Assembly (NCBI RefSeq): GCF_014252955.1
Contig: NZ_JACMIA010000001.1
Location: forward strand, 62,001 to 126,000
Direction of reading: 5' to 3'
From: Stappia sp. 28M-7
Lineage (GTDB): Bacteria > Pseudomonadota > Alphaproteobacteria > Rhizobiales > Stappiaceae
Length of the DNA stretch: 64,000 nucleotides
Shown here: piece by piece, positions 1 through 64,000 of the stretch
Position numbering within the stretch: position 1 is the first letter of the stretch
Layout of the letters: the number at the start of each line of letters is the position of its first letter
Translations under genes and position numbers: made by a program
Notes under the pieces: model-generated
Told to the model about the DNA's origin: nothing
Databases searched by the model: none
What the model saw: the letters and a program-made list of their open reading frames with translations, nothing else

Positions 1-1144
1 CCTCGAAGATCGCCATCGGATGGATCTTGCCGTCCTTGCCGGTGCGCGGTGCCGGGGTCTTGTCCCCGGCCTCGATCCGGGCGCGGTGCTTGGCGCGCAG
101 GCCGTCCAGCCAGGCGCCGTCGCGGCTGCCCGCGTCATTGCCGAGCGCCTCGCTCAGCGCATCGAGCGCCAGATCCACCGAGGCGAGCAGCTCCGGATCG
201 CCGCGCCGGTTGTCCAGCAGCTCGCCGTCCGTGTCGGCGATGCGGATGAAGCGGGCGTGCGGGAAGACCGCCGGAGAGCCGAAGCCGAGCTGGTAGTCGA
301 GCTTGCGCCCCAGCGTGATGACGAGGTCGGCCTCGCTCATCGCCGCTGCGCGCACCGCGCCCACCACCGAGGGATGGTCGGCCGGCACCAGGCCGCGGCT
401 TTCTTGCGTGTCGAGATAGAGCGCGTCGGCCGCATCGAGGAAGCGCACCAGCGCCGTGCCGGCATCGCGCGCGCCCCGGCCGCTGATCACCAGCGGGCGC
501 CGCGCCGTGCGGATCGCCTCGGCGGCTTGCCTGATGCGGTCGGGATGCGGCACGAGCCGGCGCGGGGTGAGCGGGCGCAGCCAGTCGTCCGGCACCAGAT
601 TGGCGGCGACGCGGGTGCGCAGCACGTCGGTCGGCACCTCGATATAGGCCGGTCCCGGCTCGCCGGCCGCGCCGAAGGCGCGTGCCATCGCCTCGTCCAG
701 CTCGCGCAGCACCTGGTCGGCAACGCGCGCGGTGCGGGCGTAGCGGGTGACCGGGCGCAGGATGTCGACATGCGGGATGTCCTGCAGCGGGCCCATGTTG
801 GCCTGCGGCCGCGAGGTGCAGCCGCCGATCAGCAGCACCGGCGTGCGGGCGAGCGAGGCATTGGCCATGCCGGTCACGCAATTGGTGACGCCGGGCCCGG
901 CAGTGGCCATCGCCACGCCCAGTCCGCCGGTCAGCTCCGCATGGGCCTGTGCCATGTGGATGGCCGCGCCCTCGTCGCGCACGTCGATGATCTCGACGCC
1001 GCGCCGGCCGAGGTGATCCCAGATCGGCTGGATATGCCCGCCCTGCAGGCCGAAGACGCGGGTGACGCCGCGCCGTTGCAGCGCTTCCGCGATCCAGGCG
1101 GCGACGCTGTCCTCGTCGCGGTTGAGGTCCTGCTGCTCGCTCAT
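1..1144 (-). CDS. Thiamine-diphosphate-dependent enzyme, acetolactate synthase-like (C-terminus outside window)
   Basis: The reading frame starts at 1144 behind a GGAGAG ribosome site and runs open to the left edge, giving about 381 codons. The N-terminal pyrimidine-binding domain (about residues 12-180) has the conserved glutamate that activates the cofactor (Glu58 in VRDEGA) and the ATAGPGVTN glycine stretch; a central domain follows. The diphosphate-binding C-terminal domain with its GDG...N motif lies outside the window. The family carries out decarboxylation or carboligation of 2-oxo acids or 2-hydroxyacyl-CoAs. It follows the acyl-CoA ligase by 67 bp on the same strand, so a CoA-activated substrate (oxalyl-CoA decarboxylase or 2-hydroxyacyl-CoA lyase type) is possible, but this is inference. 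Confidence 0.85.
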
Positions 1145-1211
1145 CGTCTCTCTCCCTGATCTTGTCGTGTCTTGTCGCGTGTCGCGCCGGCGCCTCCCGC
1201 GCCGGCTGCGG

Positions 1212-2780
1212 TCAGTTTCCGTCCCCGCTCAGCATGTCGCGCAGCACCCGGTGCAGGATCTTGCCGGTCGCCGTGCGCGGCATGTCGGCCTGGTCCAGCA
1301 CCACGATCTTGCGCGGGCGCTTGTAGCCGGCGAGCTTGCCGCGCGACCATTCGATGATCTCGTCCGGAGTGACGGCCGGGTCGCGCAGCACCACCGCGGC
1401 GGCGACGCGCTCGCCCCAGGTGTCGTCCGGGCAGCCGACCACGGCTACGTCGCTGATCGCCGGATGGCCGGCCAGCACCGCCTCCACCTCGGACGGATAG
1501 ACGTTCTCGCCGCCGGAAATGATCATGTTCTTCTTGCGGTCGATCAGGCGGATGTAGCCCTCGGTATCGCGCAAGGCCATGTCGCCGACCGACAGGTAAG
1601 GCCCGCGCAGCGCCTCGGCGGTCTTGTCCGGCAGGTTCCAGTAGCCGTCGAAGGCATAAGGCCCGCAGGAGAACAGCTCGCCCGGTTCGCCGTCCGGCAC
1701 CTCGTTGCCGTTCTCGTCGAGCAGGCGGATCGGCGCGGAGCCGACCACCTCGCGGCCGACCGTGCCGAGATGGTCGAACTGCTCGTTTGGGTGCAGCATG
1801 GTCACCCAGCCGGCCTCGGTCGAGCCGTAGAGCTCGAACAGCCCGGAATTGGGGAACATCTCCATCACCTGCCGCTTGGTCTCGGCGCGCGCCGGGGCGG
1901 AGGAGATCATCAGCTTCTCCACCCGCTCGAAGCCGGCGGTGCCGCGCTGGGCCGGCGGCACGTCCAGCATCAGCGAGAAGTGCGTCGGCACCAATGAGGT
2001 GAAGGTGACGCCGGTCTCGCCGATGGTGCGCAGGCACAGCGCCGGATCGAAGCTCTGGCGCGAGAACACGGTCACCGCCGCGCCGATATAGAGGAAGGAC
2101 GTGAAGAAGTTCAGCGAGTTGGCATGGCACATCGGCATGACCAGCAGCGCGTCGTCGCCGCGCTTCAGGCTCAGCTCGATCTGCGTCATCAGCGCCAGCA
2201 TCGCCATGCCGCGATGGCCGCGGATCGCGCCTTTCGGCTTGCCGGTGGTGCCGGACGTGTACATCAGGCACCAGGGATCGTCGATTCCGGCCGGGGCCTG
2301 CGGCTCGTCGGCGGACGCCGCGGAGATCAGGTCCTCATAACCGGTCCAGCCGGCCGGCGTCTTGCCTCCGCCCGCCGGGGCGATGTGGATGTAGCGGCGC
2401 TCTTCCAGCGACAGCGCCTCGCGCATCTCGCCGGCGATGCCGATCAAGGCCTCCTCGGCGATCAGCGCGGAGACGCCGCTGTCCTGGCAGATATAGAGCG
2501 CTTCGGGAGCGGTCAGGCGGAAGTTGATCGGCACGGCGACGAGGCCGGCCTTGGCGAGCGCAGCGTAGATCTCCGCCCATTCCACCCGGTTGTAGGCCAG
2601 CACCGCGACCCGCGCGCCCTTGGCAAGACCGAGGCCCAGCAGGCCGTTGGCCAGCCGGCAGGCCCGCTCGTTCCATTGGCGAAAGGTCATCGCGCGTTCC
2701 AGGTCGCGCGCACCGATGCGCTCGGGCTGCAGCCGCGCCTGCGCGCTCAGCATCTGCCCGACGGTCAGCATGGGATGCAT
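1212..2780 (-). CDS. AMP-dependent acyl-CoA synthetase/ligase (ANL superfamily)
   Basis: This 522-residue protein activates a carboxylic acid to an acyl-adenylate and then to the CoA thioester. All core motifs are visible: the P-loop [11 protein letters not shown] (174-184), YGSTEAGW (318-325), the ribose-binding Asp of SVGD (near 400), [16 protein letters not shown] (414-429) and the C-terminal catalytic Lys507 in PRTATGK. Length is normal for the family. A GGGAGG ribosome site precedes the start. It lies between a GntR regulator and a thiamine-diphosphate enzyme on the same strand, so the three probably form one catabolic unit. The acid substrate cannot be read from sequence; a short-, medium-chain or aryl acid are all possible. 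Confidence 0.9.
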
Positions 2781-2888
2781 GCCGGTAGTCCTCCCGTTCG
2801 TCGTCGTTCGTTCCGACCTCTTCCCTCCGTTCCCGGCGGCGGTTGCGCACCCGTCCCTCCATGGGGCGCCGCAAGCCGTTCTTCCCGG

Positions 2889-3596
2889 CTACGGCGTCTT
2901 CTTGCTCTCCGGCGCCTCGTCCGGCCGTCTGCGCAGCGCCGTTTCCAGCGCGCCGGCCGCATCGAGGTCGTGCCGCATCATCAGCTCTTCCGCCCGCTCG
3001 GGCTGGCCCGCAGTCACGGCCTGGAGAATTTCCGCGTGCTGGCGCCAGATCTCGTCCGGCAGCTGCGCGTGGCGCAGCACGTCGCTCATCGCCCTGCGCA
3101 GGAAGCGCCAATGCGGCTCCGCCGCCTTGTCGAGCAGCGGATTGCCCGAGCCCTCGTATATCAGCCCGTGAAATTCGGCGTCATGGCGCACCTGGTCTCC
3201 CACAGCCCCATTTCGCACCGCCGTCTCGCCGAGCTTCAGGATCTTGCCGCCGCGCTCCGCAAGATCGCGCGCCGTTGCCGCATCGTCCCGGCAGCGCTCT
3301 GCGGCGCCGCGCGCGGCCAGCCCGTCCAGCACGGCGCGGATGTCGTAGTGGTGGCGCATCAGGTCGAGATCGAGCGGGGTGACGTGCAGCCCGCGCCGGC
3401 CGATCTCGGCTACCATGCCGTCGGCCTTCAGCAGCGCCATCGCCTGCTGGATCGGCTGGCGCGACACGCCGAAGCGCTCGGCGAGCTGCTCCTGGACGAG
3501 ATGCGCGCCGGCCGGCAGCGCGCCGTCGAAGATCTCGTTGGCGATCGCGTCGTAGACCTGCTGGGTCAGGCTCGGGCTGGTGCGGATCTGGTTCAT
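2889..3596 (-). CDS. GntR-family transcriptional regulator, FCD subfamily
   Basis: This 235-residue protein has an N-terminal winged helix (about residues 8-70, with FGVSRQPIQQAMALL as the recognition region) and an all-helical FCD ligand-binding domain (about 80-215) with the usual histidine and acidic metal ligands. I chose MNQIRTSPSL (3596) as start because the upstream extension is proline-rich, lacks homologous character and would run across a perfect palindrome at 3610-3625 that looks like the autoregulatory operator. It is the first gene of the minus-strand unit regulator-ligase-thiamine enzyme and probably responds to the acid or acyl-CoA metabolised by that unit. Confidence 0.88.
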   Translation of the reverse strand: MNQIRTSPSLTQQVYDAIANEIFDGALPAGAHLVQEQLAERFGVSRQPIQQAMALLKADGMVAEIGRRGLHVTPLDLDLMRHHYDIRAVLDGLAARGAAERCRDDAATARDLAERGGKILKLGETAVRNGAVGDQVRHDAEFHGLIYEGSGNPLLDKAAEPHWRFLRRAMSDVLRHAQLPDEIWRQHAEILQAVTAGQPERAEELMMRHDLDAAGALETALRRRPDEAPESKKTP

Positions 3597-3609
3597 CGTT
3601 GAACTCCGA

Positions 3610-3625
3610 ATTCTGAATTCAGAAT
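3610..3625. promoter_or_regulatory. 16-bp perfect palindrome, putative GntR operator
   Basis: ATTCTGAATTCAGAAT is a perfect 16-bp palindrome ending 14 bp from the start codon of the FCD-type GntR regulator. Size and position fit an autoregulatory operator of this family. Binding is inferred. Confidence 0.55.
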
Positions 3626-3731
3626 GTGGTGACGGCGCGCTTCTGTCAAGCGGCAGGTGTGGCGGGCCGGGCGAGTGCGGCCGGCAGCTCGTCGGCGGAA
3701 GGACCGGCATTGAGTATCAACGCCTTGCGCC

Positions 3732-3771
3732 GAAAAAGAAAACGCGCGCGAACCGGTTGGTCCGCGCGCGT
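3732..3771 (-). terminator. Rho-independent terminator after aspartase
   Basis: A 9-bp stem (ACGCGCGCG at 3742-3750 paired with 3763-3771) is followed, on the minus strand, by a T-rich run (complement of 3732-3742). It lies 37 bp after the aspartase stop and separates that gene from the GntR unit. Confidence 0.8.
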
Positions 3772-3807
3772 CGTATCTCTCATCGAGCTTCTGGCGGATC
3801 CGGCGGC

Positions 3808-5190
<1,383 letters not shown>

Positions 5191-5240
5191 TCCGGTCTCC
5201 ATTGCGCGGGTCTTGCGCCCGCGTCTTTCAAGCTCGGCAA

Positions 5241-5272
5241 AATGGAAAACGGGCCGCCTTGCGGCGGCCCGT
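5241..5272 (-). terminator. Rho-independent terminator after the AGCS symporter
   Basis: A 10-bp perfect stem (ACGGGCCGCC at 5249-5258, loop 5259-5262, partner 5263-5272) is followed on the minus strand by GTTTTCCATTTT. It lies 19 bp after the symporter stop and could cut transcription before aspartase. Confidence 0.75.
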
Positions 5273-5290
5273 CGCTCGTCGTGTCGCCGC

Positions 5291-6721
5291 TTACTTCCAG
5301 CGGGCGGGGTCCCAGGCCTCTCGGTCGAGGTCGAGATCGGGGAACTTCGCCGGATCGAAGATCGGGCGGGCGACGCCGGCCTTCAGCTGGGCGCGGAAGT
5401 CGTCGACCACGCGCATCGCCGTCGGGAACAGCATCAGGATGGCCACCAGGTTGACCAGCGCCAGCACGCCCATCATCGGGTCGGAGAAGAAGAACACGGA
5501 CGTCGCCGAGGGGGCCGCCGCGCCCATGAAGACGAGGCCGAGGATCAGCAGCCGCAGCCCGTTCAGCGCCATCTTGGAGTCGGTCATCGCCGCCAGCGCG
5601 TTCTCGCCCAGATACACGTTGTAGATGATCGAGGAGAAGGCGAAGAGCAGGATCGCCAGCGTCAGCGCGTAGCGCGACCACTCGCCGAAATGGCTCGCCA
5701 GCGACTGCTGGGTCAGCACCACGCCGTCGATGCCTTCCGCACCCGGCGTGTAGACGTCGCCGAGCAGGATCAGGAAGGCGGTGCAGGAGCAGATGACGAT
5801 GGTGTCGATGAACACGGAGAAGGCCTGGGTCACGCCCTGGCTGACCGGATGGCGCACCAATGCGGTCGCCGCCACGTTCGGCGCCGAGCCGAGGCCGGCC
5901 TCGTTGGAGAACAGGCCGCGGCGCAGGCCTTGCGCGATGGCTGCGCCCATGCCGCCGGCAATCGCCTCCTCGTAGCCGAAGGCGCTGGAGACGATGCGGG
6001 CGATCACCGACGGGATCTCCTGGATGTTGATCGCGATGGCGATGATGGCCAGGCCCAGATAGCCGACCGCCATGATCGGCACCACGACGTCGGCTGCCTT
6101 GGCGATGCGCTTGATGCCGCCGAAGATCACGAAGCCGGTGACGATGGTCAGGAAGGCGCCGGTGATCATCCGGTCGATCCCGAGCGAATCCTGCACCGCG
6201 CCGGCCACCGTGTTGCCCTGGAAGGCGTTGAAGCCGAGGCCGAAGGCGGCCAGCAGGCAGATGGCGTAGACGATGGCCAGCCAGTTGTACTGGTGGCCGA
6301 GGCCCCGGCGGATGTAGTCGGCCGGCCCGCCGCGGAAGGAGTGCTCGCCGTCCTTGCGCTTGTAGACCTGCGCCAGCGTGCATTCGACCAGGCTGGTGGC
6401 CATGCCGACCAGCGCGATGCACCACATCCAGAACACCGCGCCCGGTCCGCCGAGCGTGATCGCCACGGCGACGCCGGCGATGTTGCCGCCGCCCACGCGC
6501 CCGCCGACCGACACCAGCAGCGCCTCGCGGGCGCTGATCGCGTTGGGATCGTTGTTCTGGTTGCGGCCCGACAGCACGCGGAACATGCGGCCGAAGAACT
6601 CGATCTGCACGAAGCCGGACATGATGGTGATGAACACGCCGAACACCACCAGGATCGGGATCAGCGCCCAGCCCCAGGTCAGTGCGTCGACATAGCCGAA
6701 GAGCGTTTTCAGAAACTCCAT
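5291..6721 (-). CDS. Sodium:amino acid (alanine/glycine) symporter, AGCS family
   Basis: This 476-residue polytopic inner-membrane protein has about ten hydrophobic segments. Family marks include SVGGRVGGGNIAGVA near residue 75 and the GLGSAPNVAATA loop near 270. AGCS proteins import alanine, glycine or related small amino acids with Na+. It lies next to aspartase on the same strand and downstream of asparaginase and an Asp/Glu racemase, so the cargo may be aspartate, asparagine or alanine; the exact substrate is inference. The upstream 223 bp (6722-6944) hold no gene but carry two copies of a motif also present before the XRE regulator. Confidence 0.9.
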   Translation of the reverse strand: MEFLKTLFGYVDALTWGWALIPILVVFGVFITIMSGFVQIEFFGRMFRVLSGRNQNNDPNAISAREALLVSVGGRVGGGNIAGVAVAITLGGPGAVFWMWCIALVGMATSLVECTLAQVYKRKDGEHSFRGGPADYIRRGLGHQYNWLAIVYAICLLAAFGLGFNAFQGNTVAGAVQDSLGIDRMITGAFLTIVTGFVIFGGIKRIAKAADVVVPIMAVGYLGLAIIAIAINIQEIPSVIARIVSSAFGYEEAIAGGMGAAIAQGLRRGLFSNEAGLGSAPNVAATALVRHPVSQGVTQAFSVFIDTIVICSCTAFLILLGDVYTPGAEGIDGVVLTQQSLASHFGEWSRYALTLAILLFAFSSIIYNVYLGENALAAMTDSKMALNGLRLLILGLVFMGAAAPSATSVFFFSDPMMGVLALVNLVAILMLFPTAMRVVDDFRAQLKAGVARPIFDPAKFPDLDLDREAWDPARWK

Positions 6722-6880
6722 GTGACCCTCCCATTCACGACGAGCCCCCGCTCGTCTCTACTGAGGTCGGCGGGCCGTGCCCGCCAGAAAATTCCCTCAA
6801 GATCCGGGCCTTCCGTCAAAGACCCGGCGGACCCTCCCGGCCCGAGCCGCAACAATAGGCTGCGTGCGCTCCCGCCCCAA

Positions 6881-6896
6881 TTGCGCGAAATGGAGC
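6881..6896 (+). promoter_or_regulatory. Copy 1 of a shared motif, putative XRE-regulator site
   Basis: TTGCGCGAAATGGAGC lies in the control region of the symporter gene. It forms a 13/16 matching inverted repeat with 6912-6927 and resembles the copy at 8701-8717. Confidence 0.45.
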
Positions 6897-6911
6897 GGAG
6901 TGGTGCAATGT

Positions 6912-6927
6912 GGTGCATTTTGCGCAA
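6912..6927 (-). promoter_or_regulatory. Copy 2 of the shared motif, putative XRE-regulator site
   Basis: GGTGCATTTTGCGCAA (plus strand) is nearly the reverse complement of the copy at 8701-8717 (TGGTGCATTTTTCGCGC on the minus strand). The same bases also form part of a hairpin GCGCAA-catc-TTGCGC (6922-6937) just after the asparaginase stop. Confidence 0.5.
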
Positions 6928-6944
6928 CATCTTGCGCCTGCTGG

Positions 6945-7829
6945 TTAGTCCGATAGCTCGATCCACAGGTGCGCCAGCGCCGCTTCCGGCGTTTCCGGTC
7001 CGCCGTTTTCCACGCCCGCACGCCACAGCATGGCACCGGCGGCATAGGACCCGGGCGACAACCCGCCTTCCTCGCACTGGCTGACCGCGCGGATGCGGCA
7101 GCCGCGCTGCACCGCCTGCGCCAGCGCCGCTTCCAGGGCCGGGTCGGCCATCGCCGTGCCCGCGCCGTAGACCCGCAGCACCGCTCCGTCCAGTTCGGCG
7201 AGCGCTCCGGCCAGGGCCCCGGCCGGCAGGCCCGGCGACAGGGTCAGGATCGCCAGCCGCTTGTCGGCGAAGCGGCGGCGGCGATAGGGGCCGGACAGCG
7301 GCGCCTGCGGCACCGAGCGGAAGGCGTCGGCGTCCTGCGAATTGTGTTTCACCAGCCCGGCGGCGGCCATGATCGCGCCGTTGAAGGCAAGCCGCACGCC
7401 GGCCGGTCCCTCGCGCACCGCATCCAGCGCCAGCTTCAGGTTGCCTTCCGCATCGCCTTCGACGCCGAGCGGCTGCATCGACCCGCACAGCAGGACGGGC
7501 AGCGGCAGGCCGGTCAGCGCCTGTGCCAGCGCGGCGCCGGTAAAGGCCATGGTGTCGGTGCCGTGGGTGATGATGACGCCGGCCCGCCCCGGCATGTCCG
7601 CGCAGCGCGCGGCGAAGGTGTCGATGACTTCCAGCATCGCGTTCCAGTGGTCCGGGCCGATGGCCGAACTGTCGATCAGCGGATCGAAGACATGCAGCGT
7701 CAGCCGCGCGTCGGCCGGGGCCAGCCGGCGCGCCGCCGCCTCGACCAGGCCCTTGGCCGGAGCCAGCCCGTCCGGGCCGGACGCCATGCCGATCGTGCCG
7801 CCGGTGTGGAGCAGAAGGATCTCGGCCAT
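6945..7829 (-). CDS. L-asparaginase (type I-like, cytoplasmic)
   Basis: This 294-residue protein hydrolyses asparagine to aspartate and ammonia. The first catalytic threonine lies in HTGGTIG (Thr12), the second in ITHGTDT (Thr91-Asp92), and the catalytic lysine in LVKHNS (Lys161). The C-terminal SQCEEGG...YAAG (250-264) is typical of the family. There is no signal peptide, so it is cytoplasmic. It is somewhat shorter than most family members (about 325-350), mainly in the C-terminal half. Its start lies 2 bp after the stop of the racemase gene, so the two are translationally coupled. Its product is the substrate of aspartase encoded downstream. Confidence 0.9.
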   Translation of the reverse strand: MAEILLLHTGGTIGMASGPDGLAPAKGLVEAAARRLAPADARLTLHVFDPLIDSSAIGPDHWNAMLEVIDTFAARCADMPGRAGVIITHGTDTMAFTGAALAQALTGLPLPVLLCGSMQPLGVEGDAEGNLKLALDAVREGPAGVRLAFNGAIMAAAGLVKHNSQDADAFRSVPQAPLSGPYRRRRFADKRLAILTLSPGLPAGALAGALAELDGAVLRVYGAGTAMADPALEAALAQAVQRGCRIRAVSQCEEGGLSPGSYAAGAMLWRAGVENGGPETPEAALAHLWIELSD

Positions 7830-7831
7830 CG

Positions 7832-8599
7832 TCACCCCGCCCGCCGCAGTGCCGTGGGCGCGGGCAATGCCCGCCGCGCCAGCGCATCGGCCACGAGATC
7901 CGTCACGTCGACCAGCTGCTTGTCCGTTTCGATGTCGGCGATCAGCGGCAGTTCCGTGCAGGCCAGCAGCACCGTGTCGGCATCGAGGCCGGCGACCAGC
8001 TCGGCAAGGCGCGGGCGCAAGGATGCGTCCCCGCTGCCCAGCCGCTTCACGTCCTCGATCAGCCGGTGCAGCGCGCCTGCATCGCCCGGCAGCTCCACCT
8101 CGACCAGCTGCGGCAGGTCGCGATAGGCCGACCACTCGTCCATCGCCGTCACCGGTCCGGCGCCGAGCAGCGCCAGCTTGCGCGTGCCGCTGCGGGCGAT
8201 CCAGTCGGCCAGGACGCCCTGGAAGGAGACCAGCTGCGCGGCAAGGCCCAGCTCTTCGATACGCGGCGCGTACCAGTTCAGCGTGTTGCAGGCGATGGCA
8301 TAGGCCTCGACCTGCGGTGCGATGATGTCGAGCGTGTCGCGCATCGCCGACCACACGGCGGTGTCGTTTCCGGCCAGGTCCATGGACAGGCCGAGCCGGG
8401 GCTCGGACACGACGATGACGCGCGGGGCGTCGAGATCGCCGCGGAACGCTGCGCCCATCAGCTGCTGGTTGCGCCGCAGCACCTTGGCCCACAGGTCGAG
8501 CCCGGCCTCGGGTCCCGAGCCGGCGATGATGCCCAGGCTCGCCCGCGCGCGCGCCGGCGGCGCCTCGCTGCTGGCCCTGCGGCCGGTGTCGTTCTGCAT
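7832..8599 (-). CDS. Aspartate/glutamate racemase family protein
   Basis: This 255-residue protein belongs to the cofactor-independent Asp/Glu racemase family, which uses two cysteines as acid/base pair. Both are present: Cys104 in AIACNTLN and Cys214 in LLACTELP. The N-terminal LGIIAGSGPEAG loop is also typical. The start at 8599 has GGAG nine bases upstream; longer in-frame starts would run through the intergenic control region. It is the first gene of a two-gene unit with asparaginase and lies divergent from the XRE regulator. It probably feeds D-aspartate or D-asparagine into the L-aspartate route; direction and substrate are inferred. Confidence 0.87.
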   Translation of the reverse strand: MQNDTGRRASSEAPPARARASLGIIAGSGPEAGLDLWAKVLRRNQQLMGAAFRGDLDAPRVIVVSEPRLGLSMDLAGNDTAVWSAMRDTLDIIAPQVEAYAIACNTLNWYAPRIEELGLAAQLVSFQGVLADWIARSGTRKLALLGAGPVTAMDEWSAYRDLPQLVEVELPGDAGALHRLIEDVKRLGSGDASLRPRLAELVAGLDADTVLLACTELPLIADIETDKQLVDVTDLVADALARRALPAPTALRRAG

Positions 8600-8700
8600 C
8601 CCTCGTCTCCGCGATGGTTCGGTGCCCATAGTCCCCGCAGGGTGATTCACCGTGCATGTCTCGGGCAATTGTGCAATTGAGTGGGAATCGGCGCTTTCGG

Positions 8701-8717
8701 GCGCGAAAAATGCACCA
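8701..8717 (+). promoter_or_regulatory. Copy 3 of the shared motif, in the racemase/XRE divergent promoter region
   Basis: GCGCGAAAAATGCACCA lies 9 bp before the XRE regulator start codon and about 100 bp before the racemase gene. It matches the two copies upstream of the symporter, so one regulator may control all three transcription units. Confidence 0.5.
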
Positions 8718-8726
8718 AAGCGCATC

Positions 8727-9539
8727 ATGCATCCTTTCGGCACCAATCTCCGCCTGCTGTGCGGCTATCGGCCCTCCATCGCCCGCGTGGCGCAGGACCT
8801 GAAGATCAACCGCAGCCAGCTCAACCGCTATCTTGCGGGAAGCTCCTTCCCGCGCAACGCCTTGATGCGGAAGATCTGCGATTATTTCGGCGTCGAGCCG
8901 CACGAGATGCTGCTGCCGGAAGAGGAGTTCGCCCGCCTGGTGAAGCTGCGCGGCCTGGCCGCCGACACGCTCACCCGGAACTTCCGCCAGCATCTCGACC
9001 AGATCTTCGCGCGGGGCGATCCGCGCATCTTCAACCTCGTCGGCACCTTCTTCGAATATTACTATTCCATGTCCTCGCGCGGCCAGATCGTGCGGGCGCT
9101 GGTGTCCTTTTCCATCGAGGGCGAGCACGTCTTCTATCGCCGGCTGGAGCGCATGGGGCCGTTCGACCGGACCTGCCGGCGCCACTACCGCTACCAGGGG
9201 GCGGCGCTGCTGACCGGCGACCGGGTGTTCCTCAACGATTACGAATACAGCGCCGGCATCGAGATCACCCAGACGGTGCTCTATCCCGACTATGCTCATC
9301 GCTGGACGCGCCTGCACGGGGTCAAGGTCGGCGTCTCGGCCAATCGCGACCACGTGCCTTGCGCCGTGCGCACCTATCTGGAGCGCACCTTGCCGCGCGT
9401 GCCGCTGGCCGGCTCGCTGCGCCGCTGCGGCCTGTTCGATGCCGACAGTCCGGAAATTCCGGCCTATGTGCTGCCGATGATCGACAATGCCCGGCCGGGC
9501 AACCACGTCTTCGAGGCCTATGCCGACGAGCGCGGCTGA
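8727..9539 (+). CDS. XRE-type helix-turn-helix regulator with unknown C-terminal domain
   Basis: This 270-residue protein begins with a helix-turn-helix (about residues 14-60: IARVAQDLKINRSQLNRYL), followed by a long domain rich in aromatic residues (FFEYYYSMSSRG near 110-120) that I cannot assign to a known ligand-binding fold. I chose MHPFGTN (8727) because the longer frame from 8652 would cover the divergent control region. It is transcribed away from the racemase-asparaginase unit and is the obvious candidate regulator for the aspartate/asparagine locus, binding the motif that recurs at 6881, 6912 and 8701. A role in sensing aspartate or asparagine is inference. Confidence 0.75.
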   Translation: MHPFGTNLRLLCGYRPSIARVAQDLKINRSQLNRYLAGSSFPRNALMRKICDYFGVEPHEMLLPEEEFARLVKLRGLAADTLTRNFRQHLDQIFARGDPRIFNLVGTFFEYYYSMSSRGQIVRALVSFSIEGEHVFYRRLERMGPFDRTCRRHYRYQGAALLTGDRVFLNDYEYSAGIEITQTVLYPDYAHRWTRLHGVKVGVSANRDHVPCAVRTYLERTLPRVPLAGSLRRCGLFDADSPEIPAYVLPMIDNARPGNHVFEAYADERG

Positions 9540-9572
9540 GCCCGCCGACGTGTCGGCAAGGAGGGGGCCGGC

Positions 9573-9607
9573 AACAAAAAACCCGCCGGGAGGGGCTCCC
9601 GGCGGGT
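9573..9607 (-). terminator. Rho-independent terminator after azoR
   Basis: An 11-bp perfect stem (9581-9591 with 9597-9607, loop GGGGC) is followed on the minus strand by TTTTTGTTG. It lies 26 bp after the azoreductase stop. On the plus strand there is no T-run, so it serves azoR rather than the XRE gene. Confidence 0.85.
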
Positions 9608-9633
9608 CTTGCATCGAAGTCTTGCAGCTCGCG

Positions 9634-10254
9634 TCAGGCCGCGACAAGCTCTTCCAGCTTGCGCTCGGCTTCGCCGATCGAGGCCTCGCGGGCCTCCGGG
9701 CCGAAGGCCAGCTTCTCGGCATAGACGAAGGTGATGTCGGTGATGCCGATGAAGTTCAGCATCGTGCGCAGGTGCGGCTCCTGCGAATCCATCTGCTTGG
9801 CAGGGCCTTCGCTGTAGAGACCGCCGCGGGTCGCAACGACGATGGCGCGCTTGCCGGTCATCAGGCCTTCCGGGCCTGCCTCGGTGTAGCGGAACGACAC
9901 GCCGGCGCGCAGCACGTAGTCGAACCAGGACTTCAGGGTCGAGGGAATGCCGAAATTGTACATCGGCGCGCCGATGACCAGGACGTCGGCGGCCTTGACC
10001 TCGGCGATCAGCTCGTCGGACAATTTCTGGGCGGCGGCCTGCGCCGCGTTCGCCGGCTCGCCGCCGCGAATGGCGGTGGCGCCGTCGAGGTCGAGATGCG
10101 GCACCTGGCCGGCACCGAGATCGCGAACGGTCAGCTGCAGGTCCGGGTTGCGGGACTTGAGCTGGTCGATCGTGTCGTTGACCAGCTTGTTGGATGCGGA
10201 CGCATCACCCAGCGCGCTGCTGGTGATGGCGAGAACCTTCAAAGTCGAGGGCAT
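9634..10254 (-). CDS. azoR: FMN-dependent NADH-azoreductase
   Basis: This 206-residue flavodoxin-fold protein reduces quinones and azo compounds with NADH and FMN. Visible marks: the N-terminal SSALGDAS phosphate-binding loop (12-19), APMYNFGIPSTLKSWFDYVLRAG (about 96-118), which packs on the isoalloxazine ring, and ATRGG near 142. Length matches the family. The start at 10254 begins MPSTLKVLAIT. It is divergent from a LysR-type gene 105 bp away, a common arrangement for quinone- or electrophile-induced control, and ends in a strong terminator. Confidence 0.93.
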   Translation of the reverse strand: MPSTLKVLAITSSALGDASASNKLVNDTIDQLKSRNPDLQLTVRDLGAGQVPHLDLDGATAIRGGEPANAAQAAAQKLSDELIAEVKAADVLVIGAPMYNFGIPSTLKSWFDYVLRAGVSFRYTEAGPEGLMTGKRAIVVATRGGLYSEGPAKQMDSQEPHLRTMLNFIGITDITFVYAEKLAFGPEAREASIGEAERKLEELVAA

Positions 10255-10359
10255 GACCCTGTTCCTTCCGATAATGTTGTACCCCACAGGTAGTCGTCCT
10301 CGTGCGGCACCAGAACTCCCGAAATCCGCACCACACTGTTGCGCCAGCAGGAACGCCGG

Positions 10360-11328
10360 ATGATCGAACTGGAAGACATGCGCTACTTCGTCGAGGTCGC
10401 CGAGAGCGGCGGCTTCAGCCGGGCTGCCGCCCGTCTCGGCGTCTCCAAATCCATCGTCAGCCGGCGCATCGCCCGCATCGAGGAGCATCTGGGCGCGCGC
10501 CTGCTCAACCGCACGACGCGCGGCGTCACCGCCAGCGATGCCGGGATGGAGTTCAAGGCGCGGGCCGAACGGCTCCTTGCCGATTACGACGAAGCGCTCG
10601 ATGCGGTCGCCGCCCATGGCGGCGAGGTGGTCGGCCGGCTGCGCGTCTCGGCGCCGCTCTCCTTCGGCATCCAGCATCTGGCGCCGGTGCTGGCCGAACT
10701 TGCCGCCGACCATCCGCGGCTGGAGCTCGACGTCTCGCTGTCCGACCGGCTGGTCGACCTGATCGGCGAGCGGCTCGATGCGGCGATCCGCATCGGCAAG
10801 CTGGAAGATTCCAGCCATGTCGCCCGCCGCATCGCGCCGATCCGCTCCCTCGTCGTCGCCAGCCCCGCCTATCTCGCCCGCAAGGGCCGGCCGACGCGGC
10901 CAGAGGAACTGGCGACCGACCACGACTGCCTGATCTATACCGGCAGCCGCTCGCCCGAATGGGTCTTCACGCGGGGCGAGGAGACCGTCTCCGTGCGCCC
11001 GCGTGGCCGGCTCCGCAGCGACAGCGGCGAGACGCTGGTCGCCTGGGCCCTTGCCGGTCTCGGCATCGTCCAGATGCCGTCCTTCCTGCTCGGCGACACG
11101 GTCGACAAGGGCACTCTCGTCCCGCTTCTGCTCGACCATCCCTTGCCCGAATACGGCATGTATGTCGTCCGCCCGCCCGGCCCGCACACGCCCGGCAAGG
11201 TCAGGGCGCTGACGGAGGCCCTGCTGCGCCATTTCGGCGGCACGCCGGCCTGGGACCGCTGCGTGCGCCACGTGGCGGAGGCGGAGGCCGCCGCACGGGC
11301 ATCGGGCAAGGCCGGCACGCGGGGATAA
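10360..11328 (+). CDS. LysR-family transcriptional regulator
   Basis: This 322-residue protein has the N-terminal LysR winged helix (residues 1-60, with SGGFSRAAARLGVSKSIVSRRIARIEEHLGARLLNRTT-type sequence) and a periplasmic-binding-like effector domain (about 90-295). I use the ATG at 10360 with AGGA upstream rather than the TTG 21 bases earlier. It is divergent from azoR and probably activates it in response to a quinone or similar compound; regulation is inferred from arrangement only. Confidence 0.88.
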   Translation: MIELEDMRYFVEVAESGGFSRAAARLGVSKSIVSRRIARIEEHLGARLLNRTTRGVTASDAGMEFKARAERLLADYDEALDAVAAHGGEVVGRLRVSAPLSFGIQHLAPVLAELAADHPRLELDVSLSDRLVDLIGERLDAAIRIGKLEDSSHVARRIAPIRSLVVASPAYLARKGRPTRPEELATDHDCLIYTGSRSPEWVFTRGEETVSVRPRGRLRSDSGETLVAWALAGLGIVQMPSFLLGDTVDKGTLVPLLLDHPLPEYGMYVVRPPGPHTPGKVRALTEALLRHFGGTPAWDRCVRHVAEAEAAARASGKAGTRG

Positions 11329-11614
11329 TCGGACAGCGGTCGGGGCGGCCTTGCCGGGGATAACCGGCGCCGTGCGGCCATCGGCCGCTCTCTTTCGCCG
11401 ACCTAACCCGGATTGGGCGATTTTGCGTGCGCCATCTCGAAAATCGCGCCGATTGAGACGGAATTTCGCAAAATCCGTCTCGAAATTCTCCAACCGCCCG
11501 ACGGGTGTGCAGTCCCCTGTCGCGCGGGCTTCCATACCTGCCGGAAAATCGTGCTAACCTGTGGGTCTTGTTGGGCTTTGCGCCGTGCGGCGCGCTCGCG
11601 TTCGGAAGGTTGCG
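11329..11614. other. Gene-free region with nested inverted repeats
   Basis: No credible gene in these 286 bp. It holds two overlapping inverted repeats: GAGACGGA (11455-11462) with TCCGTCTC (11474-11481), and GAATTTCG (11461-11468) with CGAAATTC (11481-11488). There is no T-run, so these are not a terminator of the LysR gene; an operator or structured leader of the downstream metallo-hydrolase gene is possible. Confidence 0.45.
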
Positions 11615-13213
11615 ATGACCGTTCTCCCCAGGCTGACATTCCACGGCGCCGCCGGCGGCGTCACCGGATCCTGCCACCGTCTCGAGACGGCAGGCGGCAC
11701 CGTTCTGCTCGACTGCGGCATGTTCCAGGGCTCCAAGACCGAGAAGGAGCTGAACTACCGGCCCTTCCCCTTTTCCGTCGGCGACGTCGACGCGGTCGTC
11801 CTCAGCCATGCCCATATCGACCATTCCGGCCTGCTGCCGAAGCTGGTCCGCGACGGCTATTCCGGGCCGATCTACGCCACCGGCGCGACGTTCGAGCTGT
11901 GCAGCGTCATGCTTCCCGACAGTGCCCACATCCAGGAGATCGAGGTCGAGCAGCTGAACCGGCGCAACCGCCGGCGCCGCCGCCGCGACACGGTCGAGCC
12001 GATCTATACCGGTGCGGATGCGCAGGCGACGCTGGCGCTTTTCCACCCCTTTGCCTATGGCGACTGGTTCCAGGTCCTGCCCGGCCTGCGCGCCCGTTTC
12101 TGGAACGCCGGCCACCTGCTCGGCTCCGCCTCGGTCGAGCTGGAACTCGCCGAACCCCCGATGAAACTGCTGTTTTCCGGCGATATCGGCCCGGACTACA
12201 AGCTGATGCACCCGGACCCGGAAGGCCCCAGCGGGATCGACTACCTGATCTGCGAGAGCACTTATGGCGACACCGACCGGGAGGACGCTACCCCCGCCCA
12301 CCGGCGCGGCCAGCTGCGCGCCGAGGTGAAGGCGGCGATGCACCCGGACGGCGCCCTGCTGATCCCGTCCTTCGCGGTCGAGCGGGCCCAGGAGCTGATC
12401 AGCGACCTGTGCCAGCTGATGGCCGAGAAGGCGCTGCCCGAGATCCCGATCTATGTCGATTCGCCGCTGGCGGCCGCCGCGACCCGCGTCTTCGCCCGCC
12501 ATGCCCGCGAACTGGAAAGCGGCGACGTTCTGCTCAAGGGGCTGGCCGCCCGCAACCTGCACATGACGGAGACGGTCGAGCAGAGCAAGGCGCTCGACCG
12601 CGTCCGCGGCTTCCACATCGTCATCGCGGCGAGCGGCATGTGCGAGGCCGGCCGCATCCGCCACCGGCTGAAGAACTGGCTGTGGCGCGACGAGGGAACG
12701 GTCCTGCTGGTCGGCTATCAGGCGAACGGTACGCTCGGCCGCATTCTCCAGGACGGCGCCCCGTCCGTCCGCATCCAGGGCGAAGAGTTCTCCGTGCGCG
12801 CCCGCATCCGCTCCATCGATCTGTATTCCGGCCATGCCGACGGGCCGGAGCTGACGAGCTGGGTCGAAAAGCGCCTGCCGCTGGCGCACGATATCTTCCT
12901 GGTTCACGGCGAGCGGGAGGCGATCGACGGCCTGGCCGACCGGCTTGCCGGCCTGATCGAGCCCGACCATGTGCTGAAGCCGGGCCTCGACGAAAGCTTC
13001 GAACTGACGCCGACCGGTGCCGTCCGCCTTGCCGGCGAGGCGCCGCCGCGCGTGCCGCGCGAGGAGGTCGGGCATCTCGACTGGCACAACGACGTCACCC
13101 GCCTGCTGCTCGATATCAGCGACCAGCTTGCGGCCGAAACCGACGAAAAGAGCCGGAATGTCGTGATTCGCCGCCTGCGCCGCGCGCTTGCCGGCGAGGA
13201 GGACGGCCGCTAG
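11615..13213 (+). CDS. Beta-CASP family metallo-beta-lactamase-fold hydrolase (possible ribonuclease)
   Basis: This 532-residue protein has a metallo-beta-lactamase core with the zinc motif HAHIDH (65-70), GHLLGSAS and SGDIG further along, and a beta-CASP domain with the ASGMCEAGR and YSGHAD motifs that define RNA/DNA-processing members (CPSF73-like, RNase J-like). A GGAAGG site precedes the ATG at 11615. The zinc ligands are intact, so it should be active; RNA is the likely substrate by family knowledge. The C-terminal about 60 residues (from RVPREEVGHLDW) are charged and may aid binding. It stands alone, with no operon partner. Confidence 0.85.
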   Translation: MTVLPRLTFHGAAGGVTGSCHRLETAGGTVLLDCGMFQGSKTEKELNYRPFPFSVGDVDAVVLSHAHIDHSGLLPKLVRDGYSGPIYATGATFELCSVMLPDSAHIQEIEVEQLNRRNRRRRRRDTVEPIYTGADAQATLALFHPFAYGDWFQVLPGLRARFWNAGHLLGSASVELELAEPPMKLLFSGDIGPDYKLMHPDPEGPSGIDYLICESTYGDTDREDATPAHRRGQLRAEVKAAMHPDGALLIPSFAVERAQELISDLCQLMAEKALPEIPIYVDSPLAAAATRVFARHARELESGDVLLKGLAARNLHMTETVEQSKALDRVRGFHIVIAASGMCEAGRIRHRLKNWLWRDEGTVLLVGYQANGTLGRILQDGAPSVRIQGEEFSVRARIRSIDLYSGHADGPELTSWVEKRLPLAHDIFLVHGEREAIDGLADRLAGLIEPDHVLKPGLDESFELTPTGAVRLAGEAPPRVPREEVGHLDWHNDVTRLLLDISDQLAAETDEKSRNVVIRRLRRALAGEEDGR

Positions 13214-13411
13214 GCGAGGCGCCATTCGCCCCGCCTGTCCGCGACAAACTTGCAAGGGCCGGTGCGGTTCAACTTGCCTCCGCGCCGCGCCTTGGGCACT
13301 TTCACTGGCCTTGCGGACGGCTGACGTGGCGGAACCCTTGCTGGGACCGGCCGGGGGCGGTCCGCGCTCTCGCGAAGCCCGGCGAAGGCCGCCGATGACG
13401 ACCGGTTGACC

Positions 13412-14488
13412 ATGACGAAGGAAGCCCCCGCCACCCCGCGCCCGCGCAACGCCACCTTGCGGGACGTGGCAAGAGAAGCCGGTGTCGACGTCTCCACGGT
13501 CTCGCGGGTCCTGAAGAACGACAAGGACGTGCGCACCAGCGCCGAGACCCGCCAGCGCATCATCGATGCGGCGGAGCGGCTGCAATACCGCGCCAATCCG
13601 CTGGCCCGCGCGCTGAAGATGGCCCGCTCGCGCACGCTGCTGATCGTCGTGCCGCAGATCGAGAACCCGGTCTTCGCCTCGGCGATCCTTGGCGCGGAAG
13701 CCGAGGCGCGGGCGCAAGGCTATGTGCTGCTGGTCGCCTACGACCAGAACGGCTCGGCCGCCAGCGTGCTGGAACGGGTGTCGCAGTCGAGCCTGATCGA
13801 GGGCGTCATCATCGCCAGTTTCGATGAGGACGACAGCCTGCGCCAGAGCATCGCCGCCATCAACCGCCCCTATGTGGTGATCAACCGCGTGCTGCCCGGC
13901 GACGTGCACTGCGTTGCGGTCGACACCTGCGCGGCCGCCGCCATCGGCGTCAGCCACCTGATCGCCCTCGGCCATCGGCGCATCGGCCATCTCGCCGGCC
14001 GGCTCGGCCGCTTCAACGGCAATGCCCGCCGCCAGGGCTGGCAGGAGGCGATGAGTGCCGCCGGACTGGACCCCGACCCGGATCTGGTGGTGGAGGCCGG
14101 CTACGATCCGGCGCGGGTGCCGGGCGCCGTCGATGCGCTGCTGGCGCGCGGAGTGACCGCAATCCACGCCGCAACGCTGCTGACCGGGGCGGCTGCCATC
14201 GCCCACCTGCACAAGCGCGGCCTCGATGTGCCGGGCGACATGTCCGTCGTCACCATGCATGACGACCTGCTGGCGCGGGTGGTGCATCCGGAGATCACCA
14301 CCGTCGGCCTGCCGACCTCCGAGATGGGGCGCGAGGCGGTGCGTGCGCTGCTGGCGCAGCTCGAGCCGGCGCCGGCGGGCGGGGCGGAGCCCGCCCATGT
14401 GCTGCTGCTGCCGCCGGGCGAACTGGTTGTCCGGGCATCCGCCGCAGGGCCGAAAGCCGGCCCGGAAGCCGGTACTGGGGCCGTCTGA
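13412..14488 (+). CDS. LacI-family transcriptional regulator
   Basis: This 358-residue protein has the N-terminal LacI helix-turn-helix (TLRDVAREAGVDVSTVSRVLKND, about 15-37), the hinge helix NPLARALK whose leucine intercalates at a central CG, and a periplasmic-binding-like sugar domain (from about residue 68). The start is the ATG at 13412 (MTKEAPATP). It stands alone after a 198-bp spacer (13214-13411) in which I see nothing else. The nearest LacI-type palindrome is TGAACAAACGTTTGTTCA at 16367, in front of the carbohydrate operon 16482-25482, so that operon is its best candidate target; this is inference. Confidence 0.88.
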   Translation: MTKEAPATPRPRNATLRDVAREAGVDVSTVSRVLKNDKDVRTSAETRQRIIDAAERLQYRANPLARALKMARSRTLLIVVPQIENPVFASAILGAEAEARAQGYVLLVAYDQNGSAASVLERVSQSSLIEGVIIASFDEDDSLRQSIAAINRPYVVINRVLPGDVHCVAVDTCAAAAIGVSHLIALGHRRIGHLAGRLGRFNGNARRQGWQEAMSAAGLDPDPDLVVEAGYDPARVPGAVDALLARGVTAIHAATLLTGAAAIAHLHKRGLDVPGDMSVVTMHDDLLARVVHPEITTVGLPTSEMGREAVRALLAQLEPAPAGGAEPAHVLLLPPGELVVRASAAGPKAGPEAGTGAV

Positions 14489-14673
14489 CCTTGTCGCGCC
14501 GCGCGCAGGAGGTGTTGACGGGCGCGCGCATCGGACCCAATCTTGCCAGCGTCTGAAACAGGTTAGGTTCGGGAAGGTTGGCCCGGCCCCCGCTTCGCGG
14601 GTCCTTCCGTCACCACGGTGACGGCCCAAGACTGTCAAGGCGTGCGCATGGTGCGGACGCCGATAGGATGGGT

Positions 14674-15105
14674 ATGGACATGATGAAGCCGCGAATTTCT
14701 GTTCTCACGCTTGCCGTCTCCGATCTCGAAAACGCCCTGTCGTTCTATCGCGATGGCCTTGGTCTGCCGACCGAGGGCATTGTCGGGCGCGAATTCGAAC
14801 ACGGTGCGGTCGCCTTCTTCGATCTCTCGGGCGGCCTGAAGCTCGCCATCTGGGCGCAGGACGATCTCGTCCACGACACCGGACTGCCCAAGACCCCGAT
14901 TTGTACCACCGCCGTCAGCATCGGGCATAACGTTCTGCGCCGCGAGGAGGTCGACGACGTCATGCGCAAGGCAATGAGCGCAGGGGCGAAGGTCATCAAG
15001 GAGCCGCAGGACACGTTCTATGGCGGCTATGCGGGCTATTTCACCGATCCCGACGGGCATCTTTGGGAAATCGTCTGGAACCCGGCGATGCTGCCGGCCG
15101 ACTGA
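14674..15105 (+). CDS. VOC (glyoxalase/bleomycin-resistance) family protein
   Basis: This 143-residue protein has two beta-alpha-beta-beta-beta modules of the vicinal-oxygen-chelate fold: SVLTLAVSDLENALSFYRDGLGLP at the N-terminus and YGGYAGYFTDPDGHLWEIVWNP at the C-terminus, the latter holding the typical DPDGHLWE metal-ligand glutamate. Several ATGs lie close together; MDMMKPR at 14674 has AGGA about six bases upstream. It converges on the methionine aminopeptidase gene with 7 bp between. The upstream 185 bp hold nothing I can name. Substrate is unknown. Confidence 0.8.
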   Translation: MDMMKPRISVLTLAVSDLENALSFYRDGLGLPTEGIVGREFEHGAVAFFDLSGGLKLAIWAQDDLVHDTGLPKTPICTTAVSIGHNVLRREEVDDVMRKAMSAGAKVIKEPQDTFYGGYAGYFTDPDGHLWEIVWNPAMLPAD

Positions 15106-15112
15106 CGCCGCC

Positions 15113-15910
15113 TCAAGCTTGCGCCCGTGCCGCGGGGATAGCATCCGCCGGCACGGGTTCGCCGGCCCGCAGGGTCAGCACGCAAACGCCTGAGGAGGTG
15201 ACGGCGACCGTATGCTCGTACTGGGCGGAGAGCGATCCGTCGCGGGTGACAACGGTCCAGCCGTCGTCTTGCGTGCGCACGCTGCGCCGGCCCCGGTTGA
15301 GCATCGGCTCGATGGTGAAGACCATCCCTTCGCGCAGCGCCAGGCCGGTATCCGGCTTGCCGTAATGCAGGATCTGCGGCTCCTCGTGCATCTCCCGGCC
15401 TATGCCGTGGCCGCAATACTCGCGCACCACCGAGTAGCCGTTGCGTTTCGCGTGGCGCTCGATCGCCCAGCCGATATCGCCCAGCCTTGCGCCCGGACGC
15501 ACCGCGCGGATGCCCTTCCACATCGCCTCGTAGGTGGTGCGCACCAGCCGCCTGGCCGCCGGATTGACCTCGCCGACGAGGTAGGTCTTGCTGCTGTCGG
15601 CGATGTAGCCGTTCTTCTCCAGCGTGATGTCCAGGTTGACGATGTCGCCATCGCGCAGCACCGCCTGGCGCGAGGGGATGCCGTGGCAGACGACCTCGTT
15701 GATCGAGGCGTTCAGCACGAACTCGTAGCCGTACTGGCCCTTGCTGGCCGGGCGCGCGGCAAGATCGTGGACGATGAAGCGCTCGACCATGTCGTTGACC
15801 TCGAGCGTCGACAGGCCGCTCAGCGCCGTGCGGTCGAGCATCTCGAAGACGCGCGCCAGCAGTCGGCCGGATTCGGCGAGCAGCTCCAGCTCGTGCGGTT
15901 CCTTGGTCAT
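15113..15910 (-). CDS. map: Type I methionine aminopeptidase
   Basis: This 265-residue enzyme removes the N-terminal methionine of nascent proteins. All five metal ligands of the pita-bread fold are present: Asp94 and Asp105 (in VNLDITLEKNGYIADSS), His168 (CGHGIGREMH), Glu201 (FTIEPML) and Glu232 (QYEHTVAV), plus the catalytic His76 (VVCHGIP). It starts at 15910 and overlaps by 4 bp the stop of a ParD-like gene, so the two are translationally coupled. The essential housekeeping copy is normally with other genes, so this is probably a second, conditionally expressed copy; that cannot be tested from this window. Confidence 0.92.
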   Translation of the reverse strand: MTKEPHELELLAESGRLLARVFEMLDRTALSGLSTLEVNDMVERFIVHDLAARPASKGQYGYEFVLNASINEVVCHGIPSRQAVLRDGDIVNLDITLEKNGYIADSSKTYLVGEVNPAARRLVRTTYEAMWKGIRAVRPGARLGDIGWAIERHAKRNGYSVVREYCGHGIGREMHEEPQILHYGKPDTGLALREGMVFTIEPMLNRGRRSVRTQDDGWTVVTRDGSLSAQYEHTVAVTSSGVCVLTLRAGEPVPADAIPAARAQA

Positions 15911-16128
15911 GCGCCTGCCGGCTCCGCGGCCGCCTCGGGCGCGGCAACGCCGGCCGCGGCGAGCTCGCGCTGCATGATTTCGGAAAAGCTCAGCGCCGGA
16001 TTGGTCTCGCACAGCATGCCGATCCGGATCCAGTAGGCGGCCTGCGCGTTGATCGAGCGGTACGACACCTTGCTCGCCCGCCGCAGCTGATCGTGCAGGT
16101 CCTCGTCGATGCTCACGATGCCCATCAT
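15907..16128 (-). CDS. ParD-like antitoxin-family protein
   Basis: This 73-residue protein (MGIVSIDEDLHDQLRRASK...) looks like a ribbon-helix-helix DNA-binding protein of the ParD-like family: a short N-terminal strand, two helices (about residues 8-40, with NAQAAYWIRIGML as the second) and an acidic, alanine-rich tail. The ATG at 16128, or the next at 16125, follows GGAG. Its stop overlaps the start of a complete methionine aminopeptidase gene, so the pair has the layout of a toxin-antitoxin module but with an enzyme in the toxin place. Tandem repeats just upstream may be its operator. Confidence 0.75.
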   Translation of the reverse strand: MMGIVSIDEDLHDQLRRASKVSYRSINAQAAYWIRIGMLCETNPALSFSEIMQRELAAAGVAAPEAAAEPAGA

Positions 16129-16142
16129 GCATCTCCAAATGG

Positions 16143-16162
16143 TTCATATATGTTTCATATAT
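16143..16162 (-). promoter_or_regulatory. Tandem TTCATATAT repeats upstream of the ParD-like gene
   Basis: TTCATATAT occurs at 16143-16151 and again at 16154-16162, an 11-bp period (one helical turn), in AT-rich DNA unlike its surroundings. It ends 14 bp before the ParD-like start codon and probably overlaps its -10 region. Tandem sites spaced by one turn suit a ribbon-helix-helix repressor. Confidence 0.5.
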
Positions 16163-16336
16163 ATTGCGTGGTGCGCGATGCCAAGTCCGCCCGGACGCGT
16201 CGCGACCGCTGTCGATGCGCGATTCGCGACCCCGCCTGTCGGATTTGACAGCCACGGGAACCTCGTCCGGTGCAGCCGCGAGCGCCCGGTTTCCGCCGTC
16301 CCGAGGGCTCTTCTCGACGGCTCGCAAATTTTGCTG

Positions 16337-16384
16337 TTGACCTCCGGGGGCTCTTGGCGTTCTATCTGAACAAACGTTTGTTCA
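16337..16384 (+). promoter_or_regulatory. Sigma-70-type promoter with 18-bp LacI-type operator
   Basis: TTGACC (16337-16342) and TTCTAT (16360-16365) are 17 bp apart. The perfect palindrome TGAACAAACGTTTGTTCA (16367-16384) begins right after the -10 box, over the likely start of transcription. Its core CAAACGTTTG is the type bound by LacI-family proteins such as PurR. The rest of the gene-free region 16129-16481 holds the ParD-like promoter and a leader of about 100 bases. Confidence 0.65.
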
Positions 16385-16481
16385 AACGAGTTGTCCAAAG
16401 AGTTGTTCGAGCGTTTCGTCAAGGTTTCATCGCAGCCGGCGCACAACCTCGAGCCGCGGCGATCGAACAGGGAGGTTCAGG

Positions 16482-17939
16482 GTGAGCAGTGAAACGCGGG
16501 TAGCGGAATTTGCAAAGATCGTCGGGCCGCAGAACGTTCTGACGGCCGAGGACGACCGCCGGCGATACGCCCATGACAAGCTCCCTTACGCCAATTTCCG
16601 GGCTCGGGCCGGTGCGCTGGTCGGCACGTTGCCGGGCGTCGTGGTGCGTCCCGGCACGGCGGCGGAGGTGCAGCAGGTGGTGCAGCTGGCGGCCGAGGCT
16701 GGCCTGCCCGTGATCCCCTATGGCAGCGGCTCCGGCGTGCTCGGCGGCACCATCCCGCTCGGCGAGGAAGTGCTCATCGACATGCAGCGCATGGACCGGA
16801 TCCTCACTGTCGATCCGGAGAACGCGCTGGTCACGGTCGAGGCCGGCATGAACGGCGAACTCTTCGAGGCCGCGCTCAACGACAAGGGCTACACGGTCGG
16901 GCACCTGCCGCAGTCGCTCACCATCTCGACCGTCGGCGGCTGGGCCGCCTGCCGCGGCGGCGGCCAGGAATCGAGCCGCTACGGCAAGATCGAGGACATC
17001 GTCGTCGGCCTCAAGGCGGTGCTGCCTGACGGGCGGATGCTCGAGGTGCGGCCGCTGCCCAAGCGCGCCACCGGCCCCTCGATCCGCGACCTGATCGTCG
17101 GCAACGAGGGCACGCTCGCCATCATCACCGAGCTGACGCTGCGCCTTTGGAAGCTGCCGGAGACCGAGGAGGTGCTGGCGCTGGCGCTGCCCGACCGCCC
17201 GGCGGCGCTGGGCCTTGCCCGCCGGATCATGCAGGCGGGCCTGCATCCGCGCATCGTCCGCCTCTACGACGAGAAGGAGACGGCCTCGCGCACCGAAGGC
17301 ATCGACGCCTATCGCGAGCGTCCGGTGATGGCCAATATCGTCCTGTGCGGCGAGCCGGGCCTGGTGGCGGCGGAAGCTGCTCTGGTGCGCGCCTTCGCCG
17401 CCGAGGCCGGGGCGGTGGAAACTGAGACACGCCCGTTCGACGAATGGCGCGCGCACCGTTACAAGTCGATCAGCCAGCAATGGCAGGAGAAGGGCTTCTA
17501 CAACGACACGATCGAGGTGACGGTCAACTGGTCGCGGGCGGCCGCCCTGTACGATGCGATCCGCGCGGCGGTGCCGGCGATCCATCCCGACGCCCATTTC
17601 AGCGCCCACTGGTCGCACGTCTATCCGGAAGGTGTCTGCCAGTACATGACGATCCGCCTGCCGCAGATGCCTCAGGACGAGGCGCTGCCGCTCCATGCAA
17701 GGCTCTGGGAGCTGCTGGAGGGCGAGACGCTCGCCCATGGCGGCTCCATCGCCCACCATCACGGGACCGGCCTGTTCCGCGGCCCCTGGATGGACGGCGA
17801 GCTCGGCGTCGGCATGGACGTGCTGCGGGCGGTGAAGGACGCCCTCGATCCGCAGAACATCTTCAATCCCGGCAAGCTCGGCCTGCCGCCGCGCGCCGGG
17901 GCCATCGACCCCTATCGCGACAGGATGGACCATGCCTGA
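16482..17939 (+). CDS. FAD-linked oxidoreductase, alkylglycerone-phosphate synthase-like
   Basis: This 485-residue flavoprotein starts at a GTG with GGAGG seven bases upstream. The PCMH-type FAD-binding domain (about 45-225) contains IPYGSGSGVLGG and the ISTVGGWAACRGGGQESSRYG stretch typical of the alkyl-dihydroxyacetone-phosphate synthase branch; the C-terminal domain has the histidine-rich AHHHGTGLFRGPW (about 425-437) that in that branch binds the substrate. It is the first gene of an operon with an FGGY kinase, an ABC importer, a glycerol-dehydrogenase-like enzyme and an SDR, so it probably oxidises the imported polyol, sugar acid or glycerol derivative rather than making ether lipids. 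It overlaps the kinase gene by 8 bp. Confidence 0.85.
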   Translation: MSSETRVAEFAKIVGPQNVLTAEDDRRRYAHDKLPYANFRARAGALVGTLPGVVVRPGTAAEVQQVVQLAAEAGLPVIPYGSGSGVLGGTIPLGEEVLIDMQRMDRILTVDPENALVTVEAGMNGELFEAALNDKGYTVGHLPQSLTISTVGGWAACRGGGQESSRYGKIEDIVVGLKAVLPDGRMLEVRPLPKRATGPSIRDLIVGNEGTLAIITELTLRLWKLPETEEVLALALPDRPAALGLARRIMQAGLHPRIVRLYDEKETASRTEGIDAYRERPVMANIVLCGEPGLVAAEAALVRAFAAEAGAVETETRPFDEWRAHRYKSISQQWQEKGFYNDTIEVTVNWSRAAALYDAIRAAVPAIHPDAHFSAHWSHVYPEGVCQYMTIRLPQMPQDEALPLHARLWELLEGETLAHGGSIAHHHGTGLFRGPWMDGELGVGMDVLRAVKDALDPQNIFNPGKLGLPPRAGAIDPYRDRMDHA

Positions 17940-19434
17940 TCCGTTGCTGCTGGGCATAGACCTCGGCGCCGGTTCGCTCAAATCGACCGTGATCGACGGG
18001 ACCGGCAAGGTCCATGGCGCGGCTTCGGCCGCCGTCGAGACCCTGGTGCCGCATCCCGGCTTCAGCGAGCAGGACCCGCTCGGCTGGCGCGCGGCGATGA
18101 TCGACACCCTGGCGCAGCTGTGGCGCCAGGGCGTCGACCCGGCGCGGATCAGCGGCATCGCCTTTACCGCCGGCGCCCACACCCATGTGCTGGAGGAGGC
18201 GGACGGCACGATCCTTCGCCCGGCCATCATGTGGAACGATCAGCGCTCGGGCCGCCAGGCGGCGGCGCTGCGCGAGAGCGACGGCGCACGGATCCTGGAG
18301 CTTTCGGGCAATCAGGCGAGTCCCACCTGGACGCTGCCGCAGCTGGTCTGGGTGCGCGAGAACGAGCCGGAGCTGTTCGCCCGCATCCGCCGGATCCGTC
18401 CGGCGAAGGACTGGCTGCGCCGCCAGATCGACGGCAGCGATGCCACCGATATCACCGACGCCTGGGGGCTGATGCTGGCCGATGCCCGGTCGCAGGAAGG
18501 CGCCTGGTCGGATGAGCTCTGCCGCATCGCCGGGATCGATCCGGCCGTGCTGCCCCCGCTTGTCGGCTCGAGCGACATCACCGGCGCGGTGACGGCGGAC
18601 GCCGCTGCCGCGACGGGGCTGGTTGCCGGAACGCCGGTCATCTGCGGCACGTCGGACACCAATGCGGAGACCTTTTGCGGCGGCATGACCCGTCCCGGCC
18701 TCGGAGCGCTGAAGCTTGCGACCGCCGGCACCGTCTCCTCGCTGACGGCTTCTCCGTCGTTCTCGGCCAAGGTGATCCACTATCCGCATCTGGTGCCGGG
18801 CCACTGCTACACGATCCTTGGCACCAATTCCTGTGCCTCCGCCCACCGCTGGCTGCGCGACACGCTGTTCGCCGGGCTCGGTTTCGAAGGCATGGACACG
18901 GCAGCGCGGGCCGTTCCGGCCGGCAGCGAAGGCCTGCTCTTCCACCCCTATCTCAACGGCGAGCGCAGCCCCTATTGGGACCCGGATCTTCGGGCCTCCT
19001 ATGTCGGTCTCGGCTTCGCCCACGGGGCGGGCCACTTCGTGCGCGCGCTCTACGAGGGCATCGCCTACAGCCTGCGCGACTGCCTGGAGGTGCTGCGCGG
19101 ACTCGACATGGGCTTTTCGACGGCGCGGCTCGTCGGCGGCGGAACCCGCAGCGAGCTGTGGCAGCAGATCATCGCCGATGTCACCGGCCTGACGATCGAG
19201 ATCCCCCGCGAGGGCGACGCCTCCTTCGGCGCCGCGCTCATTGCCGGCATGGGCGCCGGCGTGTTTGCCGACACGAAGGCCGCCGCAGCGGTGATCGGTG
19301 TGGCGGCGACCCGGCATCCGGATCGCCGGGCGATGCAGCGCTACGAGGAGGGTTTCGCGCTCTACCGCGAGACCAAGGAGGCGCTGACACCCGTCAACCA
19401 CCGCATCGTCGCAGCCGGCAGGGGAGGAAACTGA
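17932..19434 (+). CDS. FGGY-family carbohydrate kinase (xylulokinase-like)
   Basis: This 500-residue kinase phosphorylates a ketose or polyol with ATP. N-terminal phosphate loop GIDLGAGSLKS (8-18), the xylulokinase-type WNDQRSG (about 101-107), the LLFHPYLNGERSPYWDPDLR segment near 340-360 and the adenosine motif LVGGGTRSELWQQIIADVTG near 400-420 are all present. It overlaps the flavoprotein gene upstream (8 bp) and the ABC ATPase gene downstream (stop and start share an A). Xylulose is a possible substrate, but the neighbouring genes leave other polyols or ketoses open. Confidence 0.88.
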   Translation: MPDPLLLGIDLGAGSLKSTVIDGTGKVHGAASAAVETLVPHPGFSEQDPLGWRAAMIDTLAQLWRQGVDPARISGIAFTAGAHTHVLEEADGTILRPAIMWNDQRSGRQAAALRESDGARILELSGNQASPTWTLPQLVWVRENEPELFARIRRIRPAKDWLRRQIDGSDATDITDAWGLMLADARSQEGAWSDELCRIAGIDPAVLPPLVGSSDITGAVTADAAAATGLVAGTPVICGTSDTNAETFCGGMTRPGLGALKLATAGTVSSLTASPSFSAKVIHYPHLVPGHCYTILGTNSCASAHRWLRDTLFAGLGFEGMDTAARAVPAGSEGLLFHPYLNGERSPYWDPDLRASYVGLGFAHGAGHFVRALYEGIAYSLRDCLEVLRGLDMGFSTARLVGGGTRSELWQQIIADVTGLTIEIPREGDASFGAALIAGMGAGVFADTKAAAAVIGVAATRHPDRRAMQRYEEGFALYRETKEALTPVNHRIVAAGRGGN

Positions 19435-20516
19435 TGGCCGAAGTGAGCCTGCGCAAGCTGCGCAAGACCTATGGCGGAGTGGTCGCCGTCGAAGGCGTCA
19501 GCCTCGACATCGCCCGCGGCGAGTTGATCGTGCTGCTCGGCCCCTCGGGCTGCGGCAAGTCGACGACGCTGCGCATGGTCGCTGGGCTGGAAAGCATTTC
19601 CGGCGGCGACCTGTTCATCGGCGAGCGCAACGTCACCCAGCTGGAGCCGAAGGATCGCGACATCGCGATGGTGTTCCAGAACTATGCGCTCTACCCACAC
19701 AAGACCATCCGCGCCAATCTCGGCTTCGGCCTGAAGATGCGCGGCATCGACGCCGCCGAAACGGTGCGGCGGGTGGACGAGGTCGCCGAGATGCTGGCGA
19801 TCACCCATCTGCTCGACCGCAAGCCGCGCCAGCTTTCCGGCGGGCAGATGCAGCGCGTCGCGCTCGGCCGGGCGCTGGTGCGCGACCCGGCGGTGTTCCT
19901 GCTCGACGAGCCGCTGTCCAATCTCGACGCCAAGCTGCGCGTGCGCATGCGCGAGGAGATCGCCCTGCTGCAGAAGCGCATCGGCAAGGCGATGATCTAC
20001 GTCACCCACGATCAGACCGAGGCGATGACGCTGGCCGACCGCATCGTGATCATGCGCGACGGTCACGTGCAGCAGATCGGCGCGCCGCTCGAGGTCTACG
20101 ACCGGCCGCAGAACGTCTTCGTCGCCGGCTTTATCGGCTCGCCGGAGATGAACCTCTTCCCGGCCGAGATCACCGGCGGGCGCCTGCAGATGGGGCCGTC
20201 CGCCGAAATGAGCCTGCCGGCCCCGGCCGGTGCACGGCAGGGGCCGGTGATCGCCGGTCTTCGGCCGGAGGCGATGTATGTGGCGCCGCAGGGCTTGCCC
20301 TTTGCGGTGCGGGCGGTCGAGCAGCTCGGGTCGCAGACCCTGCTGATCGGCACCATCGGCGAGGTGTCGCTGCGCGTCATGGAGGGGCGGCGCGACGACA
20401 TTCGGGCGGGTGACACGGTGGCGGTCTCTGCCGACCCGTCCGCCATCCATCTGTTCGACCGGGAGACGGAACAGCGGCTGGCGACAACCGCCTCTGCGGC
20501 GCCGGCGCACGCGTGA
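19434..20516 (+). CDS. ABC transporter ATPase, UgpC/MalK type
   Basis: This 360-residue protein is the energy subunit of a CUT1-type carbohydrate importer. Walker [10 protein letters not shown] (about 36-44), Q-loop [10 protein letters not shown], signature [16 protein letters not shown] and Walker [13 protein letters not shown] are intact, and a C-terminal TOBE/MalK regulatory domain (about 235-350) is present. The start overlaps the kinase stop (ATGA). It is followed by the binding protein and two permeases of the same system. CUT1 systems carry oligosaccharides, glycerol phosphate or polyols. Confidence 0.93.
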
Positions 20517-20562
20517 ACTGAACCACCGCGGCAAAGGACGCGGGGAACCTTGGGAGGAAACC

Positions 20563-21900
20563 ATGAAGGACACTGGAAAGAACTCTGGACAGTCTCGCCT
20601 CATTACCCGTCGCCAGACGCTTCAGGGCGCCGGCGTGCTGGGCCTCGGCCTTGCGCTGTCGGGCCTCGCGGCTCCGGCGATCCGGGCGCAGGGGCGCAAG
20701 GAAATCCGCTTCCTGAACTGCGAGACGGGCAAGGACACGCTCGCCTTCTTCGACAGGATCGCGAAAGAGTACCAGGAGAAGACCGGCATCGAGGTGCGGG
20801 TGGATTCCGTGCCGCTCGGCGAGGCCTTTACCAAGATCACCAACGGCATCCGCAGCGGCACGCCCTATGACGTCGCCAATGTCGGCTTCATCGGCCACGT
20901 TCTGCTGCTGGCCGACCAGGGCCAGATCGTGCCGCTGAACGAGCTGACCGACCCGTACGAGTGGGGCAACAACATCCTCTTCCCGATGGATGACAAGGTC
21001 TACTGGTACCCGTTCGACTACAACCTCTCGGTGATCTACTACCGCAAGGATCTGTACGAGAAGCTGGGCCTGTCGCTGCCCGACACCTGGGACCAGTTCG
21101 TCTCCAACTGCCAGGCCACCATCGAGGGTCGCCGCAAGGGCTGCATCTTCCCGATCGGCTCGAACGGCGCCACCAACTGGATGTCGGTCGCCTTCATGTG
21201 GGCGGAAGGGGTGAAGCTCTTCGACGACCAGTGGAACGTGACGCTGGATGCCGAAGGCATGAAGTCGAAGGCGGCAGCCTATCTCGACTTCATGGAGAAG
21301 CTCTACCCGACCATGCCTCCCGGGGCGATCCAGGCCGACTACGCGACCGTCCTGTCCAACGTCGTCGGCGGTACCGTGGCGCATGGTCCCTATGCCGGCC
21401 GCGTGCTGGAAGCGGCGGAGCGCGACAACCCGCAGGTGGCCGAAAACCTCGGCATCATGCCCTACATGGACAGCGCCGGCAAAGCCAAGGCGGTCAGCCA
21501 CGGCTATGACGGCTGGGTGGTGCTGAAGACCGACAATACCGGCCCGGCCATGGAGTTCATGCGCTGGATGACGACCGACCGCCTGGTCGACTTCCTGCAC
21601 ACCGCGCCGGTGCACTTCCAGCCGGCCCGCCTCGACATCTACGACAATGATCAGTGGCGCTCGAACCCCTTGATCACGAAGTATGCCGACCAGATCGAGA
21701 CCATGCGCAAGATGGTCACCGACGACAATCTGCTGGTGACCTCGATCGACACGCAGGGCCCGGCCCCGGACATCCGCCCGGGCAAGGTCTTCGAGGGCTT
21801 CGTCATGCCGGAGATGCTGCAGGACAAGCTGATCAAGGGCATGTCCTCCACCGAGGCGGTGGAAAAGGCCGCGGCCCGCATGCGCGAGCTGATCAAGTAG
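20563..21900 (+). CDS. ABC transporter substrate-binding protein (CUT1-type), Tat-exported
   Basis: This 445-residue periplasmic binding protein begins with a twin-arginine signal (RLITRRQTLQGAGVLGLGLAL, with an AQG cleavage region near residue 43), so it is exported folded through Tat. The mature part is a family-1 solute-binding protein: FFDRIAKEYQEKTGIEVRV, a domain rich in tryptophan and tyrosine near the hinge (DDKVYWYPFDYNLSVIYYRKDLYEKLGL). GGGAGG precedes the ATG at 20563. It follows the ATPase gene by 46 bp and is separated from the permease genes by two hairpins that may raise its mRNA level. Confidence 0.92.
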   Translation: MKDTGKNSGQSRLITRRQTLQGAGVLGLGLALSGLAAPAIRAQGRKEIRFLNCETGKDTLAFFDRIAKEYQEKTGIEVRVDSVPLGEAFTKITNGIRSGTPYDVANVGFIGHVLLLADQGQIVPLNELTDPYEWGNNILFPMDDKVYWYPFDYNLSVIYYRKDLYEKLGLSLPDTWDQFVSNCQATIEGRRKGCIFPIGSNGATNWMSVAFMWAEGVKLFDDQWNVTLDAEGMKSKAAAYLDFMEKLYPTMPPGAIQADYATVLSNVVGGTVAHGPYAGRVLEAAERDNPQVAENLGIMPYMDSAGKAKAVSHGYDGWVVLKTDNTGPAMEFMRWMTTDRLVDFLHTAPVHFQPARLDIYDNDQWRSNPLITKYADQIETMRKMVTDDNLLVTSIDTQGPAPDIRPGKVFEGFVMPEMLQDKLIKGMSSTEAVEKAAARMRELIK

Positions 21901-21923
21901 GGCGATCCCGACGCCGACAGGTC

Positions 21924-21989
21924 CGCGGACGGCCAGGCGCCGTCCGCGCATCGACAGGCCCGCAGGCGGTGCAAGACCCGCCTGCGGGC
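21924..21989 (+). other. Two tandem hairpins between binding-protein and permease genes
   Basis: First hairpin: CGCGGACGG (21924-21932) with CCGTCCGCG (21940-21948). Second: GCCCGCAGGCGG (21958-21969) with CCGCCTGCGGGC (21978-21989), a 12-bp perfect stem. No T-run follows, so these are more likely mRNA-stabilising or partly terminating structures that set binding protein above permease level. Confidence 0.6.
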
Positions 21990-22016
21990 TCCCCGACCGG
22001 ACAAAGGGTGCCAAGA

Positions 22017-22877
22017 ATGACCCGCTGGATGTTGCCCGCCTTCCTCGCCGTGGGCGTGCTCGTGACACTGCTGCTGATCGTCGGCCCGGCCCTTTATGCC
22101 GTGTCGCTCAGCTTCTTCGACTTGCCGTCCCTGACTTCCGACCCGGTCTGGGTGGGCCTTGCGAAATACCAGGCGGTGCTGGCGAGCGCGGAGTTCTGGC
22201 GCGCGCTGTGGAACGGCATCGTCTATGCGGGCCTTGCCATCGTGCTGCAGGTGGTGCTGGGCATCGGTTTTGCGCTGATCCTGCACCAGCCGTTCCGCGG
22301 CCGGGCCCTGGTGCGCGGGCTCGCTTTCCTGCCCTATCTCCTGCCGACCGTGATCGCGGTGCTGACCTTCAAGTGGATGGTCGACGGCTCGCTTGGCATC
22401 GTCACCATCCTGATGGACGAATGGGGCCTGCCGCCGATCTACTGGTTCGAGACCGAGCAGGCGGCGATGATCTCGGTGATCCTGGTCTCGGTCTGGCTGT
22501 GGACGCCCTTCGTCACCACCACGTTCCTGGCCGGCCTGCAGACCGTGCCGACCCAGCTCTACGAGGCGGCGCGCGTCGACGGCGCCGGGCCGATCCGCCG
22601 CTTCTTCCACATCACCCTGCCGATGCTGCGGCCGATCCTGACCGTCATCATCCTCCTGCGCGGGGTGTGGATGTTCAACAAGTTCGACGTGATCTGGCTG
22701 ACCACCGGCGGCGGTCCCGTCGGGGCGACGGAACACCTGCCGATCCTCTCCTACCGCACGGCCTTCACGCTCTACGACATCGGCACGGGCGCGGCGATTG
22801 CCACGATCTCCTTCCTGTTCCTGTCGCTGGCCGTCTTCCTGTATTTCCGCGTGTTCCCGATGGAGGACGACGCATGA
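22017..22877 (+). CDS. ABC transporter permease (MalF-like)
   Basis: This 286-residue inner-membrane protein has about six transmembrane segments, starting with MLPAFLAVGVLVTLLLIVGPALYAVSL. The cytoplasmic EAA loop that docks to the ATPase reads LYEAARVDGAGPIRRFFHITLPMLRPI (about 180-206). It pairs with the MalG-like permease that follows, whose start overlaps this stop by 4 bp. The ATG at 22017 lies 28 bp after the second hairpin. Confidence 0.92.
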   Translation: MTRWMLPAFLAVGVLVTLLLIVGPALYAVSLSFFDLPSLTSDPVWVGLAKYQAVLASAEFWRALWNGIVYAGLAIVLQVVLGIGFALILHQPFRGRALVRGLAFLPYLLPTVIAVLTFKWMVDGSLGIVTILMDEWGLPPIYWFETEQAAMISVILVSVWLWTPFVTTTFLAGLQTVPTQLYEAARVDGAGPIRRFFHITLPMLRPILTVIILLRGVWMFNKFDVIWLTTGGGPVGATEHLPILSYRTAFTLYDIGTGAAIATISFLFLSLAVFLYFRVFPMEDDA

Positions 22878-23710
22878 CACCCGCAATCCGGCGGCCGGCA
22901 GCGCGTGTCGGCCTGTATTTCGCCGCCTTCGCCATCGCGCTCTACAGCGCCTTCCCGATCTACTGGATGGTGTCGTCGTCGCTGCGTCCGACGCAGGAGC
23001 TGCTGCTCAATCCCTCGCTGATCCCCAGCGAGCTGACGCTGCAATACTATTACAGCCTGCTGGCCCAGACCGACTATCCGCGGCAGTTCCTGAACAGCCT
23101 GATCGTCGCCATCGCCACGGTGGCGCTGACCATGGTCCTGTCGGTGATGATCGCCTATGGCGTCACCCGCCAGCGGATCCGCGGCAAGAAGGCGATCATC
23201 GCCGGCATGCTCTATGCCTACATGTTCCCGCCGCTGCTGCTGGCGATCCCGCTCTATGCGATGTTCACCAAAATCGGTCTCAACGACACGCTGTTCTCGC
23301 TGGTGATCTCGCATCTGACCATGACCATGCCGCTCGGCGTCTGGTTCCTGTGGGGCTTCTTCAAGGCGATGCCCTTCGAGCTGGAAGAGGCGGCGATGGT
23401 CGATGGCTGCACCCGGCTCGGCGCCTTCCTGCGGGTGGTGCTGCCGCTCTCCGTGCCGGGACTGGTGACGGTGGCGATCTTCGCCTTCCTGCTGTCCTGG
23501 ACGGACTACACCTTCGCGCTGGTGATGATCGGCTCCGACGTCAACAAGACCGTGCCGCTCGGCCTCGCCTCGATGATCGGCGCGTTCGACCTGCGCTGGG
23601 GCGACGTGATGGCCGGCTCGACACTGATCGCCCTGCCGCTCTTCGTCGCCTTCATCCTGCTCTCCCGCTATTTCGTGCAAGGCCTGACGGCCGGCGCGGT
23701 GAAAGGATAA
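22874..23710 (+). CDS. ABC transporter permease (MalG-like)
   Basis: This 278-residue inner-membrane protein has about six transmembrane segments and the EAA loop ELEEAAMVDGCTRLGAFLRVVLPLSVPGL (about 171-199). The C-terminal charged end suits the MalG branch. It completes the importer made of the ATPase at 19434, binding protein at 20563 and permease at 22017. The next gene starts 6 bp after its stop. Confidence 0.92.
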   Translation: MTPAIRRPAARVGLYFAAFAIALYSAFPIYWMVSSSLRPTQELLLNPSLIPSELTLQYYYSLLAQTDYPRQFLNSLIVAIATVALTMVLSVMIAYGVTRQRIRGKKAIIAGMLYAYMFPPLLLAIPLYAMFTKIGLNDTLFSLVISHLTMTMPLGVWFLWGFFKAMPFELEEAAMVDGCTRLGAFLRVVLPLSVPGLVTVAIFAFLLSWTDYTFALVMIGSDVNKTVPLGLASMIGAFDLRWGDVMAGSTLIALPLFVAFILLSRYFVQGLTAGAVKG

Positions 23711-23716
23711 TCGAAG

Positions 23717-24763
23717 ATGGCCCTGCGCATTCTCGGCGCGCCCCAGCGCTACGTCCAGGGACCCGGCGCGATCGATACGCTGGCCGAGGAGGTCGAGCGG
23801 CTCGGCGGAGGACCGGTGGCGATCGTCATCGACCCGGTCGCCCGCGAGCTGCTGGGCGAGCGGATCGCCCGTGCCCTGCCGGATGCCAGGCTGCTCGCCT
23901 TCGGCGGAGAATGCACGGGCGCCGAGATCGAGGCGCGCGCGGCCGAGACCGGCGAGGCGCGGCTCATCCTCGGCATCGGCGGCGGCAAGGCCATCGACAC
24001 GGCCAAGGGCGCGGCGATCCTGCGGAAGTTGCCGGTCGGCATCGTCCCGACGATTGCCTCCAACGACAGCCCGACCAGCCATATCGCCGTGGTCTATACC
24101 GCCGACCATGCGGTCGAGGGCGTGCGTCACATGCGGGCCAATCCCTCGCTGGTTCTCGTCGATACCGCGGTGATCGCCTCCGCGCCGCGCCGCTTTCTGG
24201 CCGCCGGCATCGGCGATGCCATGTCCAAGCCCTACGAGCTCGCCGGGGCCCTTTCCGGGGGCGGCCTCAATTTCTTCGGCGGCACGCCGACCGAACTGAC
24301 CAGGGCCATCGTCGGTCGGGCGCGGGAGATCCTGCTCGCCGATGGCGAGGCGGCGATGGCGGCGCGCGCGCCGGACGCCGCCTTCGAGCGGGTGGTGGAG
24401 GCCTCGATCCTTCTCAGCGGTCTGGCCTTCGAAAGCGGCGGCCTGTCCATCGCCCATTCCATGGTGCGCGGGTTCTCGGTGATGCCGCAGCTCGCCCGCC
24501 TGCTGCACGGGGAAATGGTGGCGCTGGGCACGCTGACCCAGTTGGCCGCGGGCCAGGGCAGCGCGGAGGAGATCGCCGAGCTCGCCGGCTTCTTCCGCCG
24601 GATCAACCTGCCTGTGTCCTTTGCCGCCTTCGGATTGAGCGAAGAGGCCGACTTCCGGCGGATGGCGGAGGTGTCGCTGACGGCGCCTTACGCGGGCAAC
24701 TACATGCGCCGGCTGGGGCCGGACGATCTGGTCGAGGCCATGCGCAGCCTCGACAGGATGTGA
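23717..24763 (+). CDS. Iron/zinc-containing dehydrogenase, glycerol dehydrogenase-like
   Basis: This 348-residue NAD-dependent enzyme has the two-domain fold of the glycerol dehydrogenase branch. The NAD glycine motif GIGGGKAIDTAK lies near residues 90-101, IASNDSPTSHIAVVYT near 115-130, and the metal ligands are an aspartate in GIGDAMSKPYEL (about 169) and histidines in SIAHSMVRGF and RLLHGEMVALG (about 250 and 268). It follows the permease gene by 6 bp. It probably oxidises a polyol, or reduces the matching ketone, in the pathway fed by the ABC importer. Confidence 0.87.
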   Translation: MALRILGAPQRYVQGPGAIDTLAEEVERLGGGPVAIVIDPVARELLGERIARALPDARLLAFGGECTGAEIEARAAETGEARLILGIGGGKAIDTAKGAAILRKLPVGIVPTIASNDSPTSHIAVVYTADHAVEGVRHMRANPSLVLVDTAVIASAPRRFLAAGIGDAMSKPYELAGALSGGGLNFFGGTPTELTRAIVGRAREILLADGEAAMAARAPDAAFERVVEASILLSGLAFESGGLSIAHSMVRGFSVMPQLARLLHGEMVALGTLTQLAAGQGSAEEIAELAGFFRRINLPVSFAAFGLSEEADFRRMAEVSLTAPYAGNYMRRLGPDDLVEAMRSLDRM

Positions 24764-24768
24764 GGCGA

Positions 24769-25482
24769 ATGGCGCAGCTTCGGGACGGGATCATGCGCAA
24801 GGCCATCGTGACAGGCGGGGGAACCGGAATCGGGCGGGCAACGGCCGAATATCTGGCGCAGCGCGGCTGGCAGGTGACGGCGGCCGGGCTGGAGCGCGAC
24901 GCGGATCTTCCCTCCGACATCGCTTTTGCCGACTGCGACATCTCCGATGCGGGGGCGCGGGCCGCGCTGTTCTCGCAGGTCGGCGAGCTGCACGGCCTCG
25001 TCAACTGCGCGGGCGTCATCCGCTTCGACGACGAATGGACGGATGACGGGTTTCGCAAGGTGATGGAGATCAATGTCGGCGGCAGTTTCGCCGTCGCCAA
25101 TGCTGCCCTGCCGGCGCTGGAGCGGGCCGGCGGCGCGGTGGTCAACATCGCCTCCATGTGGAGCTGGTTCGGCAATTCGGCTGCCCCCGCCTATTCGGCG
25201 AGCAAGGGGGCGGTGTCCTCCATGACCCGCTCGCTGGCGGTTGCCTGGGGCGGGCGCGGGGTCCGCGTCAACGCGGTCGCGCCCGGCTGGGTCGACACCC
25301 GGCTCTCGGCACGGGCCAAGGCCGATCCGGTGCGCGGCCCGCGCATCGCCGCGCGCATACCGCTCCAGCGCTGGGCGGATCCGGCCGAGATCGCGGCGGT
25401 GATCGCGTTCCTGCTATCGCCGGAGGCATCCTATGTGCACGGCGCCATCATTCCTGTCGATGGCGGCTATCTCGCCGCCTGA
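24769..25482 (+). CDS. Short-chain dehydrogenase/reductase
   Basis: This 237-residue protein has the Rossmann motif TGGGTGIGRA near the N-terminus, NCAG near residue 82, the catalytic serine in NIASMWSW and the Tyr-x3-Lys pair in AYSASKGAV (about 142-146). It is the last gene of the carbohydrate operon, 5 bp after the dehydrogenase stop. An internal ATG at 24793 (MRKAIVTGG) with GGGA upstream may be the true start, which would place the cofactor motif at the very N-terminus as usual. Substrate is probably the imported polyol or sugar; this is inference. Confidence 0.87.
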   Translation: MAQLRDGIMRKAIVTGGGTGIGRATAEYLAQRGWQVTAAGLERDADLPSDIAFADCDISDAGARAALFSQVGELHGLVNCAGVIRFDDEWTDDGFRKVMEINVGGSFAVANAALPALERAGGAVVNIASMWSWFGNSAAPAYSASKGAVSSMTRSLAVAWGGRGVRVNAVAPGWVDTRLSARAKADPVRGPRIAARIPLQRWADPAEIAAVIAFLLSPEASYVHGAIIPVDGGYLAA

Positions 25483-25506
25483 GCCCTGAGTCCGGACGCC
25501 GTCGGA

Positions 25507-25593
25507 TCAGAAGATCAGTTTCAGGATGCCGATCACGACCACAAGGCCGACCAGGAAGATGAAGCCGATGGTGCCGCCGATGAACTTGAGCAT
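25507..25593 (-). CDS. 28-residue single-pass membrane peptide
   Basis: The frame MLKFIGGTIGFIFLVGLVVVIGILKLIF starts at 25593 with GGAG nine bases upstream and is almost entirely one hydrophobic segment (residues 4-26) with a lysine near each end. It looks like a small inner-membrane protein. It converges on the SDR gene with 24 bp between and is about 80 bp downstream of a methyltransferase gene on the same strand. I do not know its function. Confidence 0.55.
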   Translation of the reverse strand: MLKFIGGTIGFIFLVGLVVVIGILKLIF

Positions 25594-25673
25594 GTCGTCT
25601 CTCCTTGTTTCGCAGAGATAACGCGCAAGAGGCCGATCGGTTCGAGGGGGGCCGATGTCAGTCGGTTGCGGCT

Positions 25674-26108
25674 TCATCCGGGCGGCAGTTCCAGACGGCG
25701 CAGCGGGTCGCCTCCGTCGATGTAAAGTGCGCCGCCGGGCACGAGGGCGGCTGCGATGTTCCGTAGCGCCCGCTCGGCCAGCTGCGGGTGCCGGCCATCG
25801 AGTGCGCCGACCCGAATCGCGACGGCGAGATCGAAGAGCGGGTCTTCGGGGGGCAGGGCAAAGTCCTCCACTGCCGCCTGCCGAAGCTGCAGGCGTCCGG
25901 CCCGGACCTCCCCGGCGCAGGCAGCTCGTGCCTGGGCGATTGCCGTTGCGCTGCGATCCAGCGCCAGAACCGTGCCGTCGCCGATCCGTCCGCATATCGC
26001 GCGTGCCAGCGCGCCCGGGCCGCAGCCGATCTCCAGCACCCGCAGTCCGGGCCGCAGCGGCAGGGCCTCGGCGATGGCTGCCAGCCGGGGCGAGAGTCCT
26101 GCGGGCAT
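25674..26108 (-). CDS. Class I SAM-dependent methyltransferase
   Basis: This short (144-residue) protein has the SAM-binding core: motif I VLEIGCGPGALARAI (about 24-38), an acidic motif II in VLALDRSATAI and a motif near FDLAVAIRVGA (about 93). GGGAGG precedes the ATG at 26108. It lacks additional substrate-binding domains, so substrate cannot be guessed. It is divergent from the SOS operon, with a 22-bp inverted repeat at 26213-26234 between them. Confidence 0.8.
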   Translation of the reverse strand: MPAGLSPRLAAIAEALPLRPGLRVLEIGCGPGALARAICGRIGDGTVLALDRSATAIAQARAACAGEVRAGRLQLRQAAVEDFALPPEDPLFDLAVAIRVGALDGRHPQLAERALRNIAAALVPGGALYIDGGDPLRRLELPPG

Positions 26109-26212
26109 GATACGCCTCCCTTCAGGGGCCGGCGCTTCCTGCGCGCCGGCAGCTGCAGTGTGGTGAAATTTCCGGTTGCGGTCGAGGAGAACGCTGCGTC
26201 CTGTAGCCTGAA

Positions 26213-26234
26213 TTGATTCATGTTTTTGAATCAA
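26213..26234. repeat. 22-bp inverted repeat, possible operator
   Basis: TTGATTCA (26213-26220) and TGAATCAA (26227-26234) are perfect 8-bp arms around 6 bp. It lies between the divergent methyltransferase and glycosylase genes, about 105 bp from the former, and is distinct from the LexA box. Confidence 0.45.
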
Positions 26235-26274
26235 TGCGATGGCCGAAAACCGCCTGGCGGCCTGCAGACTCATG

Positions 26275-26303
26275 TTGCGTTTGTTCTTATTTTGTTCTTT
26301 CAT
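26275..26303 (+). promoter_or_regulatory. SOS (LexA) box within a promoter
   Basis: GTTCTTATTTTGTTC (26283-26297) matches the alphaproteobacterial LexA consensus GTTC-N7-GTTC exactly. It fills the 17-bp spacer between a possible -35 (TTGCGT, 26275-26280) and -10 (TTTCAT, 26298-26303), so LexA would block the polymerase. The likely start of transcription falls at or near the ATG at 26310. Confidence 0.8.
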
Positions 26304-26309
26304 TCGGGC

Positions 26310-27008
26310 ATGCAATACACGTTGCCGCTCGTTGCCGATACCCGCCTTGCGCGGGTCCACGAACTGTTGCTCGACCGGTTCGGTCCGGTGCCGGAATGCT
26401 ACCGGCTCGACCCGGTGAGCCAGCTCGTTTTCGCAATGCTCAGCGGCCGGACACGGGATGCGGTCGCCATGGAGGTCTTTGCAGCGCTGGCCCGCAGGAT
26501 GGGCGCATGGGAGCGGCTGGCGGAAACGGCGGCGAGCGAGCTGCAAGGCATCATCGCTACAGTGACCTTCGCCGAGCGCAAGGCGCGGCAGATCCCGGCG
26601 GCCCTGCGCGAGATCGCGGCCCGGCGCGGGCGGCTGGACCTGGAGTTTCTTGCCCAATGGCCGGTGGAGGAGGGGCGGGTCTGGCTGGAGAGCCTGACCG
26701 GCGTCGGTCCCAAGACCAGCATGGCAGTGCTTGGCCTGAGCACGCTGCGCCGGCGGGTGCTGATGGTCGATACGGCCCATAACCGGGTCGCCTGCCGGCT
26801 GGGACTGGTGCCGGCACGGGCCGACATTGCCCGTGCCACGCGGCTGCTCAACCGGCAATTGCCTGCCGCATGGACGGCCGACGACACGGAAAGCCACCAT
26901 TTCCTGATGCAGGGGCTGGGTCGCAGCCATTGCGTCTACAGGCAGCCGCTTTGCCCGGACTGCCCGTTGTGCCGCCTCTGCCGGTCGATGCCGGAGGGGC
27001 GGGCATGA
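26310..27008 (+). CDS. Endonuclease III-like HhH-GPD DNA glycosylase, first gene of the SOS operon
   Basis: This 232-residue protein belongs to the endonuclease III superfamily. The helix-hairpin-helix reads LTGVGPKTSMAVLGL with the catalytic lysine, followed by VDTAHNR with the catalytic aspartate. The C-terminus has Cys-x6-Cys-x2-Cys-x5-Cys (HCVYRQPLCPDCPLCRLC), which holds a [4Fe-4S] cluster. It should remove damaged bases. I use the ATG at 26310, because a longer frame from 26220 would run through the LexA box. It overlaps imuA by 4 bp (ATGA), so it is part of the SOS mutasome operon rather than the housekeeping nth. Confidence 0.85.
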   Translation: MQYTLPLVADTRLARVHELLLDRFGPVPECYRLDPVSQLVFAMLSGRTRDAVAMEVFAALARRMGAWERLAETAASELQGIIATVTFAERKARQIPAALREIAARRGRLDLEFLAQWPVEEGRVWLESLTGVGPKTSMAVLGLSTLRRRVLMVDTAHNRVACRLGLVPARADIARATRLLNRQLPAAWTADDTESHHFLMQGLGRSHCVYRQPLCPDCPLCRLCRSMPEGRA

Positions 27009-27808
27009 GGGACGGCGAGACGCTGGCGGCGCTGCGCGCCCGCATCAAGGCAGGCGGGCTGGACGAGGAGCTGGCCTGGCCGACGGTCGGGCTGGCCGCG
27101 GAGGTAGAGACGGAGACGCACGGCGCGGTGCTGCCCGGCGGACTGGCGAGCGGGGCTCTGCACGAGTTGCAGCCGGCGACGCCGGCCGATATCGGGGCGG
27201 CGACCGGGTTTGCGCTGGGGCTGGCCTCGCGGCTGCTGGCACAGCGTCCGGGGCCCTTGCTGTGGGGGCTGCCGTCGACGCGGGGCTGGCGCGAAGGCCG
27301 GCTCTATCCGGTCGGGCTCGGCGCCTTCGGCATCGATCCGGACCGGGTGGTCCAGGTCGAGGTGAAGAAGACCGCCGACCTCCTGTGGAGCCTGGAGGAG
27401 GCGCTGGATCACCCTTCGCTTGCCGTCGTCGTCGGCCTGCTGCCCGAAGGCGACCGGCTCTACGACTTCACGGCAAGCCGAAGGCTGGCGATGCGCGCCG
27501 CCCGCCACGGGGCGACGGTGCTGCTGCTGGGGGCGGCGCCGGTCTTCGACATGGCAACGGCCGCCTCCACCCGCTGGTCGCTGGCGGCGCTGGCCAGCCG
27601 GCCGGCGCCCCATATCGGTCAGGCGGTGCCCGGCCTCGGCCCGCCGCGCTGGCAGGCCCGGCTGGTGAAATCGCGCAAGGGCCTCCTGGATGCCTGGGAT
27701 CTCGAGTGGAACCATGAAACGCTGTCTTTCCGTCTGGCTGCCCCGCTGGCCGACAGAGCGCCGCTCCGCCGGACCGGCGGACTCTCGCGGCGGCCGACTG
27801 CCGCCTGA
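27005..27808 (+). CDS. imuA: ImuA, RecA-like mutasome accessory protein
   Basis: This 267-residue protein is a RecA/SulA-related accessory factor of the ImuA-ImuB-DnaE2 translesion complex. Family features seen: HELQPATPADIGAATGFAL near residues 53-71, a degenerate nucleotide-binding region PLLWGLPSTRGWREGRLYPVGL and a core with VVVGLLPEGDRLYDFTASRRL (about 142-160). The start overlaps the stop of the glycosylase gene. The 3' end overlaps the imuB start by 95 bp. Confidence 0.88.
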   Translation: MRDGETLAALRARIKAGGLDEELAWPTVGLAAEVETETHGAVLPGGLASGALHELQPATPADIGAATGFALGLASRLLAQRPGPLLWGLPSTRGWREGRLYPVGLGAFGIDPDRVVQVEVKKTADLLWSLEEALDHPSLAVVVGLLPEGDRLYDFTASRRLAMRAARHGATVLLLGAAPVFDMATAASTRWSLAALASRPAPHIGQAVPGLGPPRWQARLVKSRKGLLDAWDLEWNHETLSFRLAAPLADRAPLRRTGGLSRRPTAA

Positions 27809-29288
27809 CGAGGCCGGTCCTCTCGTGCTCTCCGTGCTGGAGCAGAACGGGGCAAGGGTCAGTGCGGTCAACGCGCCCGCCGCCGCGCTCGGCTTGAGAC
27901 CGGGAATGCCGCTGGCCGATGCGCGCGCGATCCATCCCGCGCTCGGTGTCGCGCCGGCGGACCCGGACGGTGATGCGCAAGGACTGCGCCGGCTCGCCCT
28001 GTGGTGCCAGCGCTACAGCCCGCTGACCCGCATCGATGCGCCGGACGGGGTGTCCATCGACATTGCCGGCTGCGCCCATCTGTTCGGCGGCGAAGCGGCG
28101 CTGATGACGGATCTCGCCGACCGGCTGCACGGCTTCGGGCTGACCGCGCGGCTGGCCCTTGCGCCGACGCTCGGGGCGGCCTGGGCGCTCGCCCGCCATG
28201 GCGACACGCAGATGGTACAGGTGGCGCCGGGCGAGGTGGGCGAGGTGCTGGCGCCGCTGCCCGTTGCGGCCCTGCGCATCGAGGCGGAAACGGTGCGCGC
28301 GCTGGAACGGCTCGGCCTCGACCGGATCGGCCTTCTGGTCGGCAAGCCGCGTGCGCCGCTCGCCGGCCGCTTCGGCCCGCAGCTGGTCCTGCGGCTCGAC
28401 CAGGCGCTGGGGCGCGAGGGCGAGCGGTTCGACCCTGTGGAGGCTGCGCCCGTCTACCGAATCGCCCGCAATTTCGCCGAGCCGGTGTCGACGCTGGAGG
28501 CCATCGGCGAGGTGGCCGCGCGGCTGACCGGGGAGCTTGCCGAGATGCTGCAGGGCCTCGGCAAGGCGGCGCGGCGGGTGGAGCTGGCGCTCTATCGCGT
28601 CGACGGCTGGCGCGAGGCGCTGGAGCTGCGCATCACCCGGCCGAGCAACGATCCTGCGCATTTGCTGCGCCTGCTGGGCGAGCGGCTCGACCGGCTGCGC
28701 GATCATGCCGGCTTCGGTTTCGAGGCGGCGGTGCTTTCCGCCTTCGAGGTGGAGCGCGCCGAGGCGGTGCAGGCGGCGCTGTCGGGACGCGGGCACGCCC
28801 AGCCGCCGGCGGACGATCTCGACCGGCTGCTCGACCGGCTGGTCAACCGCTTCGGGCCCGAGCGCGTCTCCCGCTTCGTACCGCGCGAAAGCCACGTGCC
28901 GGAGCGTTCCTGCCATCCGGTTTCGGCGCTTGCGCAGGTGGCCCGCCATGACTGGACCGCCCATGGCCGCGCCCTCCATGGCGGCACCGCGCTTGCCCGT
29001 CCGCCGCTGCTGTTCGCGCGTCCCGAACCGGTGGAGGTACTGGTGGAGATGCCGGACAAGCCGCCGGCGCGCTTCGAGTGGCGGCGCACCGCGCACCGCA
29101 TCGTGCGGGCGGAAGGGCCGGAGCGGATCGCGCCGGAATGGTGGGCCGGCGGCGAGGCCAATCGGCTGACGCGCGACTATTACCGCGTCGAGGACGCGGA
29201 AGGGCGGCGTTTCTGGCTGTTCCGCGAAGGCCTCTATGATCGGCCCGGCGATACGGTGCGCTGGTTCGTACATGGGCTGTTCGCATGA
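27714..29288 (+). CDS. imuB: ImuB, Y-family polymerase-like mutasome protein
   Basis: This 524-residue protein is a Y-family polymerase homologue that has lost catalytic acidic residues and acts as a hub between the beta clamp and DnaE2. The N-terminus (MKRCLSVWLPRWPTER) keeps the family fold but replaces the catalytic acidic FYASVE-type motif, and SIDIAGCAHLFGG keeps only part of the second. The helix-hairpin and little-finger regions follow (about 185-340). The start at 27714 is inside imuA, a 95-bp overlap in another frame. It overlaps dnaE2 by 4 bp. Confidence 0.88.
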   Translation: MKRCLSVWLPRWPTERRSAGPADSRGGRLPPDEAGPLVLSVLEQNGARVSAVNAPAAALGLRPGMPLADARAIHPALGVAPADPDGDAQGLRRLALWCQRYSPLTRIDAPDGVSIDIAGCAHLFGGEAALMTDLADRLHGFGLTARLALAPTLGAAWALARHGDTQMVQVAPGEVGEVLAPLPVAALRIEAETVRALERLGLDRIGLLVGKPRAPLAGRFGPQLVLRLDQALGREGERFDPVEAAPVYRIARNFAEPVSTLEAIGEVAARLTGELAEMLQGLGKAARRVELALYRVDGWREALELRITRPSNDPAHLLRLLGERLDRLRDHAGFGFEAAVLSAFEVERAEAVQAALSGRGHAQPPADDLDRLLDRLVNRFGPERVSRFVPRESHVPERSCHPVSALAQVARHDWTAHGRALHGGTALARPPLLFARPEPVEVLVEMPDKPPARFEWRRTAHRIVRAEGPERIAPEWWAGGEANRLTRDYYRVEDAEGRRFWLFREGLYDRPGDTVRWFVHGLFA

Positions 29289-32200
29289 CGGCAGCCTTCG
29301 CGGAACTGGTGGCGACCAGCAATTTCAGCTTCCTGCGCGGCGCCTCCCATGCGGCGGAGCTGGTGGAGACGGCGGCCCGCCTCGGCCTTGCCGCCATCGG
29401 CATCGCCGACCGCAACACGCTGGCCGGCGTCGTGCGGGCGCATGTGGCCGCGCGCGAGCACGGCGTGCGCCTGATCGTCGGGGCGCGGCTGGTGCTGCGC
29501 GACGGGTTGGAACTGGTCGTCCATCCGCAGGACCGGGAGGCCTATGGCCGGCTGAGCCGCCTGCTCACCCTCGGCAACCGGCGGGCGCCGAAAGGGGAAT
29601 GCCATCTCGATTTCGCCGACCTGGGTGAACTCGGCGAGGGTCAGCAGCTCATCGCCCTGCCGCCGCGCTGGCCCGATGCGGACTTCGCCGAACGTCTTGC
29701 GGAACTGGGACGCCGGTTCCCCGATGCCGTTTCGCTGGCGCTGTCGCCGGCCCATCGCGGCGACGACCGGGCCCGCTTCGACCGGCTGGCGGAGCTGGCC
29801 GAGACCTGTCGCACGCCGCTGATCGCCACCAACGACGTGCTCTATCACGTGCCCGAACGGCGTCCCTTGCAGGATGTGCTCACCTGCATCCGCGAGCATT
29901 TGACCATCGATACGGCCGGCTTCCTGCTGGAGCCGAATGCGGAGCGGCATCTGAAGCCGCCGCAGGAAATGGCGCGGCTCCTGTCGGGCCATGAACAGGC
30001 GCTGGAGCGCAGCTTAGAGGTCGCCGGCCGGTGCCGGTTCAGCCTCGACGAACTGAAGCCGCACTATCCGGACGAGCCGGCGGGCGAGAGCGCGACGCCG
30101 CAGGAGGAGCTGGAGCGGCTGGCCTGGCTGGGCGCCGACAACCGGTTTCCGCAAGGCATTCCGGGGGGTGTGCATGCGAACATCGCGCGCGAGCTGCGGC
30201 TGATCGGCGAGCTCGACTTCGCGTCCTACTTTCTCACCGTCTACGACATCGTCCGCTTCGCCCGCAGCCAGGATCCGCCGATCCTCTGCCAGGGACGCGG
30301 GTCCTCGGCCAATTCCGTCGTCTGCTATTGCCTCGGCATCACCTCGGTCAATCCGACCGAGATCGACCTCTTGTTCGAGCGCTTCGTGTCGTCGGCGCGC
30401 GGCGAGCCGCCGGACATCGACGTCGATTTCGAGCACGAGCGGCGCGAGGAGGTGATCCAGTACATCTATGCCCGCTATGGCCGCGAGCGTGCCGGCCTTG
30501 CCGCGACGGTGATCCGCTATCGCGCCCGCAGCGCCGTCAATGACGTCGGCAAGGCGATGGGTCTGTCGACCGACGTGGTCGGCGCCATGTCCGGCCTGAT
30601 CTGGGGCTGGTCGGGGAGCGCGCCGGCAGAAAGCGAAATCCGCCAGGCGGGGCTCGATGCGCGCGATCCCCGCTTGATGCAGACGATCCGGCTGGTCCGC
30701 CAGCTGATCGACTTCCCCCGCCACCTGTCGCAGCATGTCGGCGGGTTCGTCATTACCCGCGAGCGCCTCGACGAAGTGGTCCCGATCGCCAATGCGGCGA
30801 TGGAGGACCGCACGGTGGTGGAATGGGACAAGGACGATCTCGATGCGCTCGGCATCCTCAAGGTCGATGTGCTGGCGCTCGGCATGCTGACCTGCCTGCG
30901 CAAGTGCTTCGACCTGCTGCGTGGCCATTACGGGCGCGACATGGGGCTGGCCAGCGTGCCGCGCGACGATCCGGCGACCTATGCGATGATCCAGAAGGCC
31001 GACACGGTCGGCGTCTTCCAGATCGAGAGCCGGGCGCAGATGTCGATGCTGCCGCGCCTCAGGCCCGCAAACTTCTACGATCTCGTCGTGCAGATCGCCA
31101 TCGTCCGGCCCGGCCCGATCCAGGGCAACATGGTCAATCCCTACCTGCAGCGGCGCAAGCACCCGGAGCTGGTGGACTATCCCTCACCTGAACTTGAGGC
31201 CGTGCTTAAGAAGACGCTGGGCGTGCCGTTGTTCCAGGAACAGGCGATGAAGATCGCCATCGTCGGCGCCGGGTTTTCGCCGGACGAGGCGGACCGGTTG
31301 CGCCGGGCGATGGCCTCCTTCCGCAATATCGGCACGATCGAGCAGTTCCGCGAAAAGTTCATCGCCGGAATGATCGCGAACAGGTACCAGCCGGACTTCG
31401 CCGACCGCTGCTTCGAGCAGATCAAGGGCTTCAGCGATTACGGGTTTCCCGAAAGCCATTCGGCAAGCTTTGCCCTGCTTGCCTATGCCTCCTCCTGGCT
31501 CAAGTGCCACTATCCGGAGGTCTTCGCCTGTGCGTTGCTGAACTCGCAGCCGATGGGCTTCTATTCCTCGGCCTCCATCGTGCGGGACCTGCGCGCCCAT
31601 GGGGGACGCGTGCTGCCGGTGGATGTCAATCACAGCGACTGGGACCACACGCTGGAGGATGAGGAGCCTCCCGCTCGCAAGACGGGGGCTGAGGGCGGCA
31701 ATGCCTTCGCCCTGCGGCTCGGCCTGCGCCAGGTCGACGGCTTGAGCGAGGAGGCGGGGCAGGCGCTGGTTGCCGCCCGTGGCATGGGCTTTACGGATCT
31801 GGCCGACCTGCATGGAAGGGCCTGCCTCGACAGCCGGGCGCTGGTGGCGCTGGCCAATGCGGACGCCTTCCGCTCGTTCGGCCTCGACCGGCGGCAGGCC
31901 CTGTGGGAGATCAAGGGACTGGCCGGCCGCCTCGGCCGCGCTGCCCGTCAGGACGACCTGCCGCTGTTCGGCGGCCGAAAGGGGCTGGCCGTTCTTGTCG
32001 CGAGGGAAGAGCAGGTGGAGCTACCGCCCATGCGGCCGGGCGAGCATGTTGTGGAGGACTACGCGACCTTGCACCTGTCGCTGAAGGCGCATCCCTTCGC
32101 CTTCCTGCGCGGGCAGCTCGAGGCCCGCCGCAGCTTGCGCGCGGCCGATCTGGAGGCGCAGGGCAACGGCCGGTTCGTGCGGGTCGCCGGCCTCGTTCTG

Positions 32201-32530
32201 GTGCGCCAGCGGCCGCAGACGGCCAAGAGCGTCACTTTCCTGACGCTGGAGGACGAGACGGGCATCGCCAATATCGTGGTCTGGAGCCGGATCTTCGAGC
32301 GCAGCCGCCGGATCGTCATGGGCGCGCGTGCCGTCATGGTGGATGGCGCGATCCAGAAGGAGGACGGCGTCATCCATGTGGTGGCGCGGCAGCTCACCGA
32401 CATCACGCCGGATCTGATGGCCTCGCTTTCGAAAGAACCGCCGCAGGAGGGGCCGAAACTTTCGGGGGCGAGCCTGTGGCGGCACCCGCGCGACACGAGG
32501 GTGTTGCCGAAGGGGCGGAACTTCCACTGA
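29285..32530 (+). CDS. dnaE2: Error-prone DNA polymerase III alpha subunit DnaE2
   Basis: This 1081-residue polymerase performs damage-induced mutagenic synthesis together with ImuA and ImuB. It has an N-terminal PHP domain (from AELVATSNFSFLRGASHAAEL), the palm with the catalytic acidic residues in PPDIDVDFEHERREEV (about 378-393), fingers with the QHVGGFVITRE motif, a helix-hairpin-helix region and a C-terminal OB fold (about 955-1040: VRVAGLVLVRQRPQTAKSVTFLTLEDETG). Length fits DnaE2 rather than replicative DnaE1 (about 1160). It is the last gene of the SOS operon. 24 bp separate it from the convergent DHFR-like gene. Confidence 0.93.
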   Translation: MTAAFAELVATSNFSFLRGASHAAELVETAARLGLAAIGIADRNTLAGVVRAHVAAREHGVRLIVGARLVLRDGLELVVHPQDREAYGRLSRLLTLGNRRAPKGECHLDFADLGELGEGQQLIALPPRWPDADFAERLAELGRRFPDAVSLALSPAHRGDDRARFDRLAELAETCRTPLIATNDVLYHVPERRPLQDVLTCIREHLTIDTAGFLLEPNAERHLKPPQEMARLLSGHEQALERSLEVAGRCRFSLDELKPHYPDEPAGESATPQEELERLAWLGADNRFPQGIPGGVHANIARELRLIGELDFASYFLTVYDIVRFARSQDPPILCQGRGSSANSVVCYCLGITSVNPTEIDLLFERFVSSARGEPPDIDVDFEHERREEVIQYIYARYGRERAGLAATVIRYRARSAVNDVGKAMGLSTDVVGAMSGLIWGWSGSAPAESEIRQAGLDARDPRLMQTIRLVRQLIDFPRHLSQHVGGFVITRERLDEVVPIANAAMEDRTVVEWDKDDLDALGILKVDVLALGMLTCLRKCFDLLRGHYGRDMGLASVPRDDPATYAMIQKADTVGVFQIESRAQMSMLPRLRPANFYDLVVQIAIVRPGPIQGNMVNPYLQRRKHPELVDYPSPELEAVLKKTLGVPLFQEQAMKIAIVGAGFSPDEADRLRRAMASFRNIGTIEQFREKFIAGMIANRYQPDFADRCFEQIKGFSDYGFPESHSASFALLAYASSWLKCHYPEVFACALLNSQPMGFYSSASIVRDLRAHGGRVLPVDVNHSDWDHTLEDEEPPARKTGAEGGNAFALRLGLRQVDGLSEEAGQALVAARGMGFTDLADLHGRACLDSRALVALANADAFRSFGLDRRQALWEIKGLAGRLGRAARQDDLPLFGGRKGLAVLVAREEQVELPPMRPGEHVVEDYATLHLSLKAHPFAFLRGQLEARRSLRAADLEAQGNGRFVRVAGLVLVRQRPQTAKSVTFLTLEDETGIANIVVWSRIFERSRRIVMGARAVMVDGAIQKEDGVIHVVARQLTDITPDLMASLSKEPPQEGPKLSGASLWRHPRDTRVLPKGRNFH

Positions 32531-32554
32531 CGGCGGCAGGGGCTGGTGCCCGGC

Positions 32555-33211
32555 TCAGGCGGCGGTGCGCCGGAGCGTGTAATGCGCGATGCCGTGCTCG
32601 CCTGCAGTGACAGTCACGCTGCCGAGCCCGCAGGCCGGAAGATCCAGCCCCTGCAGCAGGTTTTCACCCTTGCCGATGACGACGGGGGCGACCGCGAGAT
32701 GCATCTCGTCGATGACGCCGGCCTCCAGATATTGGCGCAAGGTCGAAACGCCGCCGCCAACGCGCACGTCGCGGCTACCGGCCGCGGCCCTTGCGCGATC
32801 GAGCGCGGCATGGATGCCGTCGGTGACGAAATGAAACACCGTGCCGCCCTCCATCTCGAAGCTGGCGCGCGGGTGGCGGGTCAGGACGAAAACGTCGCAG
32901 TGAAAGGGCGGAGTAGTGCCCCACCACCCCTTCCAGCTGTCGTCCGGCCAGGGGCCGCGCACGGGTCCGAACATGTTCCGACCCAGGATCCACGCGCCGG
33001 CATTCTCGAAGCTGCGGGCGACGAAATCCTCGTTGATGCCCGTCCGGCCGCCGCCTTCGCCGAGCACCCGGCGGCGGAAGCTCGGCGTATCGAACATCCA
33101 CTGGTGCAGGCCTTCGGCGCCGACGCCGACTGGGGCCTCCGGTCCCTGGTCGGGTCCCGCGCCATAGCCGTCGAGCGACAGGGTGAAGCAGTTGACGCGA
33201 ACTTTCGGCAT
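32555..33211 (-). CDS. Dihydrofolate reductase-like (RibD C-terminal) family protein
   Basis: This 218-residue protein has the reductase fold of the RibD C-terminal domain family: VRVNCFTLSLDGYGAGP at the N-terminus, the GRNMFGP segment near residue 76, and RVGGGVSTLRQYLEAGVIDEMHLAVAPVVIGKGENLL (about 149-186) with the conserved glycine run and acidic residue. It lacks the RibD deaminase domain, so it is probably a stand-alone NADPH reductase of unknown substrate. The start at 33211 is divergent from an HxlR regulator, which probably controls it. Confidence 0.85.
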   Translation of the reverse strand: MPKVRVNCFTLSLDGYGAGPDQGPEAPVGVGAEGLHQWMFDTPSFRRRVLGEGGGRTGINEDFVARSFENAGAWILGRNMFGPVRGPWPDDSWKGWWGTTPPFHCDVFVLTRHPRASFEMEGGTVFHFVTDGIHAALDRARAAAGSRDVRVGGGVSTLRQYLEAGVIDEMHLAVAPVVIGKGENLLQGLDLPACGLGSVTVTAGEHGIAHYTLRRTAA

Positions 33212-33223
33212 GGCGCCTCTAAA

Positions 33224-33285
33224 CTGATTGCAAATTGAAATCGGTTGTTTTGTGGCATGACCGATCCTAGATTGCAACCGGTTTC
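33224..33285. promoter_or_regulatory. Repeated GATTGCAA elements in the divergent DHFR-like/HxlR region
   Basis: GATTGCAA occurs at 33227-33233 region (CTGATTGCAAATTG) and again near 33269-33276 (TAGATTGCAACCGG), with TCGGTTG and CAACCGG as opposed short arms between and after. Spacing and position suit an HxlR operator, and placing it outside the coding region favours the later HxlR start at 33299. Confidence 0.4.
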
Positions 33286-33298
33286 GGCGAGGGAATGC

Positions 33299-33820
33299 AT
33301 GCAGGGTATCGAGCGACGGTCGGGGTGCCCGATCAATCTGGCGATGGAAGTGCTGGGGGACCGCTGGAGCCTGGTCGTCATCCGCGACATGATGTTCGGC
33401 AATCGCCGGCATTTCCGCGAGTTGCTGACCCGCTCGGAAGAGGGGATTGCCTCCAACATCCTGGCCGCCCGGCTGAAGCGCCTGGTCGCGCTGGGTCTGG
33501 TCACGCGGTGCGAGGACCCCAGCCACAGCCAGAAGGCGATCTACAGCCTGGCCGAGCCGGCGATCCAGCTGGTGCCGGTGCTGGCGACGCTCGGTGCCTG
33601 GGGGCGGCGGCATCTGCCGGTCAGCGAGGAGTTGTCGATCCGCGCGCAGCTGCTGGAGGAAGGCGGCGAACCGATGTGGAACGCCTTCATGGACGACCTG
33701 CGCCGACTGCATGTGGAAGATCCCATCGCCGGTGCGAGCGGAGCCATCGTGTCGCCGGTTCTGCGCGAACTCACCCGGGCTTACGAGGCTGTGCGGGCGC
33801 GCAGCGCGCCCGCCGGATAG
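33299..33820 (+). CDS. HxlR-family transcriptional regulator
   Basis: This 173-residue winged-helix protein has the family core GCPINLAMEVLGDRWSLVVIRDMMFGNRRHFRELL followed by GIASNILAARLKRLVALGLV (about residues 10-70), with the N-terminal cysteine typical of the family. I chose the ATG at 33299 (MQGIERRSG), preceded by GAGGGA; an in-frame ATG at 33257 is possible but lacks a ribosome site. It is divergent from the DHFR-like gene and probably regulates it, often in response to reactive carbonyl or redox stress in this family. Confidence 0.85.
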   Translation: MQGIERRSGCPINLAMEVLGDRWSLVVIRDMMFGNRRHFRELLTRSEEGIASNILAARLKRLVALGLVTRCEDPSHSQKAIYSLAEPAIQLVPVLATLGAWGRRHLPVSEELSIRAQLLEEGGEPMWNAFMDDLRRLHVEDPIAGASGAIVSPVLRELTRAYEAVRARSAPAG

Positions 33821-33999
33821 GGCTGCCTTCCGGTCGTCTCGCCGCAGCCCGGCTCCTGCCGCAAGTCTCGCGAAAACAATAGGCTGGCGGGTTGCCGCTC
33901 ACCCGGCGCGCACCCCTGTCCGACGAGCTTCGCCTCGGCTCTACCCGGTCGGGGCATGCGGCGGTGAACATTTAGCCGGATCTCCTGATCTAGGTGTTC

Positions 34000-34047
34000 T
34001 TGACAACGTTATCATTCGAGTGCTAGTGCCAATGACAACGTTGTCAT
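34000..34047 (+). promoter_or_regulatory. Promoter with two LacI-type operators 32 bp apart
   Basis: The gene-free region 33821-34194 (374 bp) holds two related palindromes: TTGACAACGTTATCAT (34000-34015, imperfect) and ATGACAACGTTGTCAT (34032-34047, perfect). Their centres lie 32 bp apart, three helical turns. The first contains a consensus -35 (TTGACA, 34000-34005), with a weak -10 near 34023, so the second lies near the transcription start. The LacI-type gene at 39831 at the end of the same gene block is the likely regulator. The other 33821-33999 and 34048-34194 sequence shows nothing else. Confidence 0.7.
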
Positions 34048-34194
34048 AGGTACTCTCAAAGAGGCCGATGCAAACGGTGCCGCAAGCACTGGAATCGCCT
34101 CCGGACTGGAAGGTGGAGCAGTGGCCCGCAGCTTCGGCTGCATGCGGCAACCGGGTTTGGGAGAGGCGGCCGAGGCCGCGCGAGGGACGGAACG

Positions 34195-35445
34195 ATGCGG
34201 GAAGACGGGATCCACACGGCAAGCGCTGAACAGGGCGTCGGCAGTCCGGACCTCGACCTGTCGCCGGAGCGCGGAGAGCTCGCCCTGCCGGTCCTGACCA
34301 TGGACGAGGCGGCTTTCGACGCGAATGTCGAGGCGATGTTCGATTATGTCGCCAAGGCCGGCGTCTCCATCGCCCCGCACGCCAAGACACCGATGTCTCC
34401 CGAACTGTCCCGGCGCTTGCTCGACCGCGGCGCCTGGGGTCTTTCCGTCGCCAACCTGCAGCAGGCCCGGGTGTTCCTCGAAAATGGCGCCCGCCGCCTG
34501 CTCGTCGCCAACCAGATCGGCGGCCGCCGGTCGGCCGAGCGGTTCGCGGCACTCATGCAGCGTTTTCCCGATGCGACGCTCGTCTTCTTCGCCGATGCGC
34601 CCGAGAGCCTCGAGGTGATCGCTCATGTGGGGCGCACCGCCGGCCGCACCGTGCCGGTGCTGGTGGAAGTGGGGGCGGGCCGCGCCGGCGCACGCAGTCT
34701 CGACGCCGCCTGCGCCGTGATCGATGCCGCATCCCGCCTGTCCCATGTCGAGCTTGCGGGCGTCGCCGCCTATGAGGGGGCTGCCGCAACGGCCGATCCG
34801 CAGGAGACAGTCAAGGCGATCTCGGCGCTCGATGCGCTGGTCTGCGAGGTGCATGCGCTGCTTCGTGCCGCCGCGCCGGAGCGCGCGCTGATCGTTAGTG
34901 CCGGCGGGTCCTCCTTCTTCGATCTCGTCGTCGGCGATCTCAAGCCGCTGGCGACCCGCGACGGCAACACGGAACTGGTGCTGCGCAGCGGCGCGATCTT
35001 CTTTCACGACCACGGTGTCTACGAGCGGGCGCTTGCCGCGATGGATGCGCGGGCCGGATTTGCTGGGGTGACGGGCGTTGCCGCGCTCGACGCCTTCCGC
35101 CCGGCGCTGGCCGTGTGGGCCGAGGTGTTGTCGCGGCCCGAGCCGGGGCTTGCGATCTGCGGCATGGGCATGCGCGACGTGTCCTACGACCAGGATCTGC
35201 CGGTGCCGCTTGCGGCCTGGCGCGATGGCGTGCAAACAGCAGGCCGCGATACCCTCGGGTCGGTGGTGAAGCTCAATGACCAGCACGCCTTCCTGCGGCT
35301 GCCGGAGGGCAGCGGGCTTGGCGTCGGCGACATCGTCGCCTTCGGCATCTCGCATCCCTGCACCTGTCTCGACCGCTGGCGCGTGATCCTCGGGCGCGGC
35401 GCGGACGGGCGCATTGCCGCCGCCTATCCCACCCACTTCAGCTAA
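34195..35445 (+). CDS. D-threonine aldolase/D-serine dehydratase-like PLP enzyme (amino acid deaminase)
   Basis: This 416-residue fold-type III PLP enzyme resembles the alanine-racemase-barrel branch that includes D-threonine aldolase and D-serine dehydratase. The PLP lysine lies in IAPHAKTPMSPEL (about 62), the phosphate-binding region follows GWGLSVANLQQA, and the C-terminal HPCTCLDRW (about 388) supplies the zinc His-Cys pair. It should cleave or deaminate a D-amino acid or beta-hydroxy amino acid. It is followed by an amino-acid ABC importer, a RidA-like protein, which clears enamine/imine intermediates, and a deacylase, all consistent with deamination. Substrate is unknown. Confidence 0.85.
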   Translation: MREDGIHTASAEQGVGSPDLDLSPERGELALPVLTMDEAAFDANVEAMFDYVAKAGVSIAPHAKTPMSPELSRRLLDRGAWGLSVANLQQARVFLENGARRLLVANQIGGRRSAERFAALMQRFPDATLVFFADAPESLEVIAHVGRTAGRTVPVLVEVGAGRAGARSLDAACAVIDAASRLSHVELAGVAAYEGAAATADPQETVKAISALDALVCEVHALLRAAAPERALIVSAGGSSFFDLVVGDLKPLATRDGNTELVLRSGAIFFHDHGVYERALAAMDARAGFAGVTGVAALDAFRPALAVWAEVLSRPEPGLAICGMGMRDVSYDQDLPVPLAAWRDGVQTAGRDTLGSVVKLNDQHAFLRLPEGSGLGVGDIVAFGISHPCTCLDRWRVILGRGADGRIAAAYPTHFS

Positions 35446-35460
35446 GTCGCCGGAAGGCTC

Positions 35461-36129
35461 ATGGTTCAGCTCAACTTCAACCAGCTCTGGCGCTATCAGG
35501 ACGAGTTCCTGCACGGCGTGTCGCTGACCCTGCTGCTCACCCTCGTTGCGACGGTGGCGGGTCTGGCGATCGGCCTTGTCTGCGCCTCCGCCGCCGGCAG
35601 CCGCTTCGCCGCCCTCCGCCTGCTCGTGCGCAGCTATGTGGAGGTGATCCGCAACACCCCGGCGCTGATCCAGCTGTTCCTGATCTTCTTCGTGCTGCCC
35701 TATGCAGGCCTGCGCCTGCCGCCGATCTATGCCGCGGCCACGGCGCTTTCCATCTACATGGGCGCCTATGCGACGGAGATCATCCGCGGCGGTCTCGCCT
35801 CGATCCCGCGCAGCCAGGTCGAGGCCGGCCAGTGCCTCGGGCTGAGCCGCTGGCAGGTCTTCCGTCATGTGATCCTGCCGCCGGCCCTGCGCAACATCTA
35901 TCCCTCGATCACCAGCCAGATCGTGCTGCTGTTGCTCGGTACCTCGCTCGCCTCGCAGGTTTCCGCGTCGGAACTGTTCCACGCCGCCGCCTTCGTCGAG
36001 AGCCGCACGTTCCGCAGCTTCGAGGTCTATGCGGTCGTCTGTGCGATCTACTTCATCCTGGTCCTGGCATTCCGGCTGGCCTTCGCGGGCATCGGCCGGA
36101 TCGCCTTCCGCTGGCCGACCGGTCGATAG
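35461..36129 (+). CDS. Polar amino acid ABC transporter permease (HisM/GlnP family)
   Basis: This 222-residue inner-membrane protein has about five transmembrane segments. Family features are YVEVIRNTPALIQLFLIFFVLPYAGLRLP (about 59-87) and the EAA loop ASIPRSQVEAGQCLGLSRWQVFRHVILPPALR (about 118-149). It starts 15 bp after the deaminase stop and pairs with the next permease. Together with the ATPase and binding protein it forms a polar-amino-acid importer. Confidence 0.92.
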   Translation: MVQLNFNQLWRYQDEFLHGVSLTLLLTLVATVAGLAIGLVCASAAGSRFAALRLLVRSYVEVIRNTPALIQLFLIFFVLPYAGLRLPPIYAAATALSIYMGAYATEIIRGGLASIPRSQVEAGQCLGLSRWQVFRHVILPPALRNIYPSITSQIVLLLLGTSLASQVSASELFHAAAFVESRTFRSFEVYAVVCAIYFILVLAFRLAFAGIGRIAFRWPTGR

Positions 36130-36140
36130 GGGGCGGGACG

Positions 36141-36777
36141 ATGCGCGGTTTCACGATCTCCGACTTCCTCACCATGCTGGCCGCCGTGCAGTGGACGGCG
36201 ACGCTGGTGGTCCTGGCACTCGCCTTCGGCGCGCCGCTGGCGCTGCTGCTTGCCCGCATGTGCGCCGGGCGAAGCTGGATCGCGCGGTTGGTCGCTACCG
36301 GCATCCTGCAGCTCGTGCAGGGCGTTCCGGTGCTTGGCCTGCTGATGTTCTTCTATTTCGGCATGCCGGTGTTCCTCGGCATCCAGGTCCCGGCGCTGGT
36401 CTCGGTCGGTGCGGCTTTCACCATCTTCACCGCCGCCTTCCTTGGTGAGATCTGGCGCGGCGGCATCCAGGCGGTGCATGTGGCGCAGGCAGAGGCAGCG
36501 GCCTGTCTCGGCCTGACCCGCTGGCAGACCTTCCGCCATGTGATCGCGCCGCAGGCCTTCCGCATCGCGCTGCCGGCGACGGTCGGGTTCCTGGTCCAGC
36601 TCATCAAGAACACGTCGCTCGCCTCGGTGGTCGGCTTCGTCGAGCTGGCCCGTGCCGGACAGCTCGCCAGCGCGGCGACGTTCCAGCCGCTTCTTTCCTA
36701 TGCCTGCGTGGCGGCGATCTATTTCGCCCTGTGCTTCCCGCTCACGCTCTGGTCCCGTTCCCTGGAGGACAAGCTCA

Positions 36778-36791
<14 letters not shown>
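36141..36791 (+). CDS. Polar amino acid ABC transporter permease
   Basis: This 216-residue inner-membrane protein has about five transmembrane segments, ILQLVQGVPVLGLLMFFYFGMP in the position of the family RNTP motif (a variant, VQGVP), and the EAA loop AVHVAQAEAAACLGLTRWQTFRHVIAPQAFR (about 112-142). It is 11 bp after the first permease and overlaps the ATPase gene by 14 bp. Confidence 0.92.
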
Positions 36792-37509
<718 letters not shown>

Positions 37510-37543
37510 CGGCCGGCTTCTTCCAAAGGAAAGGGGAACCCCG

Positions 37544-38323
37544 ATGAATTTCTTCAGGACGGCTCTTGCCGCGGCAGCCATCGCCGCCGTCTCGCTTACC
37601 TCCGGCACGGCCTTCGCCGACAAGCTGCAGGACATTCTCAACAGCGGCAAGGTGCGCATCGGCGTGCTTGCAGATTCCGCCCCCTGGGGCTTTCGCGACG
37701 GCGAGGGCAAGCTCACCGGCTTCGACGTCGAGCTGGCGAACCTCGTTGCCGCCGATCTCGGCGTTGATCTGGAGATCGTCGAAGTGACCGGCGCTGCCCG
37801 CCTGCCGAGCCTCCTGTCCGACCAGATCGATGTGCTCGTCGCCGCCGCCGGCGCGACGCCTGAGCGCGCGCAGCAGGTCATGTTCACCTCGCCCTATGTC
37901 GCCGTGCAGCTCGGCGTCTACGGCAAGGCCGGCAGCCCCGCCTACTCGACCCCGGCAGAGCTTTCCGGCAAGTCGATCGCGGTTGCCCGCGGCACCACGC
38001 TCGACGTCTGGCTGACCGACAACGTGCCGGATGCCAACCTCGTGCGCTTCGAGGATGCGGCCAGCGCGCTTGCCGCCTTCTTCGCCGGCCAGACCGAGTA
38101 CTTCGCCGAGAACAGCGCCATTGCGCTCAATGCGTCCGGCTCGGCCGATGTGGAGCTGAAGTTCCTGATCCGTCAGTCGCCGGCCCATGCCGCCGTCCGC
38201 CACGGCGAGCACAACCTGCTGCAGTGGCTGAACACGGACCTGTTCTTCAACCGCATGAACGGCAAGCTCGAGGCTCTGCAGGTCAAGTGGTTCAAGGAAG
38301 CGACGCCGCTTCCCAACATGTGA
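37544..38323 (+). CDS. Polar amino acid ABC transporter substrate-binding protein
   Basis: This 259-residue protein has a Sec signal peptide (residues 1-25, ending GTAFA) and the family-3 solute-binding fold: LNSGKVRIGVLADSAPWGFRDGEGKLTGFDVELA, then ATPERAQQVMFTSPYVAVQLGV and a second lobe with GKSIAVARGTTLDVWL. The pocket segment FDVELANLVAADLG carries the conserved acidic residue that binds the amino group. It follows the ATPase gene by 34 bp. A long-loop hairpin (38330-38379) lies after it. Confidence 0.92.
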   Translation: MNFFRTALAAAAIAAVSLTSGTAFADKLQDILNSGKVRIGVLADSAPWGFRDGEGKLTGFDVELANLVAADLGVDLEIVEVTGAARLPSLLSDQIDVLVAAAGATPERAQQVMFTSPYVAVQLGVYGKAGSPAYSTPAELSGKSIAVARGTTLDVWLTDNVPDANLVRFEDAASALAAFFAGQTEYFAENSAIALNASGSADVELKFLIRQSPAHAAVRHGEHNLLQWLNTDLFFNRMNGKLEALQVKWFKEATPLPNM

Positions 38324-38329
38324 GTTCCT

Positions 38330-38379
38330 CCCGGACGGGCGGGATCGCGTCCCCTGTGGCGTGGTCTCGTCCGTCCGGG
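38330..38379 (+). other. Hairpin between binding-protein and RidA-like genes
   Basis: CCCGGACGG (38330-38338) pairs with CCGTCCGGG (38371-38379), a 9-bp stem with a 32-base loop. No T-run follows. It may stabilise the upstream mRNA. Confidence 0.4.
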
Positions 38380-38415
38380 CGTTCCAGCGTTTTCGACAGT
38401 CACGGAGTAAAGTCG

Positions 38416-38760
38416 ATGATCAAGCGTTTCCAGGTTGGCCCGCGGATGTCCCAGGCCGTCGTCTCGGGCGGTCATGTCCATATCGCCGGCCAGGTGGCCG
38501 ACAACCGCAAGGGCAGCCTCGAGGAGCAGACCCGCGAGGTCCTGGCCAAGATCGACGCGCTTCTGGCTGAAGCCGGCAGCGACCGTTCGCGCCTCGTCGC
38601 GGTGACCGTCCTGCTGCCGCACATCATCGACTTCGACGCGATGAACGCCGTCTACGACGCCTGGATCGATCCGGCCAACCCGCCGGCGCGTGCCTGCTAC
38701 GAGGCGCGTCTTGCCGATCCGGACCTTCGCGTCGAGATGACCGCGATCGCCGCCCTCTGA
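38416..38760 (+). CDS. RidA-family protein (enamine/imine deaminase)
   Basis: This 114-residue protein has the YjgF/YER057c/UK114 fold: VVSGGHVHIAGQVADNRKGSLEEQTREVLAKIDALLAEAG and the C-terminal RACYEARLADPDLRVEMTAIAAL, in which the conserved Arg (PPARACYEA, about residue 93) and Glu are present. RidA proteins hydrolyse reactive enamine/imine intermediates released by PLP-dependent dehydratases. That fits the deaminase-like enzyme encoded at the head of the same block. It is 92 bp after the binding-protein stop. Confidence 0.88.
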   Translation: MIKRFQVGPRMSQAVVSGGHVHIAGQVADNRKGSLEEQTREVLAKIDALLAEAGSDRSRLVAVTVLLPHIIDFDAMNAVYDAWIDPANPPARACYEARLADPDLRVEMTAIAAL

Positions 38761-38785
38761 TCCTCCTCTCCCAGGCCGGGCGACC

Positions 38786-39808
38786 ATGCATACTGGTGTT
38801 TTCCACGATCTCGACCTGACGGCGCAGGGCCGGCGGCTTGCCCGCCTGTCCGTGCCCTTCTCGATCGACCGCTCGCCCTACTTCCAGGCGAAGATCCCCG
38901 TCGTGCGTCTGCGCAACGGCGAGGGACCGCGCATCCTGCTGATGGCCGGCAACCACGGCGACGAATACGAGGGCGAAATCCTGCTTGCGCGCCTTGCGCG
39001 CGAGCTGACGCCCGAGCGCATGCGCGGCGAGGTGACGATCATCCCCTTCGCCAATGCGCCCGCCGTAATGGCGGCGCGGCGGCGCTCGCCGCTCGACGAG
39101 GGCAACCTCAACCGTGCCTTCCCCGGCGACCCGCTGGGCACGCCGACGGCCCGCATTGCGCATTTTCTCGAGCACGAGCTGTTCCCCGTCCATGACGTGG
39201 TCTTCGACCTGCATTCGGGCGGCACCTCGATGGAGCACCTGCACTGCGCGCTGATCGAGCGGCAGGGCCCGCCGGAACGCTTCGCGGAGGCCATGCGGCT
39301 GATGCGGGCGACCGGGCTCCCTTACGGCTTCGTCGCGGAGAACGGCGCGGCAGCACCCACCTCCATGGCGGCGGCCGCGCGCGCCGGGGCCATCGGCCTC
39401 AGCGGCGAGTTCGGCGGCGGCGGCACGGTGACGGTCGACTCCATGCAGGCGACGGCCTGTGCCATCGACAACGTCCTGATCGAACTGGGCGTCATCGACG
39501 CGCCCTTGCTGTCCCGTAAGCCCTTGGTGCGCAAGGAAATGACCGTGCTGGCCCTTGAAAGCCACGCACAGGCGATCTATGCGGTTCGGCGGGGCTGGTT
39601 CGAGCCTGCGGTGGCGCTGGGTGACAGGGTCGAGGCCGGCGATCTGGCCGGCTGGTATCATGATTTCGAACGGCTGGACCTGCCGGAGGAGGAGCTGCGC
39701 TTCGCCCGGTCGGGTATCGTTCTGTCGCGCCGGTTGCATTGCGACAGCCAGGCCGGCGATTGTCTCGTGCAGGCGGCGCGTCCCCTGCGGGAGGACGAAA
39801 TGACCTGA
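38786..39808 (+). CDS. Succinylglutamate desuccinylase/aspartoacylase-family deacylase
   Basis: This 340-residue zinc hydrolase has GNHGDEYEGE (about residues 54-63) with the His and Glu zinc ligands, NLNRAFPGDP with the conserved Asn-Arg, and VVFDLHSGGTS with the third ligand. Family members cleave N-acyl groups from amino acids; the closest functional type I can recall is the N-acetyl-diaminobutyrate deacetylase branch of ectoine breakdown, but no other ectoine genes are near. In this operon it probably frees an N-acylated amino acid for the PLP deaminase. It starts 25 bp after the RidA-like stop. Confidence 0.83.
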   Translation: MHTGVFHDLDLTAQGRRLARLSVPFSIDRSPYFQAKIPVVRLRNGEGPRILLMAGNHGDEYEGEILLARLARELTPERMRGEVTIIPFANAPAVMAARRRSPLDEGNLNRAFPGDPLGTPTARIAHFLEHELFPVHDVVFDLHSGGTSMEHLHCALIERQGPPERFAEAMRLMRATGLPYGFVAENGAAAPTSMAAAARAGAIGLSGEFGGGGTVTVDSMQATACAIDNVLIELGVIDAPLLSRKPLVRKEMTVLALESHAQAIYAVRRGWFEPAVALGDRVEAGDLAGWYHDFERLDLPEEELRFARSGIVLSRRLHCDSQAGDCLVQAARPLREDEMT

Positions 39809-39830
39809 AGGCGCGGGAGAGCGGGGCAGC

Positions 39831-40916
39831 ATGGCGAAAGCGACCGACCTGACGGCACATACCCATGATGCCGTTCTGCGCCTTTCGCCCGACAGGCCGG
39901 AAGGCGCTGCTGCCCGCCCGGCCCGCCCGCCGCGCATCGAGGACGTCGCCCGGCAGGCCGGCGTGTCGCCGATCACCGTTTCCCGCGCCCTGCGCACGCC
40001 CGACATGGTCTCGCCGAAGACCCGCGACCGCATCCTGCAGGTGGTCGAGGCCACCGGCTACTGGTCCAACCCGCATGCCTCGGCGCTGCGCTCGGGCCGC
40101 TCCAGCATCGTTGCGGCCTTCGTGTCGAACCTGCTCAGCCAGCAATACAGCCAGGCGGTGCTGGCCTGCGCCCGGGTGGTGGAGCAGCACGGCTACCAGC
40201 TGATGGTCGGGCAGACCTCCTATTCCTATTCGCGGGAACTCAGCGCCATCCAGTCGCTGCGCTCGCTGCGGCCTGCCGCGGTTTTCTTCACCGGCGTCAT
40301 CGAGCTTGAGGAAAACCGCGACCTGCTGCGCGAGCTCGATATCCCGATCGTCGAAAGCTGGGCCTACCCGCCCGATCCGCTCGACATGCTGGTCGGCTTT
40401 TCCAACACCGATGCCGGCCGGCTGGCGGCGAGCCATCTGGTCGGGCGCGGCTACCGGCGCCTTGCCTTCATGGGCCGCAGCGGCGGCCGCGGCGCGCTGC
40501 GCCTTTCCGGCTTTGCCGAGCGAGCGGCGGAGCTGGGCGCGGAGATCGTCGAGACGATCCGGGTGGAGCAGGTCGACAGCGTCATCGACGGGCGCCGCGC
40601 CTACCGGACCCTGCTGGAGGGCGGGCGCAGCTTCGATGCGATCTTCTGCGCCAACGACCTTCTCGGCCTCGGCACGCTGCTGGAAGCGCGGCAGCAGGGC
40701 CGGCGCATTCCCGACGATCTCGCCCTGCTGACCTTCGGCGACAACGATCTCGCCGGCGAGTTGTCGCCGCGCCTGTCGACCATCTCCTTCGACAGCAATG
40801 CGATGGGCACCCGCGCGGGCGAAATGATTGTCGACCGGCTGGATCCGCGCAGCGATGGCACGCTCGCCTCCAGCCTCTGCCTCGATCTGGAGCTCATTCC
40901 CGGCGAGACGACCTGA
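39831..40916 (+). CDS. LacI-family regulator of the amino-acid operon
   Basis: This 361-residue protein carries an N-terminal extension of about 33 residues, then the helix-turn-helix (PPRIEDVARQAGVSPITVSRALRTPDMV, about 33-60), the hinge SNPHASALR and a sugar-type effector domain (from about 90). It is the last gene of the block, 22 bp after the deacylase stop, and converges on the DUF1537 kinase gene with 13 bp between. It is the best candidate to bind the two GACAACGTTGTC-type operators at the promoter near 34000. Its effector may be an amino acid derivative despite the sugar-type domain. Confidence 0.87.
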   Translation: MAKATDLTAHTHDAVLRLSPDRPEGAAARPARPPRIEDVARQAGVSPITVSRALRTPDMVSPKTRDRILQVVEATGYWSNPHASALRSGRSSIVAAFVSNLLSQQYSQAVLACARVVEQHGYQLMVGQTSYSYSRELSAIQSLRSLRPAAVFFTGVIELEENRDLLRELDIPIVESWAYPPDPLDMLVGFSNTDAGRLAASHLVGRGYRRLAFMGRSGGRGALRLSGFAERAAELGAEIVETIRVEQVDSVIDGRRAYRTLLEGGRSFDAIFCANDLLGLGTLLEARQQGRRIPDDLALLTFGDNDLAGELSPRLSTISFDSNAMGTRAGEMIVDRLDPRSDGTLASSLCLDLELIPGETT

Positions 40917-40929
40917 CCGGAAGTGAAAC

Positions 40930-42243
40930 CTAAACGGTCAGCGTTCCGTCGCGCAGGCGCACGAAATAGTCGTCCTTGCCGATCTGGCCGCCCTTGAGGA
41001 TCAGTTCGACCCCCGGCTCCCCGTCGGCGCCATGGGCGTTGCAGACCGGCGAGCCGGGACTGTCGGAGATCGGATGGCGCAGGGTGAGGGCGTGAATGTC
41101 GAGCGCCCCGAGCGCATGGCTCGACGTATCGCCGCCGGCGACCGCCACGCGGGCAAGGCCGTGACGCGCGAGCAGCGCTGCCAGCAGCCGGCCGAGTGCC
41201 TCGCCCACCGCATCGTCGCCGCCCTGGTCCTGGCCGCTCGCCACCACGCTGGACTGGCCGAGCGCGGTGTAGACGAGCGGACTGCCGCCGGCGGACAACA
41301 CACCCTCGGCGCGGGCCAGCACCGTCTCGAACGCCGCTTCGCGCCCCTCGCCGGAGGCCAGCGCCGCATAGTCGATCTCGATCCCGGTAAAGCCGGCGCC
41401 GAGTGCTGTGCGGATCTGCCGCTCCGTCGTCGGCGAGCAGCTCCCCGAGACGACCGCCATCCGCTCCTGCCGCACCAAAGGTTCGAAGCGCACGGGCTGC
41501 ACGCCCGCTTCGCTCTGCCGCCATGCCTCGAGCAACGCATACTCGATGCCGGAGGAGCCGAAGACCAGCGGTCCGTTCTGCCGGGCAGCCTCTTCCAGCC
41601 AGGCGCCAGCGGCCGCCTGCGAGGCCTTGTCGAAGACGTCGATCAGAACGATGCGGGCCTCGTCCGACGGCGCCTGTCCCAGTGCCGGGTCGGTCGGGCC
41701 GACAAGGGCCGACGGCAGGGAAGTCTGGGCGGCGAGATGCAGCAGCAGATCGGCTTCGCCCATCGGCGTTGCCGGGTGGTTCGCCATCACCGGGTGCCGG
41801 TCGATACGGTGCAACGTGTCGCGCCAGGCGGCGAAGAGATGACCGGCGAAGGTATAGCGGCGCAGCTGCGGCGCGCCGACGACGAGCGACAGCCGGTGCT
41901 GGTCGAAGGCGGCAAGGCCGATTTCCATCGCCCGGCCGATGGAGCCGCGATGGGGCGCGCTGTCGAAGGTCGAGCAGACCTTGTAGTGGCAAAAGCGCGC
42001 GCCGAGCGACTTCAGCCAGGCGAAGACCTGCGGCATCTCGGCGTCCATCCACGCGGGCGAGCGGCTACGGCTGGTTCCGGCAAGCCCCACCGCCCGGCAG
42101 CCGGGAAAGCGCGCCAGCAGGGCATCGTCCGGCTTGCGGGTGAACAGCACGGTCTCGATGCCGTTGGAGGACAGGGCCTCCATCACGTCGGTCGAACCGG
42201 TGAAATCGTCGCCGTAATAGGAGAGCAGCAGGTCGCCGGCCAT
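40930..42243 (-). CDS. oiaK: DUF1537 four-carbon-acid-sugar-type kinase, probable 3-oxo-isoapionate kinase
   Basis: This 437-residue kinase has the N-terminal substrate-binding domain with YYGDDFTGSTDVMEAL (about 9-24) and the C-terminal nucleotide-binding domain with VAVAGGDTSSHALGALDIHAL (near 365-385). The family phosphorylates oxo-acid sugars. It overlaps by one base the RuBisCO-like gene upstream (TGATG) and stands divergent from an ApnO-like gene, a set described for D-apionate catabolism, where this kinase makes 3-oxo-isoapionate 4-phosphate. It differs clearly from the second DUF1537 kinase in this window at 54699, which has the GGETSGAVV motif of the tetronate branch. Confidence 0.78.
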   Translation of the reverse strand: MAGDLLLSYYGDDFTGSTDVMEALSSNGIETVLFTRKPDDALLARFPGCRAVGLAGTSRSRSPAWMDAEMPQVFAWLKSLGARFCHYKVCSTFDSAPHRGSIGRAMEIGLAAFDQHRLSLVVGAPQLRRYTFAGHLFAAWRDTLHRIDRHPVMANHPATPMGEADLLLHLAAQTSLPSALVGPTDPALGQAPSDEARIVLIDVFDKASQAAAGAWLEEAARQNGPLVFGSSGIEYALLEAWRQSEAGVQPVRFEPLVRQERMAVVSGSCSPTTERQIRTALGAGFTGIEIDYAALASGEGREAAFETVLARAEGVLSAGGSPLVYTALGQSSVVASGQDQGGDDAVGEALGRLLAALLARHGLARVAVAGGDTSSHALGALDIHALTLRHPISDSPGSPVCNAHGADGEPGVELILKGGQIGKDDYFVRLRDGTLTV

Positions 42244-43496
42244 CAGCGCTTATCCTTGAACAGGGAAAGGGCGGCGGTGAGCTCGGGATGCGTCCGGGCG
42301 TGGGTATCGATATCGATGCCGGCCATCGCTGCATCCGCCGCCTGACGCAGGCTGGCCACGCCGCCGGCAATGCCGCCCGGATGACCCATGATGCCGCCGC
42401 CGGCGCAATAGAGGAAGTCGGCCGAGCCGACCGCCGCATGGGTGCCGGCGACCTGTGCCGCCGTCTGCCCGGAGGAGAAGACCGGCAGCGCCTCGAAGCC
42501 CGGCAGGCCGGCGCCGAACAGCGGCGTGCCGACCGCTTTTGCCGAGGCGATCACCGAGGTGTCGCTCTCGGAGAACTTGTTGGCCAGTCCGTTGACATGC
42601 AGGTGGTCGGCGCCGGCGATGCGCCAGAACTTCTGCCAGGCCTCATAGGCAATGCCGATGTCGGGCGAGCGGGAGAACAGGCCCCAGCCGTTGCGGTGGC
42701 AATGCAGCGGCAGGCTGGCATGGCGGCGAATGGCGCCGAGGCCGGCAAGCCCGATCGAGTGCAGGCTGACCATGATACAGGTGCCGCCGCGCGCCAGAAC
42801 ATGGTCGGCGCGGTGCTTCATCTCGTCGATCTCGCCGGTGATGTTGAAGGCGACCATCGCCTTGCGGCCGTTGCGCTGCGCATGGTCCTCGACCACCCGC
42901 ATCACTGCATCGACGCGCGCCTCGAACGGGCAGTGCGGGCCGTCGGCCTGCAGCTCGTCGTCCTTGATGAAGTCGATACCGCCGGCAACCAGCTGTTCGA
43001 CCATCGCCGCCGTTTCGTCGGGTCCAAGCCCGACGCTCGGCTTGATGATCGTGCCGATCATCGGCCGGTCCGCAACGCCGGCAAGGCGCCGCGTGCCCTC
43101 AACGCCGAAGGCCGGGCCCGGATAGGCGGCAAAGCTGGGCGGGAAGGTGATGTCGAGAAGGCGCAGCGCCGACACCTCCGCCAGCTCGAACAGATTGCCG
43201 GCAACCGTCGCCAGTACGTTGGTCAGCGAGGGGCCGAAATTCTCCATCGGCCAGGACAGCACCATCTCGCCGCGCCGGTATCGGTCGGAGCGGATGCGGC
43301 AAGGCAGGGCCGGGGTCGGCGAGCTTCCCGTTTCCACGACGCTCTCGATTCGCGCACCCGAGCGCTCGCGCAGCTCGTCGGTCTCGCCCGGCAGGCGCAG
43401 GAAGGTGCCGCAGGACTGCTCGCCGGCGATCACCGCCGCGGCATCCTCCAGCGGCAGCGGGCTCTCCAGTTCGTAGCGTGCGTAAAGCCGTTCCAT
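42243..43496 (-). CDS. RuBisCO-like protein (form IV), probable 3-oxo-isoapionate-4-phosphate decarboxylase or transcarboxylase/hydrolase
   Basis: This 417-residue protein is a RuBisCO homologue that does not fix CO2 in this branch. Many active-site residues remain: Lys152 in GTIIKPSVGL, the carbamylation-type GGIDFIKDDE (Lys178, Asp180, Glu181), HCHRNGWG (about 265-272), loop-6 lysine near 307 in ANKFSESD, SSGQ near 342 and GGGIMGHPGG near 366. I chose the start at 43496 (MERLYARYEL), nine bases after AGGGG; an ATG at 43517 is possible. With ApnO- and OiaK-like genes beside it, it fits the RuBisCO-like proteins acting on 3-oxo-isoapionate 4-phosphate. Absence of tetrulose-phosphate isomerase genes makes the transcarboxylase/hydrolase (products 3-phosphoglycerate and glycolate) slightly more likely. 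Confidence 0.8.
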   Translation of the reverse strand: MERLYARYELESPLPLEDAAAVIAGEQSCGTFLRLPGETDELRERSGARIESVVETGSSPTPALPCRIRSDRYRRGEMVLSWPMENFGPSLTNVLATVAGNLFELAEVSALRLLDITFPPSFAAYPGPAFGVEGTRRLAGVADRPMIGTIIKPSVGLGPDETAAMVEQLVAGGIDFIKDDELQADGPHCPFEARVDAVMRVVEDHAQRNGRKAMVAFNITGEIDEMKHRADHVLARGGTCIMVSLHSIGLAGLGAIRRHASLPLHCHRNGWGLFSRSPDIGIAYEAWQKFWRIAGADHLHVNGLANKFSESDTSVIASAKAVGTPLFGAGLPGFEALPVFSSGQTAAQVAGTHAAVGSADFLYCAGGGIMGHPGGIAGGVASLRQAADAAMAGIDIDTHARTHPELTAALSLFKDKR

Positions 43497-43539
43497 CTGC
43501 CGCGTCCCCTCTCGCATCCCTGCCGTGTGCCGGCATTGG

Positions 43540-43585
43540 TTGACAGGTTCGATATCATCTCATCATACCAGTTGACAACATGATG
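43540..43585. promoter_or_regulatory. Divergent control region of the RuBisCO-like and apnO genes
   Basis: TTGACA (43540-43545) faces apnO. CATCATACCAGTT (43561-43573) recurs exactly at 48934-48946; read on the minus strand it is AACTGGTATGATG, which contains an extended -10 (TGGTATGAT). CATCAT (43561-43566) and ATGATG (43580-43585) form an inverted repeat over it. Confidence 0.5.
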
Positions 43586-43624
43586 TTTGCCGGGTTTCAT
43601 CCCCGCCAAACAGGAGGCCGACTG

Positions 43625-44449
43625 ATGAAGATTGCTTTGCTTGGCGCCGGCGGAAAGATGGGCGTGCGTCTTGCCACCAACCTCAAGGGCTCGCGCTACG
43701 AGGTTGCGCATGTGGAGATCGGCGAGGCCGGGCGTGCCCGCCTGCGCGAGACCCTCGGCGTCGAATGCGTCGACATGGATGCCGCCCTTGCCGGGGCCGG
43801 TGCCGTCATTCTCGCCGTGCCGGACACGGCGATCCAGGCGGTCGCTTCGACCGTCGTGCCGAAGCTCGACCCGGGCACGCTGGTGATGGCGCTGGACGCT
43901 GCCGCGCCCTTCGCCGGCCATTTCCCGGAGCGCGCGGACGTCACCTATTTCGTCTCCCATCCCTGTCATCCGCCGATCTTCAACGACGAGACCGAGATGG
44001 CCGCCAAGCGCGACTATTTCGGCGGTGTTGCCGCCAAGCAGGCCATCGTCAGCGCCCTGATGCAGGGGCCGGAAGAGCACTACGCGGTCGGCGAGGAGAT
44101 CGCCCGCACCATCTACGGCCCGATCCTGCGCTCGCATCGGGTCACGGTCGAGCAGATGGCGCTGCTCGAGCCCGGCCTGTCGGAGACGGTCTGCGCCACG
44201 CTGCTCGTCGTCATGAAGGAAGCGATGGACGAGGTCGTCTCGCGCGGCGTCGATCCGGTCGCGGCCCGCGACTTCCTGCTGGGCCATCTCAACATCCTCG
44301 GCGCCGTTGTCATGGGCGAGGTGCAGGGTGCGTTCTCGGACGCCTGCAACAAGGCTATCGCCAACGGCAAGCCGCGTCTGATGCGCGACGACTGGCGCGG
44401 CGTCTTCGATCCGCAGGAAATCACCGAGAGCATCCGCGCCATCACCTGA
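43625..44449 (+). CDS. apnO: D-apionate oxidoisomerase (phosphogluconate dehydrogenase-like fold)
   Basis: This 274-residue NAD-binding protein begins with KIALLGAGGKMGVRLATNL (Rossmann GxGGxMG) and has VSHPCHPPIFNDETEMAAKRDYFGGVAAKQ (about 113-143) and a helical C-terminal domain related to 6-phosphogluconate dehydrogenase. This combination matches the enzyme reported to oxidise and rearrange D-apionate to 3-oxo-isoapionate by hydroxymethyl migration. GGAGG precedes the ATG at 43625. Divergent kinase and RuBisCO-like genes supply the following steps. Confidence rests on family memory plus gene context, not on alignment. Confidence 0.78.
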   Translation: MKIALLGAGGKMGVRLATNLKGSRYEVAHVEIGEAGRARLRETLGVECVDMDAALAGAGAVILAVPDTAIQAVASTVVPKLDPGTLVMALDAAAPFAGHFPERADVTYFVSHPCHPPIFNDETEMAAKRDYFGGVAAKQAIVSALMQGPEEHYAVGEEIARTIYGPILRSHRVTVEQMALLEPGLSETVCATLLVVMKEAMDEVVSRGVDPVAARDFLLGHLNILGAVVMGEVQGAFSDACNKAIANGKPRLMRDDWRGVFDPQEITESIRAIT

Positions 44450-44540
44450 TGGCGTTCGGGACCACGTTTGCGGCTGCCATATAGGCAGCCGCACTCCAGC
44501 ATTGCTATAGGAGGGAACCATCCGGGGCGAGGGAGCTGGA

Positions 44541-45275
44541 ATGCGCAAGCGCGGCACGAAAACGGACGAGGGCGACAAGATCGTCAGGCGGAAGCTGTCG
44601 GACCAGGTGCTCGAACGGCTGCTGGAGATGATCACCCGCCGCGAGGTCCTGCCTGGCGAGCTGATGCCGTCCGAACGCGACCTGATGGAGCGGTTCGGAG
44701 TCGGCCGGCCGGCGGTGCGCGAGGCGCTGCAATCCCTCGACACGATGGGCCTCATCAGCATTTCCCACGGCGAGCGTGCCCGGGTGAGCGCGCTGACCGC
44801 GGACACGGTGATCCGGCAGATCGACGGGGTGGCGCGGCTGATGCTGTCCGCCTCGCCGGACAATCTGGAACACCTGAAGCAGGCGCGCCGCTTCTTCGAG
44901 ATGGGCATGGTGCGTCTTGCCGCGGCCAATGCTACGGCTGCCGACATCGCCGAGCTGCGCCGCCTCGTCGACCGCCAGCGCGAAGCCCTGAGCGATGCCG
45001 AAGCCTTCATCGCCGCCGACATCGCCTTCCACCGGAAGATCGCCTCCCTGTCGGGCAATCCGATCTTCGCCGCCGTCGGCGATGCCATGCTGACCTGGCT
45101 GTTCAACTACCATTCGGAGCTGCTGCTGTGGTCCGGCGGTGAGACCAAGACACTGGCCGAGCACGCGGTGATCGTCGACCGGCTGGCCACGGGCGACGAG
45201 GAGGGGGCTGCCGCGGCCATGGGAAGCCATCTCGATCGCAGCGATCTGCTTTATCAGCATCGCGAGGATGCCTGA
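44541..45275 (+). CDS. GntR-family regulator, FadR/FCD type
   Basis: This 244-residue protein has an N-terminal winged helix (about 20-85, with LMPSERDLMERFGVGRPAVREALQSLDTMGLI) and an FCD effector domain with metal-ligand histidines (FIAADIAFHRKIASLSGNPIF, then HLDRSDL near the C-terminus). It lies 91 bp after apnO and 91 bp before the tartrate-dehydrogenase-like gene. It is one of two GntR proteins that could bind the shared elements at 45288 and 48954; an acid-sugar effector is likely but inferred. Confidence 0.88.
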   Translation: MRKRGTKTDEGDKIVRRKLSDQVLERLLEMITRREVLPGELMPSERDLMERFGVGRPAVREALQSLDTMGLISISHGERARVSALTADTVIRQIDGVARLMLSASPDNLEHLKQARRFFEMGMVRLAAANATAADIAELRRLVDRQREALSDAEAFIAADIAFHRKIASLSGNPIFAAVGDAMLTWLFNYHSELLLWSGGETKTLAEHAVIVDRLATGDEEGAAAAMGSHLDRSDLLYQHREDA

Positions 45276-45287
45276 GGCGGTTTGCAG

Positions 45288-45330
45288 AGTTGTAAACTGA
45301 ATTGACTCATCTGGCGCTTTGCCTCATGTT
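45288..45330 (+). promoter_or_regulatory. Promoter with AGTTGTAAA-N5-TTGACT element
   Basis: AGTTGTAAACT (45288-45298, arms AGTT/AACT) is followed after a fixed distance by TTGACT (45302-45307), a good -35; a -10 candidate CATGTT is at 45325. The same bipartite element, AGTTGTAAA then five bases then TTGACT, occurs at 48954-48973 in front of the TRAP operon. Confidence 0.6.
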
Positions 45331-45366
45331 CGCCGCCGGAAATAAAGACGTCTCGGGAGGTGCTCC

Positions 45367-46428
45367 ATGGGCAGGAATTACGATATTGCGGTGATTGCAG
45401 GCGACGGCATCGGCAAGGAGGTCGTGCCGGAAGGTCAGCGGGTGGTGGAGGCGGCCGCACGGCGCTTCGGCTTCTCGATCGACTGGAAGGAGCACGACTG
45501 GAGCTGCGACTACTACGCCCGCCACGGGCGGATGATGCCGGAAGACGGCGTCGAGCAGGTGCGCGGTGCCGATGCGATCTTCCTCGGTGCGGTCGGCTGG
45601 CCGAACGTGCCGGATCATATCTCCACCTGGGATCTGATCCTGCGCCTGCGCCGCGAGCTCAACCTCTATGTCGCGCTGCGTCCGGCCCGTCTGCTCAAGG
45701 GCATCACCTCGCCGCTCGCCGGCCGCGATGCCAAGGACATCGACTTCGTCATCGTGCGCGAGAACTCGGAAGGCGAGTATTCCTCCGCCGGCGGCATTCT
45801 CTACCAGGGCACGCCGGAAGAGCTGGTGATCCAGGAGTCGGTGTTCTCCCGCCGTGCTACCGACCGGATCCTGCGTTACGCGTTCGAGCTGGCGCGCACC
45901 CGCCGCAACAAGGTCTCGCTGGCCACCAAGTCGAACGGCATCAAGATCGCCATGCCCTATTGGGACGAGCGGTTCGCGGCGGTCGCGGCCGAGTACCCCG
46001 ACGTCGAGGCGAACAAGTTCCACATCGACATCCTGACGGCGCATTTCGTCAATCATCCTGACTGGTTCGACGTCGTCGTCGGCTCGAACCTGTTCGGCGA
46101 TATCCTGTCCGATCTCGGCCCGGCGGTCGCCGGCAGCATCGGCATTGCGCCGTCCGGCAATATCGACCCGACCCGCACCAATCCCTCGATGTTCGAGCCG
46201 GTGCACGGTTCGGCGCCGGACATCGCCGGCCAGGGCATCGCCAATCCCATCGGCCAGATCTGGGCCGGCGCCATGATGCTGGAGCATCTCGGCGAGCTGG
46301 AGGCTGCCCGCGCCATCGAGACCGCGATCGAGACGGTGCTCTCGCAGGGCGGCCCGCGCACCCGCGATCTCGGCGGCAGCGCCGGCACCATCGAGGCCGG
46401 CAAGGCCATCGCCGACGCGCTCGCCTGA
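45367..46428 (+). CDS. Tartrate/D-malate dehydrogenase-type decarboxylating dehydrogenase
   Basis: This 353-residue enzyme belongs to the isocitrate/isopropylmalate dehydrogenase family. N-terminal IAVIAGDGIGKEVVPEG, the substrate-loop FVIVRENSEGEYSSAGG (about 134-150), catalytic Lys in SLATKSNGIKIAM (about 190) and HGSAPDIAGQGIANPIGQIWAGAMML (about 280-305) are present. The REnSEGEYS loop fits the tartrate dehydrogenase/D-malate branch rather than LeuB. GGGAGG precedes the ATG. It probably oxidises a hydroxy-acid such as tartrate, D-malate or a related sugar acid taken up by the TRAP system downstream. Confidence 0.85.
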   Translation: MGRNYDIAVIAGDGIGKEVVPEGQRVVEAAARRFGFSIDWKEHDWSCDYYARHGRMMPEDGVEQVRGADAIFLGAVGWPNVPDHISTWDLILRLRRELNLYVALRPARLLKGITSPLAGRDAKDIDFVIVRENSEGEYSSAGGILYQGTPEELVIQESVFSRRATDRILRYAFELARTRRNKVSLATKSNGIKIAMPYWDERFAAVAAEYPDVEANKFHIDILTAHFVNHPDWFDVVVGSNLFGDILSDLGPAVAGSIGIAPSGNIDPTRTNPSMFEPVHGSAPDIAGQGIANPIGQIWAGAMMLEHLGELEAARAIETAIETVLSQGGPRTRDLGGSAGTIEAGKAIADALA

Positions 46429-46444
46429 TCCATCGACAGACCCG

Positions 46445-46463
46445 GCCGGCGGTCTCCGCCGGC
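46445..46463 (+). other. Short GC-rich hairpin between two genes
   Basis: GCCGGCGG (46445-46452), loop TCT, CCGCCGGC (46456-46463), followed by a weak pyrimidine run. It may reduce read-through from the dehydrogenase into the aldehyde dehydrogenase gene. Confidence 0.45.
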
Positions 46464-46505
46464 TGGCCCTTCTTCCCGTTTCCAGTCACTTTCAGGAGCA
46501 AAGAG

Positions 46506-47963
46506 ATGCTCGACAGGACATCCATCACGGCCTTCGGCCATATCATCAACGGCAAGGTCGTCGATCGCGCGGAAAACGGCGGCATCGACGTCGTGGATCC
46601 GGCGGACGGCCGGGTCTTCGCCCGTCTGCCGCGCGGCGGCGCGGCCGAGGTCGACCGGGCGGTCGAAGCGGCGCGCGCCGCATTCGAGGGCGAATGGGGC
46701 GCCAAGAGCGCTCTGGAGCGTGGCCGCATCCTGATGCGCTTTTCCGCGCTGATCCTCGAGCATGCCGAGGAACTGGCCGAGCTGGAGTGCCTCGACACCG
46801 GCAAGCCGCTGACCCAGGCGCGCAACGACATCACCGCCACGGCCCGCTACTTCGAGTATTACGGCTCGGCCGCCGACAAGCATCACGGCGAAACCATCCC
46901 CTATTCCAAGGGCATGACCGTCCTGGCGCTGCGCGTGCCCCATGGCGTCACCGGCCACATCATCCCGTGGAACTACCCCTCGCAGATCTTCGGCCGCTCG
47001 GTCGGCGGCGCGCTGGCGGCAGGCAATGCCTGCGTCGTCAAGCCGGCGGAGGACGCCTGCCTGACGCCGCTGCGCCTCGCCGAACTGGCGCTCGAAGCCG
47101 GCCTTCCGGCCGGTGCGCTCAACATCGTCTGCGGCTTCGGCATGGAGGCGGGCGCCGCGCTCGCCGGCCATACCGGCATCAACCACATCTCCTTCACCGG
47201 CTCGCCCCAGACGGGCACTGCCGTAGCGAAGGCGGCGGCGGAAAACCACGTGCCCGTCACGCTGGAACTGGGCGGAAAGTCGCCGCAGGTCCTATTCGCC
47301 GATGCGAATCTCGACGAGGCGCTGCCGGTCGTCGTCAACGCCATCGTGCAGAACGCCGGCCAGACCTGCGCTGCCGGCAGCCGCGTTCTCATCGAGCGGT
47401 CGATCTATCCGGAAGTGATGAAGCGGCTCGCCGAGCGCTTTGCTGCGCTGAAGGTCGGCCCGGGCATCGACGACCCGGATTGCGGTCCCATCGTCAGCGC
47501 CCGCCAGCTGCGCCGGGTCACCGAGCTCGTCGAGGCGGCGCTTGCCGACGGCGCGCGGGTTGTCGCTCAGGCGCAGAAGAACGCCGATGCCCCGGACGGC
47601 GGCTACTACTTCCCGCCGATGCTGCTGGACGGTGCGGCTCCCGACAGCCGTCTTGCCTGTGACGAGATCTTCGGTCCCGTCCTTGCGGCCTTCCCCTTCG
47701 ACGACGAGGCCGAGGCGATTCGCCTTGCCAACGGCACGCCCTACGGGCTCACAGCCTCCGTCTGGACCCAGGATGGCGGCCGGCAGATGCGCTGCGCCCA
47801 CGCCATCGAGGCGGGCCAGGTCTTCATCAACAACTACGGCGCCGGCGGCGGCATCGAGCTGCCTTTCGGCGGCATGAAGCGCTCCGGCTACGGCCGCGAG
47901 AAGGCGTTCGAGGGCATGGTCAGCTTCACCACCATCAAGACGGTGGTTCTCAAGCACGGCTGA
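46506..47963 (+). CDS. NAD(P)-dependent aldehyde dehydrogenase
   Basis: This 485-residue enzyme oxidises an aldehyde to the acid. It has the Rossmann segment with FTGSPQTG (about 229-236), the general-base glutamate in VTLELGGKSPQ (about 258) and the catalytic cysteine in NAGQTCAAGSR (about 293); C-terminal IELPFGGMKRSGYGREK fits. It is the last gene before a strong terminator. A role with glycolaldehyde, a malonate-type semialdehyde or an apiose-derived aldehyde is possible; the sequence does not decide. Confidence 0.9.
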   Translation: MLDRTSITAFGHIINGKVVDRAENGGIDVVDPADGRVFARLPRGGAAEVDRAVEAARAAFEGEWGAKSALERGRILMRFSALILEHAEELAELECLDTGKPLTQARNDITATARYFEYYGSAADKHHGETIPYSKGMTVLALRVPHGVTGHIIPWNYPSQIFGRSVGGALAAGNACVVKPAEDACLTPLRLAELALEAGLPAGALNIVCGFGMEAGAALAGHTGINHISFTGSPQTGTAVAKAAAENHVPVTLELGGKSPQVLFADANLDEALPVVVNAIVQNAGQTCAAGSRVLIERSIYPEVMKRLAERFAALKVGPGIDDPDCGPIVSARQLRRVTELVEAALADGARVVAQAQKNADAPDGGYYFPPMLLDGAAPDSRLACDEIFGPVLAAFPFDDEAEAIRLANGTPYGLTASVWTQDGGRQMRCAHAIEAGQVFINNYGAGGGIELPFGGMKRSGYGREKAFEGMVSFTTIKTVVLKHG

Positions 47964-47989
47964 GCCGCGGACATCGCAACGAGATCGTG

Positions 47990-48024
47990 CGGGCGGGACC
48001 TTCGGGTTCCGCCCGTTTCGTTTT
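47990..48024 (+). terminator. UUCG-capped Rho-independent terminator
   Basis: An 11-bp stem (47990-48000 with 48005-48015, one G-U pair) is closed by a TTCG tetraloop and followed by TTTCGTTTT. It ends the apnO-to-aldehyde-dehydrogenase unit and lies before the convergent GntR gene. Confidence 0.85.
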
Positions 48025-48054
48025 GCGGGCCGGGTTCGGGCGATCGGAAGAGGG

Positions 48055-48828
48055 CTAGAAGCCGGGGCGGCTGTTCATCATGCGCGTGCGGGCATGCTCG
48101 ATGTGATTGCGCATCGCGCGCTTGGCCTTGGTCGCCGCGCCCGCCTCGATGTGGCGGAAGATTTCCTCGTGCTCGGCCTGCACCGCCTCGGCGCGCACCA
48201 GCGGCTGGAACTTCACCAGGAAGCGCATCAGGGTCACCGAGCGGGAGACGTCATATTCCAGCGATTTCAGTGTCTTGACGATGCGCGGATTGCAGGTGGC
48301 GATGGCCACCGCCTCGTGGAACGCATAGTCGTGATAATGCATGATCGCGTTGGTGTGCATCGCCTCGGAAAAGCGGTCGAGCGCCTCGCGCAGCCGCTCG
48401 ATATCCGCCGGTCCGCGCCGCTTCGCGGCGAGATAGGCCGCCTGCGGCTCGACGATCAGACGTAGCTCTATGCCGTTCAGCATGTCGCCGATGCGCTCGA
48501 GCGCATCGCGGTCGTCGTCGCCTCCGCTGGTCCGCTCGCGGCTGGCGCCGAGCGCGTTCTGCACGTAGTTGCCCGAGCCGCGCACCGAGGAAATCAGCCC
48601 GTCCTCGCGCAGCTTGTCGAGCGCCTCGCGCAGTACGGGGCGGGACACGTCGAACTCGCCGGCGAGCACGTTTTCGGAAGGCAGCTTGGTGCCGGCGGTG
48701 ATCATGCCGGTGACGATGGCGTGGAACAGGTTCTCGTAGATCCGGTCGGCCAGCCGCTCGGCTTTGCTCTGCTGAAGGTCGGCGAAGGAAAAGTCCGCCG
48801 ACCGCGATGTCGGTGCGGCCTTGTCCAT
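48055..48828 (-). CDS. GntR-family regulator, FadR/FCD type
   Basis: This 257-residue protein has a winged helix (about 25-90, with LPSENVLAGEFDVSRPVLREALDKLREDGLI) and an FCD domain (about 105-245) with the metal-ligand pattern in YHDYAFHEAVAIATCNPRIV and HIEHARTRM. It is divergent from the TRAP operon with a 206-bp gap that carries a 13-bp motif shared with the apnO/RuBisCO-like control region. It probably regulates the TRAP-tetronate operon and itself. Confidence 0.9.
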   Translation of the reverse strand: MDKAAPTSRSADFSFADLQQSKAERLADRIYENLFHAIVTGMITAGTKLPSENVLAGEFDVSRPVLREALDKLREDGLISSVRGSGNYVQNALGASRERTSGGDDDRDALERIGDMLNGIELRLIVEPQAAYLAAKRRGPADIERLREALDRFSEAMHTNAIMHYHDYAFHEAVAIATCNPRIVKTLKSLEYDVSRSVTLMRFLVKFQPLVRAEAVQAEHEEIFRHIEAGAATKAKRAMRNHIEHARTRMMNSRPGF

Positions 48829-48933
48829 GTCTCGACTTATTGGTCAAACCTGCCGTGCGGTCAACATCGGCGCGTTAAAGTTGCGGATTGCCCAAACTGC
48901 TATGTTCGGGTGCTTCGGGCAAATCGAAGTGAT

Positions 48934-48973
48934 CATCATACCAGTTACAGAGAAGTTGTAAAACGTGTTGACT
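48934..48973. promoter_or_regulatory. Divergent control region of GntR and TRAP operon with two shared elements
   Basis: CATCATACCAGTT (48934-48946) is identical to 43561-43573. On the minus strand it gives TTTTAC-N17-TATGAT with an extended TGG before the -10, a fair promoter for the GntR gene. AGTTGTAAA-N5-TTGACT (48954-48973) is identical in its fixed bases to the element at 45288, and would be the -35 region of the TRAP operon. Confidence 0.6.
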
Positions 48974-49034
48974 GGATGGGCGATCGCCTCCAAACTCCGC
49001 CCCCGGTGCAGGAGACACCAGGGAGGATATCGCT

Positions 49035-50018
49035 ATGTTTCGTTTCCGCAGTTTGACAGTTGTGTCCGCCGTCGCCCTTTCGGTTGCGATGAGCGGCAGC
49101 GCGTTTGCGCAGACCGTTCTCAATTTCGCGCATTCCACGGCGCAGAATTCTCACTACAGCATGGGCGTCCAGGCCTTCGGCAAGAAGCTCTCCGAGCTCA
49201 GCGGCGGCAAGTTCGAGATCCGTGAGCAGGCTGCCGGCGCGCTCGGCGGCGAGCGCGACGTGATCGAGGGTCTGCAGATCGGCTCGGTCGAGCTGACCGT
49301 GTCCTCGACCGGCCCGCTCGGCAACTTCGTTCCCGAGGCGCTCGTTCTCGACCTGCCGTTCCTGTTCAAGGACTATGCGGCCGCGCGCAGCATCCTCGAT
49401 GGCGAGATCGGCCAGGAGCTGCTCGACAAGGTTAGCGAGAACAATCTCGTCGCCCTCGCCTGGACCGAGAACGGCTTCCGCCATGTCACCAACTCCAGCC
49501 GTCCGATCAACACTCCGGCCGACCTCGAAGGCCTGAAGATCCGCACCATGGAGAACCCGGTGCACATGGAAGCCTTCCGTGCCGCCGGCGCTTCGCCGAC
49601 GCCGATGGCCTTCCCGGAGGTCTTCGCCGCACTCCAGCAGAACGTCATCGACGGCCAGGAAAACCCGATCCCGGTGATCACCGCCTCGAAGTTCTGGGAA
49701 GTGCAGAGCAACCTGACCCTGACCGGCCACGTCTACTCTCCGGCCATCATTCTCGCTTCGCCGAGCCTGTGGGACGGCCTCTCCGACGAGGAGAAGGGCT
49801 GGTTCCGCGAGGCTGCCAAGGTTGCCGTCGAGGCGACCCGCGCCAAGGTCGAGTCGGATGAGGCCAACGGTGTCGAGCTGCTGCGCAAGAACGGCATGAA
49901 CGTGGTGGAGAATGTCGACAAGGCTGCCTTCCAGAAGGCCGTCGCCCCCGCCTATGACACCTTCAAGGCGAAGTACGGCGATGAGATGCTGAAGCGCATC
50001 CAGGCCGCCCAGCAGTAA
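49035..50018 (+). CDS. dctP: TRAP transporter solute-binding protein, DctP family
   Basis: This 327-residue periplasmic protein has a Sec signal peptide (residues 1-25, cleavage after AFA) and the DctP fold: LNFAHSTAQNSHYSMGVQAFGKKLSELSGGK and DLEGLKIRTMENPVHMEAF (about 157-175), whose arginine binds the carboxylate of the ligand in this family. The ligand is therefore an organic or sugar acid. With erythronate/threonate genes in the same operon, a tetronate is the most likely cargo. GGGAGG precedes the ATG. Confidence 0.92.
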   Translation: MFRFRSLTVVSAVALSVAMSGSAFAQTVLNFAHSTAQNSHYSMGVQAFGKKLSELSGGKFEIREQAAGALGGERDVIEGLQIGSVELTVSSTGPLGNFVPEALVLDLPFLFKDYAAARSILDGEIGQELLDKVSENNLVALAWTENGFRHVTNSSRPINTPADLEGLKIRTMENPVHMEAFRAAGASPTPMAFPEVFAALQQNVIDGQENPIPVITASKFWEVQSNLTLTGHVYSPAIILASPSLWDGLSDEEKGWFREAAKVAVEATRAKVESDEANGVELLRKNGMNVVENVDKAAFQKAVAPAYDTFKAKYGDEMLKRIQAAQQ

Positions 50019-50088
50019 GGCCCTCCCAGGCCTCGCCCTCCGAAGTCCCGGGGTGGCCGTACGCGGCCGCCCCGGCAGGAGTTCGATC

Positions 50089-50607
50089 ATGCAATGGTTC
50101 TTCGCCGTCGAGCGCCGGGTCACCCGTGTCGCTCTCGAGCTGTCCATCGTCGCGCTGGCGGTGATCGTCGCTCTCACCTTCTATCAGGTCGTGACACGCT
50201 TCGTGTTCGGGCATCCTTCCGCCTGGTCGGAAGTGGCAGCCCGTTCGGCGATGATGTGGATGGTCTTCCTCGGCCTTGCCGCCGCGTTCCGCCAGGGCGC
50301 GATGATCGCCGTCGATTTCCTGATCGATGTCGGGCCGAAGCCGTTGCGGCAGGTCTTGACCATCGTCATCGCCATCGCCTCGCTGACGTTCCTCGCCATG
50401 CTGATCTGGTACGGCACGGCCATGGCCCTGCGCGTGCAGCGGCAGAACCTTGCCGGCCTTGAGATCAGCATCGCCTGGGTCTATGCGGCATTGCCGGCCG
50501 GTGCGCTGCTGGCCGTACCCGGAGTGATCGCCCGGACCATCGTCAGCTTCACCGGCCAGGACGATGTGCGCTCCGACGACCTGAAGGATGTGGAGGGCCA
50601 GGTATGA
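50089..50607 (+). CDS. dctQ: TRAP transporter small permease, DctQ
   Basis: This 172-residue inner-membrane protein has four transmembrane segments, with the family feature YQVVTRFVFGHPSAWSEVAARSAMMWMVFLGLAAAFRQGAMIAVDFL (about 37-84). It is 70 bp after dctP and overlaps dctM by 4 bp. It partners the large subunit in the tripartite transporter. Confidence 0.9.
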   Translation: MQWFFAVERRVTRVALELSIVALAVIVALTFYQVVTRFVFGHPSAWSEVAARSAMMWMVFLGLAAAFRQGAMIAVDFLIDVGPKPLRQVLTIVIAIASLTFLAMLIWYGTAMALRVQRQNLAGLEISIAWVYAALPAGALLAVPGVIARTIVSFTGQDDVRSDDLKDVEGQV

Positions 50608-51881
50608 ACGCGGCTCTGGCCTTTTCGCTGCTGATTCTCTTTGCCGCCGCCGTTCCCATCGGCGTGTCGCTGGTTCTGGCCAGCGCCTTCGGCATCCAGT
50701 TCTTCTCGACGGTGCCGCTGCTGCTTGCCGTGCAGCGCATCTTCGCCAGCCTCGACTCCTTCCCGCTGCTGGCTGTTCCGCTGTTCATCCTGTCGGGCAA
50801 CCTGATGGCGGCCGCCGGCATATCCGAGCGTCTGGTGGAGCTGGCCAAGTCGATGGTCGGCGGCATCCAGGGCGGCCTTGCCTGCACCTGCGTCGTCACC
50901 TGCATGATCTTCGCCTCGGTCTCCGGCTCCTCGGTTGCCACGACCTTCGCGATCGGCGTCATTCTCATTCCGGCCATGGTGCGCCATGGCTATCCGGTCG
51001 GCACCGCTGCCGCCATCCAGGCCTCCTCGGCCGAGCTCGGCGTGCTGATCCCGCCGTCGATCCCGCTCATCCTCTATGGCGTTGCGACGGAAACCTCCAT
51101 CGGCCAGCTGTTCCTGGCCGGCATCGGCCCCGGCATCCTGGTTGCCAGTGCTCTCTTCATCTACCTGATCATCCTGTGCCGGGTGAAGGGCTACGGCAAG
51201 ATGGACGGCGACGGGCGCAAGCCCTTCTTCGAGGCCTTGGTGCATGCCTTCTGGGCGCTGCTCATGCCGGTGATCGTGCTCGGCGGCATCTATGGCGGCA
51301 TCTTCACGCCGACCGAGGCGTCCTCCATCGCGGTCGTCTATGCGCTGTTCGTCGGCCTCTTCGTCTATCGCTCGCTGACATTCGCCAAGATCTACACGGC
51401 GTTGCGCACCTCGGCGATCTCCAGCACGGTGATCATGATCATCATCGCCGGCGCGGGCCTGTTCTCGTTCCTCGTCACCCGTTCGGGCCTGCCGGCGATC
51501 ATCGCCGAATGGGTGCAGCAGGTGTTCACCGACCGCATCAGCTTCCTGATGGCAGTGAACGTCTTCCTCTTCATCGTCGGCATGTTTGTCGAGACCTCGG
51601 CAGCCATCCTGGTGCTCGCGCCGCTCCTGGCGCCGATCGCCATCGCCTATGGCGTCGATCCGGTGCATTTCGGCCTGATCATCGTGGTCAACCTGGCGCT
51701 TGGCATGTTCACGCCGCCGGTCGGGGTCAACCTCTTCGCCGCCTGTGCGGTGGCAAAGATATCCATCCAGAAGATCATCCCGGCCCTGGTGCCGATGGTT
51801 CTGGTGGTGATGGGCTGCGTGCTGCTGGTGACGTACGTGCCGTTCATCTCGCTCGGCCTCGTCGAGCTGTTCTACAGGTAG
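50604..51881 (+). CDS. dctM: TRAP transporter large permease, DctM
   Basis: This 425-residue protein has about twelve hydrophobic segments. Family motifs include PLFILSGNLMAAAGIS (about 57-72), ASVSGSSVATTFAIG (about 105-119), ASSAELGVLIPPSIPLILYG and NLALGMFTPPVGVNLFAA near residue 370. It forms the Na+-driven translocation channel. Its stop is 31 bp before the SDR gene, so transporter and enzymes are one operon. Confidence 0.93.
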   Translation: MNAALAFSLLILFAAAVPIGVSLVLASAFGIQFFSTVPLLLAVQRIFASLDSFPLLAVPLFILSGNLMAAAGISERLVELAKSMVGGIQGGLACTCVVTCMIFASVSGSSVATTFAIGVILIPAMVRHGYPVGTAAAIQASSAELGVLIPPSIPLILYGVATETSIGQLFLAGIGPGILVASALFIYLIILCRVKGYGKMDGDGRKPFFEALVHAFWALLMPVIVLGGIYGGIFTPTEASSIAVVYALFVGLFVYRSLTFAKIYTALRTSAISSTVIMIIIAGAGLFSFLVTRSGLPAIIAEWVQQVFTDRISFLMAVNVFLFIVGMFVETSAAILVLAPLLAPIAIAYGVDPVHFGLIIVVNLALGMFTPPVGVNLFAACAVAKISIQKIIPALVPMVLVVMGCVLLVTYVPFISLGLVELFYR

Positions 51882-51912
51882 CGATGGCGCTGCCTTTTTT
51901 CGGGAGACTGCA

Positions 51913-52662
51913 ATGAAACTGAAGGACAAGGTGGCAATCGTCACCGGCGCTGGCGGCGGCTATGGCGAGGGCATTGCCCATTACTTCGCCGAGCAGGGTG
52001 CCAAGGTCGTCGTCGCCGACATTCGCGGCGATGCGGCGGAAAAGGTCGCCGGCGACATCGGCGCGTCTGCCGTGGCCTGCACGGCCGATGTCACCAGCAG
52101 CGAGTCCACCAAGGCGATGGTGCAGACCGCGCTCGACGCGTTCGGCAAGCTCGACATCCTCATCAACAATGCCGGCACCACCCACAAGAACCAGTCGATG
52201 CTGCTCGTCGACGAGGCCACCTTCGACAAGGTCTACGCGGTCAACGTCAAGTCGATCTACCACGCGGCGATCCACGCGGTGCCGGTGCTGGAGAAGAACG
52301 GCGGCGGCGTCATCATCAACATCGCCTCGACCGCCGGCGTGCGCCCGCGTCCGGGCCTGACCTGGTACAACGGCTCCAAGGGCGCCGCCATCGCCATCAC
52401 CCGCTCGATGGCCGTGGAACTCGCCGACCGCAAGATCCGCGTGTGCGGCATCAACCCGGTGATGGGCGAAACCGGCCTGACCGGCCAGTTCCTGCCGGGC
52501 GACGACACGCCGGAGACCCGCGCGAAGATCATCGCCGGCATCCCGCTCGGCCGCATGTCGCGTCCGCTCGACATTGCCAAGGCCTGCGGCTTCCTCGCCT
52601 CCGACGAGGCCGAGTTCGTGACCGGTGTGCTGCTGGAAGTCGACGGCGGCCGCTGCATCTAA
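51913..52662 (+). CDS. Short-chain dehydrogenase/reductase in the tetronate operon
   Basis: This 249-residue enzyme has a Rossmann motif with an unusual tyrosine (TGAGGGYGEGIA, about 12-23), NNAG near 89, the catalytic serine in IASTAG and Tyr-x3-Lys in WYNGSKGAA (about 154-158). The C-terminal GVLLEVDGGRCI is typical. It is encoded between the TRAP genes and denD. It may oxidise another stereoisomer of the imported acid, or a lactone or aldehyde precursor; no specific substrate can be read. Confidence 0.87.
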   Translation: MKLKDKVAIVTGAGGGYGEGIAHYFAEQGAKVVVADIRGDAAEKVAGDIGASAVACTADVTSSESTKAMVQTALDAFGKLDILINNAGTTHKNQSMLLVDEATFDKVYAVNVKSIYHAAIHAVPVLEKNGGGVIINIASTAGVRPRPGLTWYNGSKGAAIAITRSMAVELADRKIRVCGINPVMGETGLTGQFLPGDDTPETRAKIIAGIPLGRMSRPLDIAKACGFLASDEAEFVTGVLLEVDGGRCI

Positions 52663-52753
52663 GGCTCCCATGAAAGACATCCGGCGCCCGCCCCTTCCGG
52701 GTGCGGCGCCGGATATCGCGCCCGGCCCAGCCGCCCGCAAGGAGAGAGTGACA

Positions 52754-53737
52754 ATGACGACCTGCCTCATCATCGGTGGCGGCGGCATGCTCGGCCAGGG
52801 GCTGGCCGGGGCGCTGACCGCGCGCGGGACCCTTGCCGGTGCCGCGCTTTCGCACATGACCCTTTTCGATGTCGTCCCGGCCCGCGCGCCGGAGGGCGGC
52901 ATTCCCGTCTCGGTCGAGACCGGCGACCTGTGCGCGCCCGGCGAGGCCGAGCGCCTTGTCTCCTCCCGTCCCGACGTCATCTATCACCTTGCCGCGATCG
53001 TCTCCGGCGAGGCGGAGCGCGATTTCGAGAAGGGCTACCGGATCAATCTCGACGGCACCCGCAACCTGTTCGAGGCGATCCGCGCCGAGAACGGGCGCTC
53101 GGGCTACTGCCCTCGTGTCGTGTTTACTTCGTCGCTGGCGGTGTTCGGCATTCCGTTGCCCGATGTGATCGGCGACGACTACGTGGTCACGCCGCTGTCG
53201 AGCTACGGCACCCAGAAGGCCATCGGCGAGCTGCTGCTTGCCGACTACAGCCGCCGTGGCTTCTTCGACGGTATCGGCCTGCGGCTGCCGACCATCGTCA
53301 TCCGGCCGGGCAAGCCCAATGCGGCGGCCTCCGGTTTCTTCTCCTCCATCCTGCGCGAGCCGCTTGCCGGCAAGGAAGCCGTGCTGCCGGTCGGCACCGA
53401 CGTGCGCCACTGGCTGGCCAGCCCGCGCGCGGCCGTCGGCTATCTCGTCCATGCCGGCGATCTCGACACCGCCGCGATGGGCGGGCGTCGCAACATCACC
53501 CTGCCCGGCGTCTCCGTGACCGTCGGCGAGCAGATCGAGGCGCTGCGCAAGGTGGCGGGCGATGAGGCGGTCGCCTTGATCCGCCACCAGCCCGATCCTG
53601 CCGTCGAGGCGATCATCTCCACCTGGCCGAAGGCATTCGACACGCGCCGCGCGCTCGATCTCGGCTTTGCCGGCGATGCCTCCATCGACGCGATCATCAC
53701 CGCCTATCTCGAGGATCACGCGGGAGCCGCATCATGA
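52754..53737 (+). CDS. denD: D-erythronate dehydrogenase (NAD-dependent epimerase-like)
   Basis: This 327-residue extended-SDR protein has the Rossmann motif IIGGGGMLGQGLA (6-18), FTSSLAVFG with the catalytic serine (about 124) and YGTQKAIGE with the Tyr-x3-Lys pair (about 148-152). The family member DenD oxidises D-erythronate to 2-oxo-tetronate. GGAGAG precedes the ATG at 52754. It overlaps the LtnD gene by 4 bp and is followed by the kinase, decarboxylase and isomerase of the same pathway, which makes the assignment strong by context. Confidence 0.85.
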   Translation: MTTCLIIGGGGMLGQGLAGALTARGTLAGAALSHMTLFDVVPARAPEGGIPVSVETGDLCAPGEAERLVSSRPDVIYHLAAIVSGEAERDFEKGYRINLDGTRNLFEAIRAENGRSGYCPRVVFTSSLAVFGIPLPDVIGDDYVVTPLSSYGTQKAIGELLLADYSRRGFFDGIGLRLPTIVIRPGKPNAAASGFFSSILREPLAGKEAVLPVGTDVRHWLASPRAAVGYLVHAGDLDTAAMGGRRNITLPGVSVTVGEQIEALRKVAGDEAVALIRHQPDPAVEAIISTWPKAFDTRRALDLGFAGDASIDAIITAYLEDHAGAAS

Positions 53738-54696
53738 CCACCGCCCCCGGTCCGCTCGTCGTCATCGGCCTCGGTGCCATGGGGCTCGGCATGGCGCGCT
53801 CGCTGCTGCGCGCCGGCCTCGATGTCACCGGCATCGACCGGGAGCAGGCGGCCATGGCTGCCTTCGAGGCGGATGGCGGGCGCATTGCCTCCGACCGCGC
53901 CGCGCGCGATGCCGCCCTTCGCAAGGCCTCGGCTGTCGTGCTCGTCGTCGTCAATGCGGCCCAGACCGAGGCCGTGCTCTTCGGCGAGGACGGCATCGCG
54001 CCGCATCTTGCCCGCGGTACCGTGGTCGTCTCCTGCGCCACGTTCGCCCCCGAACATGCCGTGCGCTTCGAGGCGAAGCTTGCCGAAACCGGCCTGCTCT
54101 ATCTCGATGCACCGATTTCCGGCGGCGCGGTCCGTGCCGCCGAGGGGCGCCTGTCGATCATGGCCTCCGGCACGGCGGACGCCTTCGCTGCCGCCCGTCC
54201 CGCGCTCGATGCGATGGCCGAGACGGTGTTCGAGCTCGGCGACCGCGCCGGTCCCGGCTCGGCCATGAAGGTGGTCAACCAGCTGCTGGCCGGCGTCCAC
54301 ATTGCCGCCACCGCCGAGGCGCTGACCTTCGGCGTCGGCCAGGGCATCGAAGTGGCGCGCATGGTGGAGGTGATCTCCCGCTGCGCCGGCTCGTCCTGGA
54401 TGTTCGAGAACCGAGGCCCCTTCATCGCCGACGGCGACTATCGTCCGCATTCGGCAGTCGATATCTTCGTCAAGGACCTCGGCATCGTCGCCGAGGCGGC
54501 CTCCGCCGGCGGGCTCTCCGTTCCGCTGACGGAAACGGCGCTCGCCCGCTTCCGGTCTGCTCATGACGCGGGCCTTGGCCGCGAGGGCGACGTGGCGGTC
54601 GCCAAGATCTACGCCCGCGAGGGCAACATCGCCCTGCCGGGCGTTCCGGCATCAGGCGCGGACGTTTTGGGCGGGACTTCCAGCGACAAGGATTGA
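53734..54696 (+). CDS. ltnD: L-threonate dehydrogenase (beta-hydroxyacid dehydrogenase family)
   Basis: This 320-residue enzyme oxidises L-threonate to 2-oxo-tetronate with NAD. N-terminal VVIGLGAMGLGMARSLL, substrate loop YLDAPISGGAVRAAEG (about 121-136), catalytic lysine in GSAMKVVNQLLAGVHIAATAEA (about 177) and the SWMFENRGPFIADGDYRPHSAVDIFVKDLGIVAE segment near 225-258 are typical of LtnD. It is 2 bp before the OtnK start and overlaps denD by 4 bp. The C-terminus has a short extra tail (from residue 300). Confidence 0.88.
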   Translation: MTTAPGPLVVIGLGAMGLGMARSLLRAGLDVTGIDREQAAMAAFEADGGRIASDRAARDAALRKASAVVLVVVNAAQTEAVLFGEDGIAPHLARGTVVVSCATFAPEHAVRFEAKLAETGLLYLDAPISGGAVRAAEGRLSIMASGTADAFAAARPALDAMAETVFELGDRAGPGSAMKVVNQLLAGVHIAATAEALTFGVGQGIEVARMVEVISRCAGSSWMFENRGPFIADGDYRPHSAVDIFVKDLGIVAEAASAGGLSVPLTETALARFRSAHDAGLGREGDVAVAKIYAREGNIALPGVPASGADVLGGTSSDKD

Positions 54697-54698
54697 CC

Positions 54699-55961
54699 AT
54701 GCTGCTCGGCTGCATCGGCGACGACTTCACCGGCTCCTCTGACCTTGCCAACACGCTGGTCAAGGGCGGCATGGCGGTCACCCAGTATTGCGGCCTGCCG
54801 GACGGCCCGGCCGCGCCCGGCGTCGAGGCCGGCGTCGTTGCGCTGAAGACCCGCAGCGTTCCGGTGGCCGAGGCGGTGGAGCAGTCGCTGGCAGCGCTCG
54901 ACTGGTTGCTGGCGCAGGGCTGCCGGCAGATCTTCTTCAAATACTGCTCGACATTCGATTCGACGCCGCAAGGCAATATCGGCCCGGTGATCGACGCGCT
55001 GATGGACCGGCTCGGCGCGAAGACCGCCATCGTCTGCCCGGCCTTTCCCGGCACAGGCCGCACGCTCTACCAGGGTCATCTCTTCGTCGGCGACCGGCTG
55101 CTCAGCGAGTCCGGCATGCAGGATCACCCGCTGACGCCGATGACCGATCCGGACATCCGCCGCTGGCTCTCCCTGCAGACGCCGCGCAAGGTCGGCCATG
55201 TCGCCCATGCCGACGTCGCCAAGGGGGCGGAAGGCATCGCCGCGGGCCTGGCCCGCGAGCTTGCGGCCGGTGCCGGCCCGGTGGTCGTCGATGCGATCGC
55301 GGATGCGGATCTTCACGCCATCGGCGCAGCTGCGGAAGGGCTGGTGCTGATCACCGGCGGCTCCGGCGTTGCGCTCGGCCTGCCGGAGAACTTCCGCCGT
55401 GCGGGAGAGCTTGCCGGTGGCAGCGACAGCTTTGCCGGGGTCGACGGTCCTGGCGTCGTGCTGTCGGGCTCCTGCTCGCGCGCGACCCGCGCGCAGGTGG
55501 CGCGCTACAAGGCGAACCATCCTTCGCTGGAAGTGACGGCCGACGATGTCATGTCCGGCAAGACCACCGTCGCGACCTTGCACGCGTTCGTGCTGGAGAA
55601 CCAGGACGCGGCGCCGCTCGTCTATTCCTCGGCCGATCCGGAGGAGGTGCGGCGCGCCCAGGGCGTCTATGGAACGGAGACGCTGGCGGGCGCCATCGAA
55701 ACCCTGTTCGCCGATCTTGCCGGCGAACTCGCGCGCTCCGGCATCCGCCGCATCGTGTCGGCCGGCGGCGAGACCTCGGGCGCGGTGGTGCGCGGCCTCG
55801 GCTGCGAGGCGCTGCGCATCGGGCCGGAAATCGATCCCGGGGTGCCGGCCCTGCGCGTTGAAGGGGCAGAGCTGGTTCTGGCGCTGAAGTCCGGTAATTT
55901 CGGCGGCGAGGACTTCTTCGAGCGCGCGCTGGCGATCCTGTCCGAAAAGGGTGCTGCATGA
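54699..55961 (+). CDS. otnK: 3-oxo-tetronate kinase (DUF1537)
   Basis: This 420-residue kinase phosphorylates 3-oxo-tetronate at C4. N-terminal CIGDDFTGSSDLANTLVKGGM (about 4-24), YCSTFDSTPQGNIGPV, and the C-terminal nucleotide-binding motif VSAGGETSGAVVRGLG (about 348-363) mark the OtnK branch. I use the ATG at 54699 with AAGGA six bases upstream; a TTG two codons earlier is also open. It lies between ltnD and otnC, overlapping the latter by 4 bp. Confidence 0.9.
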   Translation: MLLGCIGDDFTGSSDLANTLVKGGMAVTQYCGLPDGPAAPGVEAGVVALKTRSVPVAEAVEQSLAALDWLLAQGCRQIFFKYCSTFDSTPQGNIGPVIDALMDRLGAKTAIVCPAFPGTGRTLYQGHLFVGDRLLSESGMQDHPLTPMTDPDIRRWLSLQTPRKVGHVAHADVAKGAEGIAAGLARELAAGAGPVVVDAIADADLHAIGAAAEGLVLITGGSGVALGLPENFRRAGELAGGSDSFAGVDGPGVVLSGSCSRATRAQVARYKANHPSLEVTADDVMSGKTTVATLHAFVLENQDAAPLVYSSADPEEVRRAQGVYGTETLAGAIETLFADLAGELARSGIRRIVSAGGETSGAVVRGLGCEALRIGPEIDPGVPALRVEGAELVLALKSGNFGGEDFFERALAILSEKGAA

Positions 55962-56608
55962 GCGAGGAAGCGCGGCTTCGCGAGCTTCTGTGCACGCTCG
56001 CCCGCTCCATGTTCGACCGCGGCCTGACGGGCGGGGCCTCGGGAAACGTCTCGCTGCGCCTGCCTGACGGCGGGTTGCTGGTCACGCCCACCGGCACCTC
56101 GCTCGGCCGCCTCGATCCCGGCCGCCTGTCGCGCTTCGATGCGCAGGGCCGGCATGTCGACGGCGATGCTCCGACCAAGGAAATGCCGCTGCATTCGGCG
56201 TTCTACGAGACGCGCGGTGCCAAGGCCGGGGCCATTGTCCACCTGCATTCCAGCCATTCGGTCGCCCTGTCGATGCTGCCGGAGGTGGACCCGGACAATG
56301 TGCTGCCGCCGCTCACGCCCTATTCGATCATGCGGCTTGGCAAGGTAAAGCTGCTGCCCTTCTTCCGCCCGGGCGATGCTGCCATGGGCGAGGCGATCCG
56401 CGGGCTTGCCGGTCGCCGCAGCGCCGTGCTGCTGGCCAATCACGGCCCGGTGGTGGCGGCGAAGGACCTTGAGGCGGCGGTCTACGCCATGGAGGAGCTG
56501 GAGGAGACCGCCCGTCTGGCACTCTTGCTGCGCGGGATGAACCCGCGTCTCCTGAGCGAGGGCGAGATCCGCTCGATTGTCGATCACTTCGATGTGGAAT
56601 GGGACTGA
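55958..56608 (+). CDS. otnC: 3-oxo-tetronate 4-phosphate decarboxylase (class II aldolase fold)
   Basis: This 216-residue zinc enzyme has the class II aldolase/adducin fold: GGASGNVSLRLPDGGLLVTPTGTSLGRL (about 26-53), the catalytic Glu in PTKEMPLH, zinc histidines in IVHLHSSHSVAL (about 92-96) and in LLANHGPVV (about 154). It splits CO2 from 3-oxo-tetronate 4-phosphate to give dihydroxyacetone phosphate. It overlaps otnK by 4 bp and precedes otnI by 6 bp. Confidence 0.88.
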   Translation: MSEEARLRELLCTLARSMFDRGLTGGASGNVSLRLPDGGLLVTPTGTSLGRLDPGRLSRFDAQGRHVDGDAPTKEMPLHSAFYETRGAKAGAIVHLHSSHSVALSMLPEVDPDNVLPPLTPYSIMRLGKVKLLPFFRPGDAAMGEAIRGLAGRRSAVLLANHGPVVAAKDLEAAVYAMEELEETARLALLLRGMNPRLLSEGEIRSIVDHFDVEWD

Positions 56609-56614
56609 GGCGCG

Positions 56615-57403
56615 ATGACCGTGAACAAGACCTCCCTGCCGCTTTCGGCCAATCTCGGCTTCCTGTGGACCGATCTGGCGCTCCCGCAAGCGGTGCATGC
56701 GGCCGCTGCTGCCGGCTTCGGCGCGGTCGAGTTGCACTGGCCCTACGAGGTGCCGGCAGCCGAGCTCGCCGCCGCCCTCAAGGAGACCGGCTTGCCGGTG
56801 CTCGGGCTCAACACCGTGCGCGGCGATGTGGCGAAGGGCGAGTTCGGGCTTGCGGCCCTTGCCGGGCGCGAGGATGAGGCGCTCGCCGCCTTCACGCAGG
56901 CGCTCGACTACGCGGCGGTTATTGGCGCGGGCAACATCCATGTCATGGCCGGAAAGACGGACGGGGAGGCCGCGCGCCGCACCTTCGTCGCCAACCTGTG
57001 CCGCTTCCGCGATCTGGCCGCGCCCAAGGGGGTTGGCCTGCTGGTGGAGCCGATCAACACCCGCGACGTGCCCGGCTACTTCCTGTCGGACTGCGAGAGC
57101 GCCGCTTCGATCATTTCGGACTGCGGCGGCGAGGGCATCCGCATCATGTACGACTGCTACCACATGCAGATCATGCGCGGCGACCTGCTGCGCCAGGCCG
57201 AGCGCTGGATGGACGTGATCGGCCATATCCAGTTCGCCGCCGTGCCGGACCGGGGCGAGCCCGGCCGGGGCGAGGTCGACTACAACTGGCTGCTGCCGGC
57301 CCTGCGCGATGCCGGCTATCGGGGCCATTTCGGCGCGGAATACCGGCCGCGCGGCACGACCGGTGAGGGTCTTGGCTGGATGAAGGCGTTTGTGAGCGCC
57401 TGA
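56615..57403 (+). CDS. otnI: 2-oxo-tetronate isomerase (hydroxypyruvate isomerase family)
   Basis: This 262-residue TIM-barrel enzyme interconverts 2-oxo- and 3-oxo-tetronate. SANLGFLWTDLALPQAVHAAAAAGF at the N-terminus, LLVEPINTRDVPGYFL with the first catalytic Glu (about 145), YDCYHMQIMRGDL with the metal-ligand residues (about 183) and HFGAEYRPRGTTGEGLGW with the second Glu (about 244) are family features. It is the last gene of the TRAP-tetronate operon and joins denD and ltnD products to the kinase. Confidence 0.88.
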   Translation: MTVNKTSLPLSANLGFLWTDLALPQAVHAAAAAGFGAVELHWPYEVPAAELAAALKETGLPVLGLNTVRGDVAKGEFGLAALAGREDEALAAFTQALDYAAVIGAGNIHVMAGKTDGEAARRTFVANLCRFRDLAAPKGVGLLVEPINTRDVPGYFLSDCESAASIISDCGGEGIRIMYDCYHMQIMRGDLLRQAERWMDVIGHIQFAAVPDRGEPGRGEVDYNWLLPALRDAGYRGHFGAEYRPRGTTGEGLGWMKAFVSA

Positions 57404-57419
57404 GGCGCTCGCGTATCCC

Positions 57420-58250
57420 TCAGCCGAGCTCCAGCGTCGTCGTCGCCAGCACGCGGGACGCATCGCCCGGCGGTACGCCGTTGCGGTACATGCGCGCGGT
57501 GGCGAACCCTTGCGTGAAGCCGGCCTGCTCCAGCCACCTACCGAAGCCGTGCCCCGTGTCGGGCACGTCGAGATGCAGCTCCTCGCTGCCGGTCGCTGCG
57601 CCGAGGGCGGCAAGAAGAGCCGTCCCGTCCGCCAGCGTGTCGGCGAAGAGCGGCCCGACCTTCCACCCTTGAAGGCATTTTCGCGCCGCGCCATAGCCGA
57701 CGACGCGCCCATCCCTGATCGCCATGCGCGCGACGCGCGGGCCCGAAATCCAGGCCGAAAGGAAGGCCTCGCGTGGGGCCGGGAAGACAGCCGCGTCATA
57801 GGCGGCAACGCCGGGATCGGCCGGGGCGATGCGTGTGCCGGCCGGCGGTGCGGCCTCCGGCGCCTGTCCCGAAAAGCGCAAGGTGCGATAGGCGACGGCA
57901 AAGCCCATGCTGCGGTAGTTGTCTTCCTGAGCCGGCACGCCGTCGAGGCCGATGCAGCGCTCGCCGAGCCTTGCCATGCCGGCATCCCAGACCCGGCGCC
58001 CCAGCCCTTGGCCGCGCAGGTCCGGCCGGCAGATGTAGAGCCCGATGAAGCCGAAGTCCGGCCCATAGGAGACGGCGGAAATCCCCGCTGCCATTTCGGT
58101 GCCGAGGAAGAGCCCCAGAAAGCCGCCGGGATCGGCTGCATGGAAGGCCGGTGCATCGTCGAGGCCGGGGTTCCAGCCCTCGCCGGCGGCCCAGTCGATC
58201 AGGAGGGGCAGTTCATCGGGGGCAAGCGCGCGCAGTGTCTGTTCGGTCAT
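57420..58250 (-). CDS. GNAT acetyltransferase with YitH-like second domain
   Basis: This 276-residue protein has an N-terminal GNAT domain: IGLYICRPDLRGQGLGRRVWDAG (about 69-91) is the acetyl-CoA-binding V/I-x-P-x-x-R-G-x-G pattern. The C-terminal half (about 140-270) resembles a second, degenerate acetyltransferase-like domain. Its start overlaps the stop of the racemase gene upstream by 4 bp, so it belongs to the ABC-racemase operon. It may acetylate an amine or amino acid handled by that operon; inference only. Confidence 0.83.
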   Translation of the reverse strand: MTEQTLRALAPDELPLLIDWAAGEGWNPGLDDAPAFHAADPGGFLGLFLGTEMAAGISAVSYGPDFGFIGLYICRPDLRGQGLGRRVWDAGMARLGERCIGLDGVPAQEDNYRSMGFAVAYRTLRFSGQAPEAAPPAGTRIAPADPGVAAYDAAVFPAPREAFLSAWISGPRVARMAIRDGRVVGYGAARKCLQGWKVGPLFADTLADGTALLAALGAATGSEELHLDVPDTGHGFGRWLEQAGFTQGFATARMYRNGVPPGDASRVLATTTLELG

Positions 58251-58993
58251 TCGGTCCCTGCCGGCATCGGAGCGAAGGAGGCCATGGCGCCGCTGTAGCG
58301 CTTCGGCGAGGGGGCAGCATAGGCGCCTCGCTTGGAGGTGAACAGCCCGAGCGAGGCAAGCGCCTCCGCCTGTTTCACCGCGGCACTCACTCCGTCGATT
58401 ACCGGAACGCCGAACTCCTCGGACAGGCGGCGCGCAAGGTCGGCCATGCCTGCGCAGCCGAGGACGATCGCCTCCGCATGGTCTTGTGTCAGCGCCGCGC
58501 GGATCTCTGCCCGCAGCAGCTCGCCGGAACCCGATGCCGGGTCCTCCAGCGACAACACTGACATGCCGGCGGCGCGCACTTTCGCCCGTCCCGCCATGCC
58601 GTAGCGCGCGACCAGATCCTCGACCGGCACGCGCGCGGCCTCGGCCGTCGTCACCACGGTGAAGCGGCGGGCGACGAAGGCGGCGAGCGACAGCGCCGCC
58701 TCGCAGATGCCGAGCACGGGAATGCGTGCCATCGCCCGCGCCGCATCGAGCCCGGTATCGTCGAAGCAGGCGATCACCGCGGCCCGGGCGCCGGCCCGTT
58801 CGCCCTCGCGGATTTCGGCGAGCAGCCCTGGCACGGAGAGCGCCTCGTCGTAATAGCCCTCGATGGAGGCGGGGCCTGCCTGCGAAGTAGCGGCGATGAT
58901 CCGCGTACCAGGAGCCGCGACGGCCTTGGCTGCGGCCTCGATGGTGCGGGTCATCGATGCGGTGCTGTTCGGGTTGACGATCAGGAGGTCCAT
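58247..58993 (-). CDS. Asp/Glu/hydantoin racemase family protein
   Basis: This 248-residue protein belongs to the hydantoin-racemase branch: VNPNSTASMTRTIE (6-19), the first catalytic cysteine in VIACFDDTG (about 76) and the second in AIVLGCAGMADLARRL (about 184). The branch includes hydantoin, allantoin and maleate-type enzymes. It starts 13 bp after the last permease gene of a polyamine-type importer, so the imported compound may be its substrate. Confidence 0.87.
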   Translation of the reverse strand: MDLLIVNPNSTASMTRTIEAAAKAVAAPGTRIIAATSQAGPASIEGYYDEALSVPGLLAEIREGERAGARAAVIACFDDTGLDAARAMARIPVLGICEAALSLAAFVARRFTVVTTAEAARVPVEDLVARYGMAGRAKVRAAGMSVLSLEDPASGSGELLRAEIRAALTQDHAEAIVLGCAGMADLARRLSEEFGVPVIDGVSAAVKQAEALASLGLFTSKRGAYAAPSPKRYSGAMASFAPMPAGTE

Positions 58994-59006
58994 TGTCTGC
59001 CGTCCG

Positions 59007-59834
59007 TCACGCGGTGCCCTGGCCGCGGGCGCGGCGGCGGCCGAGCCAGAGGATGGCACCGAGCGTTGCCACGATGACGAGGAAGGAGAACAGCGTCGTC
59101 ACGGTGCCGAGCGCGTAGAGCACCGGCGTCGTGACGTTGGTGGTCATGCCGTAGATCTCCAGCGGCAGGGTGTTGTAGGTGCCCGAGGTCATCAGCGAGC
59201 GGGCGAACTCGTCATAGGACAGGGTGAAGCCGAACAGGCCGACGCCGACCAGCATCGGCGCGATCATCGGCAGCAGCACGTGCAGGAAGGTTTGCCAGGC
59301 GCTTGCGCCAAGGTCCCGCGCGGCTTCCTCGTAGGCGGGCGAGAAGCGGTTGAACACGGCGAACATGATCAGCACGCCGAAGGGCAGGGTCCAGGTCAGG
59401 TGCGCGCCGAAGGCGGAGCTGTACCAGGCCGGGCGCAGGCCCACCTGATGATACATCACGCCGATGCCGAGCGAGACGATGATCGAGGGCACCACCAGGC
59501 TGGCAACCGAGAGGTAGAACAGCGGCGTTGCGCCGAAGAAGCGGCGGCGGAACGCAAGGCCGGCCAGCAGCGACACCACGACGGTGACCAGCATGACGCC
59601 GATACCCAGCGCCAGCGAGCGGCGGAAGCTGCCGCCGAAATCGCCGACCGCCTGGCGCTCCGTCAGGTTGCGGAACCAGTGCAGCGAGGTGCCGTTGAGC
59701 GGGAAGGTCAGCCCGCCGTCCGGTCCCTGGAAGGACAGGATGACGATGGCCGACAGCGGCCCGTAGAGGAACACCACGAACAGCGCGAAGAACAGCGCCA
59801 GGATCCAGAACTCGAGGCCGCGGGTCTCGCTCAT
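59007..59834 (-). CDS. ABC transporter permease (PotC-like)
   Basis: This 275-residue inner-membrane protein has about six transmembrane segments and the EAA loop AYEEAARDLGASAWQTFLHVLLPMIAPML (about 178-206). The start at 59834 (MSETRGLEF) lies 1 bp after the PotB-like stop. It is part of a PotABCD-type importer. Family cargoes are spermidine, putrescine and related cationic compounds, but many homologues carry others. Confidence 0.92.
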   Translation of the reverse strand: MSETRGLEFWILALFFALFVVFLYGPLSAIVILSFQGPDGGLTFPLNGTSLHWFRNLTERQAVGDFGGSFRRSLALGIGVMLVTVVVSLLAGLAFRRRFFGATPLFYLSVASLVVPSIIVSLGIGVMYHQVGLRPAWYSSAFGAHLTWTLPFGVLIMFAVFNRFSPAYEEAARDLGASAWQTFLHVLLPMIAPMLVGVGLFGFTLSYDEFARSLMTSGTYNTLPLEIYGMTTNVTTPVLYALGTVTTLFSFLVIVATLGAILWLGRRRARGQGTA

Positions 59835-59835
59835 T

Positions 59836-60762
59836 TCACAGCTCCTTGCGGATGTCGACGACGCGCAGGATCGCGGCGACGAGCAGGAGGACGATGGCCA
59901 GCAGCACCACCGCATTGGCGGCGGCGGCCGGATATTGCAGCAAGGACATCTGGTTGCGCATCATCAGGGCGACCGAGGCGCTCTGCCCGCCCGACATCAC
60001 CTGGACAGTGATGAAGTCGGCCATCACCAGCGTCACGACGAAGATCGTGCCGATCGCCATGCCGGGCTTGGCCAGCGGCAGGATCACGTTGGTGAGCACC
60101 TGGAGGCTGGAGGCGCCGGCATCGTGCGCCGCCTCGATGAGCGAACGGTCGATGCGCATCAACGTGTTGAAGATCGGCGTCACCATGAACAGCGTGTAGA
60201 GATGCACCATGGCCAGCACCACGGCGAAATCGGAATAGAGCAGCCATTCGACCGGGGCCGGCACGATGCCGAGATCGACGAGCGCCGTGTTGACCAGCCC
60301 GTTGCGTCCGAGCACCGGAATCCAAGAGATCATCCGGATGATATTGGAGGTCAGGAACGGCACTGTGCAGACCAGGAACAGCACCATCTGCATGGTCTGG
60401 CTGCGCACGTGGAAGGCGAGGAAATAGGCGACCCAGAAGCCGATGAAGAGGGTCAGCGCCCACACCATCGCGGCATATTTGAACGTGTTGAGATAGGTCC
60501 GCCAGGTCACCGCCGAGCCCAGCGTCTCGATGTAGTTGGTCAGCACGAAGTCGGGATAGAGCCGGGCGAAGTCGTAGTCCCAGAAGCTCACCGCGACGAT
60601 CATCGCCAGCGGCGCCAGCAGAAAGGCGCCGAGGATCAGCGCCAGCGGGGCCGCCTGCAGATAGGCGGCGGCAGCCTTGCCGAAGCGGGCGAGACGGCGG
60701 GCGGGCGGCGTCCCGTCCGGTTCGCTCATCGGGGCGGCAGGCGGATTGGCGGCAGCGGTCAT
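59836..60762 (-). CDS. ABC transporter permease (PotB-like)
   Basis: This 308-residue protein has about six transmembrane segments, beginning near residue 37 (APLALILGAFLLAPLAMIVAVSFW), and the EAA loop LIEAAHDAGASSLQVLTNVILPLAKPGM (about 210-237). I chose the ATG at 60762; a shorter start at MSEPDGT is also possible, as the first 30 residues are alanine- and proline-rich and poorly conserved in character. It pairs with the PotC-like permease. Confidence 0.9.
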   Translation of the reverse strand: MTAAANPPAAPMSEPDGTPPARRLARFGKAAAAYLQAAPLALILGAFLLAPLAMIVAVSFWDYDFARLYPDFVLTNYIETLGSAVTWRTYLNTFKYAAMVWALTLFIGFWVAYFLAFHVRSQTMQMVLFLVCTVPFLTSNIIRMISWIPVLGRNGLVNTALVDLGIVPAPVEWLLYSDFAVVLAMVHLYTLFMVTPIFNTLMRIDRSLIEAAHDAGASSLQVLTNVILPLAKPGMAIGTIFVVTLVMADFITVQVMSGGQSASVALMMRNQMSLLQYPAAAANAVVLLAIVLLLVAAILRVVDIRKEL

Positions 60763-60848
60763 GCCTCGGCTCCGGTGCGGGGTTCGTAAGGGGCGGGAAA
60801 CCGCTCTCCCGGGCGGCAAGCCGTTCCGGGAGAGCGGAAAGGCGCGCG

Positions 60849-62153
60849 TCAGGCGGCGATGAACTCGTTCCAGCGGCGGACCATGTAGCGGTCCTCGTCC
60901 ATGACCGAGTTCCAGCAGGCGACCTTGCCCATGCGCTCAGTGAAGGAGCCGCCGTCGCGTACGGCACCGGCCTTTTCCATAACCTTGCCGTCCGGCGACA
61001 GGATGTCGCCCTGCGCCGGCTTGCCCTCGACCCAGAAGCCCCACTCGTCCTCGGACATGTACTCCTTCGCCGTCTCCATGGCGGCGGAGTAGTAGCCTTG
61101 GCGGTTGAGATAGGCGCCGACCCAGCCGGACAGGTACCAGTCGATATATTCGTAGGCCGCGTCGAGCTTGGCGCCCGATAGGTGCTTGGCAAGGCCGATG
61201 CCGCCGCCCCAGGCGCGGTAGCCTTCCTTGAGGGGCTGATAGACGCAGGGGATGCCGCGCGAGCGCACGGCGGCGACTGCGGGCGACCACATCGACTGGA
61301 TCACCACCTCGCCCGAGGCCATCAGGTTGACGCTCTCGTCGAACGACTTCCAGAAGGCGCGGAACTGGCCGTCCTTCTTGGCCTTGATGAGGAAGTCGAT
61401 GGTCTTGTCGATCTCCTCCTGGGTCATGTTGCCCTTGTCGGCATACTGGATCTCGCCCAGTGCCTCCATGATCATCGCCGCGTCCATGATGCCGATGGAG
61501 GGGATGTTGAGGATCGAGGTCTTGCCCTTGAAGGCCGGGTCCATGATGTCGGCCCAGCTGGTGATCTCGCGGCCGACCAGATCGGGGCGGATGCCCAGCG
61601 TGTCGGCGTTGTAGATCGTCGGCACCATGGTCAGCCAGTCGGTCGGAGCGCTGGCGAAGGTGGTGGAGTCCTTGCCGTCGACGAAGCCGACGGTGTGCGG
61701 CGCCGTGCCTTGCGCGATGACGCTGTCCGGCGCCAGCTTGCCGTCGATGAACAGCGGCACGATCTTGTCGTAATACTTCAGCCGCGAGACCTCCATCGGC
61801 TGCATGACGCCGGCCGGGAACACCTTCTTGGCGATCCAGTACTCGATATCGGCGATGTCGTAGCTGTCCGGCTGGGTGACGGCGCGCTGGGCGGCGGCAT
61901 CGGAATCGGTCGCCGTCATTTCCAGCGTGATGCCGAGGTCTTCCTTGCACTTCTCGGCGATGGCATTGAGGTTCGATACGCCGGTGCCGAACTGGCGCAG
62001 GGTGATCGGGTTCTGCGCCCAGATGGTCGGGAAGCCGGTGATGGCGCCGCTGCCCGCGACAAGGCCGGCGGCGGCCGCGCCGGTCTTCAGCAGCGTGCGG
62101 CGGGAGAGCCCGCCGGTACCGGCGGCGGTCTTGCTGGTCGGTGTCGTCGTCAT
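60849..62153 (-). CDS. ABC transporter substrate-binding protein (PotD-like), Tat-exported
   Basis: This 434-residue periplasmic protein begins with a twin-arginine signal (GGLSRRTLLKTGAAAAGLVAG, near residues 15-35, with cleavage near IWAQ). The mature part has the spermidine-binding-protein-like fold: ITLRQFGTGVSNLNAIAEKCKEDLGITLEM and ESVNLMASGEVVIQSMWSPAVAAVR. The start at 62153 has GAGGGG eight bases upstream; an ATG at 62159 is too close to it. It is the second gene of the importer operon, 38 bp after the ATPase gene. Confidence 0.9.
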   Translation of the reverse strand: MTTTPTSKTAAGTGGLSRRTLLKTGAAAAGLVAGSGAITGFPTIWAQNPITLRQFGTGVSNLNAIAEKCKEDLGITLEMTATDSDAAAQRAVTQPDSYDIADIEYWIAKKVFPAGVMQPMEVSRLKYYDKIVPLFIDGKLAPDSVIAQGTAPHTVGFVDGKDSTTFASAPTDWLTMVPTIYNADTLGIRPDLVGREITSWADIMDPAFKGKTSILNIPSIGIMDAAMIMEALGEIQYADKGNMTQEEIDKTIDFLIKAKKDGQFRAFWKSFDESVNLMASGEVVIQSMWSPAVAAVRSRGIPCVYQPLKEGYRAWGGGIGLAKHLSGAKLDAAYEYIDWYLSGWVGAYLNRQGYYSAAMETAKEYMSEDEWGFWVEGKPAQGDILSPDGKVMEKAGAVRDGGSFTERMGKVACWNSVMDEDRYMVRRWNEFIAA

Positions 62154-62191
62154 TGTCATTTCCCCTCTTTGTGATGGTCGGCCTTGGTTTT

Positions 62192-63280
62192 TCAGGAAGC
62201 GAGACGGCCGAGGACGATGGCGTCCTCCCGGTTCCACGCGAGCGGCGCCGCATCGCCGACCTTCACGGGCGCGGCGAAGAAATCGGTGTCGCTGACGATT
62301 GCTGTGAAGTCGTCCACGCCGGCTCCGGCGACGGTGAGCTTCACCGACGAGCCGCGATATTCGACGTTCTCGACGACGCCGGTGAAGCCGAGGCCAGGCG
62401 CCGAGGCCGGGCCGATCCGCACCCGGTCGGTGCGCACGGCAATGTCGATGGGCGCGTCCGCGTCGTGCGGCGCGCCTATGGCGGAAAACAGCCCGCCGCC
62501 CGCCGGGGCGATGCTGACGCCGCGCTCGTCACGGCCCGCAAGGCGCCCGGAAATGACATTGTGATCGCCCATGAAGCGGGCGACGAAGGCAGTGGCGGGC
62601 CGCTCGAACACGTCACGCGGCGGGGCCGCCTGCTCGATCCGCCCGGCATTCATCACGACGATCACGTCGGCGAGCGCCATCGCCTCTTCCTGCGAGTGGG
62701 TGACATGCACGAAGGTGATGCCGAGCGAGGCCTGCAGCCGCTTCAGCTCGGCGCGCATCTTCACCTTCAGGAACGGGTCGAGCGCCGACAGCGGCTCGTC
62801 GAGCAGCAAGGCTTGCGGATCGGTGATCAAGGCACGGGCGAGCGCCACACGCTGCTGCTGGCCGCCCGACAGCTGCGCCGGCCGGCGCGAGGCGTAGGGC
62901 TCCATATGCACCAGCTGCAGCATCTCCAGCGCACGCCGCCGCCGCTCTTCCCTGGCCACGCCCTTCATCTTCAGGCTGAAGGCGACATTGTCGGTGACGT
63001 CGAGATGCGGAAACAGCGCGTAGGACTGGAACATCATCGAGGTGCCGCGCCGCGCCGGCGGCAGGTCGGTCACCACCTGGTTGCCGAGCCGCACATCGCC
63101 TCCTGAGATGCTTTCGTGGCCTGCGATCATCCGCAGCGTCGTGCTCTTGCCGCAGCCCGACGGCCCCAGCAGGCAGCAATAGCTGCCGGCCGGGATCTTC
63201 AGGCTGATCGCATGCACGGCCGTGGTCGACCCGTAGACCTTGGTGACGGAGGCAATGTCGATGGCGGCAGCCTTGCTCAT
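62192..63280 (-). CDS. ABC transporter ATPase (PotA-like)
   Basis: This 362-residue ATPase has Walker [10 protein letters not shown] (about 38-46), Q-loop MFQSYALFPH, signature LSGGQQQRVALARALI, Walker B ALLLDEPLSALDP and a C-terminal TOBE domain (about 285-355). It is the first gene of the importer-racemase-GNAT operon. The 258-bp gap to the divergent GntR gene (63281-63538) contains no gene and carries two inverted repeats. Confidence 0.93.
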   Translation of the reverse strand: MSKAAAIDIASVTKVYGSTTAVHAISLKIPAGSYCCLLGPSGCGKSTTLRMIAGHESISGGDVRLGNQVVTDLPPARRGTSMMFQSYALFPHLDVTDNVAFSLKMKGVAREERRRRALEMLQLVHMEPYASRRPAQLSGGQQQRVALARALITDPQALLLDEPLSALDPFLKVKMRAELKRLQASLGITFVHVTHSQEEAMALADVIVVMNAGRIEQAAPPRDVFERPATAFVARFMGDHNVISGRLAGRDERGVSIAPAGGGLFSAIGAPHDADAPIDIAVRTDRVRIGPASAPGLGFTGVVENVEYRGSSVKLTVAGAGVDDFTAIVSDTDFFAAPVKVGDAAPLAWNREDAIVLGRLAS

Positions 63281-63412
63281 ATGCGGTCCCCTCTGACGTG
63301 CATGCTGCAATGCATCATGCGTGCCAGTCGCATCGCGCGGGCGCTTCGTCAGGAATCGCAAGGGTTTCGGGGGAGGTTGCGGCAGCCCGCTGAATGAGCG
63401 GCTTGCTGCGCT

Positions 63413-63464
63413 GCACAGATTCTGTGCGATTGTCTGCAAAGCATGAAAAGATTGTATGCAATCT
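63413..63464. promoter_or_regulatory. Two inverted repeats between the ABC operon and a divergent GntR gene
   Basis: GCACAGA-T-TCTGTGC (63413-63427) is a perfect 15-bp inverted repeat. AGATTG-TATG-CAATCT (63449-63464) has 6-bp arms and resembles operators of FCD-type GntR proteins. Both lie between divergent starts and may let the GntR protein at 63539 control the importer operon. Confidence 0.5.
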
Positions 63465-63538
63465 AGTCAGTGGGTCGTGTGCGGTCCCTGTGCGCGGCGA
63501 GCGAAACGCGCTACAAGAACGGCAGGGAATCACATGCC

Positions 63539-64000
63539 ATGACCGCTCACGATCATGCCGCCGCCGGCGGCCAGCTCTCCGACGACCGCGCCGGTGCGAT
63601 CCGCGACCGGCTGCGCCTGGCCATTGTCGGGCGCAAGCTGGCACCCGGCACCAAGCTGTCGGAGGCCGAGGTCGGCGCCCTGTTCGACGTCAGCCGCACG
63701 GTCGTGCGCGCGGCGCTGCAGATGCTGGCCTTCGAGGGGCTGGTGCGCAGCGAGCGCAATCGTGGCGCCTTCGTCGCCAATCCCTCGCCCGACGAGGCGC
63801 GGCAGATCTTCGCCTCCCGCCGCCTGATCGAGCCGGGCATCGCCCGCGAGGCCTGCGCCCGCGTCGATGCGGCCACGCTGGAGCGTTTCGCCGCGCTGAT
63901 CGCCGAGGAAGCGAGCCAGATCGCCGCTGCCGGACCGCAGGCGCGCCAGGCGGAGATCAAGGCATCCGGAGATTTCCACCTGCTGCTGGCCGAGGTGGCG
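63539..64000 (+). CDS. GntR-family regulator, FCD type (C-terminus outside window)
   Basis: The frame is open from the ATG at 63539 to the right edge, 154 codons. The winged helix (about residues 12-82) contains LAPGTKLSEAEVGALFDVSRTVVRAALQMLAFEGLV, and the FCD domain begins with SRRLIEPGIAREACARV and FHLLLAEVA, cut by the edge. GCAGGGA lies ten bases before the ATG. It is divergent from the PotABCD-type operon and probably regulates it. Confidence 0.87.
   Translation, partial: MTAHDHAAAGGQLSDDRAGAIRDRLRLAIVGRKLAPGTKLSEAEVGALFDVSRTVVRAALQMLAFEGLVRSERNRGAFVANPSPDEARQIFASRRLIEPGIAREACARVDAATLERFAALIAEEASQIAAAGPQARQAEIKASGDFHLLLAEVA

Follow-up and report, generated by a model that had tools for sequence, protein, structure and literature searches.

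The mutasome genes of Caulobacter and other Proteobacteria form an SOS operon in which imuA, imuB and dnaE2 follow one another in that order, with a LexA-type box upstream (PMC1839093 and PMC3765255, in the sections available to us). Extended cassettes to which extra SOS genes have been joined are also described, such as lexA-imuA-imuB-dnaE2 and operons with SRAP/DUF159 neighbours, and the Deinococcus lexA-imuY-imuB-C-dnaE2 cassette is likewise extended (excerpts of PMC3765255 and PMC8072749). Deinococcus also has endonuclease III (EndoIII) proteins that bear on the present locus. According to portions of PMC9268735, DrEndoIII1 has Arg61 at the wedge place, is mostly monofunctional and can process single-stranded DNA, and DrEndoIII3 keeps the residues, yet no detectable activity was reported for it. 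Here we describe a locus of Stappia sp. 28M-7 in which an EndoIII-like gene stands between a LexA-type box and imuA. We consider it probable that this locus, a candidate at present, is a four-gene LexA-repressed mutasome operon with a damage-induced glycosylase. Coordinates are those of the window, the whole stretch of 64,000 nucleotides that was analysed, and G and L numbers denote genomes and loci, respectively.

A four-gene run on one strand

Four genes lie on the plus strand: an EndoIII-like HhH-GPD gene encoding 232 residues (gene 1, here nthL; 26310-27008), imuA (27005-27808, 267 residues), imuB (27714-29288) and dnaE2 (29285-32530, 1081 residues). As an earlier note on this DNA had claimed, gene 1 overlaps imuA, the overlap being the four nucleotides ATGA at 27005-27008; imuB and dnaE2 overlap in the same way (ATGA, 29285-29288). 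The dnaE2 product scored 1409.2 bits against PRK05672, the error-prone DNA polymerase family (cut-off 939). ImuA was assigned from its position, its relatives and a match to NCBIfam NF033429 that falls under the cut-off of 150 (31.2 bits, E 1.9e-7), and ImuB from the Pfam models IMS and IMS_C. The imuB start was inferred from MKRCLSVWLPRWP, which is near-identical in G003; a longer open reading frame begins at 27690. With Pfam models for DNA polymerase III alpha, IMS and HhH-GPD all matching genes of the run, it holds an ImuA-like protein, a Y-family-like ImuB and a DnaE2, and imuA has no box of its own. A class I methyltransferase-like frame on the minus strand (25674-26930) is divergent from the operon; its matches lie in its second half, and each of its 17 NCBIfam matches is under the cut-off of the model concerned.

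The SOS box and the putative promoter

The sequence GTTCTTATTTTGTTC at 26283-26297 on the plus strand fits GTTC-N7-GTTC without mismatch and ends 12 bp before the gene 1 ATG at 26310, both of which the earlier note had stated correctly. By itself an exact match to eight letters is near chance and is weak evidence: the window holds two matches versus 1.03 expected (26 of 100 shuffles gave at least as many), and the genome holds 122 (58 + 64) versus 106 (51 + 55) for the reversed pattern. The box core is, however, kept in all six Stappia gene 1 orthologs, down to 66% protein identity, and the surrounding TTGCRTTTGTTC-N3-TTTTGTTCTTTCATTYGGGCATG stretch is also kept in all six, G006 lacking one G close to the ATG. 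In the upstream alignment of these genomes divergence sets in before about 26205. We also checked the box with spacer matrices trained on hand-picked boxes of other genomes (14 GAAC-oriented imu boxes plus 13 further boxes), having removed from the training sets every copy of the spacer found at the window box. Among the 100 own-genome matches listed (of 122) the spacer of the window box ranked first with both the all-box and the gene 1-type matrices and second with the imu GAAC-orientation matrix. As the core is conserved, the spacer ranks high and the same placement recurs before homologs in other families, we take the box to be more than a chance match and, judged by these comparisons, to be real.

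A separate SOS box directly before imuA, which the earlier note had named as evidence against its reading, was absent: no second box with at most one mismatch in the eight core letters was found in either orientation in 26200-27100. The genome gave a single match each for LexA and RecA, and both lie close to an exact box. Hence LexA is encoded, lexA itself is boxed and GTTC-N7-GTTC lies at the putative promoter of the run, as expected of a LexA regulon member.

That promoter (26275-26303, plus strand) would consist of TTGCGT (26275-26280), a 17-nt spacer that contains the box (26281-26297) and TTTCAT (26298-26303), followed by 6 nt and the ATG. All six Stappia keep TTGCRT as the -35-like hexamer and have identical TTTCAT (-10-like) and start codon. 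By eye, the same layout is seen in ten of the twelve genomes in which the box begins 26-28 nt before gene 1 (the six Stappia, G629, G637, G725 and G987): a TTG-starting hexamer lies 17 nt ahead of a TTTCAT, TAGCAT, TTTATT or TATAGT hexamer that comes straight after the box. A strict promoter scan called no promoter at the window box, TTTCAT being without the required A at position 2. The plausible promoter of the earlier note thus stood as to its 17-bp spacing around the box and did not pass the strict scan; because the scan called none, our assignment comes from by-eye comparison of the conserved hexamers. Given the distance from promoter to ATG and no Shine-Dalgarno sequence clear to the eye, the gene 1 transcript probably starts at or near the ATG as a leaderless mRNA.

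Gene 1 encodes an EndoIII-like protein of a separate clade

The gene 1 protein scored 40.5 bits against Pfam PF00730 (HhH-GPD; gathering cut-off 26.2), which places it in that superfamily, and 53.5 bits against TIGR01083 (nth), under the cut-off of 211.7. Its best NCBIfam match was NF053634 (MonDNAglycDR2438) at 95.4 bits, which at a cut-off of 400 does not make it a member, and its best PDB match was D. radiodurans EndoIII-1 (4unf; E 1.6e-22). The protein has the catalytic-type residues K135 and D154, [4Fe-4S]-type cysteines at 208, 215, 218 and 224, and Arg47 where Nth has its wedge Gln. In an alignment of 31 clade members the catalytic-type Lys and Asp were each present in 30, one member (G120) having Glu in place of the Lys, and almost every row long enough to cover the four cluster cysteines had them. 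The wedge residue was Arg in 25 of the 31, versus Gln in all 12 ordinary Nth proteins. A tree built from 31 of the 33 genomes that carry gene 1 (G002 and G307 were left out) set the clade apart from the 12 ordinary Nth (support 100/100), with long branches and little resolution in the backbone; the forms without a box fell into two groups.

Elsewhere in its own genome there is a second EndoIII copy, 28% identical to gene 1. The failure to reach the nth cut-off, the separate clade and this second copy together rule out gene 1 as the housekeeping nth; the label "endonuclease III-like" in the earlier note therefore holds for an EndoIII-like HhH-GPD protein and not for an ordinary nth. An AlphaFold model built with five close sequences had too little confidence to be of use (pLDDT 47.1, pTM 0.28). 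A phage origin was rejected, there being no match at E 1e-8 among 50,697 phage records. Four plasmid records match gene 1 at 33-44% identity. Two of these, from Azospirillum (L168 and L170), bear the annotation 'Fe-S cluster assembly protein HesB', which is probably a misnomer for this clade.

Gene 1 in other genomes

Orthologs of gene 1 were present in six of the 14 genomes of the genus that we searched (the genome of the window itself, four whose protein is 92-96% identical and one at 65-66%), and the named relatives that carry it are Stappia (four records). Profile searches with the clade at E 1e-30 gave 20 of 397 genomes in a draw from the order, 11 of 385 from the class and nine of 299 from the phylum, all nine of the latter from that same class. 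At E 1e-18 the class draw gave 12 genomes, including one ordinary Nth-like match; G223 (E 1.6e-19, 31% identity), which fails 1e-30, was dropped as ordinary Nth-like. The six Stappia and the profile-search draws together amount to 33 different carrier genomes. ImuB was present in all 27 non-Stappia carriers and all six Stappia carriers, a co-occurrence that is weak evidence because ImuB was also found in 52 of 61 relatives overall, including most of those lacking gene 1.

The exact box begins 26-48 nt before gene 1 in 17 of the 33 carriers (in 12 of these at 26-28 nt), where the genome-wide box density leads one to expect about 0.0014 per 60 bp. Gene 1 heads a box-imuA-imuB-dnaE2 operon in ten genomes of four families (the six Stappia, G539, G629, G637 and G725). 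The G725 contig ends within dnaE2, and its gene 1, which matches residues 1-167 alone, may have been cut short by decay or sequencing error. Seven genomes (G395, G378, G151, G120, G307, G689 and G987) have a boxed gene 1 with no imu gene in the fetched stretch. The homolog of G307 (L116, L074) is split between two frames, again by decay or sequencing error, and the imuB match of G395 (L178) contains one in-frame TGA. In four carriers (G534, G502, G562 and G608) gene 1 is instead the last gene, following dnaE2 in a boxed imuA-imuB-dnaE2 operon. Thus, as far as gene order can tell, gene 1 is a recurrent partner of imu operons that has been joined on either side, in two gene orders and in five families.

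The remaining 12 carriers, seven from a single genus together with G408, G105, G304, G205 and G994, have neither arrangement: there was no exact box up to 250 bp away, and the fetched stretch (flanks of at least 1.5 kb) contained no imu gene, which argues that the gene 1 family is not always SOS-linked. Three of them have a one-mismatch site more than 200 bp upstream of gene 1. The reverse complement of L109 (G408, 630-1202) reads exact box GAACAAATAGAGAAC, 158-residue open reading frame, gene 1 homolog; this box lies about 570 bp upstream with the frame between and was excluded from the boxed count, and the arrangement is possibly another SOS operon holding gene 1.

imuB loci and operon lineages

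An exact box lies upstream in each of the 30 imuB loci that we fetched from among the 52 genomes that gave a match. Read towards the genes, it is GAAC-N7-GAAC in the 24 loci without gene 1 and GTTC-N7-GTTC in the six Stappia with gene 1. In all 24 operons lacking gene 1 the box fronts imuA or imuB, and hence the Stappia box precedes an added gene, which bears out the statement of the earlier note that the box is placed before a fourth gene. A box in the GTTC orientation does not always come with gene 1: five further loci (L171, L175, L181, L182 and L183) show it although no gene 1 is nearby.

In a tree of 38 ImuB rows (the 30 fetched loci plus eight further operons, G009 being left out) the six gene 1-carrying Stappia lay away from five other Stappia, which grouped with several Stappiaceae. 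Another Stappia, G013, was placed elsewhere beside a further Stappiaceae row, and G001, also Stappia and on a long branch, sided with the gene-first operons at weak support (75/50). The gene-first state required three changes on this tree, at least two of them by well-supported branches. At least two imu operon lineages thus occur inside one genus (L077-L106), and the simplest reading of the tree would be that a native Stappia imu cassette was replaced by a foreign one.

GANTC sites upstream of imu boxes

Upstream of the box lies a 22-bp palindrome, TTGATTCA-N6-TGAATCAA (26213-26234, no strand assigned), that contains two GANTC sites (26215-26219 and 26228-26232). Its inner arms, GATTCA-N6-TGAATC, are kept in all six Stappia and have a single occurrence in the window's own genome. 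A third site, GACTC (26267-26271, likewise unstranded), begins 16 bp before the box, and all three (26215-26271) are invariant in the six Stappia although outside the box. At least one GANTC occurs in the 75 bp upstream of the box in 34 of 38 imu promoters (L077-L106 and L142-L149), or in 26 of 30 when near copies are removed. The density in those 75 bp is 26.3 per kb versus 1.12 per kb in the same loci, an enrichment of about 24-fold, the next palindromic pentamer being enriched 4.9-fold; 1001 of 15000 random 75-mers hold a GANTC. TTGACTC, which sets GANTC within a -35-like hexamer, is found in 21 of the 38 promoters. The four promoters that lack GANTC (G539, G629, G637 and G725) are all those of gene-first operons, so that among operons of this order only Stappia has the site. 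It was also present in nine of 14 further boxed imu loci (those left of 19 once four repeats of operons already counted and one unboxed locus were set aside) and in one of seven stand-alone gene 1 promoters, a distribution that follows the imu promoters and not the glycosylase.

The genome encodes two GcrA homologs, so that conserved upstream GANTC sites and GcrA are found together. Conserved GANTC promoters in Caulobacterales include that of imuA, which the available part of PMC7987155 attributes to a LexA motif that overlaps GANTC. That explanation, as given there, does not cover the present promoters, because GANTC overlaps the box in none of the 38, the upstream sites beginning 10-71 bp before it. 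In Agrobacterium depleted of CcrM, recA and three ImuA orthologs were raised (PMC11514494, in part), an effect that may be indirect. ChIP in Brucella placed lexA and uvrA among the GcrA targets, the damage induction of lexA being GcrA-independent (passages of PMC6813329). The enrichment of GANTC before imu operons allows a tie of SOS mutagenesis to the cell cycle via DNA methylation to be tested.

Discussion

We propose that LexA, bound at 26283-26297 within the spacer of the putative promoter, would repress a single four-gene transcript. Upon DNA damage RecA-driven cleavage of LexA would free the promoter, and the mRNA would begin at or beside the ATG. LexA control of the whole four-gene operon seems to us very likely, and the LexA-controlled extended mutasome operon of the earlier note gains support from the single box, the recurrence of the added gene and the boxes at lexA and recA. 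The glycosylase belongs to a separate clade, often SOS-boxed alone, that has been added to imu operons at one end or the other, and would most likely remove or incise damaged bases in DNA handled by ImuA-ImuB-DnaE2. It would perhaps do so in single-stranded gaps, since its wedge Arg is that of DrEndoIII1, which portions of PMC9268735 report to act on single-stranded DNA. That glycosylase action is coupled to translesion synthesis is a plausible proposal, which we hold tentatively.

A box arising by chance, with the operon driven from elsewhere or constitutively, would agree with pattern counts close to those of the controls and with a strict scan that called no promoter. Those counts alone would not reject chance. 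Conservation does so, as the box is kept in all six orthologs though the sequence further upstream diverges, every fetched imuB locus has an exact box and the window spacer scores high among the own-genome matches listed; hence a chance pattern is hardly credible. A second alternative concerns the protein, which might serve the mutasome as a DNA-binding subunit whose role is structural or non-enzymatic. The clade member with Glu at the catalytic Lys position would suit such a role, as would DrEndoIII3, which in the account of PMC9268735 accessible to us keeps its residues without detectable activity, but the near-invariance of Lys, Asp and the four cysteines across the clade makes it improbable.

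It is also possible, if somewhat doubtful, that the association is one of regulation alone: the box and promoter of an independent SOS glycosylase gene would have come to drive an adjacent imu operon by hitch-hiking, so that the two activities would have their timing in common and not their pathway. Consistent with this, seven carriers have a boxed gene 1 with no imu gene in the fetched stretch and ImuB elsewhere in the genome, and by eye their box and its distance resemble those of gene-first operons. However, the linkage is seen in two opposite orders and five families, and in the window the genes overlap by 4 nt; this points to more than a single accidental joining, and the changes to the gene-first state on the ImuB tree likewise argue against a purely regulatory association.

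Taking the locus as a four-gene LexA-repressed operon with a damage-induced glycosylase, the clade provides a concrete partner with which to test whether the ImuA-ImuB-DnaE2 mutasome is fed or counteracted by base excision. A bolder extension, which we consider rather unlikely, is a self-contained targeted-mutagenesis machine in which abasic sites, perhaps lying in single-stranded gaps, would be made or processed by the induced glycosylase and then passed to ImuA-ImuB-DnaE2, with GANTC methylation gating the operon to a cell-cycle stage. If true, such an operon would be a bacterial parallel to hypermutation by a glycosylase plus translesion synthesis.

A partnership of a glycosylase with an imu operon was not named in the titles and abstract openings returned by PMC full-text searches, which does not establish its absence from print, and the fourth gene is not described in an imu cassette in the sections obtained of PMC3765255, PMC1839093, PMC12926913 and PMC8072749. 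Compared with the Caulobacter-type cassette, Stappia has a fourth gene between box and imuA, and another genus has it after dnaE2. Compared with the extended cassettes, the extra gene is EndoIII-like rather than encoding a repressor, an SRAP protein or ImuB-C. The protein has in common with D. radiodurans EndoIII-1 (4unf) and NF053634 the Lys/Asp pair, the cluster cysteines and the wedge Arg, but lies well below the NF053634 cut-off. With Nth it has in common the HhH-GPD superfamily, the Lys/Asp pair and the [4Fe-4S]-type loop, from which it differs in its separate clade, in the change of wedge Gln to Arg and in its low score against the nth model. What this analysis adds is, first, that the fourth gene comes from a glycosylase-like clade which often has its own SOS box and which has been joined to imu operons in either of two gene orders, and second, that another conserved signal, GANTC, is present upstream in Stappia and most of the imu operons sampled.
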